Positions 1 to 59,939 of a DNA stretch of 59,939 nucleotides are shown here, piece after piece; positions within the stretch are counted from its first letter, which is position 1, and the number at the start of each line of letters is the position of its first letter. The notes below the pieces were generated by a model. That model worked only from the letters and a program-made list of their open reading frames with translations. It had not been told where the DNA came from and did not search any database. The translations under genes and the position numbers were made by a program. The DNA comes from Faecalibacillus intestinalis (GTDB lineage: Bacteria > Bacillota_I > Bacilli_A > Erysipelotrichales > Coprobacillaceae), in contig NZ_PYLQ01000016.1 of assembly GCF_003024685.1 (NCBI RefSeq), forward strand, positions 1 to 59,939, read 5' to 3'.

Positions 1-681
1 GCTGTCACTTACAACTTGACATGTACTTGGAATCTTATCTTTATATATTTTATAGAGCTCTTTGGAATGAATCCTTCCTGTTTCAGATACTTGGATTACT
101 TTATTGTTATGTTGATCTATGGCACATACGATATTTCTTTTTTGACTGCTCATCCCTCTTTTTTGTTTTTCTTTGTTTTCCATATGTTTGCCTGAATGTG
201 TAACGACATTTAGTTTTTCATCCAAATAAACCGTATCACTTAAAACAGGGTTATCATGAGTCAAATCAGCAAGAACACTTAGTATTTTATGTCTCCATAA
301 AAGAGAGGTTGGTTCACTTATTCCAGCGATATCAGCAGAACGAGCAAGAGTATCACCATTAAATAAAGATTGAATATATTCAAACCATTGATAAGGTTGC
401 TTTTTAGTGTATGAAAGCAATGAACCAGTAATAGAAGAAAATGTTTTTGAACATTCTTTACACAAATATCTTTGATTGCCTTTATTATCCTTGCCATATT
501 TAATGATATGTTTACTTTGGCAATGAGGACAAAAAGAACTATCATAGTTGTTTGATAGTTCTTTATGAATATTTGAATCGTAGATGTGATTGATCAAGTG
601 ATTATTAAGTTTTTCTCTAATAATTTCAATTTCATCATCACTTGCATTATTAATAATTGAATCAATAATATCATTAAACAT
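1..681 (-). CDS. IS1595-like transposase, 5' part (runs off window)
   Basis: The minus-strand frame is open from an ATG at 679-681 to the window edge (227 codons, no stop), so the C-terminal part is missing only because the window ends. Around residues 55-80 it has a zinc ribbon with a CPHC pair and a CKEC pair. A YLDEK motif and a VVSDS motif follow, which fit the first two acidic residues of an ISXO2-like DDE domain. The IS1595 family is my recognition from this zinc ribbon plus DDE order; the third catalytic residue and one IS end lie outside the window. It sits downstream of eno in the same orientation, separated by a terminator. A shorter out-of-frame ORF at 318-545 is a shadow of this gene. 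Confidence 0.75.
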   Translation of the reverse strand, partial: MFNDIIDSIINNASDDEIEIIREKLNNHLINHIYDSNIHKELSNNYDSSFCPHCQSKHIIKYGKDNKGNQRYLCKECSKTFSSITGSLLSYTKKQPYQWFEYIQSLFNGDTLARSADIAGISEPTSLLWRHKILSVLADLTHDNPVLSDTVYLDEKLNVVTHSGKHMENKEKQKRGMSSQKRNIVCAIDQHNNKVIQVSETGRIHSKELYKIYKDKIPSTCQVVSDS

Positions 682-811
682 TTTTTTCCATAGCTTTCAA
701 CCTCTTGACTATATGATAGAACAAATCAAAATGGTAAGCTTTCTATTACAAAAGTTAGACTGACATTATTAAGTGTTATCACCAACATTTATCTTTAGTT
801 AGGTTATTTAC

Positions 812-841
812 AAAAAAAGATGACTTGCATCACCTTTTTTT
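812..841 (-). terminator. eno terminator (possibly bidirectional)
   Basis: A 7-bp stem with one G-U pair and a 6-nt loop is flanked by seven A on one side and seven T on the other, so it could stop transcription from both directions. It lies about 110 nt downstream of the enolase stop codon on the minus strand. Confidence 0.6.
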
Positions 842-849
842 ATCTATAT

Positions 850-943
850 TATTAAAAGATAATATTTCATTATATGATTTAGTCTAAAATTGGGAAGTTA
901 CGATTTAATCGTTAAAGGGATATAACAATATTATCTTTTAATA
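850..943. repeat. 94-bp segment bounded by perfect 17-bp inverted repeats
   Basis: Positions 850-866 and 927-943 are exact reverse complements (core TTAAAAGATAATATT). The 60 bp between them carries no ORF. The segment lies in the eno 3' UTR, between the stop codon and the terminator. It could be a MITE-like relic or a long-range 3' UTR stem. No target-site duplication is visible at its borders. Confidence 0.45.
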
Positions 944-949
944 GCAAAA

Positions 950-2384
<1,435 letters not shown>

Positions 2385-2500
2385 CCCTTTTTGACTACTT
2401 TTTTTCAACTTCAAATACTATTTTGTTCCTTTTTTTATAAAATATTCTTTGATAGATACAAAAAAATTCCTTTTTTCATTTATTTATCTTTCTTGTTTCA

Positions 2501-2529
2501 TTGACTTTCTTTAATCGACACTTTATAAT
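2501..2529 (+). promoter_or_regulatory. SigA-type promoter of the GGGtGRT operon
   Basis: TTGACT (2501-2506), a 17-bp spacer and a perfect TATAAT (2524-2529) place the start site near 2536, giving a leader of about 100 nt. This is one of the best promoters in the window and fits the strongly biased codon use of the two genes behind it. Confidence 0.8.
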
Positions 2530-2532
2530 TTG

Positions 2533-2556
2533 TTCAGGTGAATTCCTTCACCTGAA
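2533..2556 (+). promoter_or_regulatory. Perfect 10-bp stem, 4-nt loop at the transcription start
   Basis: TTCAGGTGAA, the loop TTCC, then TTCACCTGAA form a perfect hairpin or 24-bp palindrome located exactly at the predicted start site. It could be an operator or a 5' mRNA-stabilising stem. No T-run follows, so it is not a terminator. Confidence 0.55.
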
Positions 2557-2635
2557 GGAAGAAATTTATGTAGTTTTACGTTATTTCTTTTTTAATGTTT
2601 GTGATCATTAATGTGATGAAAGGAGAAAATAAAAA

Positions 2636-3328
2636 ATGATTTATTCACATGAAGTTGAAGAAATGTGCACTGTAAATCGTGGTGCATCACACGGATGTGC
2701 TCCTATTCCTGAAGAAGGAAAATGGGTATATTCAAGAGAAATCAAAGATATTTCTGGTTTAACACATGGTATTGGTTGGTGTGCTCCACAACAAGGTGCA
2801 TGTAAACTTACTTTAAATGTTAAAGAAGGTATCATTGAAGAAGCATTAATTGAAACTGTTGGATGCTCAGGTATGACTCACTCTGCTGCTATGGCTAGTG
2901 AAGCATTAGTTGGTAAAACTTTATTAGAAGGTTTAAATACTGACTTAGTTTGTGACGCTATTAACACAGCTATGAGAGAATTATTCTTACAAATCGTTTA
3001 TGGACGTACTCAATCAGCATTCTCTGAAGGTGGATTACCTGTAGGTGCTGGTCTTGAAGACTTAGGTAAAGGTTTAAGATCAATGGTAGGTACATCATAC
3101 TCTACTAAATTAAAAGGACCTCGTTACTTAGAATTAACTGAAGGTTACATTACTCGTATCGCTTTAGATACAAATGATGAAATTATCGGTTACGAATTCG
3201 TTAACTTAGGTAGAATGATGGAAATGATTAAAGATGGAAAAGATGCTAATGAAGCTTTAGAAGCTGCTAAAGGTAACTACGGTAGATTCAACGATGCTGC
3301 TAAATACATCGATCCAAGAAAAGAATAA
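2636..3328 (+). CDS. NifU/IscU-like scaffold protein of the GGGtGRT pair
   Basis: The 230-residue protein belongs to the group usually annotated as iron-sulfur cluster assembly scaffold that precedes the GGGtGRT protein. Cysteines are conserved-looking in GWCAPQQGAC (near residue 48-56) and in ETVGCSGMTHSAAMAS (near 74-88); the second resembles the GCxAxxAS cluster-binding loop of IscU. AAGGAG sits 9 nt before the ATG. It is the first gene of a two-gene operon with a 17-nt gap to the next. Codon use is strongly biased (GGT, GCT, TTA), which suggests high expression. The role as an Fe-S scaffold is inferred from the motif; no isc or suf genes are in the window. Confidence 0.8.
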   Translation: MIYSHEVEEMCTVNRGASHGCAPIPEEGKWVYSREIKDISGLTHGIGWCAPQQGACKLTLNVKEGIIEEALIETVGCSGMTHSAAMASEALVGKTLLEGLNTDLVCDAINTAMRELFLQIVYGRTQSAFSEGGLPVGAGLEDLGKGLRSMVGTSYSTKLKGPRYLELTEGYITRIALDTNDEIIGYEFVNLGRMMEMIKDGKDANEALEAAKGNYGRFNDAAKYIDPRKE

Positions 3329-3345
3329 TAGGAGGATACGAAAAA

Positions 3346-4344
3346 ATGGCATTATTTGAAAGTTATGAAAGAAGAATTGATCAAATTAACGCTGCATTAG
3401 CTAAATATGATATCAAATCAATCGGAGAAGCAAAAGCTATTTGTGATGAAAAAGGTATCAACGTTTATGATATCGTAAAATCTACACAACCAATTTGTTT
3501 CGAAAATGCTTGTTGGGCATATACAGTTGGTGCTGCTATGGCAATTAAAAATGGTGATACTAAAGCAGAAGATGCTGCTAAAACAATCGGTGTTGGATTA
3601 CAATCATTCTGTATTCCAGGATCTGTTGCTGATGATCGTAAAGTAGGTTTAGGTCATGGTAACTTAGGAGCAATGTTATTAAACGAAAATACTCAATGTT
3701 TCGCATTCTTAGCTGGACATGAATCTTTCGCTGCTGCTGAAGGTGCAATCAAAATTGCTGAAAAAGCTAACAAAGTTAGAAAAAATCCATTAAGAGTTAT
3801 CTTAAATGGTTTAGGAAAAGATGCTGCTAAAATCATCTCAAGAATCAATGGTTTCACTTATGTAGAAACTCAATTCGATTATTTCACTGGAGAAGTTAAA
3901 GAAGTATCTAGAACTGCTTATAGTGATGGTCCACGTGCTAAAGTTAACTGCTATGGTGCAGATGACGTACGTGAAGGTGTTGCTATCATGCATAAAGAAG
4001 GTGTAGATGTATCAATCACTGGTAACTCTACTAACCCTACTCGTTTCCAACATCCAGTTGCTGGAACATATAAAAAAGAATGTATCGAACAAGGTAAAAA
4101 ATACTTCTCAGTTGCATCTGGTGGTGGAACTGGACGTACTTTACATCCTGATAACATGGCTGCTGGTCCTGCTTCATATGGTATGACTGATACTATGGGA
4201 CGTATGCATAGTGATGCTCAATTCGCTGGTTCTTCATCAGTTCCTGCTCACGTAGAAATGATGGGATTAATCGGTATGGGTAACAACCCAATGGTTGGAG
4301 CTACTGTTGCAGTTGCTGTTGCTATCGAAGAAGCTTGTAAATAA
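3346..4344 (+). CDS. GGGtGRT protein (conserved, function unknown)
   Basis: The 332-residue protein carries the family-naming motif GGGTGRT at residues 259-265, within a segment that is rich in Gly and Ala. It also has glycine-rich stretches at 101-110 and 309-318 and a Cys near the N-terminus (STQPICFENAC, 46-56). Its length matches the family. GGAGG precedes the ATG by 8 nt. It is co-transcribed with the NifU-like gene and ends in a strong terminator. The conserved pairing suggests a protein that accepts or senses a cluster from its partner, but I know of no proven biochemical role. Codon bias again points to high expression. Confidence 0.9.
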   Translation: MALFESYERRIDQINAALAKYDIKSIGEAKAICDEKGINVYDIVKSTQPICFENACWAYTVGAAMAIKNGDTKAEDAAKTIGVGLQSFCIPGSVADDRKVGLGHGNLGAMLLNENTQCFAFLAGHESFAAAEGAIKIAEKANKVRKNPLRVILNGLGKDAAKIISRINGFTYVETQFDYFTGEVKEVSRTAYSDGPRAKVNCYGADDVREGVAIMHKEGVDVSITGNSTNPTRFQHPVAGTYKKECIEQGKKYFSVASGGGTGRTLHPDNMAAGPASYGMTDTMGRMHSDAQFAGSSSVPAHVEMMGLIGMGNNPMVGATVAVAVAIEEACK

Positions 4345-4350
4345 TTCATT

Positions 4351-4380
4351 AAAAAGTCTTGATTTTTCAAGGCTTTTTTT
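4351..4380 (+). terminator. Terminator of the GGGtGRT operon
   Basis: A 9-bp stem with one G-U pair (AAGTCTTGA against TCAAGGCTT), a 4-nt loop and seven T lies 6 nt after the stop codon. Confidence 0.85.
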
Positions 4381-4425
4381 ATTTTCCCTTTTATCCCTTT
4401 CTATCAACAATAATTTAAAAAATAA

Positions 4426-4480
4426 GGGGGCTGTAACGAGTAGGTAGATTTTTAACTACTTTCGAAAGGTTACAGCCTCT
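4426..4480 (-). terminator. Long stem-loop terminator of ohyA
   Basis: On the minus strand GAGGCTGTAAC pairs with GTTACAGCCCC around a 30-nt loop that contains a further weak stem, followed by a T-rich tract. It starts 7 nt after the ohyA stop codon. Confidence 0.65.
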
Positions 4481-4486
4481 TTATTA

Positions 4487-6421
4487 TTACATATTATCTT
4501 TTAATACTTCATGATTTCTTAATAATTTCTCTATAACTGTTCCTTTAACTGCTTTAATAAGAGGCTTTTTAAATATATTTAAAGGACCTAAGTTTATTTC
4601 AAAAGGAGATTTACCATCCATCAATTTAACAGAACTATCCAATAATTCTCTAATATCATAAACACTTCCCCATACCTCAGGAACACCACGATCTACACCT
4701 AATAAACCATAAACAGCTTCCATTGCTGTTCTTACAGAATATTCTGTAGTAAAGACAGTATCTCTAGGTGTATGAGCAAATTGTCCTAAGAAAGCAAAGT
4801 TAACTGCGCCATCAACAATAACATCTGGTCGATCTTCTTTTCTTCTTGGCATAAAGAAAGCAGTGATATATGGCATCATTGTTGGTATACAGATAGCACT
4901 GTTTGTCGCATAGTCTTCAATGTATTTTTCTGGTACACCAAGATGATAGAGCCATTCCATTGTAATTTCTTTTCCTGTACATTCTTTCATTGGTTTTTTT
5001 ACATAATCTCCAAGAACATCTGTAAATAAACCATAGACCCAAACACATACTTTTTCTTTATCTTGTTGTTTAAATTGTCCTTGGCGATTAATTGTCCAAC
5101 TTAAAAGCCATGATGAATCTTTACAACTAACAATTCCTCCTGTTACAACATGTCCAGTACGAGGATCTCTTTTACAGATATTTGTAATATAAGGAATAAT
5201 TTTATCATCTAATGTTGTAATTGTAGCTGATTCCCAATTTGTTTTTTCAATATCACTACAGAATTTTTCAGGATGTCCAAATGAAGCATCTTGTTTAGCA
5301 ATATTTTTCCATAAATCCCAACAACCACTTTTTGCTACTTTAGCATCTCCTTGAGGAGCATGATCTTGATCTCCATAGATTGTTCCTTCTACACAACTAC
5401 CATTTGTAATAAAGACTAAATCATTTTCAGTTAATTGAATATTTTTATCTTTACCATTTACTTTACATTCAATAACTTTAGCTACTTTTTTATCAGGTGT
5501 TGTATCAAATATAATATTTGTTACTTCGCTGTTAAATTGAAAATCAACACCATGTTTTTCTAAGTATTTTTGCATTGGTAAGATTAAGGATTCATATTGA
5601 TTATATCTTGTAAATTTTAAAGCACTAAAATCTGGTAAACCAGAAATATGGTGTATAAATCTTTGGAAATAAAGTTTCATTTCTAAGGCACTATGCCAGT
5701 TTTCAAAAGCAAACATCGTACGCCAATACATCCAAAATGTTGAATTAAAGACTTCTTCATCAAAGACATCTTCAATTGTTTTATCATAAAGATCTTCATC
5801 TTTAGTCATAAAGAGTTTCATAATTTCCATACACCCTTTTTGACTTAAACCAAATTGATTATTAGTCTTAGCATCTTGTCCACGATTCACTGTTGCTCTA
5901 CATAATGAGTAGTTAGGATCTTCTTTATTTAACCAATAAAATTCATCTAAAACACTGGCATCTTTAATTTCTAAAGAAGGAATACTTCTAAATAAATCCC
6001 ATAAACATTCAAAGTGGTTTTCCATTTCTCTACCACCACGCATGATATATCCTCTTGAAGGATCAAAAATACCATCACATGCCCCACCAGCAATATCCAT
6101 TGCTTCTAAAATATGAATATTCTTTCCTGGCATTTGTCCATCTCTTACTAAAAAACATGCTGCAGCTAATGAAGCAAGTCCACTACCTACCAAATAAGCT
6201 TGTTTATTTTCTACACCTTCAGGTTTTTTAGGTCTAGCAAACGCTTCGTAATTTCCATTTGTATAATAAATTCCTTTAGAGTTTTTATCATGTTTACCAA
6301 GTTCAGTATTACGATACGTATTTTCTTTTTCTTCTACTTTATTTTCTTTTGCTTTTTTAACAAGCATAGCTGATGAAACAGCTGCAGCTGTTGTTGCTGC
6401 TATTTTGATACTTCTTTTCAT
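4487..6421 (-). CDS. ohyA: Oleate hydratase (MCRA family)
   Basis: FAD-dependent hydration of the cis-9 double bond of oleate or linoleate to 10-hydroxy fatty acids, a detoxification reaction common in gut Firmicutes. The 644-residue protein has the FAD-binding GSGLASLAAA near 79-88, the GGREMENHFECLWDLF segment typical of the family, and MCRA-like sequence to the end. The first 25-30 residues (about MKRSIKIAATTAAAVSSAML) form an Ala-rich hydrophobic stretch after positive charges, followed by a charged linker; this extra tail looks like a membrane anchor. GGTGGAACC precedes the ATG. It is monocistronic, with a TetR-type gene directly upstream in the same orientation that is now interrupted and may have been its regulator. 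Confidence 0.93.
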   Translation of the reverse strand: MKRSIKIAATTAAAVSSAMLVKKAKENKVEEKENTYRNTELGKHDKNSKGIYYTNGNYEAFARPKKPEGVENKQAYLVGSGLASLAAACFLVRDGQMPGKNIHILEAMDIAGGACDGIFDPSRGYIMRGGREMENHFECLWDLFRSIPSLEIKDASVLDEFYWLNKEDPNYSLCRATVNRGQDAKTNNQFGLSQKGCMEIMKLFMTKDEDLYDKTIEDVFDEEVFNSTFWMYWRTMFAFENWHSALEMKLYFQRFIHHISGLPDFSALKFTRYNQYESLILPMQKYLEKHGVDFQFNSEVTNIIFDTTPDKKVAKVIECKVNGKDKNIQLTENDLVFITNGSCVEGTIYGDQDHAPQGDAKVAKSGCWDLWKNIAKQDASFGHPEKFCSDIEKTNWESATITTLDDKIIPYITNICKRDPRTGHVVTGGIVSCKDSSWLLSWTINRQGQFKQQDKEKVCVWVYGLFTDVLGDYVKKPMKECTGKEITMEWLYHLGVPEKYIEDYATNSAICIPTMMPYITAFFMPRRKEDRPDVIVDGAVNFAFLGQFAHTPRDTVFTTEYSVRTAMEAVYGLLGVDRGVPEVWGSVYDIRELLDSSVKLMDGKSPFEINLGPLNIFKKPLIKAVKGTVIEKLLRNHEVLKDNM

Positions 6422-6489
6422 ATAGGTTCCACCTTTCTTTGATACCTTAATTTTATCATTCCCCTCTTGAATTAAAATTTACAATAAAA

Positions 6490-6518
6490 AAGAAATGATT
6501 TAATTTTTATCATTTCTT
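6490..6518 (-). terminator. Terminator overlapping the TetR gene end
   Basis: A perfect 10-bp stem AAGAAATGAT/ATCATTTCTT with a 9-nt loop is followed on the minus strand by a T tract. It overlaps the last codons of the TetR reading frame. Confidence 0.75.
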
Positions 6519-7073
6519 ATTATCTGTAAAGTTTTTAATTGATAAATCTATTGTTCCATGAACTGTCTTTTCTAAATCATCAACAATTTCATTATAATTT
6601 TCATCCATTCCTTTTTCTATCCAATCAAGCATAATCCCTACAAAACCATATTTATAAAAATAAGCAATAAAATTCTTTTGTTGTTCATTTAAATTTGTTT
6701 CAATACTTCTTTCTTCAACAATTGATTCAATCAATCCATGAACAAGTTTAAATAATACTTTTTCTATCTGATCTTTAGAAATATCATGATAAACATTTAA
6801 AATAAAAGGTTTATTTTTATAAACAGCTTCAAAGATATTTTCTAATCCTTATTTCCAATGAGCATAATCTTTCTTTTCATTAAGTGCTTTTTTAGCATCT
6901 TCAATTAAAATCCATTCTGTTAAATCATATAAATCTTGAAAATGATAATAAAAAGACATCCTACTTAAATAACAAGAATCTGTTAAATCTTTAATCGTTA
7001 TTTTATGAAATGGTTTTTCTAATAAAAGCTTTTTAAAAGCATCTTCTAATTGCAATTTAGTTCTATTTGTCAT
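6510..7073 (-). pseudogene. TetR-family regulator interrupted by an in-frame TAA
   Basis: The reading frame runs 187 codons in one frame from the ATG at 7071-7073 to a TGA at 6510-6512, with a single TAA at 6849-6851 after codon 74. The N-terminal part has the TetR helix-turn-helix (ITIKDLTDSCYLSRMSFYYHF, about residues 25-45). The part after the stop (GLENIFEAVYKNKPFIL onward) is a typical DhaS-like ligand domain with no further lesion. One base change would repair it, for example from AAA, CAA or GAA. It lies between a DUF6718-like gene and ohyA and may once have controlled ohyA. A sequence error is an alternative; the HTH fragment alone is unlikely to dimerise. Confidence 0.85.
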
Positions 7074-7138
7074 ATTTTCACCTATCCCTTTTCAAGATGT
7101 TCTCATTAATCATACTATATTTTTTTATGACTTACACT

Positions 7139-7163
7139 AAAAAAAGCAATCCGTAGATTGCTT
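7139..7163 (-). terminator. Terminator of the 73-aa gene
   Basis: Minus-strand AAGCAATC, a 4-nt loop, GATTGCTT and a run of T lie 7 nt after the stop codon of the small gene at 7170-7391. Confidence 0.85.
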
Positions 7164-7169
7164 GTAATA

Positions 7170-7391
7170 CTATAATAAACTTTCTTCTTTACTAAATTCT
7201 TCAAAACTATTAACAAAATGATAAGGTTCATATTCTCCATAAGCAGTAGGTCTAGTGATTGCTACAATTTGAATATCGTATCCTAGCTTCTTTTGTAAAT
7301 TTGTTGTAAAATCAGCCAACTCTTTTCCACGCTTTGCTTTTAGTGCAATGCATCCTGATTTTTTAAATCTTTTCGCAATTAGATAGCACAT
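7170..7391 (-). CDS. Small conserved protein, DUF6718-like
   Basis: The 73-residue protein begins MCYLIAKRFKKSGCIALK and contains a TRPTAYGEYEPYHFV segment. I recall this pattern from a small Firmicute family (DUF6718), so the family label is from memory. It has no membrane segment or signal peptide, and two Cys in the first 15 residues. AGGAGG is 8 nt before the ATG. It is a single-gene unit with its own terminator. Function is unknown. Confidence 0.7.
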   Translation of the reverse strand: MCYLIAKRFKKSGCIALKAKRGKELADFTTNLQKKLGYDIQIVAITRPTAYGEYEPYHFVNSFEEFSKEESLL

Positions 7392-7448
7392 TTGCCAACA
7401 CCTCCTTTAATTTTGCTAGTGATTTAATTAAATTATAACTTAATATTC

Positions 7449-7981
7449 TCACCTATCTTTATAGTACTTTTCTATCTCTTTAAGACAAGCTTTTACTTGT
7501 TTAGAAGGATTCTTTTGATAAAGCAAACCATAAGGCATTTGATAATGCCACGAAACAGGTAATGTAATTAAAGATGGATGAATATGATTCCAAACATCTA
7601 ATGTTAATAATAAACAACCTTGTTCTTCACAACGATTAAAAGTATCAAGATCATAAAAATAACCTACATCCTCTAATATAATTTGTGGATAAAGTGTTTG
7701 AACATCTTTTCTAAAATCATCAATATTTAAACAGTCTCCACCACTTACACATAAAAGTCTTTCATGATATAAATCTGTTATTTCTAACCTTTTCTTTTTA
7801 GCTAAGGAATGTGTTTTAGGCACTGCTACACAAAGATTATAAAATCCTAGTATCTTATAACTTGTAAAAATATCTATTTGTTTTGAATTAAATGAACCAA
7901 TTAAAAAATCAAACTTTGTTCCAATAGATTGAAATACTTCCATAATATGTACATGATCATCTTCATAAGGAACAACACTTG
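7449..7981 (-). pseudogene. LysR-family regulator, truncated by an IS end
   Basis: About 178 codons encode the C-terminal effector-binding domain of a LysR protein: a CVAVPKTHSLA strand near residue 53, a DVGYFYDLDTFNRCEEQGCLLLT segment and a PYGLLYQKNPS strand near the end. The N-terminal helix-turn-helix (roughly 100 residues) is absent. The apparent start is a GTG inside the IS200/IS605 right-end sequence immediately upstream, so it is not a genuine start. The gene was most likely cut by the insertion whose remnant lies at 7982-8564. Confidence 0.85.
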
Positions 7982-7986
7982 ACACT

Positions 7987-8160
7987 CCCCATGTCTAAAG
8001 ACAGGGGATTCTTGCTACCTGCCAACATTGTTGGATGACCAGTTCATTTCTGATAGGTCGCAGTGCAAGTTAGGGGTATGCCATTACCCTTCATAGAGCA
8101 GAACTTATAGTTCTCTAGGCAGTATATCTATTACCAATATACTCAGTTGAGTGGCTTATA
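7987..8160 (-). ncRNA. Candidate omega-RNA (reRNA) remnant of tnpB
   Basis: Downstream of and overlapping the tnpB 3' end, the minus strand forms a chain of hairpins: AGAACT/AGTTCT near 8097-8115, GGGTAATGGCATACCCC near 8072-8091, CCAACA/TGTTGG near 8021-8034 and the terminal hairpin 7987-8007. This is where TnpB guide RNAs are encoded, with the guide read from the flank beyond the right end (here lysR sequence). With tnpB truncated the RNA probably has no partner here. Confidence 0.5.
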
Positions 8161-8561
8161 TTTATTGCACCTAGCAGATCCCTGTGTGTATGATACTCAC
8201 ATCTGCATATATAATTTCTATCTTTTGCATGTTGGATACTTCCACATATCGGACAGATCTGACTTGTATATGCTGGATCTACATACTCAACTTCTATACC
8301 TGCCAGTTTTGCTTTGTATTCTATAAATGTAGCTAGTCTATAGAACGACCATGTATGCAGGCTATGATTGTTTTTTCGACTTGTTCTTGTCGTTGAGCGG
8401 ATGTTTTGTAGTCGCTCTAACTTGATTACTGAGATATCATGTGCTTTTGCTGTATTTACAATTTCACGACTTAGCTTATGATCTGTATCTTTCATGATAC
8501 GTTGTTCTTTGTTGTTGATTTTAACACCGCCTTTGGCTTCTTTGCTTTTTGATATCTTTTT
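8115..8561 (-). pseudogene. tnpB: TnpB, C-terminal fragment only
   Basis: The open frame of about 148 codons covers the later third of TnpB. It keeps the RuvC-II glutamate in VIKLERLQNIR, the zinc finger (CPICG followed by a CRC pair) and the RuvC-III aspartate in HRDLLGAINI. An in-frame TAG at 8562-8564 closes it upstream, and the wedge, REC and RuvC-I parts with the first catalytic Asp are missing, so it cannot be an active nuclease. An ATG at 8493-8495 is internal and has no convincing ribosome binding site. Confidence 0.85.
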
Positions 8562-8723
8562 CTAAGATTATTAATGTTTTTTTCTTTTTTCGTTTAATAA
8601 ATGACTATTTCTCTCATATATTGAAAATTTAGTATTTTCATTTTACTAAGTTTATTTATGAAAAAAGTGGTCTTTCTTTTTCCTTTTTACTTCTATAAAA
8701 ATTAGAATAAGATTTTTTATATT

Positions 8724-9065
8724 TTAATATTCTATATTTTTTACAAGAAATTGTTGTCCTGAAATAATCGTTTTATTTCGACTTCCACATTTTGGACAGA
8801 TACCTTGACATTTCATAACATTATAGAAAGCATCACAATCATTACATGTAGCTTGTCCTTTAACAACAATACATTTAAGCGTACTCTCTTTTAAAATAGG
8901 ATAATCTTCTTTAACAACAGGATAATATTTTTCAAAGAAGATTGGTAAATATCCTGTAAGTTCTCCTACTTCTAAAGTAATTGTTTTAATTGATTCTATT
9001 TTATTATCTAAAGCAATTTGATTACATAAATCAACTGCTTTTTTTAAAGCTCCTATTTCATGCAT
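8724..9065 (-). CDS. hypA: HypA-like nickel metallochaperone
   Basis: HypA delivers nickel during [NiFe]-hydrogenase maturation. The 113-residue protein has the invariant Met-His-Glu start that binds Ni and the zinc site formed by Cys74/Cys77 (CNDC) and Cys90/Cys93 (CPKC). Its length is standard. It follows the large oxidoreductase gene by 2 nt and must be co-transcribed with it. No hydrogenase subunit or hypB-F is in this window, so its client is unknown; a role in supplying metal to an enzyme encoded elsewhere is inferred. Confidence 0.88.
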   Translation of the reverse strand: MHEIGALKKAVDLCNQIALDNKIESIKTITLEVGELTGYLPIFFEKYYPVVKEDYPILKESTLKCIVVKGQATCNDCDAFYNVMKCQGICPKCGSRNKTIISGQQFLVKNIEY

Positions 9066-9067
9066 AA

Positions 9068-11791
9068 TTAATCCTTCTTTAATTTAGAAATAAGAGATTT
9101 ACCTGTTTTACGTCCTACTTCTTTTAAAACAGCAGGAACAAGTTGTTCATAAGTTGCTCCAAAGGCATCATGATCTCTACTTAATGAAATAGCACCAAAG
9201 TGACATCTTGTTGTACATAGACCACAACCTATACAAATATTTTCATCTACTCTAGCTGCTCCACATCCTAAGCATCTTGATGTTTCTATTTTAACTTGTT
9301 CTTCAGTTAGAATACCTCTTTCATCTTTGTCTGTTTTGTATTTTGTTTCGTCTATTTTAACACGTTGACGAGGATGATGATCATATTCTCCAAAAGCAAT
9401 ATTATCTTTATCTAAATATTTAAAATTATCTCTTTTTACTCTACCTAATGTTAAAGAATGTCCCTTATTTACAAAACGATGCAAACTTTCTGCTCCTTCT
9501 TTACCTGCAGCAATTGCATCAATAGCAAAACGTGGTCCTGTATAGACATCCCCACCAACAAAGATATCATCTTGATTTGTTTGATAAGTCCAATGATCGG
9601 CTTTTGCTGTACCATTAGGTAAGACTTCTACATGAGAGCCTTTTAATAAATCTCCCCATTCAATACATTGTCCAATAGCTGTAACAATTGTATCACATTC
9701 AATTATTATTGTTTTTTCTTCATCATAGATAGGATTAATCTTACCAACTTTATTTTTTACTTGTAAACATTTCTTTAAAACAATACCCGTTACTTTACCA
9801 TCTTGCGTTAAGATTTCTTTTGGACCCCAACCACAATTTGTTGTAACACCATCATGAAGTGCTTCTTCCACTTCTTCTTCACTAGCAGGAAGTTCATTTC
9901 TTTTTTCAAGAGAAATCATTGTTGTACTTGCTGCATTTCTAATAGCAACTCTAGCACAGTCTACTGCTACATTTCCTCCACCAATGACAACAACTCTTCC
10001 TAAATCTTTTGGTTGTTTATTTAAGAAATCAACACCTGCATAAACACCCTTAGCATCTTCTCCTTCAACTTGAAGCTTTCTAGAACCTTGAGCTCCAATA
10101 GCTACATAAAATCCTTTATATCCTTGATCTCTTAATCGATCTAAAGTAACATCTTTACCTACATTAACATTACATTTAAATTCTACACCCATTTGTTCTA
10201 AAACATCTATTTCAGCTTGAACAATTTCTTTTTCAAGTCTAAATGATGGAATACCATATTGCATCATTCCTCCAGGAAGAGGATTTTTATCAAAAACAGT
10301 TACTTGATGACCATAAACTGCAAGATAATAAGCACATGATAAACCTGCTGGCCCCCCACCAATAACCGCAATCTTTTGACCACTCCCTTTTTCATAATAG
10401 AATTCAGGAATATAGCGATTTTCCTTATTTAATTCTCTTTCAGCAATAAAACGTTTCACTTCATCAATTGCTACTGGTGAATCAATATCTCCTCTAGTAC
10501 AAACATCTTCACAATATCTAGAACAAACACGTCCACAAATTGCTGGAAATGGATTTTCTTTCTTAATAATTGCTAGTGCTTCATCGTATTTTCCTTGAGC
10601 GGCTTTTTTCAAATAACCTTGAACACTCACATGGGCAGGACAATTTGTTTTACATGGTGAAGTTCCTGTTTCATTTACAACATTATCACGATTTGTTAGA
10701 AAATCTTTTTGCCAATGTTTTGGTCCAAATACTAAATGATTATTAGGAATTTCTTTATTATGTATTTTTGTTACATTCCTTTCACCTAACTTTTGTCCTA
10801 ATTTAACTGCATTTTGTGGACAAACTTCTACACAGCCACCACACGCTACACATTTTTCTTTATTAACATGTGCTACATAATTTGAAGATGAAAGATTAGG
10901 TGATTGTGTATACCAAGATGTCTTTAAAGCCATACATGTGTCCCATTTACAATTACAAATAAATAATGAAAAATCTTTTCCATCAATATTAGAAAGTTGA
11001 TGAACAGCTCCACGTTTTTCAGCTGTTTTAATAATTTCTTCAGCTTCTTCTCTTGTAATACGTCTTGCCTTCCCCATACGAATACAGCTTTCAGCATAAT
11101 GCCCTAAATTGATACAATAATCTCCTTCAAGATCTCCTGTCCCTTCATCAACCATAACTCTTAATTTACGACATTCACAAGGTGCAACTGCAATACTCTT
11201 ACCTGCTTTATCTAACCAGTAAGATATTTCTTCATATTTTACTTTTCTTGTTTCATGTTCTATTGCTTTTTCAACAGGAATTGCTCTCGTTAAAGCATTT
11301 CCCATTGGAACTACACTAGATATCTTCTTTTGCAAATCTAAAACATAATTTAAAAATGCCGGTGCCATTTCTGGAAAAGCATCTGATCTCTCTTTTGTCA
11401 TAACAGTTGTTTCCATTGCTCCAGGAGCGAATACAGGTAGTTGTACCATATCCTCTCCATCAGGAGCACTACAATATTCTAAAATACCAACATGACAAAT
11501 ATCATCAACTAATTTAGCTGTTGCTACTAAATCTTTACCTGTTAATTTTGTAAGATTTTTAACATAATAAGGTTTTCTTAATTTCATTTTTAACAATAAA
11601 TCAATTTGTTCATTTGTTAATTGTCGATCAAAGAATATGTATTCCCATGAATTTTCATTTGCTGTAGGATTTAACATATTCATATGTTTTACAAGTTTTA
11701 TTAAATTTTTTCTAGGTTTAGGATTTTCTTTTTTATAAGCATTATAATCCTCTAAACATCGTTTTTCTCCCTCAGTTAACTTTTTAGCCAT
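9068..11791 (-). CDS. Multidomain ferredoxin/FAD oxidoreductase (GltD-like)
   Basis: This 907-residue protein combines, in order: an N-terminal region with Cys motifs (CECR near 207, CNCKWDTC near 281), a 4Fe-4S ferredoxin module (CVACGGCVEVCP, about 316-327), a glutamate-synthase small-subunit-like unit with its own Cys cluster (385-435), an FAD site (GGGPAG near 480), an NAD(P)H site (GGGNVA near 605), and a C-terminal ferredoxin pair (CIGCGLCTTRC, 855-865). It probably moves electrons between NAD(P)H and ferredoxin or an unknown acceptor. I chose the third codon ATG because GGAGG lies 8 nt before it; the first ATG is only 2-3 nt from it. It forms an operon with hypA and is divergent from a TetR gene with a palindrome between them. 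Confidence 0.85.
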   Translation of the reverse strand: MAKKLTEGEKRCLEDYNAYKKENPKPRKNLIKLVKHMNMLNPTANENSWEYIFFDRQLTNEQIDLLLKMKLRKPYYVKNLTKLTGKDLVATAKLVDDICHVGILEYCSAPDGEDMVQLPVFAPGAMETTVMTKERSDAFPEMAPAFLNYVLDLQKKISSVVPMGNALTRAIPVEKAIEHETRKVKYEEISYWLDKAGKSIAVAPCECRKLRVMVDEGTGDLEGDYCINLGHYAESCIRMGKARRITREEAEEIIKTAEKRGAVHQLSNIDGKDFSLFICNCKWDTCMALKTSWYTQSPNLSSSNYVAHVNKEKCVACGGCVEVCPQNAVKLGQKLGERNVTKIHNKEIPNNHLVFGPKHWQKDFLTNRDNVVNETGTSPCKTNCPAHVSVQGYLKKAAQGKYDEALAIIKKENPFPAICGRVCSRYCEDVCTRGDIDSPVAIDEVKRFIAERELNKENRYIPEFYYEKGSGQKIAVIGGGPAGLSCAYYLAVYGHQVTVFDKNPLPGGMMQYGIPSFRLEKEIVQAEIDVLEQMGVEFKCNVNVGKDVTLDRLRDQGYKGFYVAIGAQGSRKLQVEGEDAKGVYAGVDFLNKQPKDLGRVVVIGGGNVAVDCARVAIRNAASTTMISLEKRNELPASEEEVEEALHDGVTTNCGWGPKEILTQDGKVTGIVLKKCLQVKNKVGKINPIYDEEKTIIIECDTIVTAIGQCIEWGDLLKGSHVEVLPNGTAKADHWTYQTNQDDIFVGGDVYTGPRFAIDAIAAGKEGAESLHRFVNKGHSLTLGRVKRDNFKYLDKDNIAFGEYDHHPRQRVKIDETKYKTDKDERGILTEEQVKIETSRCLGCGAARVDENICIGCGLCTTRCHFGAISLSRDHDAFGATYEQLVPAVLKEVGRKTGKSLISKLKKD

Positions 11792-11824
11792 TTGCATTCC
11801 CTCCTTTTTTATTTTATCATGTGT

Positions 11825-11873
11825 TATCTAAAAAAAAGTGGGACAATATTGAAAATATGTCCCAAAATAGATA
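11825..11873. promoter_or_regulatory. Divergent operator between the oxidoreductase and TetR genes
   Basis: TGGGAC (11839-11844) and GTCCCA (11859-11864) form a dyad, and outside it TATCTA (11825-11830) and TAGATA (11868-11873) extend the symmetry. It lies in the 102-bp gap between two divergent genes, where a TetR protein would control itself and its neighbour. Confidence 0.6.
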
Positions 11874-11893
11874 AAATAAAAAAGGTGATCCAA

Positions 11894-12412
11894 ATGAAAA
11901 CATATAACAAAATATTTAATGCTTTTAATAAACTTATTCAAACAAAATCTTTTGATGATATTACTGTTTTAGAAATATGTCAAAAAGCGAATGTTTCAAC
12001 ATCTTCATTTTATCGTCATTATAAAGATAAATATGATGTTATGAATGATAATTATAAGAGGATTTTAGATCAATATATTAATAGTAAACAAAATCATAAT
12101 TATGAAGATGTTTTTATTAATTTATTCACGATGAGTAAAGAACTTCATTATTTAAAAAATGCCTTTGATTATACAGGAATTAATTCTTTAGGTGATTTTA
12201 TTTATCAATATTCTTATAATACCGTTATTGAGATGTGTAAAACAAAAAACATCCACTTTGAAGATAAAGATCTTCTTTTATTGGATGTCTTTTGTGGTGG
12301 TGCTTCAATCATGTATCAACACTATATTCTAGGTAAATATGATTTATCACCTAAACAAGCAGGTCATCTTTTATATCAAATGTTTCCTGAAAACTTTAAA
12401 ATATCTTGGTAA
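11894..12412 (+). CDS. TetR-family transcriptional regulator
   Basis: The 172-residue protein has an N-terminal HTH (DITVLEICQKANVSTSSFYRHY, about residues 20-41) typical of TetR, with a DhaS-like C-terminal domain. I start it at the ATG preceded by AAAGGTGAT; an ORF extension of 34 codons upstream would cover the promoter and operator. It is divergent from the ferredoxin/FAD oxidoreductase-hypA operon, and the palindrome between them suggests it controls both directions. Its stop codon is 4 nt from the convergent ABC exporter gene. The ligand is unknown. Confidence 0.85.
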   Translation: MKTYNKIFNAFNKLIQTKSFDDITVLEICQKANVSTSSFYRHYKDKYDVMNDNYKRILDQYINSKQNHNYEDVFINLFTMSKELHYLKNAFDYTGINSLGDFIYQYSYNTVIEMCKTKNIHFEDKDLLLLDVFCGGASIMYQHYILGKYDLSPKQAGHLLYQMFPENFKISW

Positions 12413-12416
12413 TCAA

Positions 12417-14150
12417 TTATTCATATTTCCAATTATGAGATTGCATTTGCATCTCTACCATATGTTTATAAATACCATTTTGTTGTTTTAAATCTTGTGG
12501 TTTACCTTGTTCAAAGACTACTCCATCTTTTAAAACAACAATTTGGTCAACACCATCAACTGTTCTCATACGATGTGCAATAATTAATACTGTTTTATTT
12601 TCTATTAACTTAGAAATAGACTCTTGAATCATTGATTCATTATCTACATCTAAAGAAGCAGTCGCTTCATCCATTAAGATAATTGGAGCATCTTTTAAAA
12701 ATGCTCTCGCAATTGAAATTCTTTGTCTTTGTCCTCCTGATAATTCAGAACCATTTTCACCAATCATTGTATTCCATTGATCTGGCATATTTTCAACAAA
12801 CTCATCACAATGAGCAAGTTTTGCTGCTGCCATCACTTCTTGGTCTGTTGCATCTTTTTTACCAATACGAATATTTTCCATAATTGTATTATTAAAAAGT
12901 GTTACATCTTGAAAAACAATTGAATAAAGCTCTAATAATTTTTCCGGATCAATCTTTGAAATATCCATACCACCAACTGTAATCTTTCCACTATCAATAT
13001 CATAAAAACGTGCAGCTAAACGAGAAATCGTTGTTTTACCACCACCACTTGGTCCAATTAAAGCTGTTACTTCACCTTGTTTAGCAGTAAATGAGACATC
13101 AGATAATACTTGTTCTTTTTGATTATAAGCAAAAGCCACATGATCAAAAACAATATCATAGCCCTCATTTGTAAGAGTATTATTTCCTGTTTGTTCATCA
13201 TGAGATAAAATTTCATCCATACGTTTACAATTTGTATCTAAACTAATCATTGCTGATAGATTTTGTAAAGATATTTGTAACGGCTCATACATGCGTGTTA
13301 CAACAAGTAAAAACATAAAGAATGTTAAAACTGTAATCTCACCTTTTACAAGTAAATAACTTCCTACAACAGCAACAGTTCCTATACCAAGTTTTAAAAT
13401 CATTTGTGCACTACAAACAAATGCTGCATTTGTAAATTCCGCAAAAATAGCATGTTTTTCAACAGCTTTGATTTTTTCATTAAGTGATTCCATATATTGA
13501 TCACACATATTATTGGCTCTTAAATCTCTTAATGTTTCTAATCCTTCTTGAATACCATCTAAACAATCAATACGATATACATTTGTTTTTTCATGCGTGT
13601 GACGCATCGCTTTTCTTGAATAGAGAACAATTGCAAAAGCAATTGGCATCACCCAAATTGCTGCAAGCGCCATACGAAAATCAAAAAATAATAAACTAAT
13701 AACAATAATAGTTGTTGAAATCATAGCTCCTATTAATTCAGGAATCCAATGTGAACTTGCTGTTTCTAAAAGAGCACAATCAGACATAATCGTATTTGTA
13801 AGATCAGCTAAATCTTTTTTACCAAAATATGATAATGGTAATTTTCTAAGTTTTTCAGCTAGTGTACGACGTCTTACACCACTTTCAACATAAGTTGATA
13901 AAAAAGTAGCACGATATTGAAAAACGGTTGTTAAAGCAATACATATTAAAATAACCACAATAGCTATCAAAAAGAAAACAAATTTTTCTTGCAGTAATTG
14001 ATTATCTAATAAATAAGATGCTAATAAATAAAGTAACCCTACTGGTAACATTAAAACAAGATTAGAAAGTGTTACTGCTATAAAAGCTCTTACCATATCT
14101 TTAGCCCCTTTAGAAGATAAAGCGTATTTATGTTTTAATTTTTCAATCAT
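12417..14150 (-). CDS. ABC exporter half-transporter (TMD-NBD)
   Basis: The 577-residue protein has six predicted membrane helices in the first 310 residues and a C-terminal ATPase with Walker A GPSGGGKTT, signature LSGGQRQR, Walker B IILMDEA and the switch His in IIAHRM. It is an MsbA/LmrA-like exporter subunit. The ATG overlaps the stop of the upstream half-transporter (14150), so the two would form a heterodimer. The operon lies behind a TetR gene and a GTTAG-N6-CTAAC palindrome, the usual setting for multidrug or peptide export. The substrate cannot be read from the sequence. Confidence 0.93.
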   Translation of the reverse strand: MIEKLKHKYALSSKGAKDMVRAFIAVTLSNLVLMLPVGLLYLLASYLLDNQLLQEKFVFFLIAIVVILICIALTTVFQYRATFLSTYVESGVRRRTLAEKLRKLPLSYFGKKDLADLTNTIMSDCALLETASSHWIPELIGAMISTTIIVISLLFFDFRMALAAIWVMPIAFAIVLYSRKAMRHTHEKTNVYRIDCLDGIQEGLETLRDLRANNMCDQYMESLNEKIKAVEKHAIFAEFTNAAFVCSAQMILKLGIGTVAVVGSYLLVKGEITVLTFFMFLLVVTRMYEPLQISLQNLSAMISLDTNCKRMDEILSHDEQTGNNTLTNEGYDIVFDHVAFAYNQKEQVLSDVSFTAKQGEVTALIGPSGGGKTTISRLAARFYDIDSGKITVGGMDISKIDPEKLLELYSIVFQDVTLFNNTIMENIRIGKKDATDQEVMAAAKLAHCDEFVENMPDQWNTMIGENGSELSGGQRQRISIARAFLKDAPIILMDEATASLDVDNESMIQESISKLIENKTVLIIAHRMRTVDGVDQIVVLKDGVVFEQGKPQDLKQQNGIYKHMVEMQMQSHNWKYE

Positions 14151-15937
14151 TATTCTTCATCCTCCTTTTGTACTTTCCATTTAACAGATTGATTATATTG
14201 ATGCCACATATGTTCATAAACACCTTTTATTTTCAATAATTCTTCATGTTTACCACTTTCTACAATCTGTCCATTTTCTAATACATAAATACAATCTGCA
14301 TGAGTAATCGTTGATAAACGATGGGCAATCATAATGACCGTTTTATTTTTTGAAAGTTTCTCAAAAGCCTTTTGAACCAATACTTCATTATCTGGATCAG
14401 CAAAAGCAGTTGCTTCATCTAAAATAAGAATAGGTGCATTCTTTAAAAATGCTCTAGCAATAGATAATCTTTGACTCTCTCCACCTGAAACATAAACACC
14501 CTTTGAACCAATAATCGTATGAATACCCTCAGGAAACTTATCAATAATATCTTGACACTGTGCATCTTTTAAAGCTTGTATTACCTCTTCATCACTAGCT
14601 TCAGGCCTAGACATACGAATATTTTCTAAAATACTCATCTTTAGTAATCGGCTATCTTGAAAAACATAAGACACTTGATTCATTAATTCTTTTTGTTCAA
14701 TGTCTTTAACATTTACATGACCAATTTTAATGCTCCCTTCATTTACATCGAAGAAACGACAAATTAAAGAAGCTACAGTTGTTTTACCTCCTCCACTTGG
14801 TCCAACTAAAGCAATATGTTGACCTGCTTGAATATGCATATTTAAATGGTCAATTGCTTTAGTTGAAGTATTTTGATATGAAAAACTAATATTTTCTATA
14901 TCAATTGAGGCATCACTTGGTACTTTTACTTCTTTACTTTCTGGTAAGGGTTGTACATTCATAATGAGATCCATTCGATTTAAAGCATCTTCTACCATCA
15001 TTTGTTATTCACCTGCATAAGCGATTTTCATTAAAGTAGTTGTTAAAATAGATGTAATTAAAATATAGAAAAATAAGTTTAAAATAAATTGATCAGTAAT
15101 TTGATTCCCTACAAATAGATAAGCAGCAATAATAAGTGCAGCAAAAATAGCATTCGCAAAAGTTGTAAAACAAACCATTGGTTTCATCATACTTTTTGTA
15201 TAATCTAAAGTCCATTTTTCATATTCATCAATAGCTTCTTTAAATCTTTTAAAAGAAAATATTGTTTGTCCAAAGGTTTTAACAACAGGTACCCCTCTTA
15301 CATATTCAACTGCTTCTGATGCCATAGTTTCCAAAGCGTTTTGATATTGTTTCATATCTTCTGCCATCTTTGGTCCCATCATTGCTGTAATCATTAAAAC
15401 AAAAGCAATAATTGCGGGAATAAGACTCATTAAACCTAAACGCCAATCAAAGATTACCATCATTATAAGTAAACCAATTGGTGTTGCTTTAGAAACAACT
15501 TTATCTGGAACATTATGTGCTAAAAATGTTTCTGTTGCAGCACTTGATTCCATCACAATTTTTCTGATTTTTCCACTTCCTTGGCTTTCAACATATCCTA
15601 AAGGAAGCTTCATAATGTGTTCCATCATTTTTGTTCGCATATTTGCTTGTACTCTAAACGCTGCTTTATGGGAACACATTAAAGCTGCAATATAAAAAAA
15701 CATTGCAAGCAAAGCAAATATAACAGCATGCCATCCATAGCTTTTAATATGGATTGCTTCATTGAAGTTTGGTCTTACTTCTAATACCTCTTTGAGGATA
15801 CGCCACATATCGTAAAAAGGAACTAAAGCAATAAAAGCACTCATAGCAGCTAAAATACATGAAGCATAAACATAATACTTATGATTCCCCGCAAAGTGTA
15901 TCAACTTCAATAATGTACTTTTTTTCTTTTCTTTCAT
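14150..15937 (-). pseudogene. ABC exporter half-transporter split by an in-frame TAA
   Basis: A single frame of 596 codons is interrupted only by TAA at 15005-15007. The first part (310 codons) holds all the membrane helices and ends ...MKIAYAGE, just after the last helix. The second part (from the ATG at 14999-15001, 283 codons) starts with MMVEDALNRMD and carries a complete ATPase domain with Walker A GPSGGGKTT and signature VSGGESQRLS. One base change would rejoin them (for example AAA to TAA). An AGGTGA lies 7 nt before the ATG after the stop, so the ATPase part could be translated separately and assemble as a split transporter. Otherwise it is a recent pseudogene or a sequence error. Confidence 0.8.
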
Positions 15938-15953
15938 AAAATCTCTCCTATCA

Positions 15954-15969
15954 GTTAGTTTTTGCTAAC
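15954..15969 (-). promoter_or_regulatory. GTTAG-N6-CTAAC palindrome before the ABC exporter
   Basis: This is the third copy of the 16-bp palindrome found twice in the eno promoter. It lies 17 nt upstream of the exporter start codon, directly in front of the ribosome binding site. The adjacent TetR gene is a possible but unproven source of the binding protein; that gene has a different palindrome at its own promoter. Confidence 0.6.
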
Positions 15970-16005
15970 TATTGATGTTAACTTTAGACAGGTTTCCCTG
16001 TCTAT

Positions 16006-16611
16006 TTACTCATCAATCCCCATAACTGCTTTCCAGCCAGCAACATTAAATAACTTTGTGCTATTCATAAATGATTGAGCTTCTTTATAAGAACAATCAT
16101 GTGCAACAAGTTCATACATCGTTTGCCATCCTGCCCGGCAAAATACATGAATAAAGAATGGATCTACTGTAAAATCTTCTTTACCATATTTATCAACAAG
16201 CTCTTGGTAATAAGATTCTTCGATTTTTCCAAGTTCATCTAAAAAATGTTCATATTGAGAACCGGTAGAGCAACAAAAAATCAATTTAAACTCTGTAAAA
16301 TGTTGATAAATATAATCTAAAACAAAATCTGTTCCTTCCTCTCCTTCATAATTAGCTTGATTAAGATCAGGACTATAGATTGCTTTTTGAATACTCTCAA
16401 GATAAATATTCATCAACTCATCCGCTGTTTCTTTGACGATTGTTGAAAACAATCCTTCTTTATCTTTAAAACGAGTATAAATAGAATTCGTACTGACCCC
16501 GCTTTTGGCAGATATATTTCTTAGACTTGCTTTCATAAATCCTTTTTCTAAAAATTCTTCTGTTGCACTTTTTAATAGGTTTTCTGTAACACCTACGGTT
16601 TCTTGCCTCAT
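16006..16611 (-). CDS. TetR-family transcriptional regulator
   Basis: The 201-residue protein has a canonical TetR HTH (ASLRNISAKSGVSTNSIYTRF, about residues 28-48) and a C-terminal helical ligand domain. I start at the ATG with GGAGG 6 nt upstream; an ATG five codons earlier lacks one. It is followed by the split ABC exporter with a 68-nt gap, and probably represses that operon. Its own promoter carries two ATAACA-N-TGTTAT palindromes around the -10. Confidence 0.88.
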   Translation of the reverse strand: MRQETVGVTENLLKSATEEFLEKGFMKASLRNISAKSGVSTNSIYTRFKDKEGLFSTIVKETADELMNIYLESIQKAIYSPDLNQANYEGEEGTDFVLDYIYQHFTEFKLIFCCSTGSQYEHFLDELGKIEESYYQELVDKYGKEDFTVDPFFIHVFCRAGWQTMYELVAHDCSYKEAQSFMNSTKLFNVAGWKAVMGIDE

Positions 16612-16629
16612 AATTGCCTCCATCATTAA

Positions 16630-16670
16630 ATAACACTGTTATTATAACAATGTTATTTAATGTATGTCAA
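16630..16670 (-). promoter_or_regulatory. TetR promoter with paired ATAACA-N-TGTTAT operators
   Basis: TTGACA (16665-16670), an 18-bp spacer and TATAAT (16641-16646) on the minus strand. Two 13-bp palindromes at 16630-16642 and 16644-16656 have centres 14 bp apart and straddle the -10, a layout for cooperative binding of two TetR dimers and autoregulation. Confidence 0.75.
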
Positions 16671-16671
16671 T

Positions 16672-16706
16672 AAAAAAGCCTTAATGAATATTTATCATTA
16701 AAGCTT
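16672..16706 (-). terminator. Terminator of the aminotransferase gene
   Basis: An 11- to 12-bp stem (AAGCTTTAATGA against TCATTAAGGCTT) is followed on the minus strand by six T, 16 nt after the stop codon. Confidence 0.85.
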
Positions 16707-16721
16707 ATATAAATTTTTATT

Positions 16722-17912
16722 CTATTTTTCTTTTAACTCTGATAATAAGTTTTTAATTCTACTGAAAGCTTCTTCAATATTTTCTTTTGATGAAGCAAAA
16801 GAAATTCTAATAAAATTATTTAAACCTTTTCCAAAACCACTTGCTGGTACAACCGCTACACCATAATCAAGTAACTTATCCGCAAACTCTTGTCCATTAA
16901 ATCCCGTCTTAGAAACATCAACCATAATATAGAAAGCCCCATGAGGTTTAATGTATGAAAGATTTTCACATTGATCCAATTGTTCCATAATGAATGTTCT
17001 TCTTTCATGAAATGTTTGGATCATATGTTGAACTTCTTTTTTTACATCTTCTTGATCAATTGCTTTAGCCATTCCTATTTGCGCAAATGTCATTTGTGAA
17101 GTTGTTGTATATTGATGTACTTTTAAAATATGATCAATATGTTTTTTACTTGCAGCAATATATCCCATTCGCCAACCAGTCATCGCATATGCTTTTGAAA
17201 AACCATTAACAATAATTGTATAATCTTTCATGTTTTCAAATGAGGCAATAGAAACATATTGCTTTTCATAATCGAGTTGATTATAAATTTCATCAGCTAA
17301 TATTAAAATATTGTTTTCTCGAGCTAGTTGGCATACCTTTTCTAATGTTTCCTTTTGATAAACAGCTCCTGTTGGATTACTAGGGTTATTGATAATCATC
17401 ATTTTTGTTTTATTTGTAATTTTTGATTTCAATTCTTCAATATCAATTTGAAATTCATTACTTGCTTTTAATGGAATTTCTACAGGAATTCCCTCACATA
17501 GTAAAACTGTATTTTGATAAGAAACGAAGGCTGGTGTAAATATAATAACTTCATCTCCTGGTTCAATAAAAGCAAGACATGCATTATTGATTGCTTCACT
17601 ACAACCACAAGTCATAATGATTTCTTGATCACTATCATAATCAACTGTTGTTTGTTCCTTTAACAATTGAGCTACTTTTTGTCTTAAACCTAAATATCCT
17701 CTATTAGAACTATAATGCGTTTGATTATTATTTAAAGCTTCTATCGTTGCTTTCTTAATTCCCTCTGGTGTATTAAAATCAGGTTCTCCTGCACATAAAG
17801 ATACAACACTTTTCCCTTGACTTTTTAATTTTTCAACCTTTTCCATAACAACACGAATAGATGACATTTGTACTTGATCTATTCTTTTAGCGTATATATT
17901 TTCTTTTTCCAT
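16722..17912 (-). CDS. Class I/II pyridoxal-phosphate aminotransferase
   Basis: The 396-residue protein is an AspC/PatA-type enzyme. Visible features are SLCAGEPDFNTPEGIK near the N-terminus, the NNPSNPTGAVY motif, ADEIYNQLDY with the PLP-contacting Asp and Tyr, SKAYAMTGWRMGY with the Schiff-base Lys, and an Arg near the C-terminus in FIRISFASS. It likely transaminates aspartate or aromatic amino acids; the substrate is not readable. The his operon in this window lacks hisC, but this enzyme belongs to the AspC branch rather than the HisC branch, so a HisC role is only a guess. AAGGAAG lies 7 nt before the ATG. Confidence 0.88.
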   Translation of the reverse strand: MEKENIYAKRIDQVQMSSIRVVMEKVEKLKSQGKSVVSLCAGEPDFNTPEGIKKATIEALNNNQTHYSSNRGYLGLRQKVAQLLKEQTTVDYDSDQEIIMTCGCSEAINNACLAFIEPGDEVIIFTPAFVSYQNTVLLCEGIPVEIPLKASNEFQIDIEELKSKITNKTKMMIINNPSNPTGAVYQKETLEKVCQLARENNILILADEIYNQLDYEKQYVSIASFENMKDYTIIVNGFSKAYAMTGWRMGYIAASKKHIDHILKVHQYTTTSQMTFAQIGMAKAIDQEDVKKEVQHMIQTFHERRTFIMEQLDQCENLSYIKPHGAFYIMVDVSKTGFNGQEFADKLLDYGVAVVPASGFGKGLNNFIRISFASSKENIEEAFSRIKNLLSELKEK

Positions 17913-18073
17913 TTTGACACTTCCTTTTTGATAACTATTATATACTAATTATCGTCAAATACACAACAAAACACCTTAAATAAAAATACCTAATTTCTAT
18001 AAAATATATCTATAAATTCTCTTCTTAATATCTATTTTTTGTTTTTATAATAAAGATAAGGAGGATTATATTT

Positions 18074-18817
18074 ATGAATAAAGAATTTGAAGGAAAATAT
18101 GCTGTTGTTACTGGAGGAGCTGGCGGAATCAGTTACGAAGCTGCAAAAACACTTGCAAAAAAAGGATTGGCTGGTGTTGTTTTAGCTGATTTAAATATTG
18201 AGCAAGCAACAAAAAGCGCTAAAAAACTAAAAGAAGAAACAGGATGTCACTGTTATCCATGCAAAGTAGATGTTTCTAATCCTGAAGATATTGAACATCT
18301 ATTTGAATTTGCATTAGAAAAAATGCACACTGTTCATATTTTGATTAATGGAGCTGGTGTTTGTCCAACAACCCCTATTGAAGATTTGGATGCTGATAAA
18401 TGGGATTGGTGTATGAATATTAATTTAAGAGGTGCTCATTTATGTGTAAGAGAAGTTATTAAAATAATGAAAAAACAAAAATATGGAAAGATCATAAACA
18501 TTTCTTCTGTGGCTGCAAGAATTGGAGGTATCGCTTCTTCTGTAAGTTATGCTGCAAGTAAAGGTGGTCTTTTATCTGCTACAAAAAGTTATGCAAAAGT
18601 TTTAGGAACTTATAATATTAATGTTAACGCTGTTTGTCCTAGTGTCATCAACACAAATATGACAGCTAATACAAATTACAGTGCTACTGGTATTCCACTT
18701 GGACGTTTAGGTGAAACAGATGATGTTGCAGAAGTTATTGCCTTTCTAGCAAGTGATGCCTCTAAATATATTACTGGTCAAGGTATAGATATAAATGGTG
18801 GTTCTTATATGAACTAA
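18074..18817 (+). CDS. Short-chain dehydrogenase/reductase
   Basis: A 247-residue classical SDR. It has the cofactor motif TGGAGGIS (the last Gly of the usual TGxxxGIG is Ser), the acidic ADLN after strand 2 that favours NAD(H), the NGAG motif, a catalytic Ser in NISSVAA, the YAASK Tyr-Lys pair and a C-terminal GGSYMN. It resembles FabG-like 3-oxoacyl or sugar/alcohol dehydrogenases. It stands alone between an aminotransferase and the cstA-like gene; AAGGAGG precedes the start. The substrate is unknown. Confidence 0.88.
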   Translation: MNKEFEGKYAVVTGGAGGISYEAAKTLAKKGLAGVVLADLNIEQATKSAKKLKEETGCHCYPCKVDVSNPEDIEHLFEFALEKMHTVHILINGAGVCPTTPIEDLDADKWDWCMNINLRGAHLCVREVIKIMKKQKYGKIINISSVAARIGGIASSVSYAASKGGLLSATKSYAKVLGTYNINVNAVCPSVINTNMTANTNYSATGIPLGRLGETDDVAEVIAFLASDASKYITGQGIDINGGSYMN

Positions 18818-18822
18818 AACAC

Positions 18823-18850
18823 AAAAAAAGCTTCATCATGAAGCTTTTTT
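18823..18850. terminator. Bidirectional terminator between SDR and cstA-like genes
   Basis: AAAAAAGCTTCA and TGAAGCTTTTTT form a perfect palindrome with a short loop, with A and T runs on both sides, between two convergent genes. Confidence 0.9.
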
Positions 18851-18857
18851 ATTATCT

Positions 18858-20558
18858 TTATTTTTCTTTTACAAGTTTACTTCCTGAGTTGAAACCAATC
18901 ATTAATCCTAATGCAACAAGTAAGATTGCGACTACTAATTGTAAACCATCAACCATTAAGACAAATCCACCAGTTACAAATAATTTCATAACGATTCCAT
19001 AGATAGCTTGTACTAACGCTGTCATTGTAACGATAAACATTAATACCATTGGGATATATAACATAAATCCTTTTCTTCCAGTAACTTTTAAGAAAACAGC
19101 TAATGAAATTAAAACCATTGCAGCTAATAATTGGTTAGCTGATCCAAATAATGGCCAAATATTAACATATCCACCTAAACTTAATAAATATCCACAAACT
19201 AAAGAAATAATTGTTGAAACGTATTTATTAGTTAAAACTTTAACTAAACCACTTGGTTCTTGTCCTTCTTCTACTTCAAAGAATTCTTGGAAAGACATTC
19301 TTGAAATTCTTGCAACAGCATCTAATGAAGTTAAAGCAAGAGCTGAAACAAACATTGTCATAATACATAATCCCCAAGATTGAGGTAAACCAAGTTGAGC
19401 AACTAAACCAGTAACACCAGCTGAGAATTTAGTAAATGGTGTTGCTGTATCAGCTAAAGCCATATTAGCAAGTGTACTATCTAAGACACCCGATGCTTTT
19501 AAGTTTGGTAAAGCACCAACAATAACGATAACTAAGATAGCAAGTAATGATTCAAGTAACATAGAACCATAACCAACTTGTAACATATCTTTTTCGTTTT
19601 CTACTAATTTTGAACTTGTTTCAGATGAGACAAGTGAATGGAAACCAGAAACAGCACCACAAGCAATTGTAACAAATAATGTTGGGAAGATATAACTTCC
19701 TGAAGCAGATTTAAATCCTACAAAAGCAGGTGTTGTAATTGTTGGATTGCTTACAAACACACCAATTACAGCAGCAACGATCATTCCGATAAATAAGAAT
19801 GTTGTTAAATAATCACGTGGTGTTTTAAGTAACCACATAGGTGTAACTGAAGCAAAGAAAATATATACAAAGACAACATAAATCCAAGTTGTTTTAGTAG
19901 CATATACTGGAAACATAATTCCAAGTGCTAACATAGCAATAATTAAAGCAATACCAAGAATCACTTTTGGTAAACCTTCTAGTTTAACTTTTTTCAAGAA
20001 TAAACCAAAGGCCATTGCTACAAAGACATATAAAATTGAAATTGAAGCAGCACTTGCATTTGGAGCAAGTTTAGCCCCATCAGCACTAATTCCATTAAAT
20101 GTTCCTGCAACCATATCAGCGAAAGCTGCAATAACAATTAATGTGAAAATCCAACAAAATAAGAAAAATAATTTTTTACCTTTACGTCCAATATATTTTT
20201 CAATGATTTGTCCCATTGATTTCCCTTCTGTTTTAACAGAAGCATAAAGTGCGCCAAAATCTTGTACAGCACCAAAGAATACACCACCAACGATAACCCA
20301 TAAAAAAGCTGGTAGCCAACCAAACATCATTGCCATAACTGGTCCAGTAACAGGTCCAGCTCCTGCAATTGATGAGAATTGATGAGCAAAGACTGACCAT
20401 TTGTTTGTAGGTACAAAGTCTGTCCCATCTTCTTTTGCAACAGCAGGTGTTGTTGCTTTTGGATCAATTCCCCATGTTTTAACTAAGTAACGACCATAGA
20501 ATAAATAAGCCACTACTAAAATTAAAGCACTTAATCCAAGTAATAGTAAACCATTCAT
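18858..20558 (-). CDS. cstA: CstA-family (carbon starvation/pyruvate or peptide) transporter
   Basis: The 566-residue integral membrane protein has many hydrophobic helices. It carries the CstA signatures HQFSSIAGAGPVTGP near residue 60 and VSGFHSLVSSETSSKL near the middle. Family members import pyruvate or peptides; the exact substrate here is unknown. I start at the ATG preceded by GAGGGGG 8 nt away; 11 extra codons upstream lack a site. The gene is monocistronic behind a T-box leader (20596-20857), which would couple its expression to charging of one tRNA. Confidence 0.88.
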   Translation of the reverse strand: MNGLLLLGLSALILVVAYLFYGRYLVKTWGIDPKATTPAVAKEDGTDFVPTNKWSVFAHQFSSIAGAGPVTGPVMAMMFGWLPAFLWVIVGGVFFGAVQDFGALYASVKTEGKSMGQIIEKYIGRKGKKLFFLFCWIFTLIVIAAFADMVAGTFNGISADGAKLAPNASAASISILYVFVAMAFGLFLKKVKLEGLPKVILGIALIIAMLALGIMFPVYATKTTWIYVVFVYIFFASVTPMWLLKTPRDYLTTFLFIGMIVAAVIGVFVSNPTITTPAFVGFKSASGSYIFPTLFVTIACGAVSGFHSLVSSETSSKLVENEKDMLQVGYGSMLLESLLAILVIVIVGALPNLKASGVLDSTLANMALADTATPFTKFSAGVTGLVAQLGLPQSWGLCIMTMFVSALALTSLDAVARISRMSFQEFFEVEEGQEPSGLVKVLTNKYVSTIISLVCGYLLSLGGYVNIWPLFGSANQLLAAMVLISLAVFLKVTGRKGFMLYIPMVLMFIVTMTALVQAIYGIVMKLFVTGGFVLMVDGLQLVVAILLVALGLMIGFNSGSKLVKEK

Positions 20559-20595
20559 AAATGAATCCCCCTCTTTTAAATCAATCATCACATAT

Positions 20596-20857
20596 AAAAA
20601 GGTTTTCGCTTAACTTTACGCTAAGACGAAAACCTTGTTCCGCGGTACCACTTAGATTGCGATATTTAATCGCCCCTTCACATCTTTTTATAATGCTATT
20701 CCTTTAACGCAGAAATTACGATTCCCCTACTTTTATTTCAAGAAAATAGCTCACAAGTGATGGTCTTATATCATTACCTACATTCTTTCCACCAACCGAA
20801 TGTTCTCTATAGGAAGCGGATGTAAAATCGTATCTTGTTCATCGCTCATTTATATGT
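20596..20857 (-). promoter_or_regulatory. T-box riboswitch leader of the cstA-like gene
   Basis: On the minus strand the conserved T-box AAGUGGUACCGCGG lies at 20640-20653 and is followed by a strong terminator (20596-20636; stem AAGGTTTTCG/CGAAAACCTT plus T5). Upstream is a Stem I with a GAUGA/GAG kink-turn, the helix ACAAG/CUUGU, an AG-bulge region and the CGGUUGGUGGAA loop. My fold puts the specifier at minus-strand AUC (20759-20761), followed by A, CUUGU and GAG, meaning isoleucine; ACC (Thr) three bases earlier is the alternative. UGGU in the T-box expects a tRNA with discriminator A. Confidence 0.9.
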
Positions 20858-20867
20858 ATGCCTATAT

Positions 20868-20893
20868 ATTATACCTCTTTTTTTGTTTGTCAA
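20868..20893 (-). promoter_or_regulatory. Promoter-like sequence of the T-box transcript
   Basis: TTGACA (20888-20893) and TATAAT (20868-20873) lie upstream of the T-box on the minus strand, but only 14 bp apart; a TATA-rich stretch a few bases further may be the true -10. Confidence 0.45.
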
Positions 20894-20988
20894 TAGTTTT
20901 TTATTTTAATAACTATATTTTTTATCAATAAATATTTATTTCGTTCAGTCAACTCATCTTTTGATACATATAATATATTGGTGATTAT

Positions 20989-21267
20989 ATGTCTCTACCT
21001 TACATGAATACTGTTTTACTTAATCAGATGATTGTCATCATTTCACAATCATTTAATGAATGTTTTTCAAATGATGAACAGGCCATTATTGGCGCTTTTT
21101 TAACAACTCTAGGAGATATGCTCTCTTTAAACAGTGCTTATATCTCTTATTTACAAGATCAAAATTCCCTTTCTAAACAAAATCAAAATGATTATGATTT
21201 ATTAGAAAAAAGTATTGAAAAAATAAAAGAAGAAATTAATAAAATGAAAAGTAATGTCCAAAAATGA
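20989..21267 (+). CDS. Small protein of unknown function
   Basis: The 92-residue protein has an N-terminal half rich in hydrophobic residues (MNTVLLNQMIVIISQSF; IIGAFLTTLGDMLSL) but without a clear membrane helix, and a C-terminal 35 residues dominated by Glu and Lys in a heptad-like pattern, likely a short coiled coil. GGTGAT lies just before the ATG, and a TATAAT about 18 nt upstream suggests a very short leader. The stop codon overlaps a terminator shared with the convergent deacetylase gene. I do not recognise a family. Confidence 0.7.
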   Translation: MSLPYMNTVLLNQMIVIISQSFNECFSNDEQAIIGAFLTTLGDMLSLNSAYISYLQDQNSLSKQNQNDYDLLEKSIEKIKEEINKMKSNVQK

Positions 21268-21275
21268 ACATTACT
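21249..21275. terminator. Bidirectional terminator
   Basis: GTAATGT and ACATTAC arms with A and T tracts on the outer sides lie between two convergent genes, overlapping the end of the small plus-strand gene. Confidence 0.75.
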
Positions 21276-21279
21276 TTTA

Positions 21280-22455
21280 TTAATTATTAACACTTTGATG
21301 TGGGGCATATGTCGCATCATCAATTCCTTTAAAAGTATAGCCTAAATTTTTATAGTGTTCAATAATAGCAGGTAAGGCTTGAACAGTGGTATCCTTAGCT
21401 TGTGTATCGTGGCATAAAATCATGACATTATTATCATGACATGATGTCCCGTTTCTAATCAACTTATCTACAGCTACATGATTTCCTGAAGCATCTGTTG
21501 AATCTCCATTCCAATCATAATATTGATATCCTTTTTCAACAACTTCTTTTGTAAGAGTTGACATAATTCCTTGACAATATCTTCTTGATACTGTATTTGA
21601 ACTTCCACCTGGGAAACGAATATAATGTGGTACAAAACCGATTTCTTTTTTTACCATTTGACCTACTTTATTTAAATCATCAAAATAAGCATCAACTGAA
21701 GCATAGACAGTTGAATATTCATGACTATACGTATGAAGAGCAATCGTATGTCCTGCATTATAAGCATCTTTAATCAAATAATTATAATCTTGATTTCTTC
21801 CTGTTACAAAAAATGTTGCTTTAGCATCATATTTTGCAAGTATATCCATGATTTTTTTAGTATTTTCTGATGGACCATCATCAAATGTTAAATAAACCAC
21901 TTTTTCATTAGATTGTTTATCACTTCCGATTTTTTTAATAACTTCTATTTTTCTTTTGGCTATTGTTTTGTTACCTGAACTATCTTTTGCCACATAAGTA
22001 ACTTCATACGTTCCTTCTTTAGAAGTATCTAAATTTTTATCATCTATTTTGTATTTAATTTCTTCTAAACTATTATCGCTTACTTCCACACCAGCTTTTA
22101 AATCCGGTGTTGTATTTAAAGAAACCGTCAAATCATCCAATCCCTTAAATACAGGTTTTTGTGTATCTACAACTTGAATCGTTGTTGTATATTCTCTATT
22201 TTTATATGTATATGTCACTTCATATTTTCCTAGCTTTTTAATATTTAAATTTTTGCTTTGACATGCTACATCTTTAACACTTCCATGTTCAACTTCACTA
22301 ATATAGCTATTGGGATTAAATTTTCCATTAATTTCTACTGTCATATTTTCTTTAAAATGCAGTTGTTTTTTTATAAATGTTTGATAAACAAATAAACCTA
22401 TTCCTAAGACGATTACTCCAATCAAAGTAATCACTAATTTTTTTCTATTTTTCAT
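21280..22455 (-). CDS. Membrane-anchored polysaccharide deacetylase with Ig-like domains
   Basis: The 391-residue protein has a single N-terminal membrane helix (residues 8-25) and two DUF5011-like Ig-type modules (about 40-180; DTQKPVFKG and VSDNSLEEIKYKIDD mark the second). A NodB deacetylase domain follows with TFDDGPS (first Asp pair), HTYSHEY (metal His), RFPGG and a catalytic LCHD near the end. It likely removes acetyl groups from peptidoglycan or chitin-like polymers outside the membrane. The start overlaps the end of a LysR gene by 11 nt, so both are translated from one message. Confidence 0.92.
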   Translation of the reverse strand: MKNRKKLVITLIGVIVLGIGLFVYQTFIKKQLHFKENMTVEINGKFNPNSYISEVEHGSVKDVACQSKNLNIKKLGKYEVTYTYKNREYTTTIQVVDTQKPVFKGLDDLTVSLNTTPDLKAGVEVSDNSLEEIKYKIDDKNLDTSKEGTYEVTYVAKDSSGNKTIAKRKIEVIKKIGSDKQSNEKVVYLTFDDGPSENTKKIMDILAKYDAKATFFVTGRNQDYNYLIKDAYNAGHTIALHTYSHEYSTVYASVDAYFDDLNKVGQMVKKEIGFVPHYIRFPGGSSNTVSRRYCQGIMSTLTKEVVEKGYQYYDWNGDSTDASGNHVAVDKLIRNGTSCHDNNVMILCHDTQAKDTTVQALPAIIEHYKNLGYTFKGIDDATYAPHQSVNN

Positions 22456-23347
22456 ATAGACTCCTACTCTTTTCTAAATATTCTTGTACTTTTTTAATAA
22501 ACCTATCAATAACTGGTGAAAGACGTGTATATTTCTTCCATATAAAAACGGTATTTGTTGATAGTTCTGGATAAAAAGGAATGAAACAAATATTCTTTTG
22601 ATTTAACACCTGATAGGCTCCTTCTACTGTAATCGCTGCTCCTTGATCATCTTGAATAAAAGGAAGAATTGCTGAAGCAAAATTATAAGAAAACATGCTG
22701 TGCAACGAAACATCCCCTTTTAACCAATTAGAAATTTCACTTTGAACAATTTCTCTATTTGTTAAAAACAATGGTAATTCTTTTAAATCCTCTTTTTTAA
22801 CATAGGGCTTATGAGCCAAAGAATTAGTTTTTGAAACAATGATTCCCCATTTTTCTTGAAGCGGTATACGTAAATGATTATATTTTGAAATATCTACTGG
22901 TTCTAACAAAATCCCAATATCTACTAATCCTTGATCAACTCTTTCTTTAATCAAATCCGCATTTCCTACATAGATATCAAATTTTACAAGAGGGTATTCA
23001 TCATGAAACTCTTCAATCACTTGCGAAAGAACCGTTTGTGAAGATGAAAAAATACCCGTTCCTATCATAATTTGACCAACCATTTCTTCTTCACTTTGAG
23101 TAATCTCTTGTTCTGTTTTATTAACAAGTGATAAAATTTCTTCTGCTCTTCTTCTAAGTAAAACACCCTCATCTGTGAGTTCTATTTTTCTTTTTCCTCG
23201 AATAAATAAAGGCTTTCCTAATTCATCTTCCAACTGCATTAATTGTCTTGATAATGTAGGTTGTGTCATATGTAGTTGCTTAGCTGCACGCGTAATATTT
23301 TTCTCACGCGCAACCATTAAAAAATACTGAAGTATTCTAAGTTCCAT
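22445..23347 (-). CDS. LysR-family transcriptional regulator
   Basis: A complete 300-residue LysR protein: an N-terminal winged HTH (NITRAAKQLHMTQPTLSRQL, about residues 17-36), a linker helix, and a two-lobe effector domain with typical MIGTGIFSSS and GIIVSKTNSLA strands. AAGGAAGG precedes the start. It overlaps the deacetylase gene downstream, which is unusual for LysR genes (commonly divergent) and suggests it controls that operon or is simply co-expressed. The effector is unknown. Confidence 0.92.
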   Translation of the reverse strand: MELRILQYFLMVAREKNITRAAKQLHMTQPTLSRQLMQLEDELGKPLFIRGKRKIELTDEGVLLRRRAEEILSLVNKTEQEITQSEEEMVGQIMIGTGIFSSSQTVLSQVIEEFHDEYPLVKFDIYVGNADLIKERVDQGLVDIGILLEPVDISKYNHLRIPLQEKWGIIVSKTNSLAHKPYVKKEDLKELPLFLTNREIVQSEISNWLKGDVSLHSMFSYNFASAILPFIQDDQGAAITVEGAYQVLNQKNICFIPFYPELSTNTVFIWKKYTRLSPVIDRFIKKVQEYLEKSRSLYEK

Positions 23348-23422
23348 GATTTTTACCTTCCTTTTTATTTTAACCCATATTTCTTAAAAAAAATCTAAAT
23401 TATTCTAAAGATTTCTAAATAA

Positions 23423-24532
23423 TTATATTTTTTCTAAATATCCGCTTTCTATCCAGCCTATTTCTTTATTTTTGATAATATAGGCAAATTTCCCATATAA
23501 TCCTATTACTTTAACATCTTCATTTTCATGAACCGTTATAAAATGATCAATATAATCATCTAAACAATAAAAGTGTTTATTTTTCAAATAAATAAATTCA
23601 TTTTTGATCCATAACATTTGGTTTGTATGAATAACTTTACAAAATGAAAATTCTTCTCTTTTTTCTAAAATTTCTATTTCAAAATTTGGCCAGGAAACCT
23701 TATGATTTTCCTTATTTTCTACAAATTTGTCTTGTTTTATTCTATAGATTGGTAAAGGTTGTACAAAATGATTCTTAAAAGTTAAATTCTTACCATCATT
23801 TTCAATAATAAGTGCATTCAATTGACTGATAAATTTAACCCCTGTTCCGCCATCAATACTAATTATTTTTTTATCAAAATCCATCAAAACATCATTTTTA
23901 ATTTGACTTTGATAAAAATTTGACGTTGGCAAATGACCTACTATGACATATTTTTTTAAACAATGACCTATTTTTTGAAAATCTCTTTTTTCGATAAATG
24001 AAGAAAGCGGTGCATTTTGCCAATCATTTTTGTTTTCAATCCCAGCATGAATACATAAAAAATCATCGGTTTCTATTGAAGTAGGCAAACTCGCTATATA
24101 ATTAAGTTCTTCTTGTAAAGATTCTCTTACAATTTTTTGTAAAATTTGTGGTTTTTCTTTCTTCAAATCTAAATGTTTTCGAGAAACAATTTGATCAATC
24201 ATTCCACTTTTACCAATTTTACGTAAGTAATGTAACATTTCTTGACAAAGATCATCATCATTAATCAATGCATCTAAAGCATATTCACAATTACCTAGTA
24301 AAACATATACCCTTTGGCTTTTTTGTTGTAAATATTGAAGATAGTGTACTGTTTCTATGGCTTGTGTTCCCTTTTCTACAAAATCTCCATCAATAATCAA
24401 ATAGTCTTGTGTAGTATATCGTGCTTCTTTTAAAAGCTGTTTGAAACGATCTAAATGACTATGAATATCAGAAACAACAATACATCTATAAGGTTTTTCT
24501 ATATTAAGTTTTTCATGTCTTATTTCTATCAT
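23423..24532 (-). CDS. Calcineurin-like metallophosphoesterase with C-terminal SH3-like region
   Basis: The 369-residue protein has the dimetal phosphoesterase motifs in order: SDIHSH (residues 17-22), DGDFVEKG, LGNCE (Asn with Cys in place of the usual His of GNHE), CIHAG and GHLPTS. This resembles bacterial Ser/Thr or diadenosine-type phosphatases. The last 60 residues (ITVHENEDVKVIGLYGKFAY...GWIESGYL) look like an SH3b-type fold. It is upstream of the LysR gene and downstream of rho with a 29-nt gap, so it may be in the rho transcript. The Cys for His change in GNHE is worth noting. The substrate is unknown. Confidence 0.8.
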   Translation of the reverse strand: MIEIRHEKLNIEKPYRCIVVSDIHSHLDRFKQLLKEARYTTQDYLIIDGDFVEKGTQAIETVHYLQYLQQKSQRVYVLLGNCEYALDALINDDDLCQEMLHYLRKIGKSGMIDQIVSRKHLDLKKEKPQILQKIVRESLQEELNYIASLPTSIETDDFLCIHAGIENKNDWQNAPLSSFIEKRDFQKIGHCLKKYVIVGHLPTSNFYQSQIKNDVLMDFDKKIISIDGGTGVKFISQLNALIIENDGKNLTFKNHFVQPLPIYRIKQDKFVENKENHKVSWPNFEIEILEKREEFSFCKVIHTNQMLWIKNEFIYLKNKHFYCLDDYIDHFITVHENEDVKVIGLYGKFAYIIKNKEIGWIESGYLEKI

Positions 24533-24545
24533 ATAACACCTATTT

Positions 24546-24569
24546 AAAAAGGATAGAAATTCTATCCTA
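24546..24569 (-). terminator. rho terminator
   Basis: Minus-strand AGGATAGAA and TTTCTATCCT form a near-perfect stem followed by five T, overlapping the rho stop codon. Confidence 0.75.
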
Positions 24570-25734
24570 CTTTTCTTTTTAACATTGTTTCAATAAGTTC
24601 ATCATTATTTTTAGTATTTCTAAATAATAAAAGCGCATCATCTAAATTTTGACTCGCACGTGTCCCATTTAATGAATAATGAATCATATGGTTCACTTGT
24701 AGTTCTTTTTCACTTAATAATAAATCTTCTCTTCTTGTTCCAGATTTAGCTATGTCGATTGCTGGAAAAATGCGTTTTTCTTGCATTGTACGAGATAATA
24801 CAAGTTCCATGTTTCCTGTTCCTTTAAACTCTTCATAAATAACATCATCCATACGACTTCCTGTATCTACAAGAGCAGTTGCAAGAATCGTCAAACTTCC
24901 CCCTTCTCTCATATTTCTAGCCGCACCAAAAAATCTCTTTGGCATATAAAGACAGTTTGGATCTAATCCTCCTGAAAGTGTTCTTCCTGATGGCGAACAA
25001 ATCAAATTATAAGAACGTGTTAAACGTGTTATACTATCTAATAAAATCATTACATCTTGACCATGTTCAACAAGACGTTTTGCTCTTTCAATGACCATTT
25101 CTGATACTTTTTTATGTCGATCTGGTGTTTCATCAAATGTTGAATAAAGAACTTCCACATTATCTCCTTCAACAGCTTCTTTAATATCCGTTACTTCTTC
25201 TGGTCTTTCATCAATTAATAAAATTAAAATATGTATATCTTTATTATTTTCTTTAACAGCTAAAGCTATATCTTTTAAAAGGGTTGTTTTCCCTGCTTTT
25301 GGAGGAGAAACAATAATTCCTCTTTGACCTTTACCAATAGGAGCAAGTAAATCTATCATTCTCATCGCTATTTTTCCACTTTTGCCAACACTAATTTTTT
25401 CATTTGGAAAAATTGGTGTTAAGCTTTCAAAGGATTTTCTTTTCATTGCTGTTTCTAAATCATAATGATTGATTTTTTGAATATGTAAAAGAGATCTAAA
25501 CTTTTCAGATGCTTTTGGTTCCCTAACAACACCTGTAATAAAATCACCTGTTTTTAATTTAAATTTATAAATTTGTGATTGAGAGACATAGACATCATGA
25601 GGATCTGATAAATAATTTGCATTTCTAATAAAACCAAATCCATCAGGTAATACTTCTAAAAAACCTGTTGTAATGACTCCATCATCTAATGAATCTTTTG
25701 TATATTCTTTCTTTTCTTTTTTTGTATTTTCCAT
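24562..25734 (-). CDS. rho: Transcription termination factor Rho
   Basis: An RNA-dependent hexameric ATPase that ends transcription. The 390-residue protein begins with a short charged tail, then the cold-shock-like RNA-binding domain ([15 protein letters not shown] near 24, DVYVSQSQI), Walker A PPKAGKTT, Walker [12 protein letters not shown], the Q-loop LDSITRLTR and the R-loop [17 protein letters not shown]. It lacks most of the N-terminal helical Rho_N domain seen in Bacillus and E. coli forms, which accounts for the shorter length. GAGGTGAT precedes the ATG. It lies after a broken mupG-like gene and ends with its own terminator. Confidence 0.96.
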
Positions 25735-25790
25735 AATATCACCTCAACCATTATGTCATATTTTCTTCTTTTTAGCTATAAAAACAAAAG

Positions 25791-25813
25791 AAAAAGTAGA
25801 TTTCTATCTACTT
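25791..25813 (-). terminator. Terminator of the mupG-like pseudogene
   Basis: Minus-strand AAGTAGAT, loop AGAA, ATCTACTT and a T run directly follow the stop codon of the broken gene and separate it from rho. Confidence 0.8.
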
Positions 25814-26979
25814 TATTCAACAAAGGTAAAAACATCTTTTGCTTTAATATGTTCTAAAATAAAGATTTCATTTTCATCAATATGTCCTAGTAAATTTCTT
25901 TGACCATCTACCTTCATTTCTTTTAAAACGATTTGAATTTCTCCTCGATAATGTACAAGATTGTCATTGACAATTACAACATCACCCTTGTATAGTACGC
26001 TTTATCACAAGGACGACACGGAATTTCTTTTCCTTTATAAATCATTCTTGTCCAACGTGAACGTAACATATAATTCATACAATCACCTAAATCACTATGA
26101 CTTGGATAATTAAATAAAATTTCTTTTTCCAAAGCAGTAATACCCTTATCTAAATGAATCTTAAAAGGTATTCTTTTAGTTAAACCATGGGGCACAAAAT
26201 CTGCTAAAAACCCTAAAGATTCATTTTTAGGAATATCAACATACACTTGTTTCATTACTTGATCGATTGCTTTAAATTCTTCATCACTAGCATAGGCATT
26301 TCCAATGATTATTTCATCTATATTGTCTAAAGCTAAACAGTGTTTTAATTGAATTTCTATCGGCATATCTCGATGTTCTTCAATGGTTGGAAGACCATCA
26401 CTCACTGGCCATGGTCCATGACTTCCTTTAACTAAACTTGAAATAAAGATAGCTACTGGAATATTTTTAGCTTTCCAATAATTATTAATATCATTAATAG
26501 CTTCTAAACTTGGAGCCGTATATCTTTCTGGATAGAAATTATGACATGTAGAAATATTTTCTGGTTTAACTCCATTTTTAATAGCTGTTTCAATGACATC
26601 AATAAAACTTGTAGACATTTCAATTTTAATACCTTCTTTATTATTAATAAGAGTGGCATCCCTTTCATCGTTAAAACTAAAATCCATTCTTAAAATATCT
26701 ACCCCAATATCTTTAAAAACCGAAAGTCTGTTTCTGTTGCTTCTAATCTATGAAATAATTCACTATTACAGTCACCAGAAACAATCATGCCATATTTATG
26801 AACGATTTTTGTAAAATCTTTAAAATAAACAATAATTTCTTCTTTTGTCCCTGGTACTGAAAACATGCTTGTAAATATTTTTTTAAAACCATAAGTCGAT
26901 GCTTTTTTAAATAGGCCTCAATTTCTTCTAATGTTTCTTGTTCTGGATATAAAGAAACACCTAACATTACTTTTTTCAT
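25813..26979 (-). pseudogene. mupG: MupG-like 6-phospho-N-acetylmuramidase (DUF871) with at least three frameshifts
   Basis: The ATG at 26977-26979 has GAGGAGG 8 nt upstream and starts MKKVMLGVSLYPEQETLEEI. The frame is then lost at a run of six A near 26908, where seven would restore ASTYGFKKIF. A second single-base loss near 26728 restores DIGVDILRMDFSF, and a third near 25996 restores the C-terminal GDVVIVNDNLVHYRGEIQ that runs to a TAA at 25813. All three look like -1 deletions. The central piece (25974-26687) is the longest intact part. The enzyme would cleave MurNAc 6-phosphate-GlcNAc in cell-wall recycling. No murQ or PTS gene is next to it. Real decay or sequence errors are both possible. 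Confidence 0.85.
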
Positions 26980-27035
26980 AAACATCCTCCTCATAAACAT
27001 TATTTTATTATGTATATACAAGTATCACAATAAAT

Positions 27036-27057
27036 AAAAAGAGGATTTCTCCTCTTT
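27036..27057 (-). terminator. Terminator of the cation efflux gene
   Basis: Minus-strand AAAGAGGA, loop GAAA, TCCTCTTTTT overlaps the stop codon of the upstream gene. Confidence 0.85.
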
Positions 27058-28222
27058 AAACAAAAGCATGATCAATTTCAATGACGCAATGATATTCGTC
27101 ACTGATTTGTTTGACTTCAGCACTTATTTTATTCTTTAAAATTTGATGACTAATTTGATCATTAGCTGGTATTAAAACATCAAATATTAAATTTGTATGA
27201 TTCTTTCCTGGAACCATTCTAAAATCATGAATCGAATAATGTTCATCTATTCCTTTTACAATTTCTAAAACTTGTTGTTTTAAAGCTAATAACCTTGGAT
27301 TATGCACATCCACTGGATCATAATGAATGGTCGTATGAATATGATATTTTTCTTGAATTGCTCTTTCAATATCATCGATTTCTTCATGAATTTTCATAAC
27401 ATCTTCTTGACAATCTACTTCCACATGAAGTGTCATAAACATTCTTCCTGGTCCATAATCATGCATCATTAAATCATGAATACCTAAAGGTTTATCATAT
27501 GACATAATAAAATTTTCAATGTCATCTATCAAGGCTTTATCAGGTGCCAATCCTAATAAAGGATTGATTGTATCTTTAAATACATTAATTCCTGCAAAAA
27601 TAACAATTAAAGAAACAATTGTCCCAATAATTCCATCAACTGGTAAATCAGTTATCAATGTAAGTATTAAAGAAACAAGTGTTGCAAATGTTGTCACAAC
27701 ATCATTTAAACTATCTTGTCCTGCAGCTTTTAAAGATGATGAATCAATTTTTTTGCCAATTTGATTATTAAAATAATACATCCATAGCTTCACTAAAATA
27801 GAAAATATTAAAATCACTACTGCAACAAATGAAAACATAACTTTTTCAGGATTAAAAATCTTAACAACTGATTCTTTTAAAGATTGAATACCTACTACTA
27901 AAATTAAAAAAGCAATCACCATTCCTGCAATATATTCATAACGTCCATGACCATAGGGATGATCTTTATCAGGATGTTTATTAGCAAGTTTAAAGCCAAA
28001 TAAAGAAGCTAAATTACTTCCTACATCCGATAAGTTATTTAAACCATCTGCTTGGATAGCTACCGAATGAACAATTAAACCAATTGTTATTTTAAAAATA
28101 ACTAAAACAATATTGCATATAATGGACAAAATGGAACATAACGTTCCATAAGCTTGTCTTACTTTTTGATTTTTATAATCACCATAATTTTCAATAAATC
28201 TTTGTGTTAAAAAATGAATCAT
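27056..28222 (-). CDS. Cation diffusion facilitator family transporter
   Basis: The 388-residue protein has six predicted membrane helices in the first 215 residues and a cytoplasmic ferredoxin-like C-terminal domain (HVEVDCQED region). The metal-site signatures are ADGLNNLSDVGSN in helix 2 and the HPYGHGRYEY loop. A long extra C-terminal extension (about 290-388) repeats a similar alpha-beta pattern. It exports Zn2+, Mn2+, Fe2+ or similar by proton antiport; the ion is not certain. Its ATG overlaps the stop of the preceding 113-aa gene, so they form an operon. Confidence 0.9.
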   Translation of the reverse strand: MIHFLTQRFIENYGDYKNQKVRQAYGTLCSILSIICNIVLVIFKITIGLIVHSVAIQADGLNNLSDVGSNLASLFGFKLANKHPDKDHPYGHGRYEYIAGMVIAFLILVVGIQSLKESVVKIFNPEKVMFSFVAVVILIFSILVKLWMYYFNNQIGKKIDSSSLKAAGQDSLNDVVTTFATLVSLILTLITDLPVDGIIGTIVSLIVIFAGINVFKDTINPLLGLAPDKALIDDIENFIMSYDKPLGIHDLMMHDYGPGRMFMTLHVEVDCQEDVMKIHEEIDDIERAIQEKYHIHTTIHYDPVDVHNPRLLALKQQVLEIVKGIDEHYSIHDFRMVPGKNHTNLIFDVLIPANDQISHQILKNKISAEVKQISDEYHCVIEIDHAFV

Positions 28223-28560
28223 GATAAAACATCATAAACAAAAATATTTTGTTTATCTACCTTTATTAATTCAACTTCTTCTAATTCTTTTAAATATTTA
28301 TTTACTTTTTCTTGATCAACTTCTTTATTAGCAAGTTTTGCAAGATTTACTTGAATTTGGGGATTATCCACTTTAATATAAGCTGTATTTTCAGTTGTAT
28401 AACCCGCTTTATTTTTCATTGTTTCTAGAATTGAAACATAAGCAAGTTTTGTTTCTAATCTTAAACTTTTATAATGATCAAATAATGCCTTTGGCATATA
28501 AAATTCATCCTTTGATTTTTCAATAACTTCTTTTAAACTTTCTTTAGTATATAATTCCAT
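28219..28560 (-). CDS. Small RepA_N-like winged-helix protein
   Basis: The 113-residue protein contains FYMPKALFDHYKSLRLETKLAYVSIL, which resembles the start of the RepA_N/replication-initiator-like winged-helix domain (F/Y-x-x-PK-x-LF...), and a second half with a helix pattern NLAKLANKEVDQEKVNKYL. It is chromosomal here and much shorter than plasmid RepA proteins. I assign only the fold, and with moderate certainty. It overlaps the cation efflux gene by 4 nt (ATGA) and may serve as a local DNA-binding regulator of it. Confidence 0.55.
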   Translation of the reverse strand: MELYTKESLKEVIEKSKDEFYMPKALFDHYKSLRLETKLAYVSILETMKNKAGYTTENTAYIKVDNPQIQVNLAKLANKEVDQEKVNKYLKELEEVELIKVDKQNIFVYDVLS

Positions 28561-28618
28561 ACTTCTTCACTCCTTTTGTTTCTATATTATACCATATCTA
28601 GAAAAAAAGAACATTGTG

Positions 28619-29404
28619 TTAATCTCTTTTTCTTTGCGTAAATGTACTGACATCGTCAAAACCAATTTCCTGATATTTTTTTGCTACATTTAAACAATTT
28701 TCACCAACACGATCACTTGTATGACTATCAGTACCAATGGTAATAATACGTCCTCCTAAATCATAGTAACGTTGTACCTGTTCGAAATTAGGAAATCCAC
28801 ATGTTTTTAAATCTCGATATCCCGATGTATTGACTTCAATACCTTTTCCTTTTTGAATAAGCGTTTTAAAGATTTCATCTATAATATCTTGATATTTTTG
28901 ATGATCAACAGTTTTATCCTCATAAGGTCCATATCTTACAATATAATCTAAATGGCCTAAAACATTAAAACAATCGAAAGCTTTTACACATTTTAATGTT
29001 TCTTCAAAAAATTCACGATGTGCTTGTTCCTTGGTTTTTCCTTTAAAAAATTCACCATAATAAAATTCTGTATGATGAATCACATGAATAGATCCAATAA
29101 CAAAATCAAAAGGATATTGTTGAATTAAATTTTCAATTTCTTCTTGATGATCTAAATCCAATCCCATTTCAATACCCCATTTAATTTTTATTTGATCTTT
29201 GAATTCCTCTTTTAAACTTTGAATCTCTTGATAATAGTTTTCAACATCTAATTCAAAAGAATCTATTGGATAATCAAAATCACGATGATCTGTAAAACAG
29301 ATTTCATCTAAATTCATTTCAATTGCTTTTAAAACATGTTCTCTTGGGTTTGCTTCACTATCTCCAGAGAAATATGTATGCATATGATAATCTATTGTTC
29401 TCAT
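28619..29404 (-). CDS. hisJ: Histidinol-phosphatase, PHP family
   Basis: Hydrolyses L-histidinol phosphate to histidinol in histidine biosynthesis. The 261-residue PHP-superfamily protein has the metal motif DYHMHTYFSGDSE at residues 4-16, CFTDHRDF, GSIHVIHH, NVLGHLDYI and TIGTDSHTSD. It supplies the step that the his operon at 31062-37263 lacks (no HisN or HisB phosphatase domain), though it lies outside that operon, downstream of the GH1 gene and its terminator. Length is normal for the HisJ/HisK group. Confidence 0.88.
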   Translation of the reverse strand: MRTIDYHMHTYFSGDSEANPREHVLKAIEMNLDEICFTDHRDFDYPIDSFELDVENYYQEIQSLKEEFKDQIKIKWGIEMGLDLDHQEEIENLIQQYPFDFVIGSIHVIHHTEFYYGEFFKGKTKEQAHREFFEETLKCVKAFDCFNVLGHLDYIVRYGPYEDKTVDHQKYQDIIDEIFKTLIQKGKGIEVNTSGYRDLKTCGFPNFEQVQRYYDLGGRIITIGTDSHTSDRVGENCLNVAKKYQEIGFDDVSTFTQRKRD

Positions 29405-29434
29405 AAATATCCTCCATTTTTTATTATTATAACA

Positions 29435-29466
29435 AATAAGAGAAAATATTTCTATTTTCTCTTATT
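29435..29466 (-). terminator. Terminator of the GH1 gene
   Basis: A perfect 14-bp stem (AATAAGAGAAAATA and its complement) with a 4-nt loop lies about 20 nt after the GH1 stop codon. Confidence 0.75.
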
Positions 29467-29484
29467 CATAAATTATCTGTTAAA

Positions 29485-31032
<1,548 letters not shown>

Positions 31033-31046
31033 TCATAATATGAAAC

Positions 31047-31076
31047 ATAAAAAGAGAAGATTTAATAATCTCCTCT
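31047..31076 (-). terminator. Terminator of the his operon
   Basis: A 9- to 10-bp stem with G-U pairs (AGAGGAGATT/AATCTTCTCT) and a T run overlaps the hisIE stop codon. Confidence 0.8.
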
Positions 31077-31700
31077 TGTATGAAATTCTTTTTTGTTTCC
31101 AGTTACTTGATGTCTTTCTTTAAGTTTATTTTGAATATCTTCTAAACTGACACCTCGATCATTCATTAAAACAAAAGTGTGGAATAATAAATCAGATATT
31201 TCTCCAACCAATTCTTCCTTATTATCATTTTTTGCTGCAATAATTGTTTCGCTTGCCTCTTCACCCACTTTTTTACAAATCTTATCAACCCCTTCATTCA
31301 ATAAGTAATTTGTATAAGATTTTTCAACTGGATGAATTTTACGATCAGCAATTGTTTTTTCCAATTCTCTAAAAATATCTCTTGCATCATAAGCTTGTAC
31401 TTCATTAAAGAAGCATGAATAAGCCCCAGTATGACAAGCCACTCCTGTTTGTTTGACATAAATCAATAAAGTATCTAAATCACAATCTAAATACATTCCT
31501 TTAATATCTTGAAAATGTCCTGATTCTTCTCCTTTATGCCATAACTTTTGTCTGCTTCTTGAATAAAAAACAGTTTGTTTAAGTTCTAACATTTTATCAT
31601 AAGCTTCTTCATTGACATAAGCTAACATTAATACTTCTTTTGTTTGATAATCTTGGACAATTGCTGGAATTAATTCCATTTTATTAAAATCTGGTCTCAT
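31062..31700 (-). CDS. hisI: Phosphoribosyl-AMP cyclohydrolase / phosphoribosyl-ATP pyrophosphatase
   Basis: Bifunctional HisIE catalysing steps two and three of histidine synthesis. Residues 1-110 are the cyclohydrolase with the zinc ligands in DCDLDTLL and VACHTGAYSCF. Residues 115-212 are the all-helical pyrophosphatase with KKVGEEASETIIAAK. The 212-residue length is typical for the fusion. Its ATG overlaps the hisF stop codon (TAATG). It is the last gene of the operon. Confidence 0.96.
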   Translation of the reverse strand: MRPDFNKMELIPAIVQDYQTKEVLMLAYVNEEAYDKMLELKQTVFYSRSRQKLWHKGEESGHFQDIKGMYLDCDLDTLLIYVKQTGVACHTGAYSCFFNEVQAYDARDIFRELEKTIADRKIHPVEKSYTNYLLNEGVDKICKKVGEEASETIIAAKNDNKEELVGEISDLLFHTFVLMNDRGVSLEDIQNKLKERHQVTGNKKEFHTRGDY

Positions 31701-32467
31701 TATCTTGTTCTCCTTACATTTATACCATGTTTTTTACATTCATTTCTTACATCTTCAACAGTTGCTTCATTAAAATGGAAAAGTGAAGCTACTAAAGCTG
31801 CATCTACATTTGTCTTTTCAAAAACATCAATAATATCTTGAATGCTTCCACAACCTCCTGAAGCAATAACTGGAATATCAACAGCCTTACAAACAGCATT
31901 AAGCATTTCAATATCATAACCCGCTTTAGTTCCGTCAGCATCCATCGAAGTAAGCAATACTTCTCCAGCACCTAAACTTTCGCATTTTTTTACCCATTCA
32001 ATTAAATCTAAACCTGTATTTTCTCTTCCACCTTTAACGTAGACATCCCATCCACTTTGATCTTCTCTTTTTTTGGCATCAATAGCAATTACTACACATT
32101 GAACCCCAAATTCATCAGCTGCTTCTTTAATTAGTTGAGGATTAACAATTGCTGCAGAATTAACAGAAACTTTATCAGCACCTGAGGCAAGAATCATTCT
32201 AAAATCATCTAATGTTCTAATTCCACCTCCTACTGCTAGAGGAATTGTTAGTTCTGAAGCCCCGCGTTCAATAATATCTTTCATAATGCCTCTATCTTCA
32301 TAAGAAGCTGTAATATCCAAAAAGACAACTTCATCTGCACATTGTACGTCATATTTTTTAGCAAGTTCAATAGGGTCTCCAACATCTTTTAACCCAACAA
32401 AATTAACTCCTTTAACCACTTTCCCATCTTTGATATCCAAACAAGGAATTATACGTTTTGTAAGCAT
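31700..32467 (-). CDS. hisF: Imidazole glycerol phosphate synthase, cyclase subunit
   Basis: A 255-residue TIM barrel that uses ammonia from HisH to close the imidazole ring, giving imidazole glycerol phosphate and AICAR. Motifs: [16 protein letters not shown] with the catalytic Asp11, GGGIRTLDD, the AIDAKK strand with the second catalytic Asp, and ASGGCGS. It overlaps hisA by 19 nt and is followed by hisIE. Confidence 0.97.
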
Positions 32468-33174
32468 TTGATTGTCTCCTTTAAATCAATTTTCTTTTCA
32501 TAATAAGCTTTTCCAACGATACATGCATAATAATCTTTTTGAGCAACTTTTTGAATATTATCAAAATCTTTAATTCCTCCAGAAACAACAAATTGAATTT
32601 GACTGTTTTTAGCGATTTCATCATACATTTCAAAATTAGGTCCTGTCAAAGTTCCATCTTTAGAAATATCTGTTGCTACAATATAACCAACACCAATAGA
32701 TTCCAAATATTGAATAAATTCAATATAAGGCATTTGACTTGTTTCTAACCATCCTGCTGTAGAAACAAAACCATTTTTAACATCTACACCGACAACTATT
32801 TTCTCACTGCCATATTGTCTTAATGCTTCTTTTAAAAATTCGGGGTCTTTTAAAGCTGCAGTTCCTAAAATAACACGATCAATTCCTACTTTATCTAAAT
32901 AGAGTTGAACTGTTTTCAAATCACGGATTCCTCCACCAAGTTCTATTTTCATTTTTGTGCTATTTCTAATTTTTTTAATCGTTTCTAAATTTTTAGCAAA
33001 ACCATCTTTAGCGCCATCTAAATCTACAACATGTAAATAAATAGCTCCTGCTTTTTCAAAAGTTTGAGCAAGTTCTTCTGGATGATCACTATAAACCGTT
33101 TTTTGATTATAATCTCCTTTAAATAAACGTACTGCTTGTCCATCTTTTAAATCTATTGCTGGAATAACTAACAT
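32449..33174 (-). CDS. hisA: ProFAR isomerase (HisA)
   Basis: A 241-residue TIM barrel that opens the ribose of ProFAR to PRFAR. It has [20 protein letters not shown] with the catalytic Asp8, [31 protein letters not shown] with the second Asp, and VSGGIKD. It overlaps hisH by 7 nt upstream and hisF by 19 nt downstream, so translation is coupled. Confidence 0.97.
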
Positions 33175-33776
33175 TCGACCATCTCCTTAAACGCAAGTAA
33201 TATTTTATGCCCAACCATTCCTGATTTTTCAGGATGAAATTGGCACCCAATGACATTTTTATTTTGCACTAAAGCTGTAACTTTAGTAGTTCCATAATCT
33301 GTATACGCTACAAGATTTTCATCTTTACAATGTGCCATATATGAATGTACAAAATAAGCATCATCATTTTCATGTACATATTTCAAAATTGGTTGATGAT
33401 TTGTTATATGTAATTGATTCCATCCCATATGAGGAATCTTTTCATCAATATCCATATAACGTACTGAACCTGGAATAAATCCTAGTCCTTTTGTTTCTTT
33501 TACTTCATACCCTTTTTCAAATAAAATTTGCATTCCTAAACAAATCCCAAGAATAGGAATTCCTGCCTCTTTTCGCTCTGTTAAAATATCAACTAAATGA
33601 TACTTTTCTAAATTCTTCATCGCAGTAGGAAAAGTTCCTACTCCAGGTAAAACAATTCCCTTAGCTTCTTTAATAACTTTTTCATCTCTAGAAACAACAG
33701 CTTCAAGTCCAATTCTTTTAAAAGCACCGACAACACTTTTTAAATTTCCTACATTGTAATCAATAATAACAATCAT
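33168..33776 (-). CDS. hisH: Imidazole glycerol phosphate synthase, glutaminase subunit
   Basis: A 202-residue class I glutamine amidotransferase. Motifs: DYNVGNLKS at the start, LPGVGTFPTAM, the nucleophile Cys in GICLGMQ, and the His-Glu pair in QFHPEKSG. It supplies ammonia to HisF. The start codon follows the hisB stop directly (TAAATG), with AAGGAG upstream. Confidence 0.97.
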   Translation of the reverse strand: MIVIIDYNVGNLKSVVGAFKRIGLEAVVSRDEKVIKEAKGIVLPGVGTFPTAMKNLEKYHLVDILTERKEAGIPILGICLGMQILFEKGYEVKETKGLGFIPGSVRYMDIDEKIPHMGWNQLHITNHQPILKYVHENDDAYFVHSYMAHCKDENLVAYTDYGTTKVTALVQNKNVIGCQFHPEKSGMVGHKILLAFKEMVEC

Positions 33777-34364
33777 TTATAAAACTCCTTTTGAAGAAAC
33801 AATCTTATCTATATTTTTTTCATCAATGCGTACCGCCTCTTTTAAAGCTCTTCCAAAAGCTTTAAAACATGCTTCGATTACATGATGAACATTATTTCCA
33901 TAAGCCTCATTTAAATGTAATGTTGCATTCATATTGTAAGCAACCGCTCTAAAAAATTCTTCTGTCATTTCACTTTCATAATTTCCTAAATTAACTTTAG
34001 GAATATCTACATTAAAAACAAGGAAACTTCTTCCTGAAATATCTAAATTACATGTTACTAGTGCTTCATCCATAGGAATTGTAAAATGCCCATAACGTGT
34101 AATACCCTTTTTATCACCTAAAGCTTCTAAAATAGTTTTACCTAAAGCAATTCCCATATCTTCAACGCTATGATGACTATCTACTTCTAAATCACCATGA
34201 CAAATCATTTTGATATCCATTTCACTATGGAAAGCTAGCAAAGTCAACATATGATCAAAAAAACCAATCCCTGTTTGAATCTCTGCTTTCCCTGTACCAT
34301 CTAAATTAATTTCTAAACTAATTTGTGTTTCATTTGTATTTCTTTCTAGTTTAGCTTCTCTCAT
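33777..34364 (-). CDS. hisB: Imidazoleglycerol-phosphate dehydratase
   Basis: A 195-residue monofunctional dehydratase, lacking the phosphatase domain of the enterobacterial HisB. Metal-binding motifs: GIGFFDHMLTLLAFHS, DSHHSVEDMGIALG and NNVHHVIEACFKAF. Histidinol phosphatase is therefore provided by the separate PHP protein at 28619-29404. AGGAGG precedes the start; the hisD stop codon is 2 nt away. Confidence 0.97.
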   Translation of the reverse strand: MREAKLERNTNETQISLEINLDGTGKAEIQTGIGFFDHMLTLLAFHSEMDIKMICHGDLEVDSHHSVEDMGIALGKTILEALGDKKGITRYGHFTIPMDEALVTCNLDISGRSFLVFNVDIPKVNLGNYESEMTEEFFRAVAYNMNATLHLNEAYGNNVHHVIEACFKAFGRALKEAVRIDEKNIDKIVSSKGVL

Positions 34365-34366
34365 GA

Positions 34367-35665
34367 TTATTCCTCCTCAAAACGTACAGCAATACTATTT
34401 GCATGAGCATCTAAACCTTCACTTTTTGCGAAAGTTTGAACATCATCTTTAAATGTTTCTAAAACACCTTTGGGATAATAACTATAAGATGAATATTTAA
34501 CGAAATCATAAACACCTAGCGCTGAGTAGAATTTAGCTGTTCCTCCTGTTGGTAAAACATGGTTTGTTCCTGACATATAATCACCTAGAGGTTCTGGTGA
34601 GTATTCTCCAAGGAAAATAGAACCTGCATTTTTAATATAAGGAAGTGTATTGACTGGGTTTTCAACTAAAACTTCTAAATGTTCTGGCGCTAAATAATTA
34701 GATACTTCAAAAGCTTCTTTTAAGTCTTTTACAAGAATTGCTCCTCCATAATTTTGAAGAGATTCTTCAATAATTTCTTTACGTGATAAATAAGCCATTT
34801 GTCTTTTGAGTTCAACATTGACTTTTTCAACAAGTTCTTTACTTGTTGTTACAAGCATTGCACTAGCAAGTTTATCATGTTCTGCTTGTGACATTAAATC
34901 AGCAGCAATATATTTAGGATTTGCATTTTCATCAGCAATTACTAAAACTTCACTTGGTCCTGCTACCATATCAATATCAACAACTCCATAACTTAATTTC
35001 TTTGCAGTAGCAACAAAGATATTTCCTGGACCTACAATTTTATCAACTTTTTCTATTGTTTCCGTTCCATTAGCAATCGCAGCAACCCCTTGTGCTCCCC
35101 CAAATTTATAAATAGTATCTACTCCTGATACTTTAGCAGCTGCGATAATTACAGGATTAACTTTGCCATCTGCTTTAACCGGTGTAATAATGACTAAATC
35201 TTTAACTCCAGAAAGTTTTGCAGGAATGGCATTCATTAAAACCGTTGAAGGATAGGCAGCTGTTCCACCTGGAACATATAAAGCAACTCTTTCAATTGGT
35301 CTTGCCATTTGTCCCATGATCACTCCGTTATCTTTATATAATGACCATGATTTATCAATTTGATTTTTATGGAATTCTGTAATTTGTTGTTTTGTTCTTT
35401 CAAGGATTCTTATGTAATCTTGATCCACTTGTTTTAAAGCTTCTTCTTTTTCTTGATTTGAAACAACGAAATCATTTTCATCTTTAATTTGATAACCATC
35501 AAATTTTCGACAATAGTTGATCAAGGCTTGGTTTCCATTTTTTCTAATATCATTAATAATATCATTTACAGCATTATTAACTTCTATCGAAATTTCTTCT
35601 TTTCGATTATTTAATTTTTGTGCAATCCCTTTTAAATTCCCATCATACTCAATTACTTTAAGCAT
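34367..35665 (-). CDS. hisD: Histidinol dehydrogenase
   Basis: A 432-residue zinc enzyme oxidising histidinol to histidine in two NAD+-dependent steps. Motifs: VPGGTAAYPST, GGAQGVAAIANG, VGPGNIFVATAK, DMVAGPSEVLVIAD, AEHDKLASAML and the catalytic Glu-His in APEHLEVLVE. GGGGGAA precedes the ATG. It overlaps nothing and sits 1 nt after hisG. Confidence 0.97.
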   Translation of the reverse strand: MLKVIEYDGNLKGIAQKLNNRKEEISIEVNNAVNDIINDIRKNGNQALINYCRKFDGYQIKDENDFVVSNQEKEEALKQVDQDYIRILERTKQQITEFHKNQIDKSWSLYKDNGVIMGQMARPIERVALYVPGGTAAYPSTVLMNAIPAKLSGVKDLVIITPVKADGKVNPVIIAAAKVSGVDTIYKFGGAQGVAAIANGTETIEKVDKIVGPGNIFVATAKKLSYGVVDIDMVAGPSEVLVIADENANPKYIAADLMSQAEHDKLASAMLVTTSKELVEKVNVELKRQMAYLSRKEIIEESLQNYGGAILVKDLKEAFEVSNYLAPEHLEVLVENPVNTLPYIKNAGSIFLGEYSPEPLGDYMSGTNHVLPTGGTAKFYSALGVYDFVKYSSYSYYPKGVLETFKDDVQTFAKSEGLDAHANSIAVRFEEE

Positions 35666-35666
35666 C

Positions 35667-36296
35667 TTAATTTCCCCCTATTACTTTTTCTAATTGATTT
35701 ACAATATTCATAATTTCATCCTTCTTAAATTTAAAAGCTACCTTATTAACAATCATTCTTGTTGAAATATCGCTTACTTTTTCAATTACTTCTAGACCAT
35801 TTGCTTTAAGAGTTGAACCTGTTTCCACAAGATCAACAATGGCATCAGAAATACCTGTCACTGGTCCAAGTTCAACTGACCCTTCTAATTTAATAATTTC
35901 CACATCTTCTTGTTTAGAAGCAAAATATTTCTTCGCAACATTTGTATATTTGCTAGCAATCTTTTTACGACGATTAAATACTTTATTTCGATATTCTGGA
36001 TAAGCAGCTACTGCGAAATAACATTTTCCTATTTCCAAATCTAGAAGTTCATAGTAATCTTCAAAATCTACATCATCCAACGTATCCTTTCCTACAAAAC
36101 CAATATCAACAATCCCATGTTCCAAAAATGTAACAACGTCATTGGGTTTACCAAAAATCATTGAAATTCCATCTTTTGTTTCAATTAATAATTCTCGATC
36201 TTTATTAAAAATAGGATCCATATCAAAACCTGCTTCTGCAAGCAGTTTACATACTTGTTTTTCGATTCTTCCTTTAGTAATAGCTATTTTAATCAT
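35667..36296 (-). CDS. hisG: ATP phosphoribosyltransferase, short form
   Basis: The first enzyme of histidine synthesis. The 209-residue short form lacks the regulatory ACT-like domain and needs HisZ. Motifs: [21 protein letters not shown], and [31 protein letters not shown] (PRPP loop). I use the ATG with GAGGGAGAG upstream; 7 extra codons upstream would overlap hisZ. It begins 1 nt after the hisZ stop codon, as expected for a coupled pair. Confidence 0.96.
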
Positions 36297-36297
36297 G

Positions 36298-37263
36298 TTA
36301 CTCTCCCTCTTTTTCAATGGCTTTTAAAATATGATTCATATGAAAGCAGAACCCAACAGCTGTTTTATCAACATTAAATCTAGGAAGCAAATCATCATAA
36401 CGTCCTCCTGATAAAATTGGATTTGCACTTTGATCACTATATCCTTTAATCATAAAGCCTGTATAATATTTCATGGTTGGAACCATTCCTAAATCAAAAA
36501 TAATTCCTTCTTTACTATCTAATGATTCATAAAGATCTTTTAATTCTTGTAATGCCCCTAACAAAACAGAATCTTGACATTTATCCATCATTTGATGAAG
36601 TAAATCAATATTTCCAAAGCATGTTGGTAAAGATAACAGCAATTGATTTAAGCTTTCTTCAAAATCATTTTTTGAAATAAAACGTTTCATTTCACTCATA
36701 TCTCTTAATCTTAAAATATCTTCAAGTTCATTTCTTTGGTTTCCAACTAATTCTAATAAACGATTATAGAATTTAGCAGAACCTAATTCCAAAAGAATAT
36801 TTTTTAAAGAAATTCCTGGTAATGATTCTTGAATCATTGTCATGACTTCCTTATCTCCTTGAAGCCCAGGTTTATTCATTAACTCTACACCACCTTGGAA
36901 AAACTCACTACTTCTTCCTTTATGCATTGTTTCTTTACGATAAACTTTTCCAAAATAACTATAGCGTGCTTCACCTGTATTGGCACTATTGGCATATAAT
37001 CTAGCTAGTGGTATTGTGAAATCTAAACGCATGGCAACGTTTTTACCTTCGTGATTGATATATTGAAACATCTTATCAACAGTAAAACCACAATCTAGTT
37101 TTGTATATAAATCAACATATTCAAATGACGGCATTAATACTTCATTGTATCCATAATTTGAAAAAACATGTCGTAAATGATTTTCAATTTCCCTTAATTT
37201 TTCAACATTGGTAATAATTGCATCTATACTCTCTTCAGGTATTAAATATTTAAACTCTTCCAT
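36298..37263 (-). CDS. hisZ: ATP phosphoribosyltransferase regulatory subunit (HisRS-like)
   Basis: A 321-residue class II synthetase-like protein, catalytically dead as a tRNA ligase, that complexes with short HisG and carries feedback inhibition by histidine. Visible motif-2-like region: [15 protein letters not shown] with YFGKVYRKE, and the C-terminal [14 protein letters not shown]. It lacks the anticodon-binding domain. It is the first structural gene of the operon, 18 nt after the attenuator terminator, with GGGGGAT before the ATG. Confidence 0.93.
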
Positions 37264-37280
37264 AAAAATCCCCCTTTATT

Positions 37281-37374
37281 AAAAAAACGAGTCATCTAAT
37301 GACTCGTTTCAACATCATTAGATACAGCTTAATTGTGATAGACAAAATGGGCTGTATCATAAATGATATAACCC
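37281..37374 (-). promoter_or_regulatory. his attenuator: alternative hairpins A:B, B:C, C:D and terminator
   Basis: In transcript order: A (GGGTTATATCA, 37364-37374) pairs with B (TGATACAGCCC, 37349-37359). The GATACAGC part of B can instead pair with GCTGTATC of C (37321-37328). The ATCTAATGA part of C (37315-37323) pairs with D TCATTAGAT. D is also the 5' arm and loop of the terminator (37281-37309; AAACGAGTCA/TGACTCGTTT plus T7). A begins exactly at the leader peptide stop codon. Stalling on His codons leaves A:B and C:D, giving read-through; completing translation masks A, giving B:C and the terminator. Confidence 0.88.
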
Positions 37375-37424
37375 TACTTTTTCCAATGATGGTGATGTAA
37401 TTGTGTGTTATTTAGTATTTTCAT
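37374..37424 (-). CDS. hisL: his leader peptide (HHHH)
   Basis: A 16-residue ORF, MKILNNTQLHHHHWKK, with four consecutive His codons (CAT CAC CAT CAT) followed by Trp, Lys, Lys and TAG. AAGAGGTGAT lies 6-8 nt before the ATG, so it should be translated. It is too short for ordinary ORF calling. It stands directly upstream of the alternative hairpins and the his operon, as in ribosome-mediated attenuation. The peptide itself needs no function; its codons sense charged tRNA-His. Confidence 0.9.
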   Translation of the reverse strand: MKILNNTQLHHHHWKK

Positions 37425-37448
37425 AGTAATCACCTCTTGTTGTGCTTT

Positions 37449-37471
37449 ATTCTAGCATAGATTGTATACAA
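37449..37471 (-). promoter_or_regulatory. his promoter with TTGTATACAA palindrome
   Basis: An extended -10 (TGCTAGAAT, hexamer at 37449-37454) has no good -35. The perfect 10-bp palindrome TTGTATACAA (37462-37471) fills the spacer, where a repressor or activator would act. The same palindrome recurs at 37570-37579. Confidence 0.5.
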
Positions 37472-37569
37472 AGAAAAGATGATTATGTATTTTTATGAAA
37501 TATTTTATACTTTAAATACTTTATTGTATGCAAATCATAAGTTGTAATTTTTAATTTTTTGATAATTGA

Positions 37570-37628
37570 TTGTATACAATTTTTATCGTGATAAAACACG
37601 TTGTGTAGTATTTTTATTATCACGATAA
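37570..37628. promoter_or_regulatory. Operator-like palindromes upstream of gdhA
   Basis: A second TTGTATACAA (37570-37579) is followed by TTATC-GT-GATAA (37583-37594) and TTATC-AC-GATAA (37617-37628). The two TTATC-N2-GATAA boxes are exact reverse complements with centres 34 bp apart. They lie in the 284-bp gap between hisL and gdhA. No clear -35/-10 for gdhA could be fixed. Confidence 0.5.
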
Positions 37629-37708
37629 CTTATTTATATGATAACTTTTTCTTAATTTATTCATTTATTATTATTAAAGATGTATGATAGCCCTAGGAGG
37701 ATATAACA

Positions 37709-39052
37709 ATGGAATATATTGAAAGAGTATTAACAAACTTAAAAGCTAAAAATACTGATCAACCTGAATTTATCCAAGCTGTTGAAGAAGTATTAGAAAG
37801 CTTAGAACCAGTAATCAAAGCTCATCCTGAGTATGAAGATATGGCTATTTTAGAAAGATTAACTGAACCAGAAAGAACTTTAATGTTTAAAGTACCTTGG
37901 ATGGATGATCAAGGTAAAGTTCAAGTAAACAGAGGATATCGTATTCAATTCTCTAGTGCTATTGGACCTTATAAAGGTGGTTTAAGATTCCACCCTTCTG
38001 TTAACCTTGGAATTATTAAATTCTTAGGATTCGAACAAATTTTCAAAAACTCATTAACAACACTTCCTATTGGTGGTGGTAAAGGTGGCTCTGATTTCGA
38101 TCCACAAGGTAAATCAGATGCTGAAGTTATGAGATTCTGTCAATCATTCATGACTGAATTATATCGTCACATTGGACCTAGCGTTGACGTACCTGCTGGA
38201 GATATCGGTGTTGGTGGTAGAGAAATCGGATATTTATTTGGACAATACAAACGTATTAAAGATGCTTATGAAAACGGTGTTTTAACTGGTAAAGGAATGA
38301 CTTATGGTGGTTCATTAATTAGACCAGAAGCTACTGGGTTTGGTGCTGTATACTATGGCAAAGAAGTATTAGCTCATTTCAACGATACTTATGAAGGAAA
38401 AACAATTGCTGTTTCTGGATATGGTAACGTTGCTTGGGGTGTATGTATCAAAGCTAAAGAATATGGAGCAAAAGTTGTTTCTATTTCTGGTAGAGATGGA
38501 TACGTTTATGATCCTGATGGAATCAATACTGATGAAAAAATTGATTTCTTATTAAAAATTCGTTCATCAAATGATGTTAAATTAAAAGACTATGCTGAAA
38601 AATTCGGATGTGAATTCCATCCTGGTGAAAAACCATGGGGATTAAAAGTGGATATGGCTTTCCCTTGTGCTACTCAAAATGAAATTGGTGAAGAAGAAGC
38701 TAAACAATTGATCGCTAATGGATGTAAATACATCATCGAAGGTGCTAACATGCCAAGTACACCTGAAGCAATTGCTTACTTTACAGCAAATGGTGGTACT
38801 TTAGGACCTGCAAAATCCGCTAACGCTGGTGGTGTTGCTGTTTCAGCATTAGAAATGTCTCAAAACTCTATGAGATATAACTGGACAAGTGAAGAAGTTG
38901 ATGAAAAATTGCATAATATCATGAAATCAATTTTCAACAACTCTGTTGCTGCTGCTGAAAAATATGGATTAGGATTTGACTTAATCAAAGGTGCTAATAT
39001 TGCTGGTTTTGAAAAAGTAGTAGAAGCTATGATTTCTCAAGGAATCTATTAA
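37709..39052 (+). CDS. gdhA: Glutamate dehydrogenase, NADP-type hexameric
   Basis: Interconverts 2-oxoglutarate plus ammonia and glutamate. The 447-residue length fits the small hexameric family. Motifs: PYKGGLRFHPSVN, the catalytic Lys in LPIGGGKGGSDFDP, DVPAGDIGVGGREIGY, the Rossmann SGYGNVAWG near residue 236, and EGANMPSTPEA near the C-terminus. AGGAGG precedes the start. Codon bias suggests strong expression. It is divergent from the his operon with shared operator-like palindromes between them, linking nitrogen assimilation and histidine synthesis. Confidence 0.97.
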   Translation: MEYIERVLTNLKAKNTDQPEFIQAVEEVLESLEPVIKAHPEYEDMAILERLTEPERTLMFKVPWMDDQGKVQVNRGYRIQFSSAIGPYKGGLRFHPSVNLGIIKFLGFEQIFKNSLTTLPIGGGKGGSDFDPQGKSDAEVMRFCQSFMTELYRHIGPSVDVPAGDIGVGGREIGYLFGQYKRIKDAYENGVLTGKGMTYGGSLIRPEATGFGAVYYGKEVLAHFNDTYEGKTIAVSGYGNVAWGVCIKAKEYGAKVVSISGRDGYVYDPDGINTDEKIDFLLKIRSSNDVKLKDYAEKFGCEFHPGEKPWGLKVDMAFPCATQNEIGEEEAKQLIANGCKYIIEGANMPSTPEAIAYFTANGGTLGPAKSANAGGVAVSALEMSQNSMRYNWTSEEVDEKLHNIMKSIFNNSVAAAEKYGLGFDLIKGANIAGFEKVVEAMISQGIY

Positions 39053-39063
39053 TAAACAAAAAG

Positions 39064-39098
39064 AATGGACAGGAGATTAAATCTCTTGTCCATTTTTA
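39064..39098. terminator. Bidirectional terminator after gdhA
   Basis: AATGGACAGGAGAT against ATCTCTTGTCCATT (one G-U) forms a 14-bp stem with A and T tracts, between convergent gdhA and the membrane protein gene, overlapping the latter's end. Confidence 0.9.
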
Positions 39099-39463
39099 TA
39101 TTGATTAAATTTTTTATCTAATTCTTCATAAAATGATGTAGCGTTTACTAAATAAATATTTTTTGTATGATTATTAAATTGTAATTCAATTCGATGTTTT
39201 GAATTAAGTGAATATGCTGTTAAATCCTTAAATTCAATCATTTGAGGCATAAAACCGATCCCCTTAAAGAAATATACTAATAAACCATCTTCAAAAACAG
39301 AAGCGTTAAAACGTATTAATAAAGTAGGAAGTACCCCTAACGCTAGTAATAAAACAACCACTAATTTCATTCGATCATAACGAAAATGAATTCCACTAAA
39401 CACACATAAAATAACCAAAATAATTGAAATAGCGACCATTCTTAAATCTTTATATTTAAACAT
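39077..39463 (-). CDS. Small membrane protein with PH-like soluble tail
   Basis: The 128-residue protein has two hydrophobic helices (about 9-27 and 32-50) followed by a beta-rich soluble region (FEDGLLVYFFKGIGFMPQ, IELQFNNHTKNIYLV) that resembles small bacterial PH-type domains. There is no catalytic motif. It stands alone next to the tRNA cluster. Function is unknown. Confidence 0.7.
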   Translation of the reverse strand: MFKYKDLRMVAISIILVILCVFSGIHFRYDRMKLVVVLLLALGVLPTLLIRFNASVFEDGLLVYFFKGIGFMPQMIEFKDLTAYSLNSKHRIELQFNNHTKNIYLVNATSFYEELDKKFNQYKNGQEI

Positions 39464-39491
39464 AACTTTTCTCCTTTAAAGATAAAAAAAA

Positions 39492-39567
<76 letters not shown>

Positions 39568-39573
39568 ATCATT

Positions 39574-39650
39574 TGGCGGTCTGGACGGGACTCGAACCCG
39601 CGACCTCCGCCGTGACAGGGCGGCATTCTAACCAGCTGAACTACCAGACC
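39574..39650 (-). tRNA. tRNA-Asp (GTC)
   Basis: Acceptor GGTCTGG/CCAGACC, anticodon loop CTGTCAC, GGTTCGAGTCC T-arm, encoded CCA. Confidence 0.97.
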
Positions 39651-39654
39651 ATTT

Positions 39655-39731
<77 letters not shown>

Positions 39732-39752
39732 ATATTAAGTTTTTTTAATAAA

Positions 39753-39847
39753 TGGCGGAGATTGAGGGATTCGAACCCCCGCAGGACGTTAATCCTCTGC
39801 TGGTTTTCAAGACCAGTCCCTTCAGCCAGACTTGGGTAAATCTCCGC
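39753..39847 (-). tRNA. tRNA-Ser (TGA)
   Basis: Class II tRNA of 95 nt with a long variable arm; anticodon loop CTTGAAA reads TGA; acceptor GCGGAGA/TCTCCGC; encoded CCA. Confidence 0.96.
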
Positions 39848-39855
39848 AATAGTAA

Positions 39856-39932
39856 TGGTGGACCCTGTAGGACTCGAACCTACGACCGATCGGTTATGAG
39901 CCGATAGCTCTAACCAACTGAGCTAAGGGTCC
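39856..39932 (-). tRNA. tRNA-Ile2 (CAT, lysidine type)
   Basis: The anticodon is CAT but the body (GGACCCT acceptor, GTTGGTTAGAGC D-arm, CGGCTCATAACCG anticodon arm) resembles the Firmicute Ile2 tRNA rather than Met, and a separate elongator Met follows at 39967. C34 would be changed to lysidine by TilS. The Ile2 assignment is by resemblance. Confidence 0.85.
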
Positions 39933-39966
39933 GCAGTATATGCCCTATAGGCACCTTAAATAAAAA

Positions 39967-40043
39967 TGGTAGCGGGAGGGGGATTCGAACCCTCGACCCT
40001 CCGGGTATGAACCGAATGCTCTAGCCAGCTGAGCTATCCCGCC
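39967..40043 (-). tRNA. tRNA-Met elongator (CAT)
   Basis: Acceptor GGCGGGA/TCCCGCT with A73, anticodon loop TTCATAC, full first acceptor pair (not an initiator), encoded CCA. Confidence 0.92.
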
Positions 40044-40066
40044 ATAATATTTTTTATTAAATTAAT

Positions 40067-40142
40067 TGGTGGAGCCAAGCGGGATCGAACCGCTGACCCC
40101 CTGCGTGCAAGGCAGGTGCTCTCCCAGCTGAGCTATGGCCCC
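40067..40142 (-). tRNA. tRNA-Ala (TGC)
   Basis: Acceptor GGGGCCA/TGGCTCC containing the G3-U70 identity pair, anticodon loop CTTGCAC, encoded CCA. Confidence 0.97.
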
Positions 40143-40154
40143 AATTTTTATAAA

Positions 40155-40231
40155 TGGTCGGGAAGACAGGATTTGAACCTGCGACCCCCTGGTCCCAAAC
40201 CAGGTGCACTACCAAGCTGTGCTACTTCCCG
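40155..40231 (-). tRNA. tRNA-Pro (TGG)
   Basis: Acceptor CGGGAAG/CTTCCCG, anticodon loop TTTGGGA, encoded CCA. Confidence 0.97.
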
Positions 40232-40237
40232 AAAAAA

Positions 40238-40314
40238 TGGCGCGCTAGGCAGGAATCGAACCCACAACCTCTTGATCCGTAGTCAAGCACTCTATCCAGT
40301 TGAGCTACTAGCGC
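40238..40314 (-). tRNA. tRNA-Arg (ACG)
   Basis: Acceptor GCGCTAG/CTAGCGC, anticodon loop CTACGGA (A34 to be deaminated to inosine), encoded CCA. Confidence 0.97.
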
Positions 40315-40321
40315 ATATCAA

Positions 40322-40410
40322 TGGTGCCCAGGGCCGGAGTCGAACCGGCACGGATTTTAAGGTCCGCAGGATTTTAAGTCCTGTGCGTCTACCAATTTCG
40401 CCACCTGGGC
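40322..40410 (-). tRNA. tRNA-Leu (TAA)
   Basis: Class II tRNA of 89 nt with a long variable arm; anticodon loop CTTAAAA; acceptor GCCCAGG/CCTGGGC; encoded CCA. Confidence 0.97.
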
Positions 40411-40419
40411 ATTCATTAA

Positions 40420-40494
40420 TGGAGGTTCCTACCGGACTCGAACCGATGATGACAGAGTTGCAGTCTGTTGCCTTACCAACTTGGCCAAGGAACC
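40420..40494 (-). tRNA. tRNA-Cys (GCA)
   Basis: Acceptor GGTTCCT/AGGAACC with U73, anticodon loop CTGCAAC, encoded CCA. First gene of the tRNA transcript. Confidence 0.96.
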
Positions 40495-40537
40495 ACTTCT
40501 TTATTTTGCTTCGCGTCTCTTATCACGCTGCCCCATT

Positions 40538-40566
40538 ATTATATGCTATAAAAAATTTTTTTGCAA
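40538..40566 (-). promoter_or_regulatory. Promoter of the 11-tRNA operon
   Basis: On the minus strand TTGCAA (40561-40566), a 17-bp A/T-rich spacer and a perfect TATAAT (40538-40543) lie 44 nt upstream of tRNA-Cys. A GC-rich stretch after the -10 resembles stable-RNA promoters. Confidence 0.8.
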
Positions 40567-40654
40567 TAGTTTTTTATAATTTTTTACAATCTATTTTTTA
40601 TGGATTTAAAATTTTATACGTATATTCATCGTTTTTTTGATTTTATTTTTTAAA

Positions 40655-40690
40655 TAAAAATTCTATGAGAAAACTCTCATAGAACTTTTA
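40655..40690 (-). terminator. Terminator of the pot operon
   Basis: TTCTATGAGA, a 4-nt loop and TCTCATAGAA, followed on the minus strand by five T, directly at the end of the permease/binding-protein gene. Confidence 0.85.
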
Positions 40691-42589
40691 TTATTCACTT
40701 TTAGCATTAGAGGCTGCGATTTTTACTTTAGCCCAATAATTAGCCATTATCTTTCTTGTTTCAGCATTATAGTTAAAGACTTCATCATATTTATTTGTTC
40801 TAATTGGATTATAAGCATTAATTCCTTTAAAGTCATTTTGCGCTAAATCGTTCATAACTTCCGTGTTTGGTGAAGTATACCCTACATAAGATGAATTACC
40901 ATAAGCTGCTTCATAACTTGAAACATAATTAATGAATTCATGTGCTAAATCTACATGTTTTGAACTTTGTGGAATAACCATAGCATCACACCATATATTT
41001 GTCCCTTTATTTGGCATGTAATAACCAATATTTTCATTTTCTGACATGACATATGTCGCATCCCCTGAATATATTAATCCTAAAGCTTTTCTAGCTTGAG
41101 CCATATTATCAATAATTTCATCCGTTACAATTTCTGGTGACATCGTATTAACACACTCTAAAAGCCAATTATAAGCTTCTGCAAGCTCTTTTTCATTATC
41201 AGTATTCATAGAATAGCCAAGTGCTTTTAAAGCCATCATAAATGAATCTCGTTCCGAATCGTATAAATAAATGTCTCCTTTATATTTTTGATTCAAGAAA
41301 ATATTAAAACCTTGTTCTTTTAAATCTTTTTCACTTACTTTTGTTTTATCATAAACGATTCCTACACTTCCCCAAAAATAAGGAACAGAATATTCATTAT
41401 TCGGATCATAAGATAAATTTTTAACAGAATCATTAATATCTTCCAAGCAAGTGATTTTATCTTGATCTAATGGTTGAATAAGCTTTTCTTGTTTTAATCT
41501 TTCAATCATATAATCACTTGGAATTAAAACATCATAAGCTTCACCATTAGCTACTTTAATATACATTTGTTCATTCGAATCGAATAAATCCATAACTACT
41601 TTGCATCCCGTTTGTTTTTCAAAATTAGAAAGCAAATTTTCACCCGTATACTCCCCGGCATTATAGACATGTAAAGTTTGTCCTGCATATTTTTTAGTCG
41701 AAGAAGTTGTTTTTTGAACAAAAACTAGTCCCATACATACGCATGCTGCAACAATTCCAGCAATAATTCTTGGTGCTTTATTTTTTTCTTTAAGTTCTGT
41801 CGTTTGAACTTTTCTTTTTTCTCTAATCACCGGAACAACATTGACAAGAATTAAAACAATCGTAATAAAAATTACAATTAAAGTTGAAATAGCATTAATA
41901 CTAGGATTTACACGTTTTGACATTGTATAAACCATAATACTCAAGTTTTTAATTCCTTTTCCTGTAACAAAATAAGAAATAATAAAATCATCAAAAGACA
42001 TTGTAAAAGCAATCAAAGCCCCTGAAACAATACCAGGCATGATTTGTGGTACGATAACTTTAATTAAAGCCATCCAAGGTGTACACCCTAAATCCATTGC
42101 AGCATCCGCTAAATTTGGATCTAGAGAGCGAATTTTAGGCATAACAGATAATATAACATAAGGAATGCAAAATGCGATATGTGCCAATAATAATGTTGTA
42201 AAACCTTTTTCAATATTAAAGGTAATAAAGAATAACATTAAGCCAATCGCTGTAACGATTTCTGGATTCATCAAAGGAAAATCGTTGATTTGCATAATCA
42301 AATCATGAACGACTTTTTTAGATTTTGATAAACCTATCGCACTAATCGTTCCTACCACAGTTGATATAACTGTTGCAATAACAGCTACTAAAATCGTTAT
42401 ATACAATGATTCCATCATTGATGCATCAGATAACATTTTTGTATACCATTGCATTGAAAATCCTGTAAAATGCGTTAATGACTTGCTTGAATTAAATGAA
42501 AACACAATCATAAAGCCAATTGGTAAATAGAAAAATAAAAGCATTAATCCCATTAATATCTTTAAAAATGAACGTTTTTCTTTTTTCAT
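40691..42589 (-). CDS. potC: Spermidine/putrescine ABC transporter: PotC permease fused to PotD binding protein
   Basis: The 632-residue protein joins two subunits. Residues 1-265 are a six-helix PotC-type permease with the EAA loop (ADAAMDLGCTPWMALIKVIVP). A membrane helix at about 275-295 follows and tethers, outside the cell, a PotD-type binding protein (310-632) with LHVYNAGEYTGENLL, SDYMIERL and YSVPYFWGSVGIVYD. Tethering the binding protein to the permease replaces a lipoprotein anchor. Such fusions occur in other Firmicutes. It overlaps potB by 4 nt and ends the operon potA-potB-potCD. Confidence 0.93.
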   Translation of the reverse strand: MKKEKRSFLKILMGLMLLFFYLPIGFMIVFSFNSSKSLTHFTGFSMQWYTKMLSDASMMESLYITILVAVIATVISTVVGTISAIGLSKSKKVVHDLIMQINDFPLMNPEIVTAIGLMLFFITFNIEKGFTTLLLAHIAFCIPYVILSVMPKIRSLDPNLADAAMDLGCTPWMALIKVIVPQIMPGIVSGALIAFTMSFDDFIISYFVTGKGIKNLSIMVYTMSKRVNPSINAISTLIVIFITIVLILVNVVPVIREKRKVQTTELKEKNKAPRIIAGIVAACVCMGLVFVQKTTSSTKKYAGQTLHVYNAGEYTGENLLSNFEKQTGCKVVMDLFDSNEQMYIKVANGEAYDVLIPSDYMIERLKQEKLIQPLDQDKITCLEDINDSVKNLSYDPNNEYSVPYFWGSVGIVYDKTKVSEKDLKEQGFNIFLNQKYKGDIYLYDSERDSFMMALKALGYSMNTDNEKELAEAYNWLLECVNTMSPEIVTDEIIDNMAQARKALGLIYSGDATYVMSENENIGYYMPNKGTNIWCDAMVIPQSSKHVDLAHEFINYVSSYEAAYGNSSYVGYTSPNTEVMNDLAQNDFKGINAYNPIRTNKYDEVFNYNAETRKIMANYWAKVKIAASNAKSE

Positions 42590-43431
42590 GCTTTTTTCTC
42601 CTTTCTATTACCTGAATTACGTTTTTCAACATATCTTACTAAATACATGATAGCCATCATTACAAAAGCCATAATAACAGAAATAGCAGATCCAAAATTC
42701 CATTCTCCTACAGTAATAAACTGATTTTCAATAACATTACCAATTAAGAAATATTGACCTCCACCCAATAATTTAGGAATGAAGAATGAACTTACTGCCG
42801 GTAAAAAGACAAGTGCTATTCCACTAATAACTCCTGGTATTGAAAGAGGAAAAGTAACTTTCCAAAAAGTTTGATAGCGATTTGCGCCTAAATCAGAACT
42901 TGCTTCCAATAACGATTTATCCATTTTAGATAAAGATGTATTGATTTGTAAAATCATAAAAGGAATAAAGTTATAAACCATTCCAAGTAAAACAGCACCT
43001 TCTGTATAAAGAAGTTGTGTTGATTTAAATCCTAATAAATTCAATAATGATTGTAAAATACCTCCATCAGATAAAATACCAATCCAAGCGTATGTTCTTA
43101 CAAGCATATTGATCCACATTGGAAGTGTAATTAATAATACAAGAATATTTCTTGTACGATCTTTACATTGAGAAATAAAATAAGCAATTGGATATCCTAA
43201 CAAAATACAAATAATTGTTGTTTTAAATGCAATTGAAAGAGATCTCCATAAAATAAGTAAGAAATCATGATCGGTAAAAAACTTAGCAAAATTTTGTAAA
43301 GTAAAACTAAAATTAACAACAGTATTTCCACTATCAGTTACTGCATAAAAAGCAATAAGTAATACTGGCAAAAGTAGAATAATAATACTCCAAATAATAT
43401 AAGGTAAAGCTAGTTGAGAAAATTTTTTCAT
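42586..43431 (-). CDS. potB: Spermidine/putrescine ABC transporter permease PotB
   Basis: A 281-residue inner-membrane permease with six hydrophobic helices and the EAA motif LLEASSDLGANRYQTFWKVTFP, which docks on PotA. It pairs with the PotC half. The start is contiguous with the potA stop and the end overlaps potC by 4 nt, so translation is coupled. Confidence 0.95.
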   Translation of the reverse strand: MKKFSQLALPYIIWSIIILLLPVLLIAFYAVTDSGNTVVNFSFTLQNFAKFFTDHDFLLILWRSLSIAFKTTIICILLGYPIAYFISQCKDRTRNILVLLITLPMWINMLVRTYAWIGILSDGGILQSLLNLLGFKSTQLLYTEGAVLLGMVYNFIPFMILQINTSLSKMDKSLLEASSDLGANRYQTFWKVTFPLSIPGVISGIALVFLPAVSSFFIPKLLGGGQYFLIGNVIENQFITVGEWNFGSAISVIMAFVMMAIMYLVRYVEKRNSGNRKEKKA

Positions 43432-45009
43432 CTAGAATCCCATCTTTTCCATAACATGAATATCTTCTACTTCAAAAGTCAATCCGACCTCTTGACCTTC
43501 TTCTACATAATCTGTTGTATGTACTTTTAGTTCTCTACCTTCTGTTGAAAATGTTACTTGATAAATTCCTTCTTTTATGTTTTCAGGATCAAAATCATAA
43601 TCTACATAAATATCCACTGCTTCATCTTCATTTGATAATTTCCATCCAATAGCATTAGCCCATGTTTTTAAATCTGTATCTAAAGCCACTGATTCTTTAA
43701 TTTCATCAACTGTTTTAAAGAAGTTAAAGGCACTTACTGCTTCATTTGCTTTTTCATTTTTTACATATTTTTGATCAACAACAATAATTTTTCTAGAAAC
43801 AGATAATCCTGATGATGTTTGGAAAGTAACAGTGTACTCACCTAATTCTTCTTTTAAATTATGTTCAATTTTACTAATTGAAATATAAGAATCATCACTT
43901 TCTTTCCATGCTTGTGCATCTGCTCTAGCAATCAAATCATTATCATCTAAAGAAGCAACTTCTTCAATATCTACATAAAAATCATTTGCTGAAATTCTCT
44001 CATCACTATATTCACTTTCTACATCATGATTTTTAATGACATTCATATTAACTTTAACAGTTGTCCCTGGAACAGTTTCTACCATTGCTTCATTCCAAAC
44101 GCCTTTAAATAAAACACTTAAAACTTCTCCTGTAATTTTTCCTTGTTCTAAAGGCACTATATCAATATCTTCTGGTCTTAAAACAACATCAACTTTTTCA
44201 TTTGGTTTAAAACCAAAATCAACACAATCAAAGATTTGATCATCAAATTTAACTTTATAATCTTCAATCATTACACCTGAAATAACATTACTTTCACCAA
44301 TGAAATTTGCAACATATTTATTAACAGGTTCATTGTATATTTCTTGAGGAGTCCCTACTTGTTGAATTTCTCCACCTTTCATAATAACAATCTTATCTGA
44401 CATTGTTAACGCTTCTTCTTGATCGTGTGTTACATAAATAAAAGTAATTCCTACTTCTTGTTGAATTCTTTTTAATTCATATTGCATTTCTTTTCTAAGT
44501 TTTAAATCTAAAGCACCTAATGGTTCATCTAATAATAAAACTTTTGGTTCATTTACTAAAGCTCTAGCAATGGCAATACGTTGTTGTTGCCCACCTGACA
44601 ATGTTGTTACATTTTTATTTTCAAAACCTTCTAAACCAATAAGTTTTAACATTCTCATGACTTTTTGATCAATAACATCTTTTGACATCTTTTTTATTTT
44701 TAAGCCAAAAGCAATGTTATCGTAAACATTCATATGTGGAAATAACGCATACTTTTGAAAGACTGTATTTAATTCTCTTTTATAGGGTGGTAATTCCTTT
44801 ATATCTTCATCATCAAAGATAACAACCCCTTCATCTGCTTCTAAAAAGCCACCTAAAATACGAAGTAACGTTGTTTTTCCACAGCCACTTGGTCCAAGCA
44901 GTGTAACAAATTCATTTTCATAAATATCTAAGTTAATTCCTTTTAAAACAATTGTTCCATCAAATTCTTTAACAATGTTTCTAAATTTAATGAGTACCTT
45001 TTCTTCCAT
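43432..45009 (-). CDS. potA: Spermidine/putrescine ABC transporter ATPase PotA with enlarged C-terminus
   Basis: The 525-residue protein is about 150 residues longer than common PotA. Residues 1-235 are the ATPase: Walker A GPSGCGKT (39-46), LSGGQQQ (138-144), Walker B LLLDEP (near 158). From about 280 it enters a TOBE domain ([27 protein letters not shown]), which is interrupted at about 322 and resumes near 500 ([14 protein letters not shown]). The inserted part seems to hold two related beta-rich repeats of about 75 residues, at 339-412 and 424-499, each with a DL...A.AWK-type core. GGGGAG precedes the ATG. The insert may sense a ligand or modulate the ATPase. Confidence 0.92.
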
Positions 45010-45024
45010 CGTTTTTCTCCCCTT

Positions 45025-45558
45025 TTAAAATATTGGTGGTGTTGATACCCAAATCACTTTCGCTAGAGTATCATGTTTATTGACTATGTAATGTGGTAAA
45101 TTTCCTTTTAAATAAAATGTTTCTCCCTTTTTTACCTCATATTCTTCATCACCATTCATTAATGTAATTTTTCCATGAATAACATATCCAAATTCTTCAC
45201 CATCATGTGGATCAATTTCCATTGACTTCTTTCCTTTTTTAAGTTCAATTAAAATAGGTTCCATTTCATTTTTTTGAGCATTTGGAATAATATAAGAAAT
45301 TTTATAATCATCTTGTATATTTTCAAAAAAATCATCTTTACTAAAAACAATTTGTTCATCTTCATCTTCTGAAAAAAAATCTTTTAAATTTGTCCCTAAT
45401 GCTTCTAAAATATTTTCTAATGTGGCAACACTTGGTGACGTTAAATCTCTTTCTAACTGTGATAAAAAACCCTTTGTCAATTCACTACGATTAGCAAGTT
45501 CTTCTAACGTCAATTGATTTGATAAACGTATTCTTTTAATTTTTGCACCAATATCCAT
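45025..45558 (-). CDS. XRE-cupin regulator of the pot operon
   Basis: A 177-residue protein with an N-terminal XRE helix-turn-helix (LTLEELANRSELTKGFLSQLERD, about 16-38) and a C-terminal cupin (DPHDGEEFGYVIHGKITL; KGETFYLKGNLPHYI). This PuuR-like architecture commonly senses polyamines or amino acids. It starts the operon with potABCD, 15 nt before potA. Its promoter is flanked by two inverted 13-bp boxes that are good candidates for its own sites. Confidence 0.93.
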   Translation of the reverse strand: MDIGAKIKRIRLSNQLTLEELANRSELTKGFLSQLERDLTSPSVATLENILEALGTNLKDFFSEDEDEQIVFSKDDFFENIQDDYKISYIIPNAQKNEMEPILIELKKGKKSMEIDPHDGEEFGYVIHGKITLMNGDEEYEVKKGETFYLKGNLPHYIVNKHDTLAKVIWVSTPPIF

Positions 45559-45580
45559 AAAACCTCCTGTTTATTTAAAA

Positions 45581-45661
45581 AAACTTTTTGTTTTATTTAT
45601 TAAACAAGACTATTATACTAATAATTATGTTAAGTTCAATACCTTTTTAAACAAAAAGTTT
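45581..45661 (-). promoter_or_regulatory. pot operon promoter flanked by inverted 13-bp boxes
   Basis: AAACTTTTTGTTT (45581-45593) and its exact reverse complement AAACAAAAAGTTT (45649-45661) flank a minus-strand promoter TTGAAC (45634-45639), 16 bp, TATAAT (45612-45617). Box centres are 68 bp apart, a spacing suited to looping or paired binding by the XRE-cupin protein. Confidence 0.6.
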
Positions 45662-45680
45662 AATATTTTAAACACGATAC

Positions 45681-45708
45681 AAAAAAAGAAATAGCCTAAC
45701 GCTATTTC
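45681..45708 (-). terminator. tyrA terminator
   Basis: GAAATAGC, a 5-nt loop, GCTATTTC and seven T on the minus strand, overlapping the tyrA stop codon. Confidence 0.85.
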
Positions 45709-46535
45709 TCAAGATTTTTTCTTCTTTTAGAAGATTCAATAAACATTGCTTTCAAAGTATCTGCATCTTCTTCTTTAATAGCTTTTTTCAAAATATCCAA
45801 TTGATCTTCAAAACCTTGGATACTTTTCAAAAGATTATTTTTATTAGTAAAGAATAATTCAGTCCATAAATCCTCATTAATATTAGCAATACGTGTTAAA
45901 TCACGATAAGAATCTCCAATATATTTACCTGTATCATATTTTTGATTATCACTATCAATCAATGAAACAGCAATGACATGTGGCAATTGAGAGGTAAATG
46001 AAATAATCTCATCATGAGCCTGTGGTGACATGATTTTTACGGAATGAAATCCTAAATTAGAAACAAATTGTTCCATCATAGCAATGGCACTTTTACTATT
46101 TTCTTCATGTTGAATTAAAATATAATTAGCGCCTTGAAAAACTTCTTTACTTGCATAAAGATAGCCTTTATTTTCTCTTCCTGCCATAGGATGCCCTGAA
46201 ACAAATTCAACATCTTTACCTTTCAAAAGATCTATTGCTTCATTTAAAAAATGAGTTTTAACACCTACAGCATCCGTAATGATACTCCCCTTTTTAAATT
46301 CATGTTTTTTTATATAATCTAAAACTAATGATGGATATAAACAGATAATCGTCATATCCGATTTTTTGATAATTTCTCGGCCATCTACAAACCCTTCTTT
46401 TATACATCCATCTGCTTTCGCTCTTGCAAGTGTTTCTTCATCTACATCAACACCATAAACTTCGTGTCCTTGACCTTTTAAAGCTTTTACAAAGCTTCCC
46501 CCAACAACACCAAGACCAACAACTGTTATAATCAT
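45702..46535 (-). CDS. tyrA: Prephenate dehydrogenase
   Basis: Oxidative decarboxylation of prephenate to 4-hydroxyphenylpyruvate in tyrosine synthesis. The 277-residue monofunctional protein has the NAD motif VGLGVVGGSFVKAL, the DAVGVKTHF segment, SGHPMAGRENKG with the catalytic His, and TSQLPHVIAVSL. It lacks chorismate mutase and ACT domains. It is the last gene of an apparent operon after pncB and two membrane proteins; no other aromatic gene is in the window. Confidence 0.93.
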   Translation of the reverse strand: MIITVVGLGVVGGSFVKALKGQGHEVYGVDVDEETLARAKADGCIKEGFVDGREIIKKSDMTIICLYPSLVLDYIKKHEFKKGSIITDAVGVKTHFLNEAIDLLKGKDVEFVSGHPMAGRENKGYLYASKEVFQGANYILIQHEENSKSAIAMMEQFVSNLGFHSVKIMSPQAHDEIISFTSQLPHVIAVSLIDSDNQKYDTGKYIGDSYRDLTRIANINEDLWTELFFTNKNNLLKSIQGFEDQLDILKKAIKEEDADTLKAMFIESSKRRKNLEK

Positions 46536-46537
46536 AT

Positions 46538-47101
46538 TTAATCCCTATTTTTATCTATACGCGGACAATATTTTTTTAAACATTCTAAAACATGTTGACT
46601 TTTTTTTTGATTTGTCTTGTATAGATATTCATTTCCTTTCGCTCTAATTATTAAATGATACTTATTTTTATTTTCTATAATTTGAACTTTTTTGATACTT
46701 CTATATAATACTTTCTTCCCATTTATATTTAATTCATCTTTTTCAAAAATCAATACCGATTCATACGTTAAATAAGCAACAAGTGGTACAAGCCATGTCA
46801 CCATAATTAATGGTGATGTCATTGAAACAACTTGAACAACATGAAGATATATCAATAAACAAGAAGTCATTAAAACAACATATGATAATATATACAAATA
46901 AATTTCATATCCTGTATAAATAACTTCTTTTGCTTTAAAAAGCATTCTTCTTTTTCTAAAAGTAAGGATAATCAATGCATAACTTACAAGTAAGATCATA
47001 AAGGTAAACATTCCCATAAAAGCATCACTGTTTCCTAATGATACAATTCCTGTAAATAATGAAACAACCCCTAAAGCAGTTAAACAAACTAATTCAGCCA
47101 T
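46538..47101 (-). CDS. Membrane protein of unknown function, four helices
   Basis: The 187-residue protein has four hydrophobic segments (about 3-20, 27-48, 66-88, 96-115) and a charged C-terminal tail of about 70 residues with alternating beta-like strands (KVLYRSIKKVQIIENKNKYHLII), perhaps PH-like. The ATG lies inside the last codons of the preceding gene (13-nt overlap), so it is translated by coupling. Its conservation next to tyrA cannot be judged here. Confidence 0.65.
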   Translation of the reverse strand: MAELVCLTALGVVSLFTGIVSLGNSDAFMGMFTFMILLVSYALIILTFRKRRMLFKAKEVIYTGYEIYLYILSYVVLMTSCLLIYLHVVQVVSMTSPLIMVTWLVPLVAYLTYESVLIFEKDELNINGKKVLYRSIKKVQIIENKNKYHLIIRAKGNEYLYKTNQKKSQHVLECLKKYCPRIDKNRD

Positions 47102-47481
47102 GATGTAATTGCCATCGAAAGTGCAGAAGATGCACCTAATAGAATAAACATAAATAAGAATCTAGAAATAAATGGAACTGCTTTTATTTTTTCTTTATTA
47201 ATTAAAAATCCTGTAAAAACAATCACTAAACTTGTAATAATTCCATGCCCTAAAACAAACGCTAAAGTTGCATTTAAATATTGCATCATAAATGGAATAA
47301 TCAATAATGTTACAAGTAAAAAATCAACAAGAAAAACACATACTGTTTTAATATTTAATTGGACCCATTTAAATGTAAAATTCTTTTTAAAGACATCTTT
47401 GTTTGTTTCAACAATTTTCTCTTTTTGTGTAAATTCAAAACTTTTCTTTGTTCTTTCTACTTTTCTATCAAATCTTGCCAC
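47089..47481 (-). CDS. Membrane protein of unknown function, three helices
   Basis: The 130-residue protein has a charged N-terminal 35 residues (FDRKVERTKKSFEFTQKEK) and three hydrophobic segments (about 42-65, 70-92, 103-128). It follows pncB by 2 nt and overlaps the next membrane protein. No family recognised. Confidence 0.65.
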   Translation of the reverse strand: MARFDRKVERTKKSFEFTQKEKIVETNKDVFKKNFTFKWVQLNIKTVCVFLVDFLLVTLLIIPFMMQYLNATLAFVLGHGIITSLVIVFTGFLINKEKIKAVPFISRFLFMFILLGASSALSMAITSWLN

Positions 47482-47483
47482 TT

Positions 47484-48944
47484 TTATTTTCTCTTTTCTT
47501 CTAACATTTTAATTTTAAAATCTAATAAACTCTTAGTAAGATCTACATAATAGTTATGTGGGAACTCTAATCTAAATATTTCATCCCATAAGCGTGCTTT
47601 TTCTTTCATTGAATAATCTCTAATTTCTTTTACAGACAATTCTTGATAAACAAATTTTCCATCTTCAAATATAGGAACTTGTAATTCTTCTACTGTATAC
47701 GTATTAGCTTCAATTGTTTTAAATTTCCAAATATCAGATTGATGATAAATCGTTAAATCTTTTGTACAATCAATTTCTTCATCATAAAAAGCAATTAAAT
47801 CCGCCATTGCTTTTCCAGTTTCATTTTCAAACAAACGATATACACGTTTATAACCTGGATTGGTAATCTTTTCAGTATTTTCTGAAATTTTAATTTTAGG
47901 AATAATTTGTCCATTTTTTTCAATAGCTACTAATTTATAAACTCCTCCAAATACTGGAGATGATTTTGATACAATTAAATTTTCTCCAACTCCAAATGAA
48001 TCAAGTTGCGCTCCTTGATTTAATAAAGAGCGAATCAAATATTCATCTAAGGAGTTTGAAGCCGAAATACTTACATATGTAAGACCCGCAACATCAAGCA
48101 TTGCTCTTGCACGTTTTGATAAATATGAAATATCTCCACTATCCAAACGAATTCCTTTTAATTTTTTACCCATTGGTTCTAAAACTTCTTTGGCTATTTC
48201 AATGGCATGAGGTACTCCACTTTTTAAAGTATCATACGTATCAACCAATAAAACACAATCATCTGGATATGTAAGTGCATAAGCTTTAAAAGCTTCATAT
48301 TCACTATCAAATGATTGCACAAAAGAATGTGCCATTGTTCCTACTACAGGAATATCAAACATCTCACCTGCTGAAACTGTAGCTGTTCCTGCTACCCCTC
48401 CAATATAAGCTGCACGAGCTCCATAAGTTGCACTATCATATCCTTGAGCACGTCTTGCTCCAAATTCCATAACAGGTCTTCCTTTGGCTTCTTGAACAAC
48501 ACGATGTGCTTTAGTAGCAATTAAAGATTGATGATTAACTGTTACTAATAACATCGTTTCGATAATTTGTGCTTCGATAAATTTAGCTTTTACAGTAATC
48601 AATGGTTCATTAGGAAAGACTGGTGTACCTTCTTTCATTGCATAAATAGAACCTGTAAATTTAAAATCTGATAAATAATCTAAAAAATCTTCATCAAATT
48701 TTTGAAGTGAACGGAGATATTCAATATCTCCTTCACTAAAATGTAAATTCTTTATACATTCAATTAATTGTTGTAATCCTGCAAAAACCGCGAACCCTCC
48801 ATTATCTGGGTTTTTTCTATAAAACATATCAAAATAAACAAGTTGATCTTTATTTCCTTGTTTAAAATAATTATATGCCATTGTCAACTCATATAAATCC
48901 ATTACAAGAGTTAGATTTCTTTCACTTCCTGCATGTCTATTCAT
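47484..48944 (-). CDS. pncB: Nicotinate phosphoribosyltransferase
   Basis: Makes nicotinate mononucleotide for NAD salvage. The 486-residue protein has DLYELTMAYNYFKQ at the start, MEFGARRAQGYDSATYGARAAYIGG (active-site region with the catalytic His equivalent nearby in GTMAHSFVQSF), and KGIRLDSGDISYLSKRAR. It is of the longer Firmicute type. I use the ATG with AAGGAG 6 nt upstream; five more codons upstream have none. Confidence 0.95.
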   Translation of the reverse strand: MNRHAGSERNLTLVMDLYELTMAYNYFKQGNKDQLVYFDMFYRKNPDNGGFAVFAGLQQLIECIKNLHFSEGDIEYLRSLQKFDEDFLDYLSDFKFTGSIYAMKEGTPVFPNEPLITVKAKFIEAQIIETMLLVTVNHQSLIATKAHRVVQEAKGRPVMEFGARRAQGYDSATYGARAAYIGGVAGTATVSAGEMFDIPVVGTMAHSFVQSFDSEYEAFKAYALTYPDDCVLLVDTYDTLKSGVPHAIEIAKEVLEPMGKKLKGIRLDSGDISYLSKRARAMLDVAGLTYVSISASNSLDEYLIRSLLNQGAQLDSFGVGENLIVSKSSPVFGGVYKLVAIEKNGQIIPKIKISENTEKITNPGYKRVYRLFENETGKAMADLIAFYDEEIDCTKDLTIYHQSDIWKFKTIEANTYTVEELQVPIFEDGKFVYQELSVKEIRDYSMKEKARLWDEIFRLEFPHNYYVDLTKSLLDFKIKMLEEKRK

Positions 48945-49009
48945 AAAATTCTCCTTCATTGTTATTTTTACGAATATAATAAGCTTTTTTTTAAGAAAAA
49001 TCTAGTCCA

Positions 49010-49264
49010 TTAAAAATATAATTCATAAGAATCTCTTGATTGTACCATTGGCATTGGTCCTTGAGGAATAAAAGGAATATATAATTGTTGATCTGGGTAA
49101 ATCATCATTTGTTGATCAAGTTTATTCATACAAGCGATCCATTCTATTTTAGTATTAAAATTTCTTGCTATCCGATAAACATTATCTCCCGGTCTTACTG
49201 TATAGAGATAGATATCACCTACTCTACGGGGATGAATGACTCTTTCATATTCTTCATCAAACAT
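49010..49264 (-). CDS. LysM-domain small protein
   Basis: An 84-residue protein consisting mostly of one LysM module (YTVRPGDNVYRIARNFNTKIEWIACMNKLD...IYPDQQLYIP, residues 21-65), which binds peptidoglycan N-acetylglucosamine or chitin. There is no signal peptide or membrane helix, so export is not obvious. AAGGAGG precedes the ATG. It stands alone between pncB and rnc. Confidence 0.85.
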   Translation of the reverse strand: MFDEEYERVIHPRRVGDIYLYTVRPGDNVYRIARNFNTKIEWIACMNKLDQQMMIYPDQQLYIPFIPQGPMPMVQSRDSYELYF

Positions 49265-49315
49265 ATTTTGCCTCCTTCATTTTAAAATATGTTTTAAAAT
49301 AAAAAATGTTTAGGC

Positions 49316-49344
49316 AAAAAAATAGATAGCATTTGCTATCTATC
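49316..49344 (-). terminator. rnc terminator
   Basis: AGATAGATAGC, loop AAA, TGCTATCTAT and six T on the minus strand, overlapping the rnc stop codon. Confidence 0.85.
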
Positions 49345-50020
49345 TGGCTAATTTTTTCAACGCATCCTTTGCAGCCTTTTGTTCTGCTCTTTTTTTACTA
49401 GAACCTTTTCCAGTTCCTAGGGTCATATCATCCATCATGACTGCCACTTCAAATTCAGGTGCATTCGCTGGACCTGTTGTTGAAAGTAATGAATATGTGA
49501 CTGTCTTTCTTTGATCCGCTTGAATCAATTCTTGTAATTTTGTTTTAAAATCTGTGATATCATCATAGTTGACATCTTCAACATGTTTATAGATTGTCAT
49601 ATCTAATATTTTTAAAACATATTCGATACCACAATCTTCGCTTATTGCCCCAATAAAGGCTTCAAAAATATCAGCTAAAACACTATTACGATCTCTACCA
49701 CCATTATGTTCTTCACCTGCACCTAAGAAAATTTGCGCACCTAATCCTAATTCACGAGAAAAACGAGCAAGTGATTCTTCTCTTACTAGTTTAGAACGTA
49801 AAAGTGTCAATTCTCCTTCTGGCTTTTCAGGATATTTTTCATAAATAAACTTTGATACATAATATTGTAAAACTGAATCACCTAAAAATTCTAATCGTTC
49901 GTAATTTTTTCCTTTGTTTTCATTTGTATAAGAAGGATGTGTAAAAGCTTCTTTAAATAAATGAATATCTTTATAAGGAATGCCCATTACTTCTAAAAAC
50001 TTACCTAATTCCACTTTCAT
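49340..50020 (-). CDS. rnc: Ribonuclease III
   Basis: Cleaves double-stranded RNA, including rRNA precursors. The 226-residue protein has the RNase III signature ERLEFLGDSVL (near 41-51), the second acidic box DIFEAFIGAI, and a C-terminal dsRNA-binding domain ending GKGSSKKRAEQKAAKDAL. The start lies within the last codons of plsX (20-nt overlap) with only a weak ribosome site, so it is probably coupled to plsX. acpP, often between these genes, is absent here. Confidence 0.96.
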   Translation of the reverse strand: MKVELGKFLEVMGIPYKDIHLFKEAFTHPSYTNENKGKNYERLEFLGDSVLQYYVSKFIYEKYPEKPEGELTLLRSKLVREESLARFSRELGLGAQIFLGAGEEHNGGRDRNSVLADIFEAFIGAISEDCGIEYVLKILDMTIYKHVEDVNYDDITDFKTKLQELIQADQRKTVTYSLLSTTGPANAPEFEVAVMMDDMTLGTGKGSSKKRAEQKAAKDALKKLAR

Positions 50021-50990
50021 CTAGACCTACTTTCATTTTTTCTACTACATTTACTTCAACCATTTCAAAAGCTAAATTCATTGCACTTTCAAAAGCTTTC
50101 GCATCACTTGCACCATGTGCTTTAACAACTGGTTTTACAAATCCCATCATCAGGGCACCACCTACACCTGCAGGATCAAATTTTGTTTTTAATCCTTTTA
50201 AAACTGGTTTAGAAATAACTGCCCCTAATTTATTACGTGTTGATGCCATAAAACCATCTTTTAATGCAGACATCATAGATAATGCAACACCTTCAATTGT
50301 TTTTAATGTGACATTTCCTGTAAATCCATCCGTTACAATGACATCCACATCACCTCTTAAGATTTCTTTTCCTTCAATGTTTCCAACAAAATCAATTTGT
50401 TCAAGTGTACTCAAAGATTGATATGTTTCTTTATGGATCTCATCACCTTTATGTTCTTCACTTCCAATATTTAACAGGGCAACTTTAGGTTTTTGAATAT
50501 GTCTAACATTTTTAGCATAAACATTTCCCATAATTGCAAACTGAACGAGTTGATCTACTGTATTTTCAGCATTTGCCCCTACATCTAACATGCAAACACC
50601 TTTATCATTTAAAGTGGGAATTGTTGCCATTAAACATGATTTTTCAATTCCTTTAATACGTTTTAAAAACAACATTGCACATGCATAATAGGCTCCTGTA
50701 TTTCCACAAGATAATACAGCATCAACTTCGTTATTTCTTGCTAACATCATAGCTTTTACTAAGCTCGATTCTTTTTTTCTACGGATTGCTAAAATATTTT
50801 CTGTCATTTCAAAGATTTCTCTAGCATCTATTAAAGTTACTTGAGGATGATCTTTCAATGCTTCTAATTCTTCAATTTTTCCTACAACATAAAGCTCATC
50901 TGTTTTATTTTTATTTAAAAATGATTGGCAGGCTTCTACAACAATAGAGCTACCTAAATCACCACTCATGGCGTCTATCGCTAATTTCAT
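50001..50990 (-). CDS. plsX: Phosphate acyltransferase PlsX
   Basis: Converts acyl-ACP to acyl-phosphate, the first step of phosphatidic acid synthesis with PlsY. The 329-residue protein has KLAIDAMSGDLGS at the start, LSCGNTGAYY, GANAENTVDQLVQFA and DGFTGNVTLKTIEG. I start at the ATG with AGAGGTGAG upstream; ten extra codons overlap recG. It lies between recG and rnc, a common Firmicute order. Confidence 0.96.
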   Translation of the reverse strand: MKLAIDAMSGDLGSSIVVEACQSFLNKNKTDELYVVGKIEELEALKDHPQVTLIDAREIFEMTENILAIRRKKESSLVKAMMLARNNEVDAVLSCGNTGAYYACAMLFLKRIKGIEKSCLMATIPTLNDKGVCMLDVGANAENTVDQLVQFAIMGNVYAKNVRHIQKPKVALLNIGSEEHKGDEIHKETYQSLSTLEQIDFVGNIEGKEILRGDVDVIVTDGFTGNVTLKTIEGVALSMMSALKDGFMASTRNKLGAVISKPVLKGLKTKFDPAGVGGALMMGFVKPVVKAHGASDAKAFESAMNLAFEMVEVNVVEKMKVGLDESGIR

Positions 50991-51019
50991 GTTCTCACCT
51001 CTTTTAGCATTATAACACA

Positions 51020-53032
51020 TTAATCAATATATTCATTATTCTTTATTAAATTGTTTTTTATTTCTGATAACAATTTTATAATTTTTTCATCATCTTGATG
51101 TTGATTCATCGCTTCAAAAGCATCTTTTCTTGTAATTTCTAAAATATGATAATCTTTAAAAATATCTCCTATCATAAAAGTTGGTAAACCACTTTGCTTT
51201 TGACCCAACAAATCTCCAGGTCCTCTTATTTTTAAATCATATTCAGAGACCTCAAATCCATCATGATGATTTTCTAAAAATTCTAATCTTTCCTTTTGTT
51301 CAGAATGTGTTGCCTCTGATAAAAGATAACAATATCCTTGTTCCTTTGATCTTCCTACTCTTCCTCTCAATTGATGAAGTTGAGATAAACCGAATCTTTC
51401 TGCATTATAAATAACCATCATATTTGCATTACTTACATCAACTCCCACTTCGATTACTGTTGTTGAAACAAGAATCTGTATTTTATTTTCTTTAAATGCA
51501 TTCATGATTTTATTTTTTTCTTCATCACTCATTTGTCCATGAACTAATCCAACTTCGTATTGTCCTTTGAAATATTGTGCCATTGCTTTTGAAATATCAC
51601 TTGCATTTCTTCCAGTGATTGCTTCACTTTCATTTACAAGAGGGCAGACAACATAGCATTGTCCTCCCTTTAAAAGATAATCTTTCAAATCTTTTAATAT
51701 AGGCCTCATCGATGTTCCTTTAATAAACTTTGTAATAACTTTTTTTCTCCCGTTAGGAAGTGTTTTAATCGTTGAAACATCCATATCTCCATATAAAGAA
51801 ATAGCAAGTGTTCTAGGAATCGGTGTTGCTGTCATTACTAAAAAGTCAACTTTATTTCCTTTGTCTTTTAACGCTTTTCTTTGTTCAACACCAAAGCGAT
51901 GCTGTTCATCAGTAATAACCAGACCTAATTGATTATATTGTACTTTTTCTTGAAATAAAGCATGTGTTCCAATAATAATATCAATTTGTCCATTTTCTAA
52001 TTGCTGATAGATATCATTTTTTTCTTTTTGTGAAAGATGACCTGTAAGTAATGCGATATTTATTTTATATTTTTTAAACATTTTTTTTAAAGACTGATAA
52101 TGCTGAAGCGCTAGTATTTCTGTTGGTGCCATCATAGCTCCTTGATAACCTGCTAAATAATTAGCATATAAACTAATTGCTGCAACAACTGTCTTTCCAC
52201 TACCAACATCACCTTGAACAAAGCGATACATTAATTTTTGACTTGTTAAATCTATTAATATATCATCAATGACTTTTTTTTGGTCATCTGTTAATTGAAA
52301 AGGGAGCTTTTCAATAAAGTGAGTCACTTTTTCTTTGTCTATTAATTTTGAGATACCTATATTTTGTGTGCGATTTTGTTTTATATATTGCATTGTCATT
52401 TGAAATTTAAAAAATTCTTCATATTTTAAGTATCTAAGTGCACTAATAACATCACTGCGTGTTTGCGGTTGATGTATTTTAAACAAAGCATCTTCTTTAT
52501 CTATCAAATGATATTTTTGACATAAATATAAAGGAATAATATTAGCAATATGTCCTTTATAAAAATTAAGTGCTTTATTGACATAACCCTGAAAACTTTT
52601 TTGAGTGAGTCCTTCTTTTAAAGAATATACTGGTGTTATTCCAGAAATTTCTTTTAAGTTCTTTAGTTTTAAGTCACTAGCTGTAATTGCTTTTTTAGAA
52701 GCACTGTATTTACCAATAATAGTAAGCATCATTCCTACTTGCATATTCTTTTTCAAAAAATGACGATTAAAAATCGTAATTGTTAATGGTTCTTCATGAT
52801 AATTAACATGAAAAGTCAATCTTGAAAATCTTCCTTTATAAAAGATTTTAGGTTCATCAATAAGCTGTGCTTCAATAATGACCTTCGATTCATCATGTAA
52901 TGGTGTTTCTAACATTTCTTCAAAGCGATAAGGATAATGTTGTACTAAATCTTTTACAGTATAAATAGATAATTCATTTAACTGTTCTATTTTATTTTTA
53001 TTTATTTTTAAAACTTTTAAATCATACTCCAT
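51020..53032 (-). CDS. recG: ATP-dependent DNA helicase RecG
   Basis: Remodels stalled replication forks and Holliday junctions. The 670-residue protein has an N-terminal OB-fold wedge region (VKDLVQHYPYRFEEM; FSRLTFHVNY), Walker A GDVGSGKT, the DEQH box with FGVEQR, TATPIPRT (motif III), VHGQMSDEEK and the QLRGRVGRS motif VI, then RGPGDLLGQKQSG. It is the first gene of the recG-plsX-rnc operon. Confidence 0.97.
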   Translation of the reverse strand: MEYDLKVLKINKNKIEQLNELSIYTVKDLVQHYPYRFEEMLETPLHDESKVIIEAQLIDEPKIFYKGRFSRLTFHVNYHEEPLTITIFNRHFLKKNMQVGMMLTIIGKYSASKKAITASDLKLKNLKEISGITPVYSLKEGLTQKSFQGYVNKALNFYKGHIANIIPLYLCQKYHLIDKEDALFKIHQPQTRSDVISALRYLKYEEFFKFQMTMQYIKQNRTQNIGISKLIDKEKVTHFIEKLPFQLTDDQKKVIDDILIDLTSQKLMYRFVQGDVGSGKTVVAAISLYANYLAGYQGAMMAPTEILALQHYQSLKKMFKKYKINIALLTGHLSQKEKNDIYQQLENGQIDIIIGTHALFQEKVQYNQLGLVITDEQHRFGVEQRKALKDKGNKVDFLVMTATPIPRTLAISLYGDMDVSTIKTLPNGRKKVITKFIKGTSMRPILKDLKDYLLKGGQCYVVCPLVNESEAITGRNASDISKAMAQYFKGQYEVGLVHGQMSDEEKNKIMNAFKENKIQILVSTTVIEVGVDVSNANMMVIYNAERFGLSQLHQLRGRVGRSKEQGYCYLLSEATHSEQKERLEFLENHHDGFEVSEYDLKIRGPGDLLGQKQSGLPTFMIGDIFKDYHILEITRKDAFEAMNQHQDDEKIIKLLSEIKNNLIKNNEYID

Positions 53033-53040
53033 ACACTCAC

Positions 53041-53952
53041 CTACGCAAACATGATAATTAAAACGACCAAAACAGCAATACTGATAATAATTGAAAGTGA
53101 GCTCGAAATAGCTGGTGCATCACGATGATAACCAATATTTTTTGAAAAAACAGCTGAAACAGTTGTAATAGGCGCAGCCATTGCTAAAACAACAATTTTT
53201 TTAGCAAGCATTGGAATTGGAACAATAAAATAAACAATACTCATTAAGATAGCACCAAAAAGCACACGAATCAAAAGTGTTTTTAAAACTATTTTCATTT
53301 CCGAAGGATTTATTTTAACTTCTAATAAAAGTCCAATCATAAACATCGCTAAAAATCCATTTCCTGCTCCTATAAAAGAAGCCATTGATAAAATTGGTTG
53401 AGGTATTGAAATTTTAAAAAGTGCTAAAACAAAAATTAAAAGATATACATCAAATGGAATTGATGAAAATAATTTTTTGATTACTGTTTTAGGAGTCAAT
53501 TTTTGATTACTGCTTGCTACGCTTCCTGCTAACGCATAACTTCCTCCTAAACACATAATTGAATTTCCTACATCAAACATGCATAAATAAGCAACTCCCA
53601 TGCCTGGGAAAAAGCTTTGTACAAACGGCATAACAAAGTTTCCTATATTATATCCAGAACAATTGATCATATAATATCCTTTTAAAATGTTTTCCTCTTT
53701 TCTTGAAAGTATAAAAGAAATGAAAAGCATGATAATATTTGATGCTAATCCTATTAATAATAAAATGATCATTGATTGATCAATTGTTATGCCACTTGCA
53801 TTTGTAAGTAAAGCACAAGGTAATGTCACATTCATAATAATTGTTGCAATTGTTAAACCATCTCTTTTTTCTAAAACATGCACTTGTTTTAAAATAAACG
53901 CTATTATAATTACAAAAACAAAACCTGCTGCCTTGATCATAATTTCAGCCAT
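53041..53952 (-). CDS. AEC (auxin efflux carrier) family transporter
   Basis: A 303-residue membrane protein with about ten hydrophobic helices arranged in two halves, with the family segments MNVTLPCALLTNASG and NCSGYNIGNFVMPFVQ. Bacterial members carry malate or other carboxylates or amino acids; the substrate here is unknown. AGGAGG precedes the ATG. It follows the PTS IIB gene and precedes recG by 8 nt, so it may share the recG transcript. Confidence 0.88.
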   Translation of the reverse strand: MAEIMIKAAGFVFVIIIAFILKQVHVLEKRDGLTIATIIMNVTLPCALLTNASGITIDQSMIILLLIGLASNIIMLFISFILSRKEENILKGYYMINCSGYNIGNFVMPFVQSFFPGMGVAYLCMFDVGNSIMCLGGSYALAGSVASSNQKLTPKTVIKKLFSSIPFDVYLLIFVLALFKISIPQPILSMASFIGAGNGFLAMFMIGLLLEVKINPSEMKIVLKTLLIRVLFGAILMSIVYFIVPIPMLAKKIVVLAMAAPITTVSAVFSKNIGYHRDAPAISSSLSIIISIAVLVVLIIMFA

Positions 53953-53980
53953 TTCGATTCCTCCTAAATTTTATTATAGC

Positions 53981-54005
53981 AAAAAAAAACATCGCTTAGG
54001 ATGTT
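53981..54005 (-). terminator. Terminator of the PTS IIB gene
   Basis: AACATC, a 6-nt loop, GATGTT and nine T on the minus strand, at the stop codon. Confidence 0.75.
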
Positions 54006-54310
54006 TATTTTTTAATTAAATCTAATGCTTGATTTAAAACAGCATCTCCGTTCATACTTGCAAAATCACCATCATTAATTAAAGCGCATGGAATAACCCC
54101 GTGAACCATTTCTTCAATTTTAGATAATTCTGAAGCAGATTGTGGCGCTAATAAAACACAATCAGCATCTGCCCATGATAAACCTACAGATTTAGATCCA
54201 ACTGCCCAACACATTACTTTAATATCTTTTTGTTTAGCAGATTCTTTCACTGCATTTACTAATTTGTTTGTTGTAACCCCTGATACACAACATAATAAAA
54301 TCTTATACAT
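54005..54310 (-). CDS. PTS IIB component, lactose/cellobiose family
   Basis: A 101-residue IIB protein that would carry the phospho-Cys of a sugar phosphotransferase system. The N-terminal strand and phosphate loop read KILLCCVSGVTTNKLV, with two adjacent Cys where the active Cys is expected. The rest has the Rossmann-like pattern with VLLAPQ before the last helices. No IIA, IIC or hydrolase gene adjoins; it has its own terminator. Family length is normal. It may serve a IIC encoded elsewhere or have a regulatory role. Confidence 0.85.
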   Translation of the reverse strand: MYKILLCCVSGVTTNKLVNAVKESAKQKDIKVMCWAVGSKSVGLSWADADCVLLAPQSASELSKIEEMVHGVIPCALINDGDFASMNGDAVLNQALDLIKK

Positions 54311-54417
54311 ATTATACTACCTCACTTTTTAATAATAAATTACTGACATAATTATATTCTTTTTTAATTTTTTTTCTATAAAAATACAAATTTCTTTTTT
54401 CAAATTTTGAAAAAATG

Positions 54418-54441
54418 TAAAAAGTAGCATTTGCTACTTTT
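54418..54441 (-). terminator. yhaM terminator
   Basis: AAAAGTAGCA and TGCTACTTTT with a 2-nt loop and further T on the minus strand, overlapping the yhaM end. Confidence 0.85.
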
Positions 54442-55387
54442 CATACATCTTTGGTTTATATAACGCTCTATTTTCTAATGAGAATACACGTTTTGTAAAT
54501 TTTCCATATTCAACGGTTTCTAAAGCTTTATCCATCATCGCCATACGAGCATCTATATTATCAATTAAATATAAAATCTCTGCTTCTTTGATTTGCGGAA
54601 GAACAGGTGAACCATATTCATTTTTTCCATGATGTGCTAAAATCATATGTTGTAATAAAGTTACTTCTTCTCCTTCAATATGAAGTTTATCAGCAGTTTC
54701 TTTAATCATTGCATTTGAAATAGAAATATGACCTAATAGTTTTCCTTCTAACGTATATTCTGGAACAACAGGACCACTTAATTCAATTGTTTTTCCTAAA
54801 TCATGTAATGTGATTCCAGAATATAATAGATCTTTATTAAGCGTTGGATATAAAGTGCAAAATGATTCTGCAACTTTTAACATTCCATACGTATGATAAG
54901 CCAATCCTGAAACATATTCATGATGATTTTTGCTAGCTGCTGGATAATAAGATAATTTTTCAATATTATCTTCAAATAATGTTTTTACTAATTGATGTAA
55001 TTTTAAATTATCTATTTGATCAATAAACTTTTTAATTTCATTGATCATAAATTGACTATCCAATGGTGCTTGTTTTAAAAATTTAATACGTTCTTTATCA
55101 TCTTGTGACGCTAAATGAATCTTTACAATCTTCATCTGTCTATCTTCATTATATTTTATAACATCACCTTTTATTTGAACAACTGAACCTTTTACTAAAG
55201 TTTGTACTTGTTCTTCACTAGCATTCCATAACTTAGCATCAATAGATCCTGTATCATCTTGTAATGTCATAGATAAATACGTTGAGCGATGTGCTCCATT
55301 GGTTTTTCCTGATACAACATGATTAATTAATGCTTCAATTAAAACACCATCATCACCAGGTTTTAAACTTGCTATTTTATTCATCAT
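54434..55387 (-). CDS. yhaM: 3'-5' exoribonuclease YhaM family
   Basis: The 317-residue protein has an N-terminal OB-fold nucleic-acid domain (SMTLQDDTGSIDAKLWNAS, about 40-58) and an HD phosphohydrolase domain (SGLAYHTYGMLKVA; SGITLHDLGKTIEL; QHMILAHHG), matching YhaM. It degrades RNA from the 3' end. Two ATG codons are adjacent (55385-55387 and 55382-55384) with AAGGAG before them; either may be used. It overlaps the glycosyltransferase-RecX gene by 11 nt. Confidence 0.94.
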   Translation of the reverse strand: MMNKIASLKPGDDGVLIEALINHVVSGKTNGAHRSTYLSMTLQDDTGSIDAKLWNASEEQVQTLVKGSVVQIKGDVIKYNEDRQMKIVKIHLASQDDKERIKFLKQAPLDSQFMINEIKKFIDQIDNLKLHQLVKTLFEDNIEKLSYYPAASKNHHEYVSGLAYHTYGMLKVAESFCTLYPTLNKDLLYSGITLHDLGKTIELSGPVVPEYTLEGKLLGHISISNAMIKETADKLHIEGEEVTLLQHMILAHHGKNEYGSPVLPQIKEAEILYLIDNIDARMAMMDKALETVEYGKFTKRVFSLENRALYKPKMYEK

Positions 55388-57371
55388 TATTCTCCTTAAC
55401 TTCTAGAATATTCTTAATATCTTCGTAATTATATCCTTTTTTTAACAATGTATCAATTATTTTGTTTCTTAAATCTTTTCCTTCTAATTTTTTTTCATAG
55501 CGATGAGATGCTTTTAAATAGTCTTTTTCCAAAGCTAATTTTTCTTTCTCTAAATCATATTCAAAATCATACTCTGCCATTGCTTTATCAATAACATCAT
55601 TCGTAAATCCCTTTAAAAATAATTTTTCTTTAATTTTTCTTTGAATGTTACGATAAGAAATCGTGTTGTTCCTTTGGTAATAATTATTGATTAAAAGCAT
55701 CGCTGCTTGATATTCTTCATCATCATCAAGTTCTTCTAAACATGTATCTATTATCTCAGTATCAACACCATAATTTCTTAAATTATAAATTGCTTTGTTA
55801 TGTCCTATTCCCAAACGTGTACATCTTTTAAAATAATTCATTGCGTACATTTTATCATTAATTAAATTTTTTTCTGATAAAAGTTGAATAGTAGTATCAA
55901 GTTGAGCATCATCATAATCTCCAGAATCCATTAATTTCTTTCTCATTTGTTGTTCAGTATAATCTTTAATAGATAAATACTTCAAGGCTTTGTTATATGC
56001 CCTACTGATTTGTTCGTGATCTTTAAGTGTATTAAACTGGTTTCTATCAATTGTTTTCCCTCGATACAGTTTATATTGATCTATTACTTTATCTGATAAT
56101 TCTAATGTTACAGCACTTTCATTTTCATCATAAGTAAATGAAACCTCATTTTTATTATTCTTTATGGGAAATATCGAAACAATTGTATAAGTATATTCTT
56201 TAATAAGAATGGCTTGCTTATAAACTTCTAATACTTTCTTAGCAAATGTTTCTCCACTATACTCATTTGCTTTTTTTAATGCATTTTCTTTTAAAACATC
56301 TAAATCCATTTCCATAGCATCTAATATAAGTTTTGGTAATTCATCTTCATTTTTAAAGAAAAAGCCATTTTTCCCATCATCAATAACATCTTCAAGTTGA
56401 TCATCATAACGAGCAATAACAGGAATAGAAGACGCCATTGCTTCAATATAAGTCAATCCCTGTGTTTCAGATAAAGATGCTGAAATAAACATATTAGAAA
56501 TATGGTAATGTGCTGGAACCATTTCACCACTTTGAGGCCCTGTAAAAATAACATATGATTCAATATGATCATTTTTTACATATTCTTTTAACTCTTCTAA
56601 TTGTGGTCCACCCCCAACAATTAAAAAACGAATATTATCATTAATAGCGACAACTTTTTTTAAAGCATCTATGATAACCGTAATGCTTTTTTCAGGAGCA
56701 ATTCTTCCCAAAAATGTAAGAACAAAATGATTTTGTAAATGATATTTTTCTATTAAACTTTGACATAATTCGTTGTTTTTATTATTAACTGAAAAACGTT
56801 CAAGTTCTAATCCCGTAGGAATCGTATAAATATTTTTTTGTTTTAAACCATAATGGATTAAAGCATCTTTTGTTTTATTTGAAGGAACAATTAATCCTTG
56901 ACAACTATTTCCATAAAATTTACTAATTTTTGTAATTACTTTTTTGACGACAGTATCTACTGTTTCAGAATTGATTGGATTAATATAATGTGAATAATCT
57001 GTCCACATAGTATGATACGTATAAACAACAGGAATATCTAAATATTCTGCAGCAATTCTTCCAAAAATACCAATACCAAATTCTGTTTGAACATGAATGA
57101 CCTCTGGATTAAATCTTTTAATTTCTTTCATACCCTTAAAAGAAAAAATATTACATGCCCTGTAGCCATAAAGAGCTTGTATTTCTAATCCTGGCACTCT
57201 TAAAACTTGATCATCTAGGCTTTCATCATAAGTTGTATCACTTGGAAGTTCACTTGTTACAACTAAAACATCATGTCCTAAATTTACAAGTTTATTTCGT
57301 AAAATATTCGTTGATGTAGCAACACCATTAATATCAGGTATGTATGTATCTGAAAAAAGTGCTATTTTCAT
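55377..57371 (-). CDS. GT4 glycosyltransferase fused to full-length RecX
   Basis: The 664-residue protein is one open frame. Residues 1-390 are a GT-B glycosyltransferase: FSDTYIPDINGVATST at the start, YHTMWTDYSHY, FLGRIAPEKS and the SLSETQGLTYIEAMASS nucleotide-sugar loop near 299. It resembles diacylglycerol 3-alpha-glucosyltransferases. Residues about 393-664 are RecX: a beta region (VSFTYDENESAVTLELSD), AYNKALKYLSIKDYTEQQMRKKL and further three-helix repeats. RecX inhibits RecA. The two domains have no known common pathway. It overlaps yhaM and is 9 nt after the flippase-like gene. Confidence 0.92.
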   Translation of the reverse strand: MKIALFSDTYIPDINGVATSTNILRNKLVNLGHDVLVVTSELPSDTTYDESLDDQVLRVPGLEIQALYGYRACNIFSFKGMKEIKRFNPEVIHVQTEFGIGIFGRIAAEYLDIPVVYTYHTMWTDYSHYINPINSETVDTVVKKVITKISKFYGNSCQGLIVPSNKTKDALIHYGLKQKNIYTIPTGLELERFSVNNKNNELCQSLIEKYHLQNHFVLTFLGRIAPEKSITVIIDALKKVVAINDNIRFLIVGGGPQLEELKEYVKNDHIESYVIFTGPQSGEMVPAHYHISNMFISASLSETQGLTYIEAMASSIPVIARYDDQLEDVIDDGKNGFFFKNEDELPKLILDAMEMDLDVLKENALKKANEYSGETFAKKVLEVYKQAILIKEYTYTIVSIFPIKNNKNEVSFTYDENESAVTLELSDKVIDQYKLYRGKTIDRNQFNTLKDHEQISRAYNKALKYLSIKDYTEQQMRKKLMDSGDYDDAQLDTTIQLLSEKNLINDKMYAMNYFKRCTRLGIGHNKAIYNLRNYGVDTEIIDTCLEELDDDEEYQAAMLLINNYYQRNNTISYRNIQRKIKEKLFLKGFTNDVIDKAMAEYDFEYDLEKEKLALEKDYLKASHRYEKKLEGKDLRNKIIDTLLKKGYNYEDIKNILEVKENNDE

Positions 57372-57380
57372 AAAGACCTC

Positions 57381-58493
57381 CTATTTTTTAAAATCATCAA
57401 ATTCAATTTCTTCTATATCTTCTATAACAATTGTTTGATTATTTTCTGTAATTTCTTTTTTATCATTTTTTGTTGCAAAATTAAGTTCTCTACTAAATGA
57501 CATTGTAAGACCTCCAAGAATAAGACCAGCATAATAAGTAGCAAATCTCCAAACAAGTAAAGTTGCTGATGTAGCTCCTTTTAAAAAGTAACGAAGTAAA
57601 ATATAAAACGAACCTTCACTACCCCCACTTGCTCCTGGTAATGGTACAAAATCTGAAATCAAATAAACAAAAGCAGTAATTCCAATTAAATCAAAGAAAT
57701 GTCTCCAAGAAAGAGGAACATTCATTGCAAGAGAACAAAAAAATGGAATACTATAAAGAATTGTCAATTTTAATACATTTAATCCTATTGATTTAAGTAA
57801 TATTGGTTTGTTTTTTTGTAATAAATTAAGTTCGATTCTAAAGTTTTCTAATTTTCTTTCAATTTGAGAACTTACCTCTTCATAGCTTTTCACTATATGT
57901 AATTTTGCTAATACTTTAACAACATTATTACTTAAAAAATTTTGAAGTTTTTCAGACTTAGCTCCTAAAAACAAAGTAGAAATAACCACTAAATTAATAA
58001 TAAATCCAACAAATGCTAGTGAAAAAAAGCCAGAATACAATTTACTAAAATAAACAAATTTTAAAAGCATAATGATAGATGTATACACAACCAATACACT
58101 TTGATAGACAATAAAAATCATTAATAAAATACTAGACGAATAAGTTGCTTTGATTCCTTGTTTATTAAAGGCATATACTTGATAAAATTGTCCACCAGAG
58201 GCCATTGGCGTGATTCCATTAAAGAAAATACCGGCCATTGCATTTACGATTCCTTGTTTTAAGGTATAATCTTTTTTATATACTTTAGCAAAAAGTGTCA
58301 AATTCATTGCATTGATTAAATAAAAAATACACATTAAAATGGCAACAACCAATAGCCACCCTAAATGACAATGTTTTAACGATTTAATCGTTCCTTCTAA
58401 TTGATTACCAATTGAAAAATAAATTGATAATCCACCAACTATTAGAATAATAGCTACATTTAGTATGTATTTTTTTATATTTTTTTTATCCAT
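57381..58493 (-). CDS. Lysylphosphatidylglycerol-synthase TM-like (YbhN/UPF0104) flippase-type protein
   Basis: The 370-residue protein has about eight hydrophobic helices and the family segments NAMAGIFFNGITPMASGGQFYQVY and PLPGASGGSEGSFYILLRYF, plus a charged cytoplasmic tail rich in Glu and Asp. Members translocate lipids or are the membrane part of MprF. Lying between two glycosyltransferases with gaps of 9 and 11 nt, it probably moves or organises the glycolipid they make. This role is inferred. Confidence 0.85.
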   Translation of the reverse strand: MDKKNIKKYILNVAIILIVGGLSIYFSIGNQLEGTIKSLKHCHLGWLLVVAILMCIFYLINAMNLTLFAKVYKKDYTLKQGIVNAMAGIFFNGITPMASGGQFYQVYAFNKQGIKATYSSSILLMIFIVYQSVLVVYTSIIMLLKFVYFSKLYSGFFSLAFVGFIINLVVISTLFLGAKSEKLQNFLSNNVVKVLAKLHIVKSYEEVSSQIERKLENFRIELNLLQKNKPILLKSIGLNVLKLTILYSIPFFCSLAMNVPLSWRHFFDLIGITAFVYLISDFVPLPGASGGSEGSFYILLRYFLKGATSATLLVWRFATYYAGLILGGLTMSFSRELNFATKNDKKEITENNQTIVIEDIEEIEFDDFKK

Positions 58494-58504
58494 AATATTA
58501 TCCT

Positions 58505-59509
58505 CTAAAGAGATTCAACTTTTTCATATACCTCTTTTAATTGTTTTCCTATTAGCAATAAATCTCTTTCTTTAGCAACTTTACAACCTTCTTCTATTGT
58601 CGAAGGTAATTCGTGATTAATAATTTTATTAATATAATCAATAAAGTCTTGATTTGTTTTCCCCTTATAACAATTAACTCGATCTTGCATCCATGGATCA
58701 AAAGCAGGAATATCCCTTAATAATATTTGTGTTTTGCAAGCTAAAGCTTCTAAAACAACAATTCCTTCTGTTTCTTCACGTGATGGAAAGAAAAAAACAT
58801 CTGCTCTACCATAAGCACCTTTAATAATATCTCCACTAACATATCCTGGTAATATTAAATTTTCTGGTAATTCTTTGAGTAATTTTTTTATCTTAGATGT
58901 TGGGTTGGATAATCTAACATCTCCAAACCACATAAATTTTACACGAGGCATTTCTCTTGCAACTTCTACAAAAGTATCAAATCCTTTTCTTTCAAAAAGC
59001 CATCCTACAGATATAACAAGTTTATCCTCTTCAGAAATATGAAACTGTTGCGTAAACTCATTAATTTGTTTAGATGTTGGATTAAACTGTGCAACATCTA
59101 CACCATTAGAAATCGGATATATTTCCTTATTTAAATCATATGACTCTAATAAGCTTTTAGAATATGGTGTTGGTGTAATAATAACATCAGCTGAATTATA
59201 AAGATACACAAGCCATTTTTTATAAAGACCAGCAAAGGAATTAGAAAACATAAAAGAATTTTTAAAATCTTCTTCTGTACTATGTGCATGATAAATAATC
59301 TTCTTATTATTTTCTCTTGCCTGTTTAATCATTGAAATACTATCAGGATAGATTGTATTAATGTGTAAAATATCATAATCCAAATCGTTTTTATCAGTCG
59401 TAAATTCAATATTATTTAATGTTAAAGCTTTCTTTTGGTGGTAAAACGCACGACCTATTCCAGACTTCTTAATAGCATTTTCCATTCCAAAATATAATTT
59501 AATTTTCAT
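58505..59509 (-). CDS. GT4 glycosyltransferase, glycolipid type (CpoA-like)
   Basis: The 334-residue GT-B enzyme starts MKIKLYFGMENAIKKSGIGRA and has VISVGWLFERKGFDTFVEVA and FFPSREETEGIVVLEALACKT as its nucleotide-sugar site. It resembles the second-step enzyme that extends monoglucosyl-diacylglycerol (CpoA-type). With the glycosyltransferase-RecX gene it would form a two-step glycoglycerolipid route. I start at the internal ATG with GGTGAT 7 nt upstream, rather than four codons earlier. It is the first gene of this operon, after the rRNA operon end. Confidence 0.85.
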   Translation of the reverse strand: MKIKLYFGMENAIKKSGIGRAFYHQKKALTLNNIEFTTDKNDLDYDILHINTIYPDSISMIKQARENNKKIIYHAHSTEEDFKNSFMFSNSFAGLYKKWLVYLYNSADVIITPTPYSKSLLESYDLNKEIYPISNGVDVAQFNPTSKQINEFTQQFHISEEDKLVISVGWLFERKGFDTFVEVAREMPRVKFMWFGDVRLSNPTSKIKKLLKELPENLILPGYVSGDIIKGAYGRADVFFFPSREETEGIVVLEALACKTQILLRDIPAFDPWMQDRVNCYKGKTNQDFIDYINKIINHELPSTIEEGCKVAKERDLLLIGKQLKEVYEKVESL

Positions 59510-59663
59510 ATAAAACATCACCCAATCTATTATAACATATTTTTATTTTTGAAACTATATAATCAAGAATTTTACCCTATTAGCTAGCTACAAAAAACAA
59601 TAAAATAATAGCATTCAAATTTGAACTTATGATTAACAGCATGTAAAAACATAAAAAAAAAGA

Positions 59664-59776
59664 AGGAACTGGCAACGAGCTATTTTCGCACAATGTACTA
59701 TCTTCGCCGCGATGATGCTTAACTTCTGTGTTCGGAATGGGTACAGGTGTGTCCATCATGCTATCATTACCAGATT
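59664..59776 (-). rRNA. rrf: 5S ribosomal RNA
   Basis: The minus strand carries the conserved 5S core (CCCATTCCGAACACAGAAGTTAAG) and terminal pairing CTGGTAA/TTGCCAG. It lies downstream of 23S in the usual order. A run of nine T follows its 3' end and probably ends the operon. Ends are approximate to a few bases. Confidence 0.93.
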
Positions 59777-59849
59777 CTTCTTTTCAAGTGTCTTCAGGAC
59801 ACTCAAAACCAGACAGTAGTTTTTCTTCTTTCAAGCTCGCTTGCCTTTT

Positions 59850-59939
59850 CGGTCAAGCCCTCGACCTATTAGTATCAGTCCGCTTAACATGTCACCATGC
59901 TTACACTCCTGACCTATCTACCTTATCGTCTTTAAGGGG
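59850..59939 (-). rRNA. rrl: 23S ribosomal RNA, 3' end (runs off window)
   Basis: The last 90 nt of 23S on the minus strand: AGGTAGATAGGTCAGGAGTG, GGACTGATACTAATAGGTCG and the terminal GAGGGCTTGACC. The rest of the rRNA operon lies beyond the window. The 23S-5S spacer holds an imperfect hairpin AGTGTCCTGAAGACACT. Confidence 0.95.

Follow-up and report, generated by a model that had tools for sequence, protein, structure and literature searches.

How transcription of the his operon of Faecalibacillus intestinalis is made to respond to histidine is the question raised by a short leader in the window, meaning the whole 59,939 nt stretch of DNA that was analysed (contig NZ_PYLQ01000016.1). An earlier note on this DNA had proposed ribosome-mediated attenuation through a leader peptide with a run of His codons, working in the enterobacterial manner. 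Judged from the sequence of this leader and its relatives, it is very probably a histidine-responsive, ribosome-mediated transcription attenuator of the his operon, as supported by the conserved peptide, His run, spacing, antiterminator and terminator and by covariation at a shared strand.

Location and parts of the leader

The leader lies on the minus strand at 37424-37281, directly 5′ of hisZ, ahead of the entire his operon. The first gene of the regulated operon, hisZ (36298..37263, minus strand), was named on the basis of its translation and of a relation to HisS-like proteins. The remaining ORFs of the operon (31062..36317, minus strand) we take to be hisG, hisD, hisB, hisH, hisA, hisF and hisIE, names given from the translations by pathway knowledge and not by family search. 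On the other side of the leader is a divergent glutamate-dehydrogenase-like gene (37709, plus strand). Searches of the genome with the leader DNA and with a covariance model of the leader returned no further copies. The free energy of the leader was −37.6 kcal/mol versus −20.4 kcal/mol in dinucleotide shuffles (z −5.1, 0/200).

A Shine-Dalgarno sequence (agaggtg, 37431..37437) precedes a short translatable ORF of 16 codons, MKILNNTQLHHHHWKK (37374..37424, with the ATG at 37424 and the stop codon TAG at 37376-37374), which contains four consecutive codons for the amino acid of the pathway, CAT CAC CAT CAT (37386..37397), all on the minus strand. Relatives have [ag]aggtg at a roughly equal position and 3–5 His codons, with Arg included in some runs. 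An intrinsic terminator, ACGAGTCAT-TAG-ATGACTCGT with a T run (37281..37307, minus strand), lies 5′ of the first gene; its stem spans 37307-37287 and the T run continues to 37281, a short distance 5′ of the hisZ ATG at 37263.

The strands designated H, A, B, C1C2, D and E, all on the minus strand, are able to pair as H:C, A:B, B:C1, C2:D (the antiterminator) and D:E (the terminator). Strand H (37382..37391) consists of the last two His codons and TGG A, and pairs with C2 as a proposed anti-antiterminator on the basis of the minimum free energy (MFE) fold, duplex energies and pair counts. Strand A (GGGTTATATC, 37365..37374) starts inside the TAG stop codon, as the earlier note had correctly placed its first arm. 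Strand B (GATACAGCCC, 37349..37358) has either A or C1 as its partner by the pair counts, and C1 (AAGCTGTATC, 37321..37330) also pairs partly with H in many relatives, as indicated by pair counts and duplex energies. Strand C2 (TCTAATGAT, 37314..37322) is the 5′ strand of the antiterminator, and strand D (GTCATTAGA, 37295..37303) is common to antiterminator and terminator.

The hexamer ATTTTG (37343..37348, minus strand) follows immediately 3′ of strand B. It is unpaired, lying outside every proposed helix, and is nearly invariant in 39 genomes of the family, with TTTT in nearly all of them. Its role could possibly be that of an RNA polymerase pause element. The NusG motif TTNTTT after the A:B hairpin was considered and set aside, ATTTTG being without an exact match to it.

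The palindrome TTGTATACAA occurs beside the leader promoter at 37462-37471 and 37570-37579, and with one mismatch at 37524-37533. All six genomes of the window's genus have it at the his promoter, as do most of Thomasclavelia, there at a different position relative to the −10, and it is absent from the other genera; one-mismatch copies across the window were no more numerous than expected by chance. A repressor operator acting on top of attenuation is a possible reading of this palindrome. The His codon CAC (37394-37392 in the window) is frequent in the leaders, at the third His from the end in 23/38, versus a CAT:CAC ratio of 63:3 in 12 window genes. Pairing between the leader Shine-Dalgarno and the His codons was rejected as the reason for CAC, since the real codons were barely above their synonyms (2/38 at P≤0.05).

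Conservation of the leader and the distribution of T-boxes

All 43 genomes of the family were searched for HisZ and a true hisZ was found in 40, one of which is cut at a contig end. The leader was present in all 39 genomes with an available hisZ upstream region, including that of the window. The coordinates and parts given by the earlier note, with a 16-codon ORF and four His codons, were right. By named records the family includes Faecalibacillus (HisZ identity 97%), Thomasclavelia, Massilimicrobiota, Longibaculum, Stoquefichus, Sharpea, Kandleria, Eggerthia and Beduini. Identity to the HisZ of the window falls as low as 42% within the family, with the leader still recognisable. The His-rich ORF lies approximately 130–150 nt 5′ of hisZ across the 39 genomes, with the exceptions of L007, where an insert places it farther away, and L029, where it is degenerate. 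The peptide has the core Q-L/F-HHHH(H)-W in most genomes, W being replaced by R or A in some others, and the spacing from the His codons to strand A is kept across the family. In L029 (genome G007) the stop codon is lost and the His run is reduced to HRH, possibly a decaying attenuator. A covariance model of the leader recognized the 39 family genomes at E 2.5e-11 or better, and in the rest of the order (316 genomes in all), the sister family included, it gave nothing convincing (best E 0.008).

The earlier note had set this leader against the T-box control more frequent at such operons in Firmicutes, and this contrast proved to be sharper than claimed. Of 14 his loci sampled in the sister family, with a distant HisZ (27–31% identity), 13 carry a T-box directly upstream; in the one read closely, L120, the specifier is CAC. 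The remaining locus, L116, is without a T-box; its His leader, MSNMNILAKGHHHHHT, differs in sequence and is accompanied by a terminator-like hairpin. The genome of the window contains 18 T-boxes above the cut-off, one adjoining a HisS-like gene and none at his. The T-box 5′ of the HisS-like gene (L141, 187-373, minus strand) has the specifier stretch GACAC, readable as GAC (Asp) or CAC (His). In the window itself, a T-box at 20619-20851 (minus strand) lies 5′ of a CstA-like membrane protein gene (18858-20591), and its specifier, judged by register, is probably AUC (Ile).

Pair counts and covariation

Pairs were counted in an alignment of the 39 family leader sequences. The proportion of paired cells was 99% for A:B, 95% for C2:D, 97% for D:E and 91% for B:C1, compared with 21–46% in slid versions of the two composite structures. 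Shuffle controls favoured both composite structures, in a test that is inflated by the kinship of the sequences. Three pairs of D:E showed double changes, and in C2:D a G-C pair is replaced by A-U in three genomes.

Column 137 of the alignment, in strand D, has a partner in the antiterminator (column 111) and another in the terminator (column 150). In L036, L037 and L039 its C is changed to U, and both partners carry A instead of G. Because L036 and L037 belong to one genus, this triple covariation represents one or two events, so that the strand shared between antiterminator and terminator has covariation support from few events (L036/L037 and L039). In the comparison of relatives, which the earlier note had suggested, C2:D and the His run were conserved and column 137 covaried with both of its partners.

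Predicted folding under different ribosome positions

The ribosome was assumed to extend 13 nt beyond the first base of the A-site codon. With this footprint, a ribosome stalled on any of the His codons leaves strand A free, and one on the stop codon covers it. In predicted folds with D exposed, C2:D formed in 23/39 genomes, rising to 30–32/39 when H was masked and 34/39 with the ribosome on the stop codon. The OFF state would therefore depend on release, as the antiterminator is still predicted with a ribosome parked on the stop codon. At equilibrium the full leader was predicted to form the terminator D:E in every ribosome state, and antitermination must for this reason be kinetic.

Of the four pairings that the earlier note had described as excluding one another, A:B is exclusive of B:C1, and C2:D of D:E through the shared strand D. 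The exclusion does not extend to B:C1 and C2:D, which overlap by 2 nt in the window and by 1 nt (a shared C) in most relatives. Constrained folding with the ribosome on the stop codon formed the two together, with 8.8–8.9 bp of B:C1 and 6.3–7.2 bp of C2:D. Mutual exclusion of B:C1 and C2:D is rejected on account of this small overlap and joint predicted formation.

Alternative explanations

Control by a T-box or another tRNA-binding leader could be suggested by the T-boxes at his in the sister family and the 18 in this genome, but the RF00230 covariance model had no match at the his leader and such a reading has almost no probability. Another reading is that the terminator is constitutive, or responds to a signal other than histidine such as a protein or small molecule, with the ORF being incidental. 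The dominance of D:E in every equilibrium fold would fit this. Against it, the His run, Shine-Dalgarno, stop position and antiterminator are conserved in 39 genomes, always 5′ of hisZ, His runs are also seen in leaders of different sequence, both in sister-family locus L116 and in Clostridia-labelled metagenome-assembled genomes (MAGs), and no known Rfam riboswitch matched at the leader. We consider this reading very improbable.

A more serious alternative is the classical order of stems, in which stalling gives A:B and C:D, completion gives B:C and the terminator, and strand H has no role. In its favour, A:B and B:C1 exclude each other and are both conserved, A would be masked by a ribosome on the stop codon, and A:B retains a mismatch where B:C1 retains a pair, as though B:C1 had to be capable of prevailing. 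The same order works in the Clostridia MAG leaders, where B:C and C:D overlap by approximately 7 nt (L068, L070 and L072). In the family itself, however, B:C1 and C2:D share 1–2 nt and are predicted side by side, so that B:C1 does not remove the antiterminator and the classical order is left without an antiterminator-removing step. The statement that completion yields B:C plus the terminator, as made in the earlier note, does not follow when B:C and C:D are compatible. The classical order is therefore rated as unlikely, well above the two preceding readings.

A putative anti-antiterminator formed by the His codons

In the MFE fold of the free leader, CAUCAUUGGA (37391-37382) is paired with UCUAAUGAUG (37322-37313), enclosing A:B. 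This H:C pairing comprises 10–13 bp in most genomes, with the codons that follow the His run (WNT, WIA, WYK, RHT) extending the helix into C1, and is paired in 84% of cells. The mean duplex energy of H:C1C2 was −11.6 kcal/mol, versus −2 to −3 kcal/mol for H with neighbouring loops, and in 32/39 a genome's own strands paired better than strands combined across species. In L006 and L007 a change in C1 from GGUG to GAUG accompanies a codon change from GCC or ACC to GTC or ATC, in a compensatory-like manner.

Other measures were less favourable. H:C covariation in the 39-genome family alignment was not significant, and the pairing was better than its own shuffles at 5% in just 14/39. Real codons paired better than synonymous recodings in 29/38 at P≤0.2 and in 5/38 at P≤0.05. 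The pairing is weak in L032, L033 and L039, and for the window's free RNA with upstream sequence, C2:D was predicted over H:C at the stage when D is exposed. On this evidence H:C is a plausible refinement of the wiring, and the chance that the folded H:C acts as an anti-antiterminator around the A:B hairpin, as a step of the switch, is put at roughly even.

A His leader of another sequence, with HHH, was found in the HisZ-bearing Clostridia-labelled MAGs L068, L070 and L072 and the group members L124–L128. In these a leader segment likewise pairs with C around A:B, as AGGUACA:UGUACCU in most, AUUGUAGG:CCUACGAU in L126, CAUUGUAGG:CCUACAAUG in L128 and GUGCAUC:GAUGUGC in L127. The pairing was better than shuffles at 5% in 7/7, excluding L125, a repeat of L124. 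The predicted folds thus suggest a wiring of H:C around A:B common to the family and the Clostridia MAGs despite their different sequences. It is possible, and slightly less probable than the H:C step itself, that the use of a His-codon segment as switch strand, in an anti-antiterminator enclosing a pause hairpin, has independent origins in Coprobacillaceae-type bacteria and the Clostridia MAGs and represents a Firmicute design of amino-acid attenuator that differs from the enterobacterial design.

HisZ in the window's family is closer to that of the Clostridia MAGs (up to 50% identity) than to that of the sister family (approximately 30%), and in a class-wide sample HisZ of this type was found in the window's family only. 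Both observations suggest, from sequence comparison, that the his operon may have moved between lineages.

Proposed switch

With ample histidyl-tRNA, the ribosome would complete the peptide and leave the leader. Strand H, the His-Trp segment, would then pair with C1C2 around A:B, leaving D free for E, with termination as the outcome. When histidine is scarce, the ribosome would stall at the His codons, covering H and leaving A free. C2 would thereby be open to pair with D before E is transcribed, and polymerase would enter hisZ. The A:B hairpin and the conserved ATTTTG may pause polymerase, giving the ribosome time to load.

Relation to known attenuators

The enterobacterial his attenuator (RF00514, His_leader) is similar in that stalling at His codons selects antiterminator or terminator; its covariance model gave no match at the his leader. 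In the enterobacterial leader the control codons lie within strand A of an A-to-F series, whereas here strand A starts at the stop codon. Of the enterobacterial mechanism claimed earlier, stalling-based attenuation is retained, but the order of stems is likely to be nearer to that of vmlR, as the control-codon segment has, in most genomes, the antiterminator strand as a pairing partner.

The Bacillus subtilis vmlR leader has its uORF within an anti-antiterminator, followed by a pause hairpin and a terminator, and its antiterminator is released when the ribosome stalls (PMC9226507). This is the nearest published topology found, and the H:C fold resembles it by analogy. The vmlR-type pairing of uORF strand with antiterminator strand is strong in most genomes, without significant covariation in the family. 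The vmlR leader differs in sensing antibiotics and in having its hairpins in series, with SL-2 at the antiterminator apex (PMC9226507), whereas in the his leader A:B is enclosed by H:C and an exact TTNTTT motif is lacking. Attenuation by a leader peptide is supported by mutants in the ilv-leu leader of Staphylococcus aureus (PMC5794164), likewise a Firmicute amino-acid operon with a leader peptide and terminator, although its codons are for Leu/Ile and its structure is described differently.

Ashniev et al. (2022; PMC9413887) reported candidate His-leader attenuators in six species of Erysipelotrichales, in Peptostreptococcaceae and Lutispora, and in the Bacillus cereus group. These predictions concern genomes in which his is under neither HisR nor T-box control, and the same source reports finding no RF00514 among Firmicutes. 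As described there, these leaders share with the present one the operon, a peptide with 3–5 His codons, a terminator with antiterminator, and the clade (Eggerthia, Erysipelatoclostridium, Catenibacterium, Coprobacillus and [Clostridium]). The element is therefore ordinary in kind, belonging to a published class of His-leader attenuators, and the surprise that the earlier note attached to such an attenuator in a Firmicute is not upheld. In the passages of its main text considered, that study sets out neither a strand-by-strand mechanism nor covariation, as compared with the 39 genomes and H:C pairing treated here.

Implications

The kind of switch had already been predicted in this clade, and what is added here is the evidence from 39 genomes and an amended wiring. 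Should the H:C pairing prove real, amino-acid attenuators of Firmicutes would have a design in common with leaders that sense antibiotics, such as vmlR. The 39-genome leader-peptide family beside a sister family with T-boxes, both at the same operon, means that two readers of histidyl-tRNA can be compared in close relatives.
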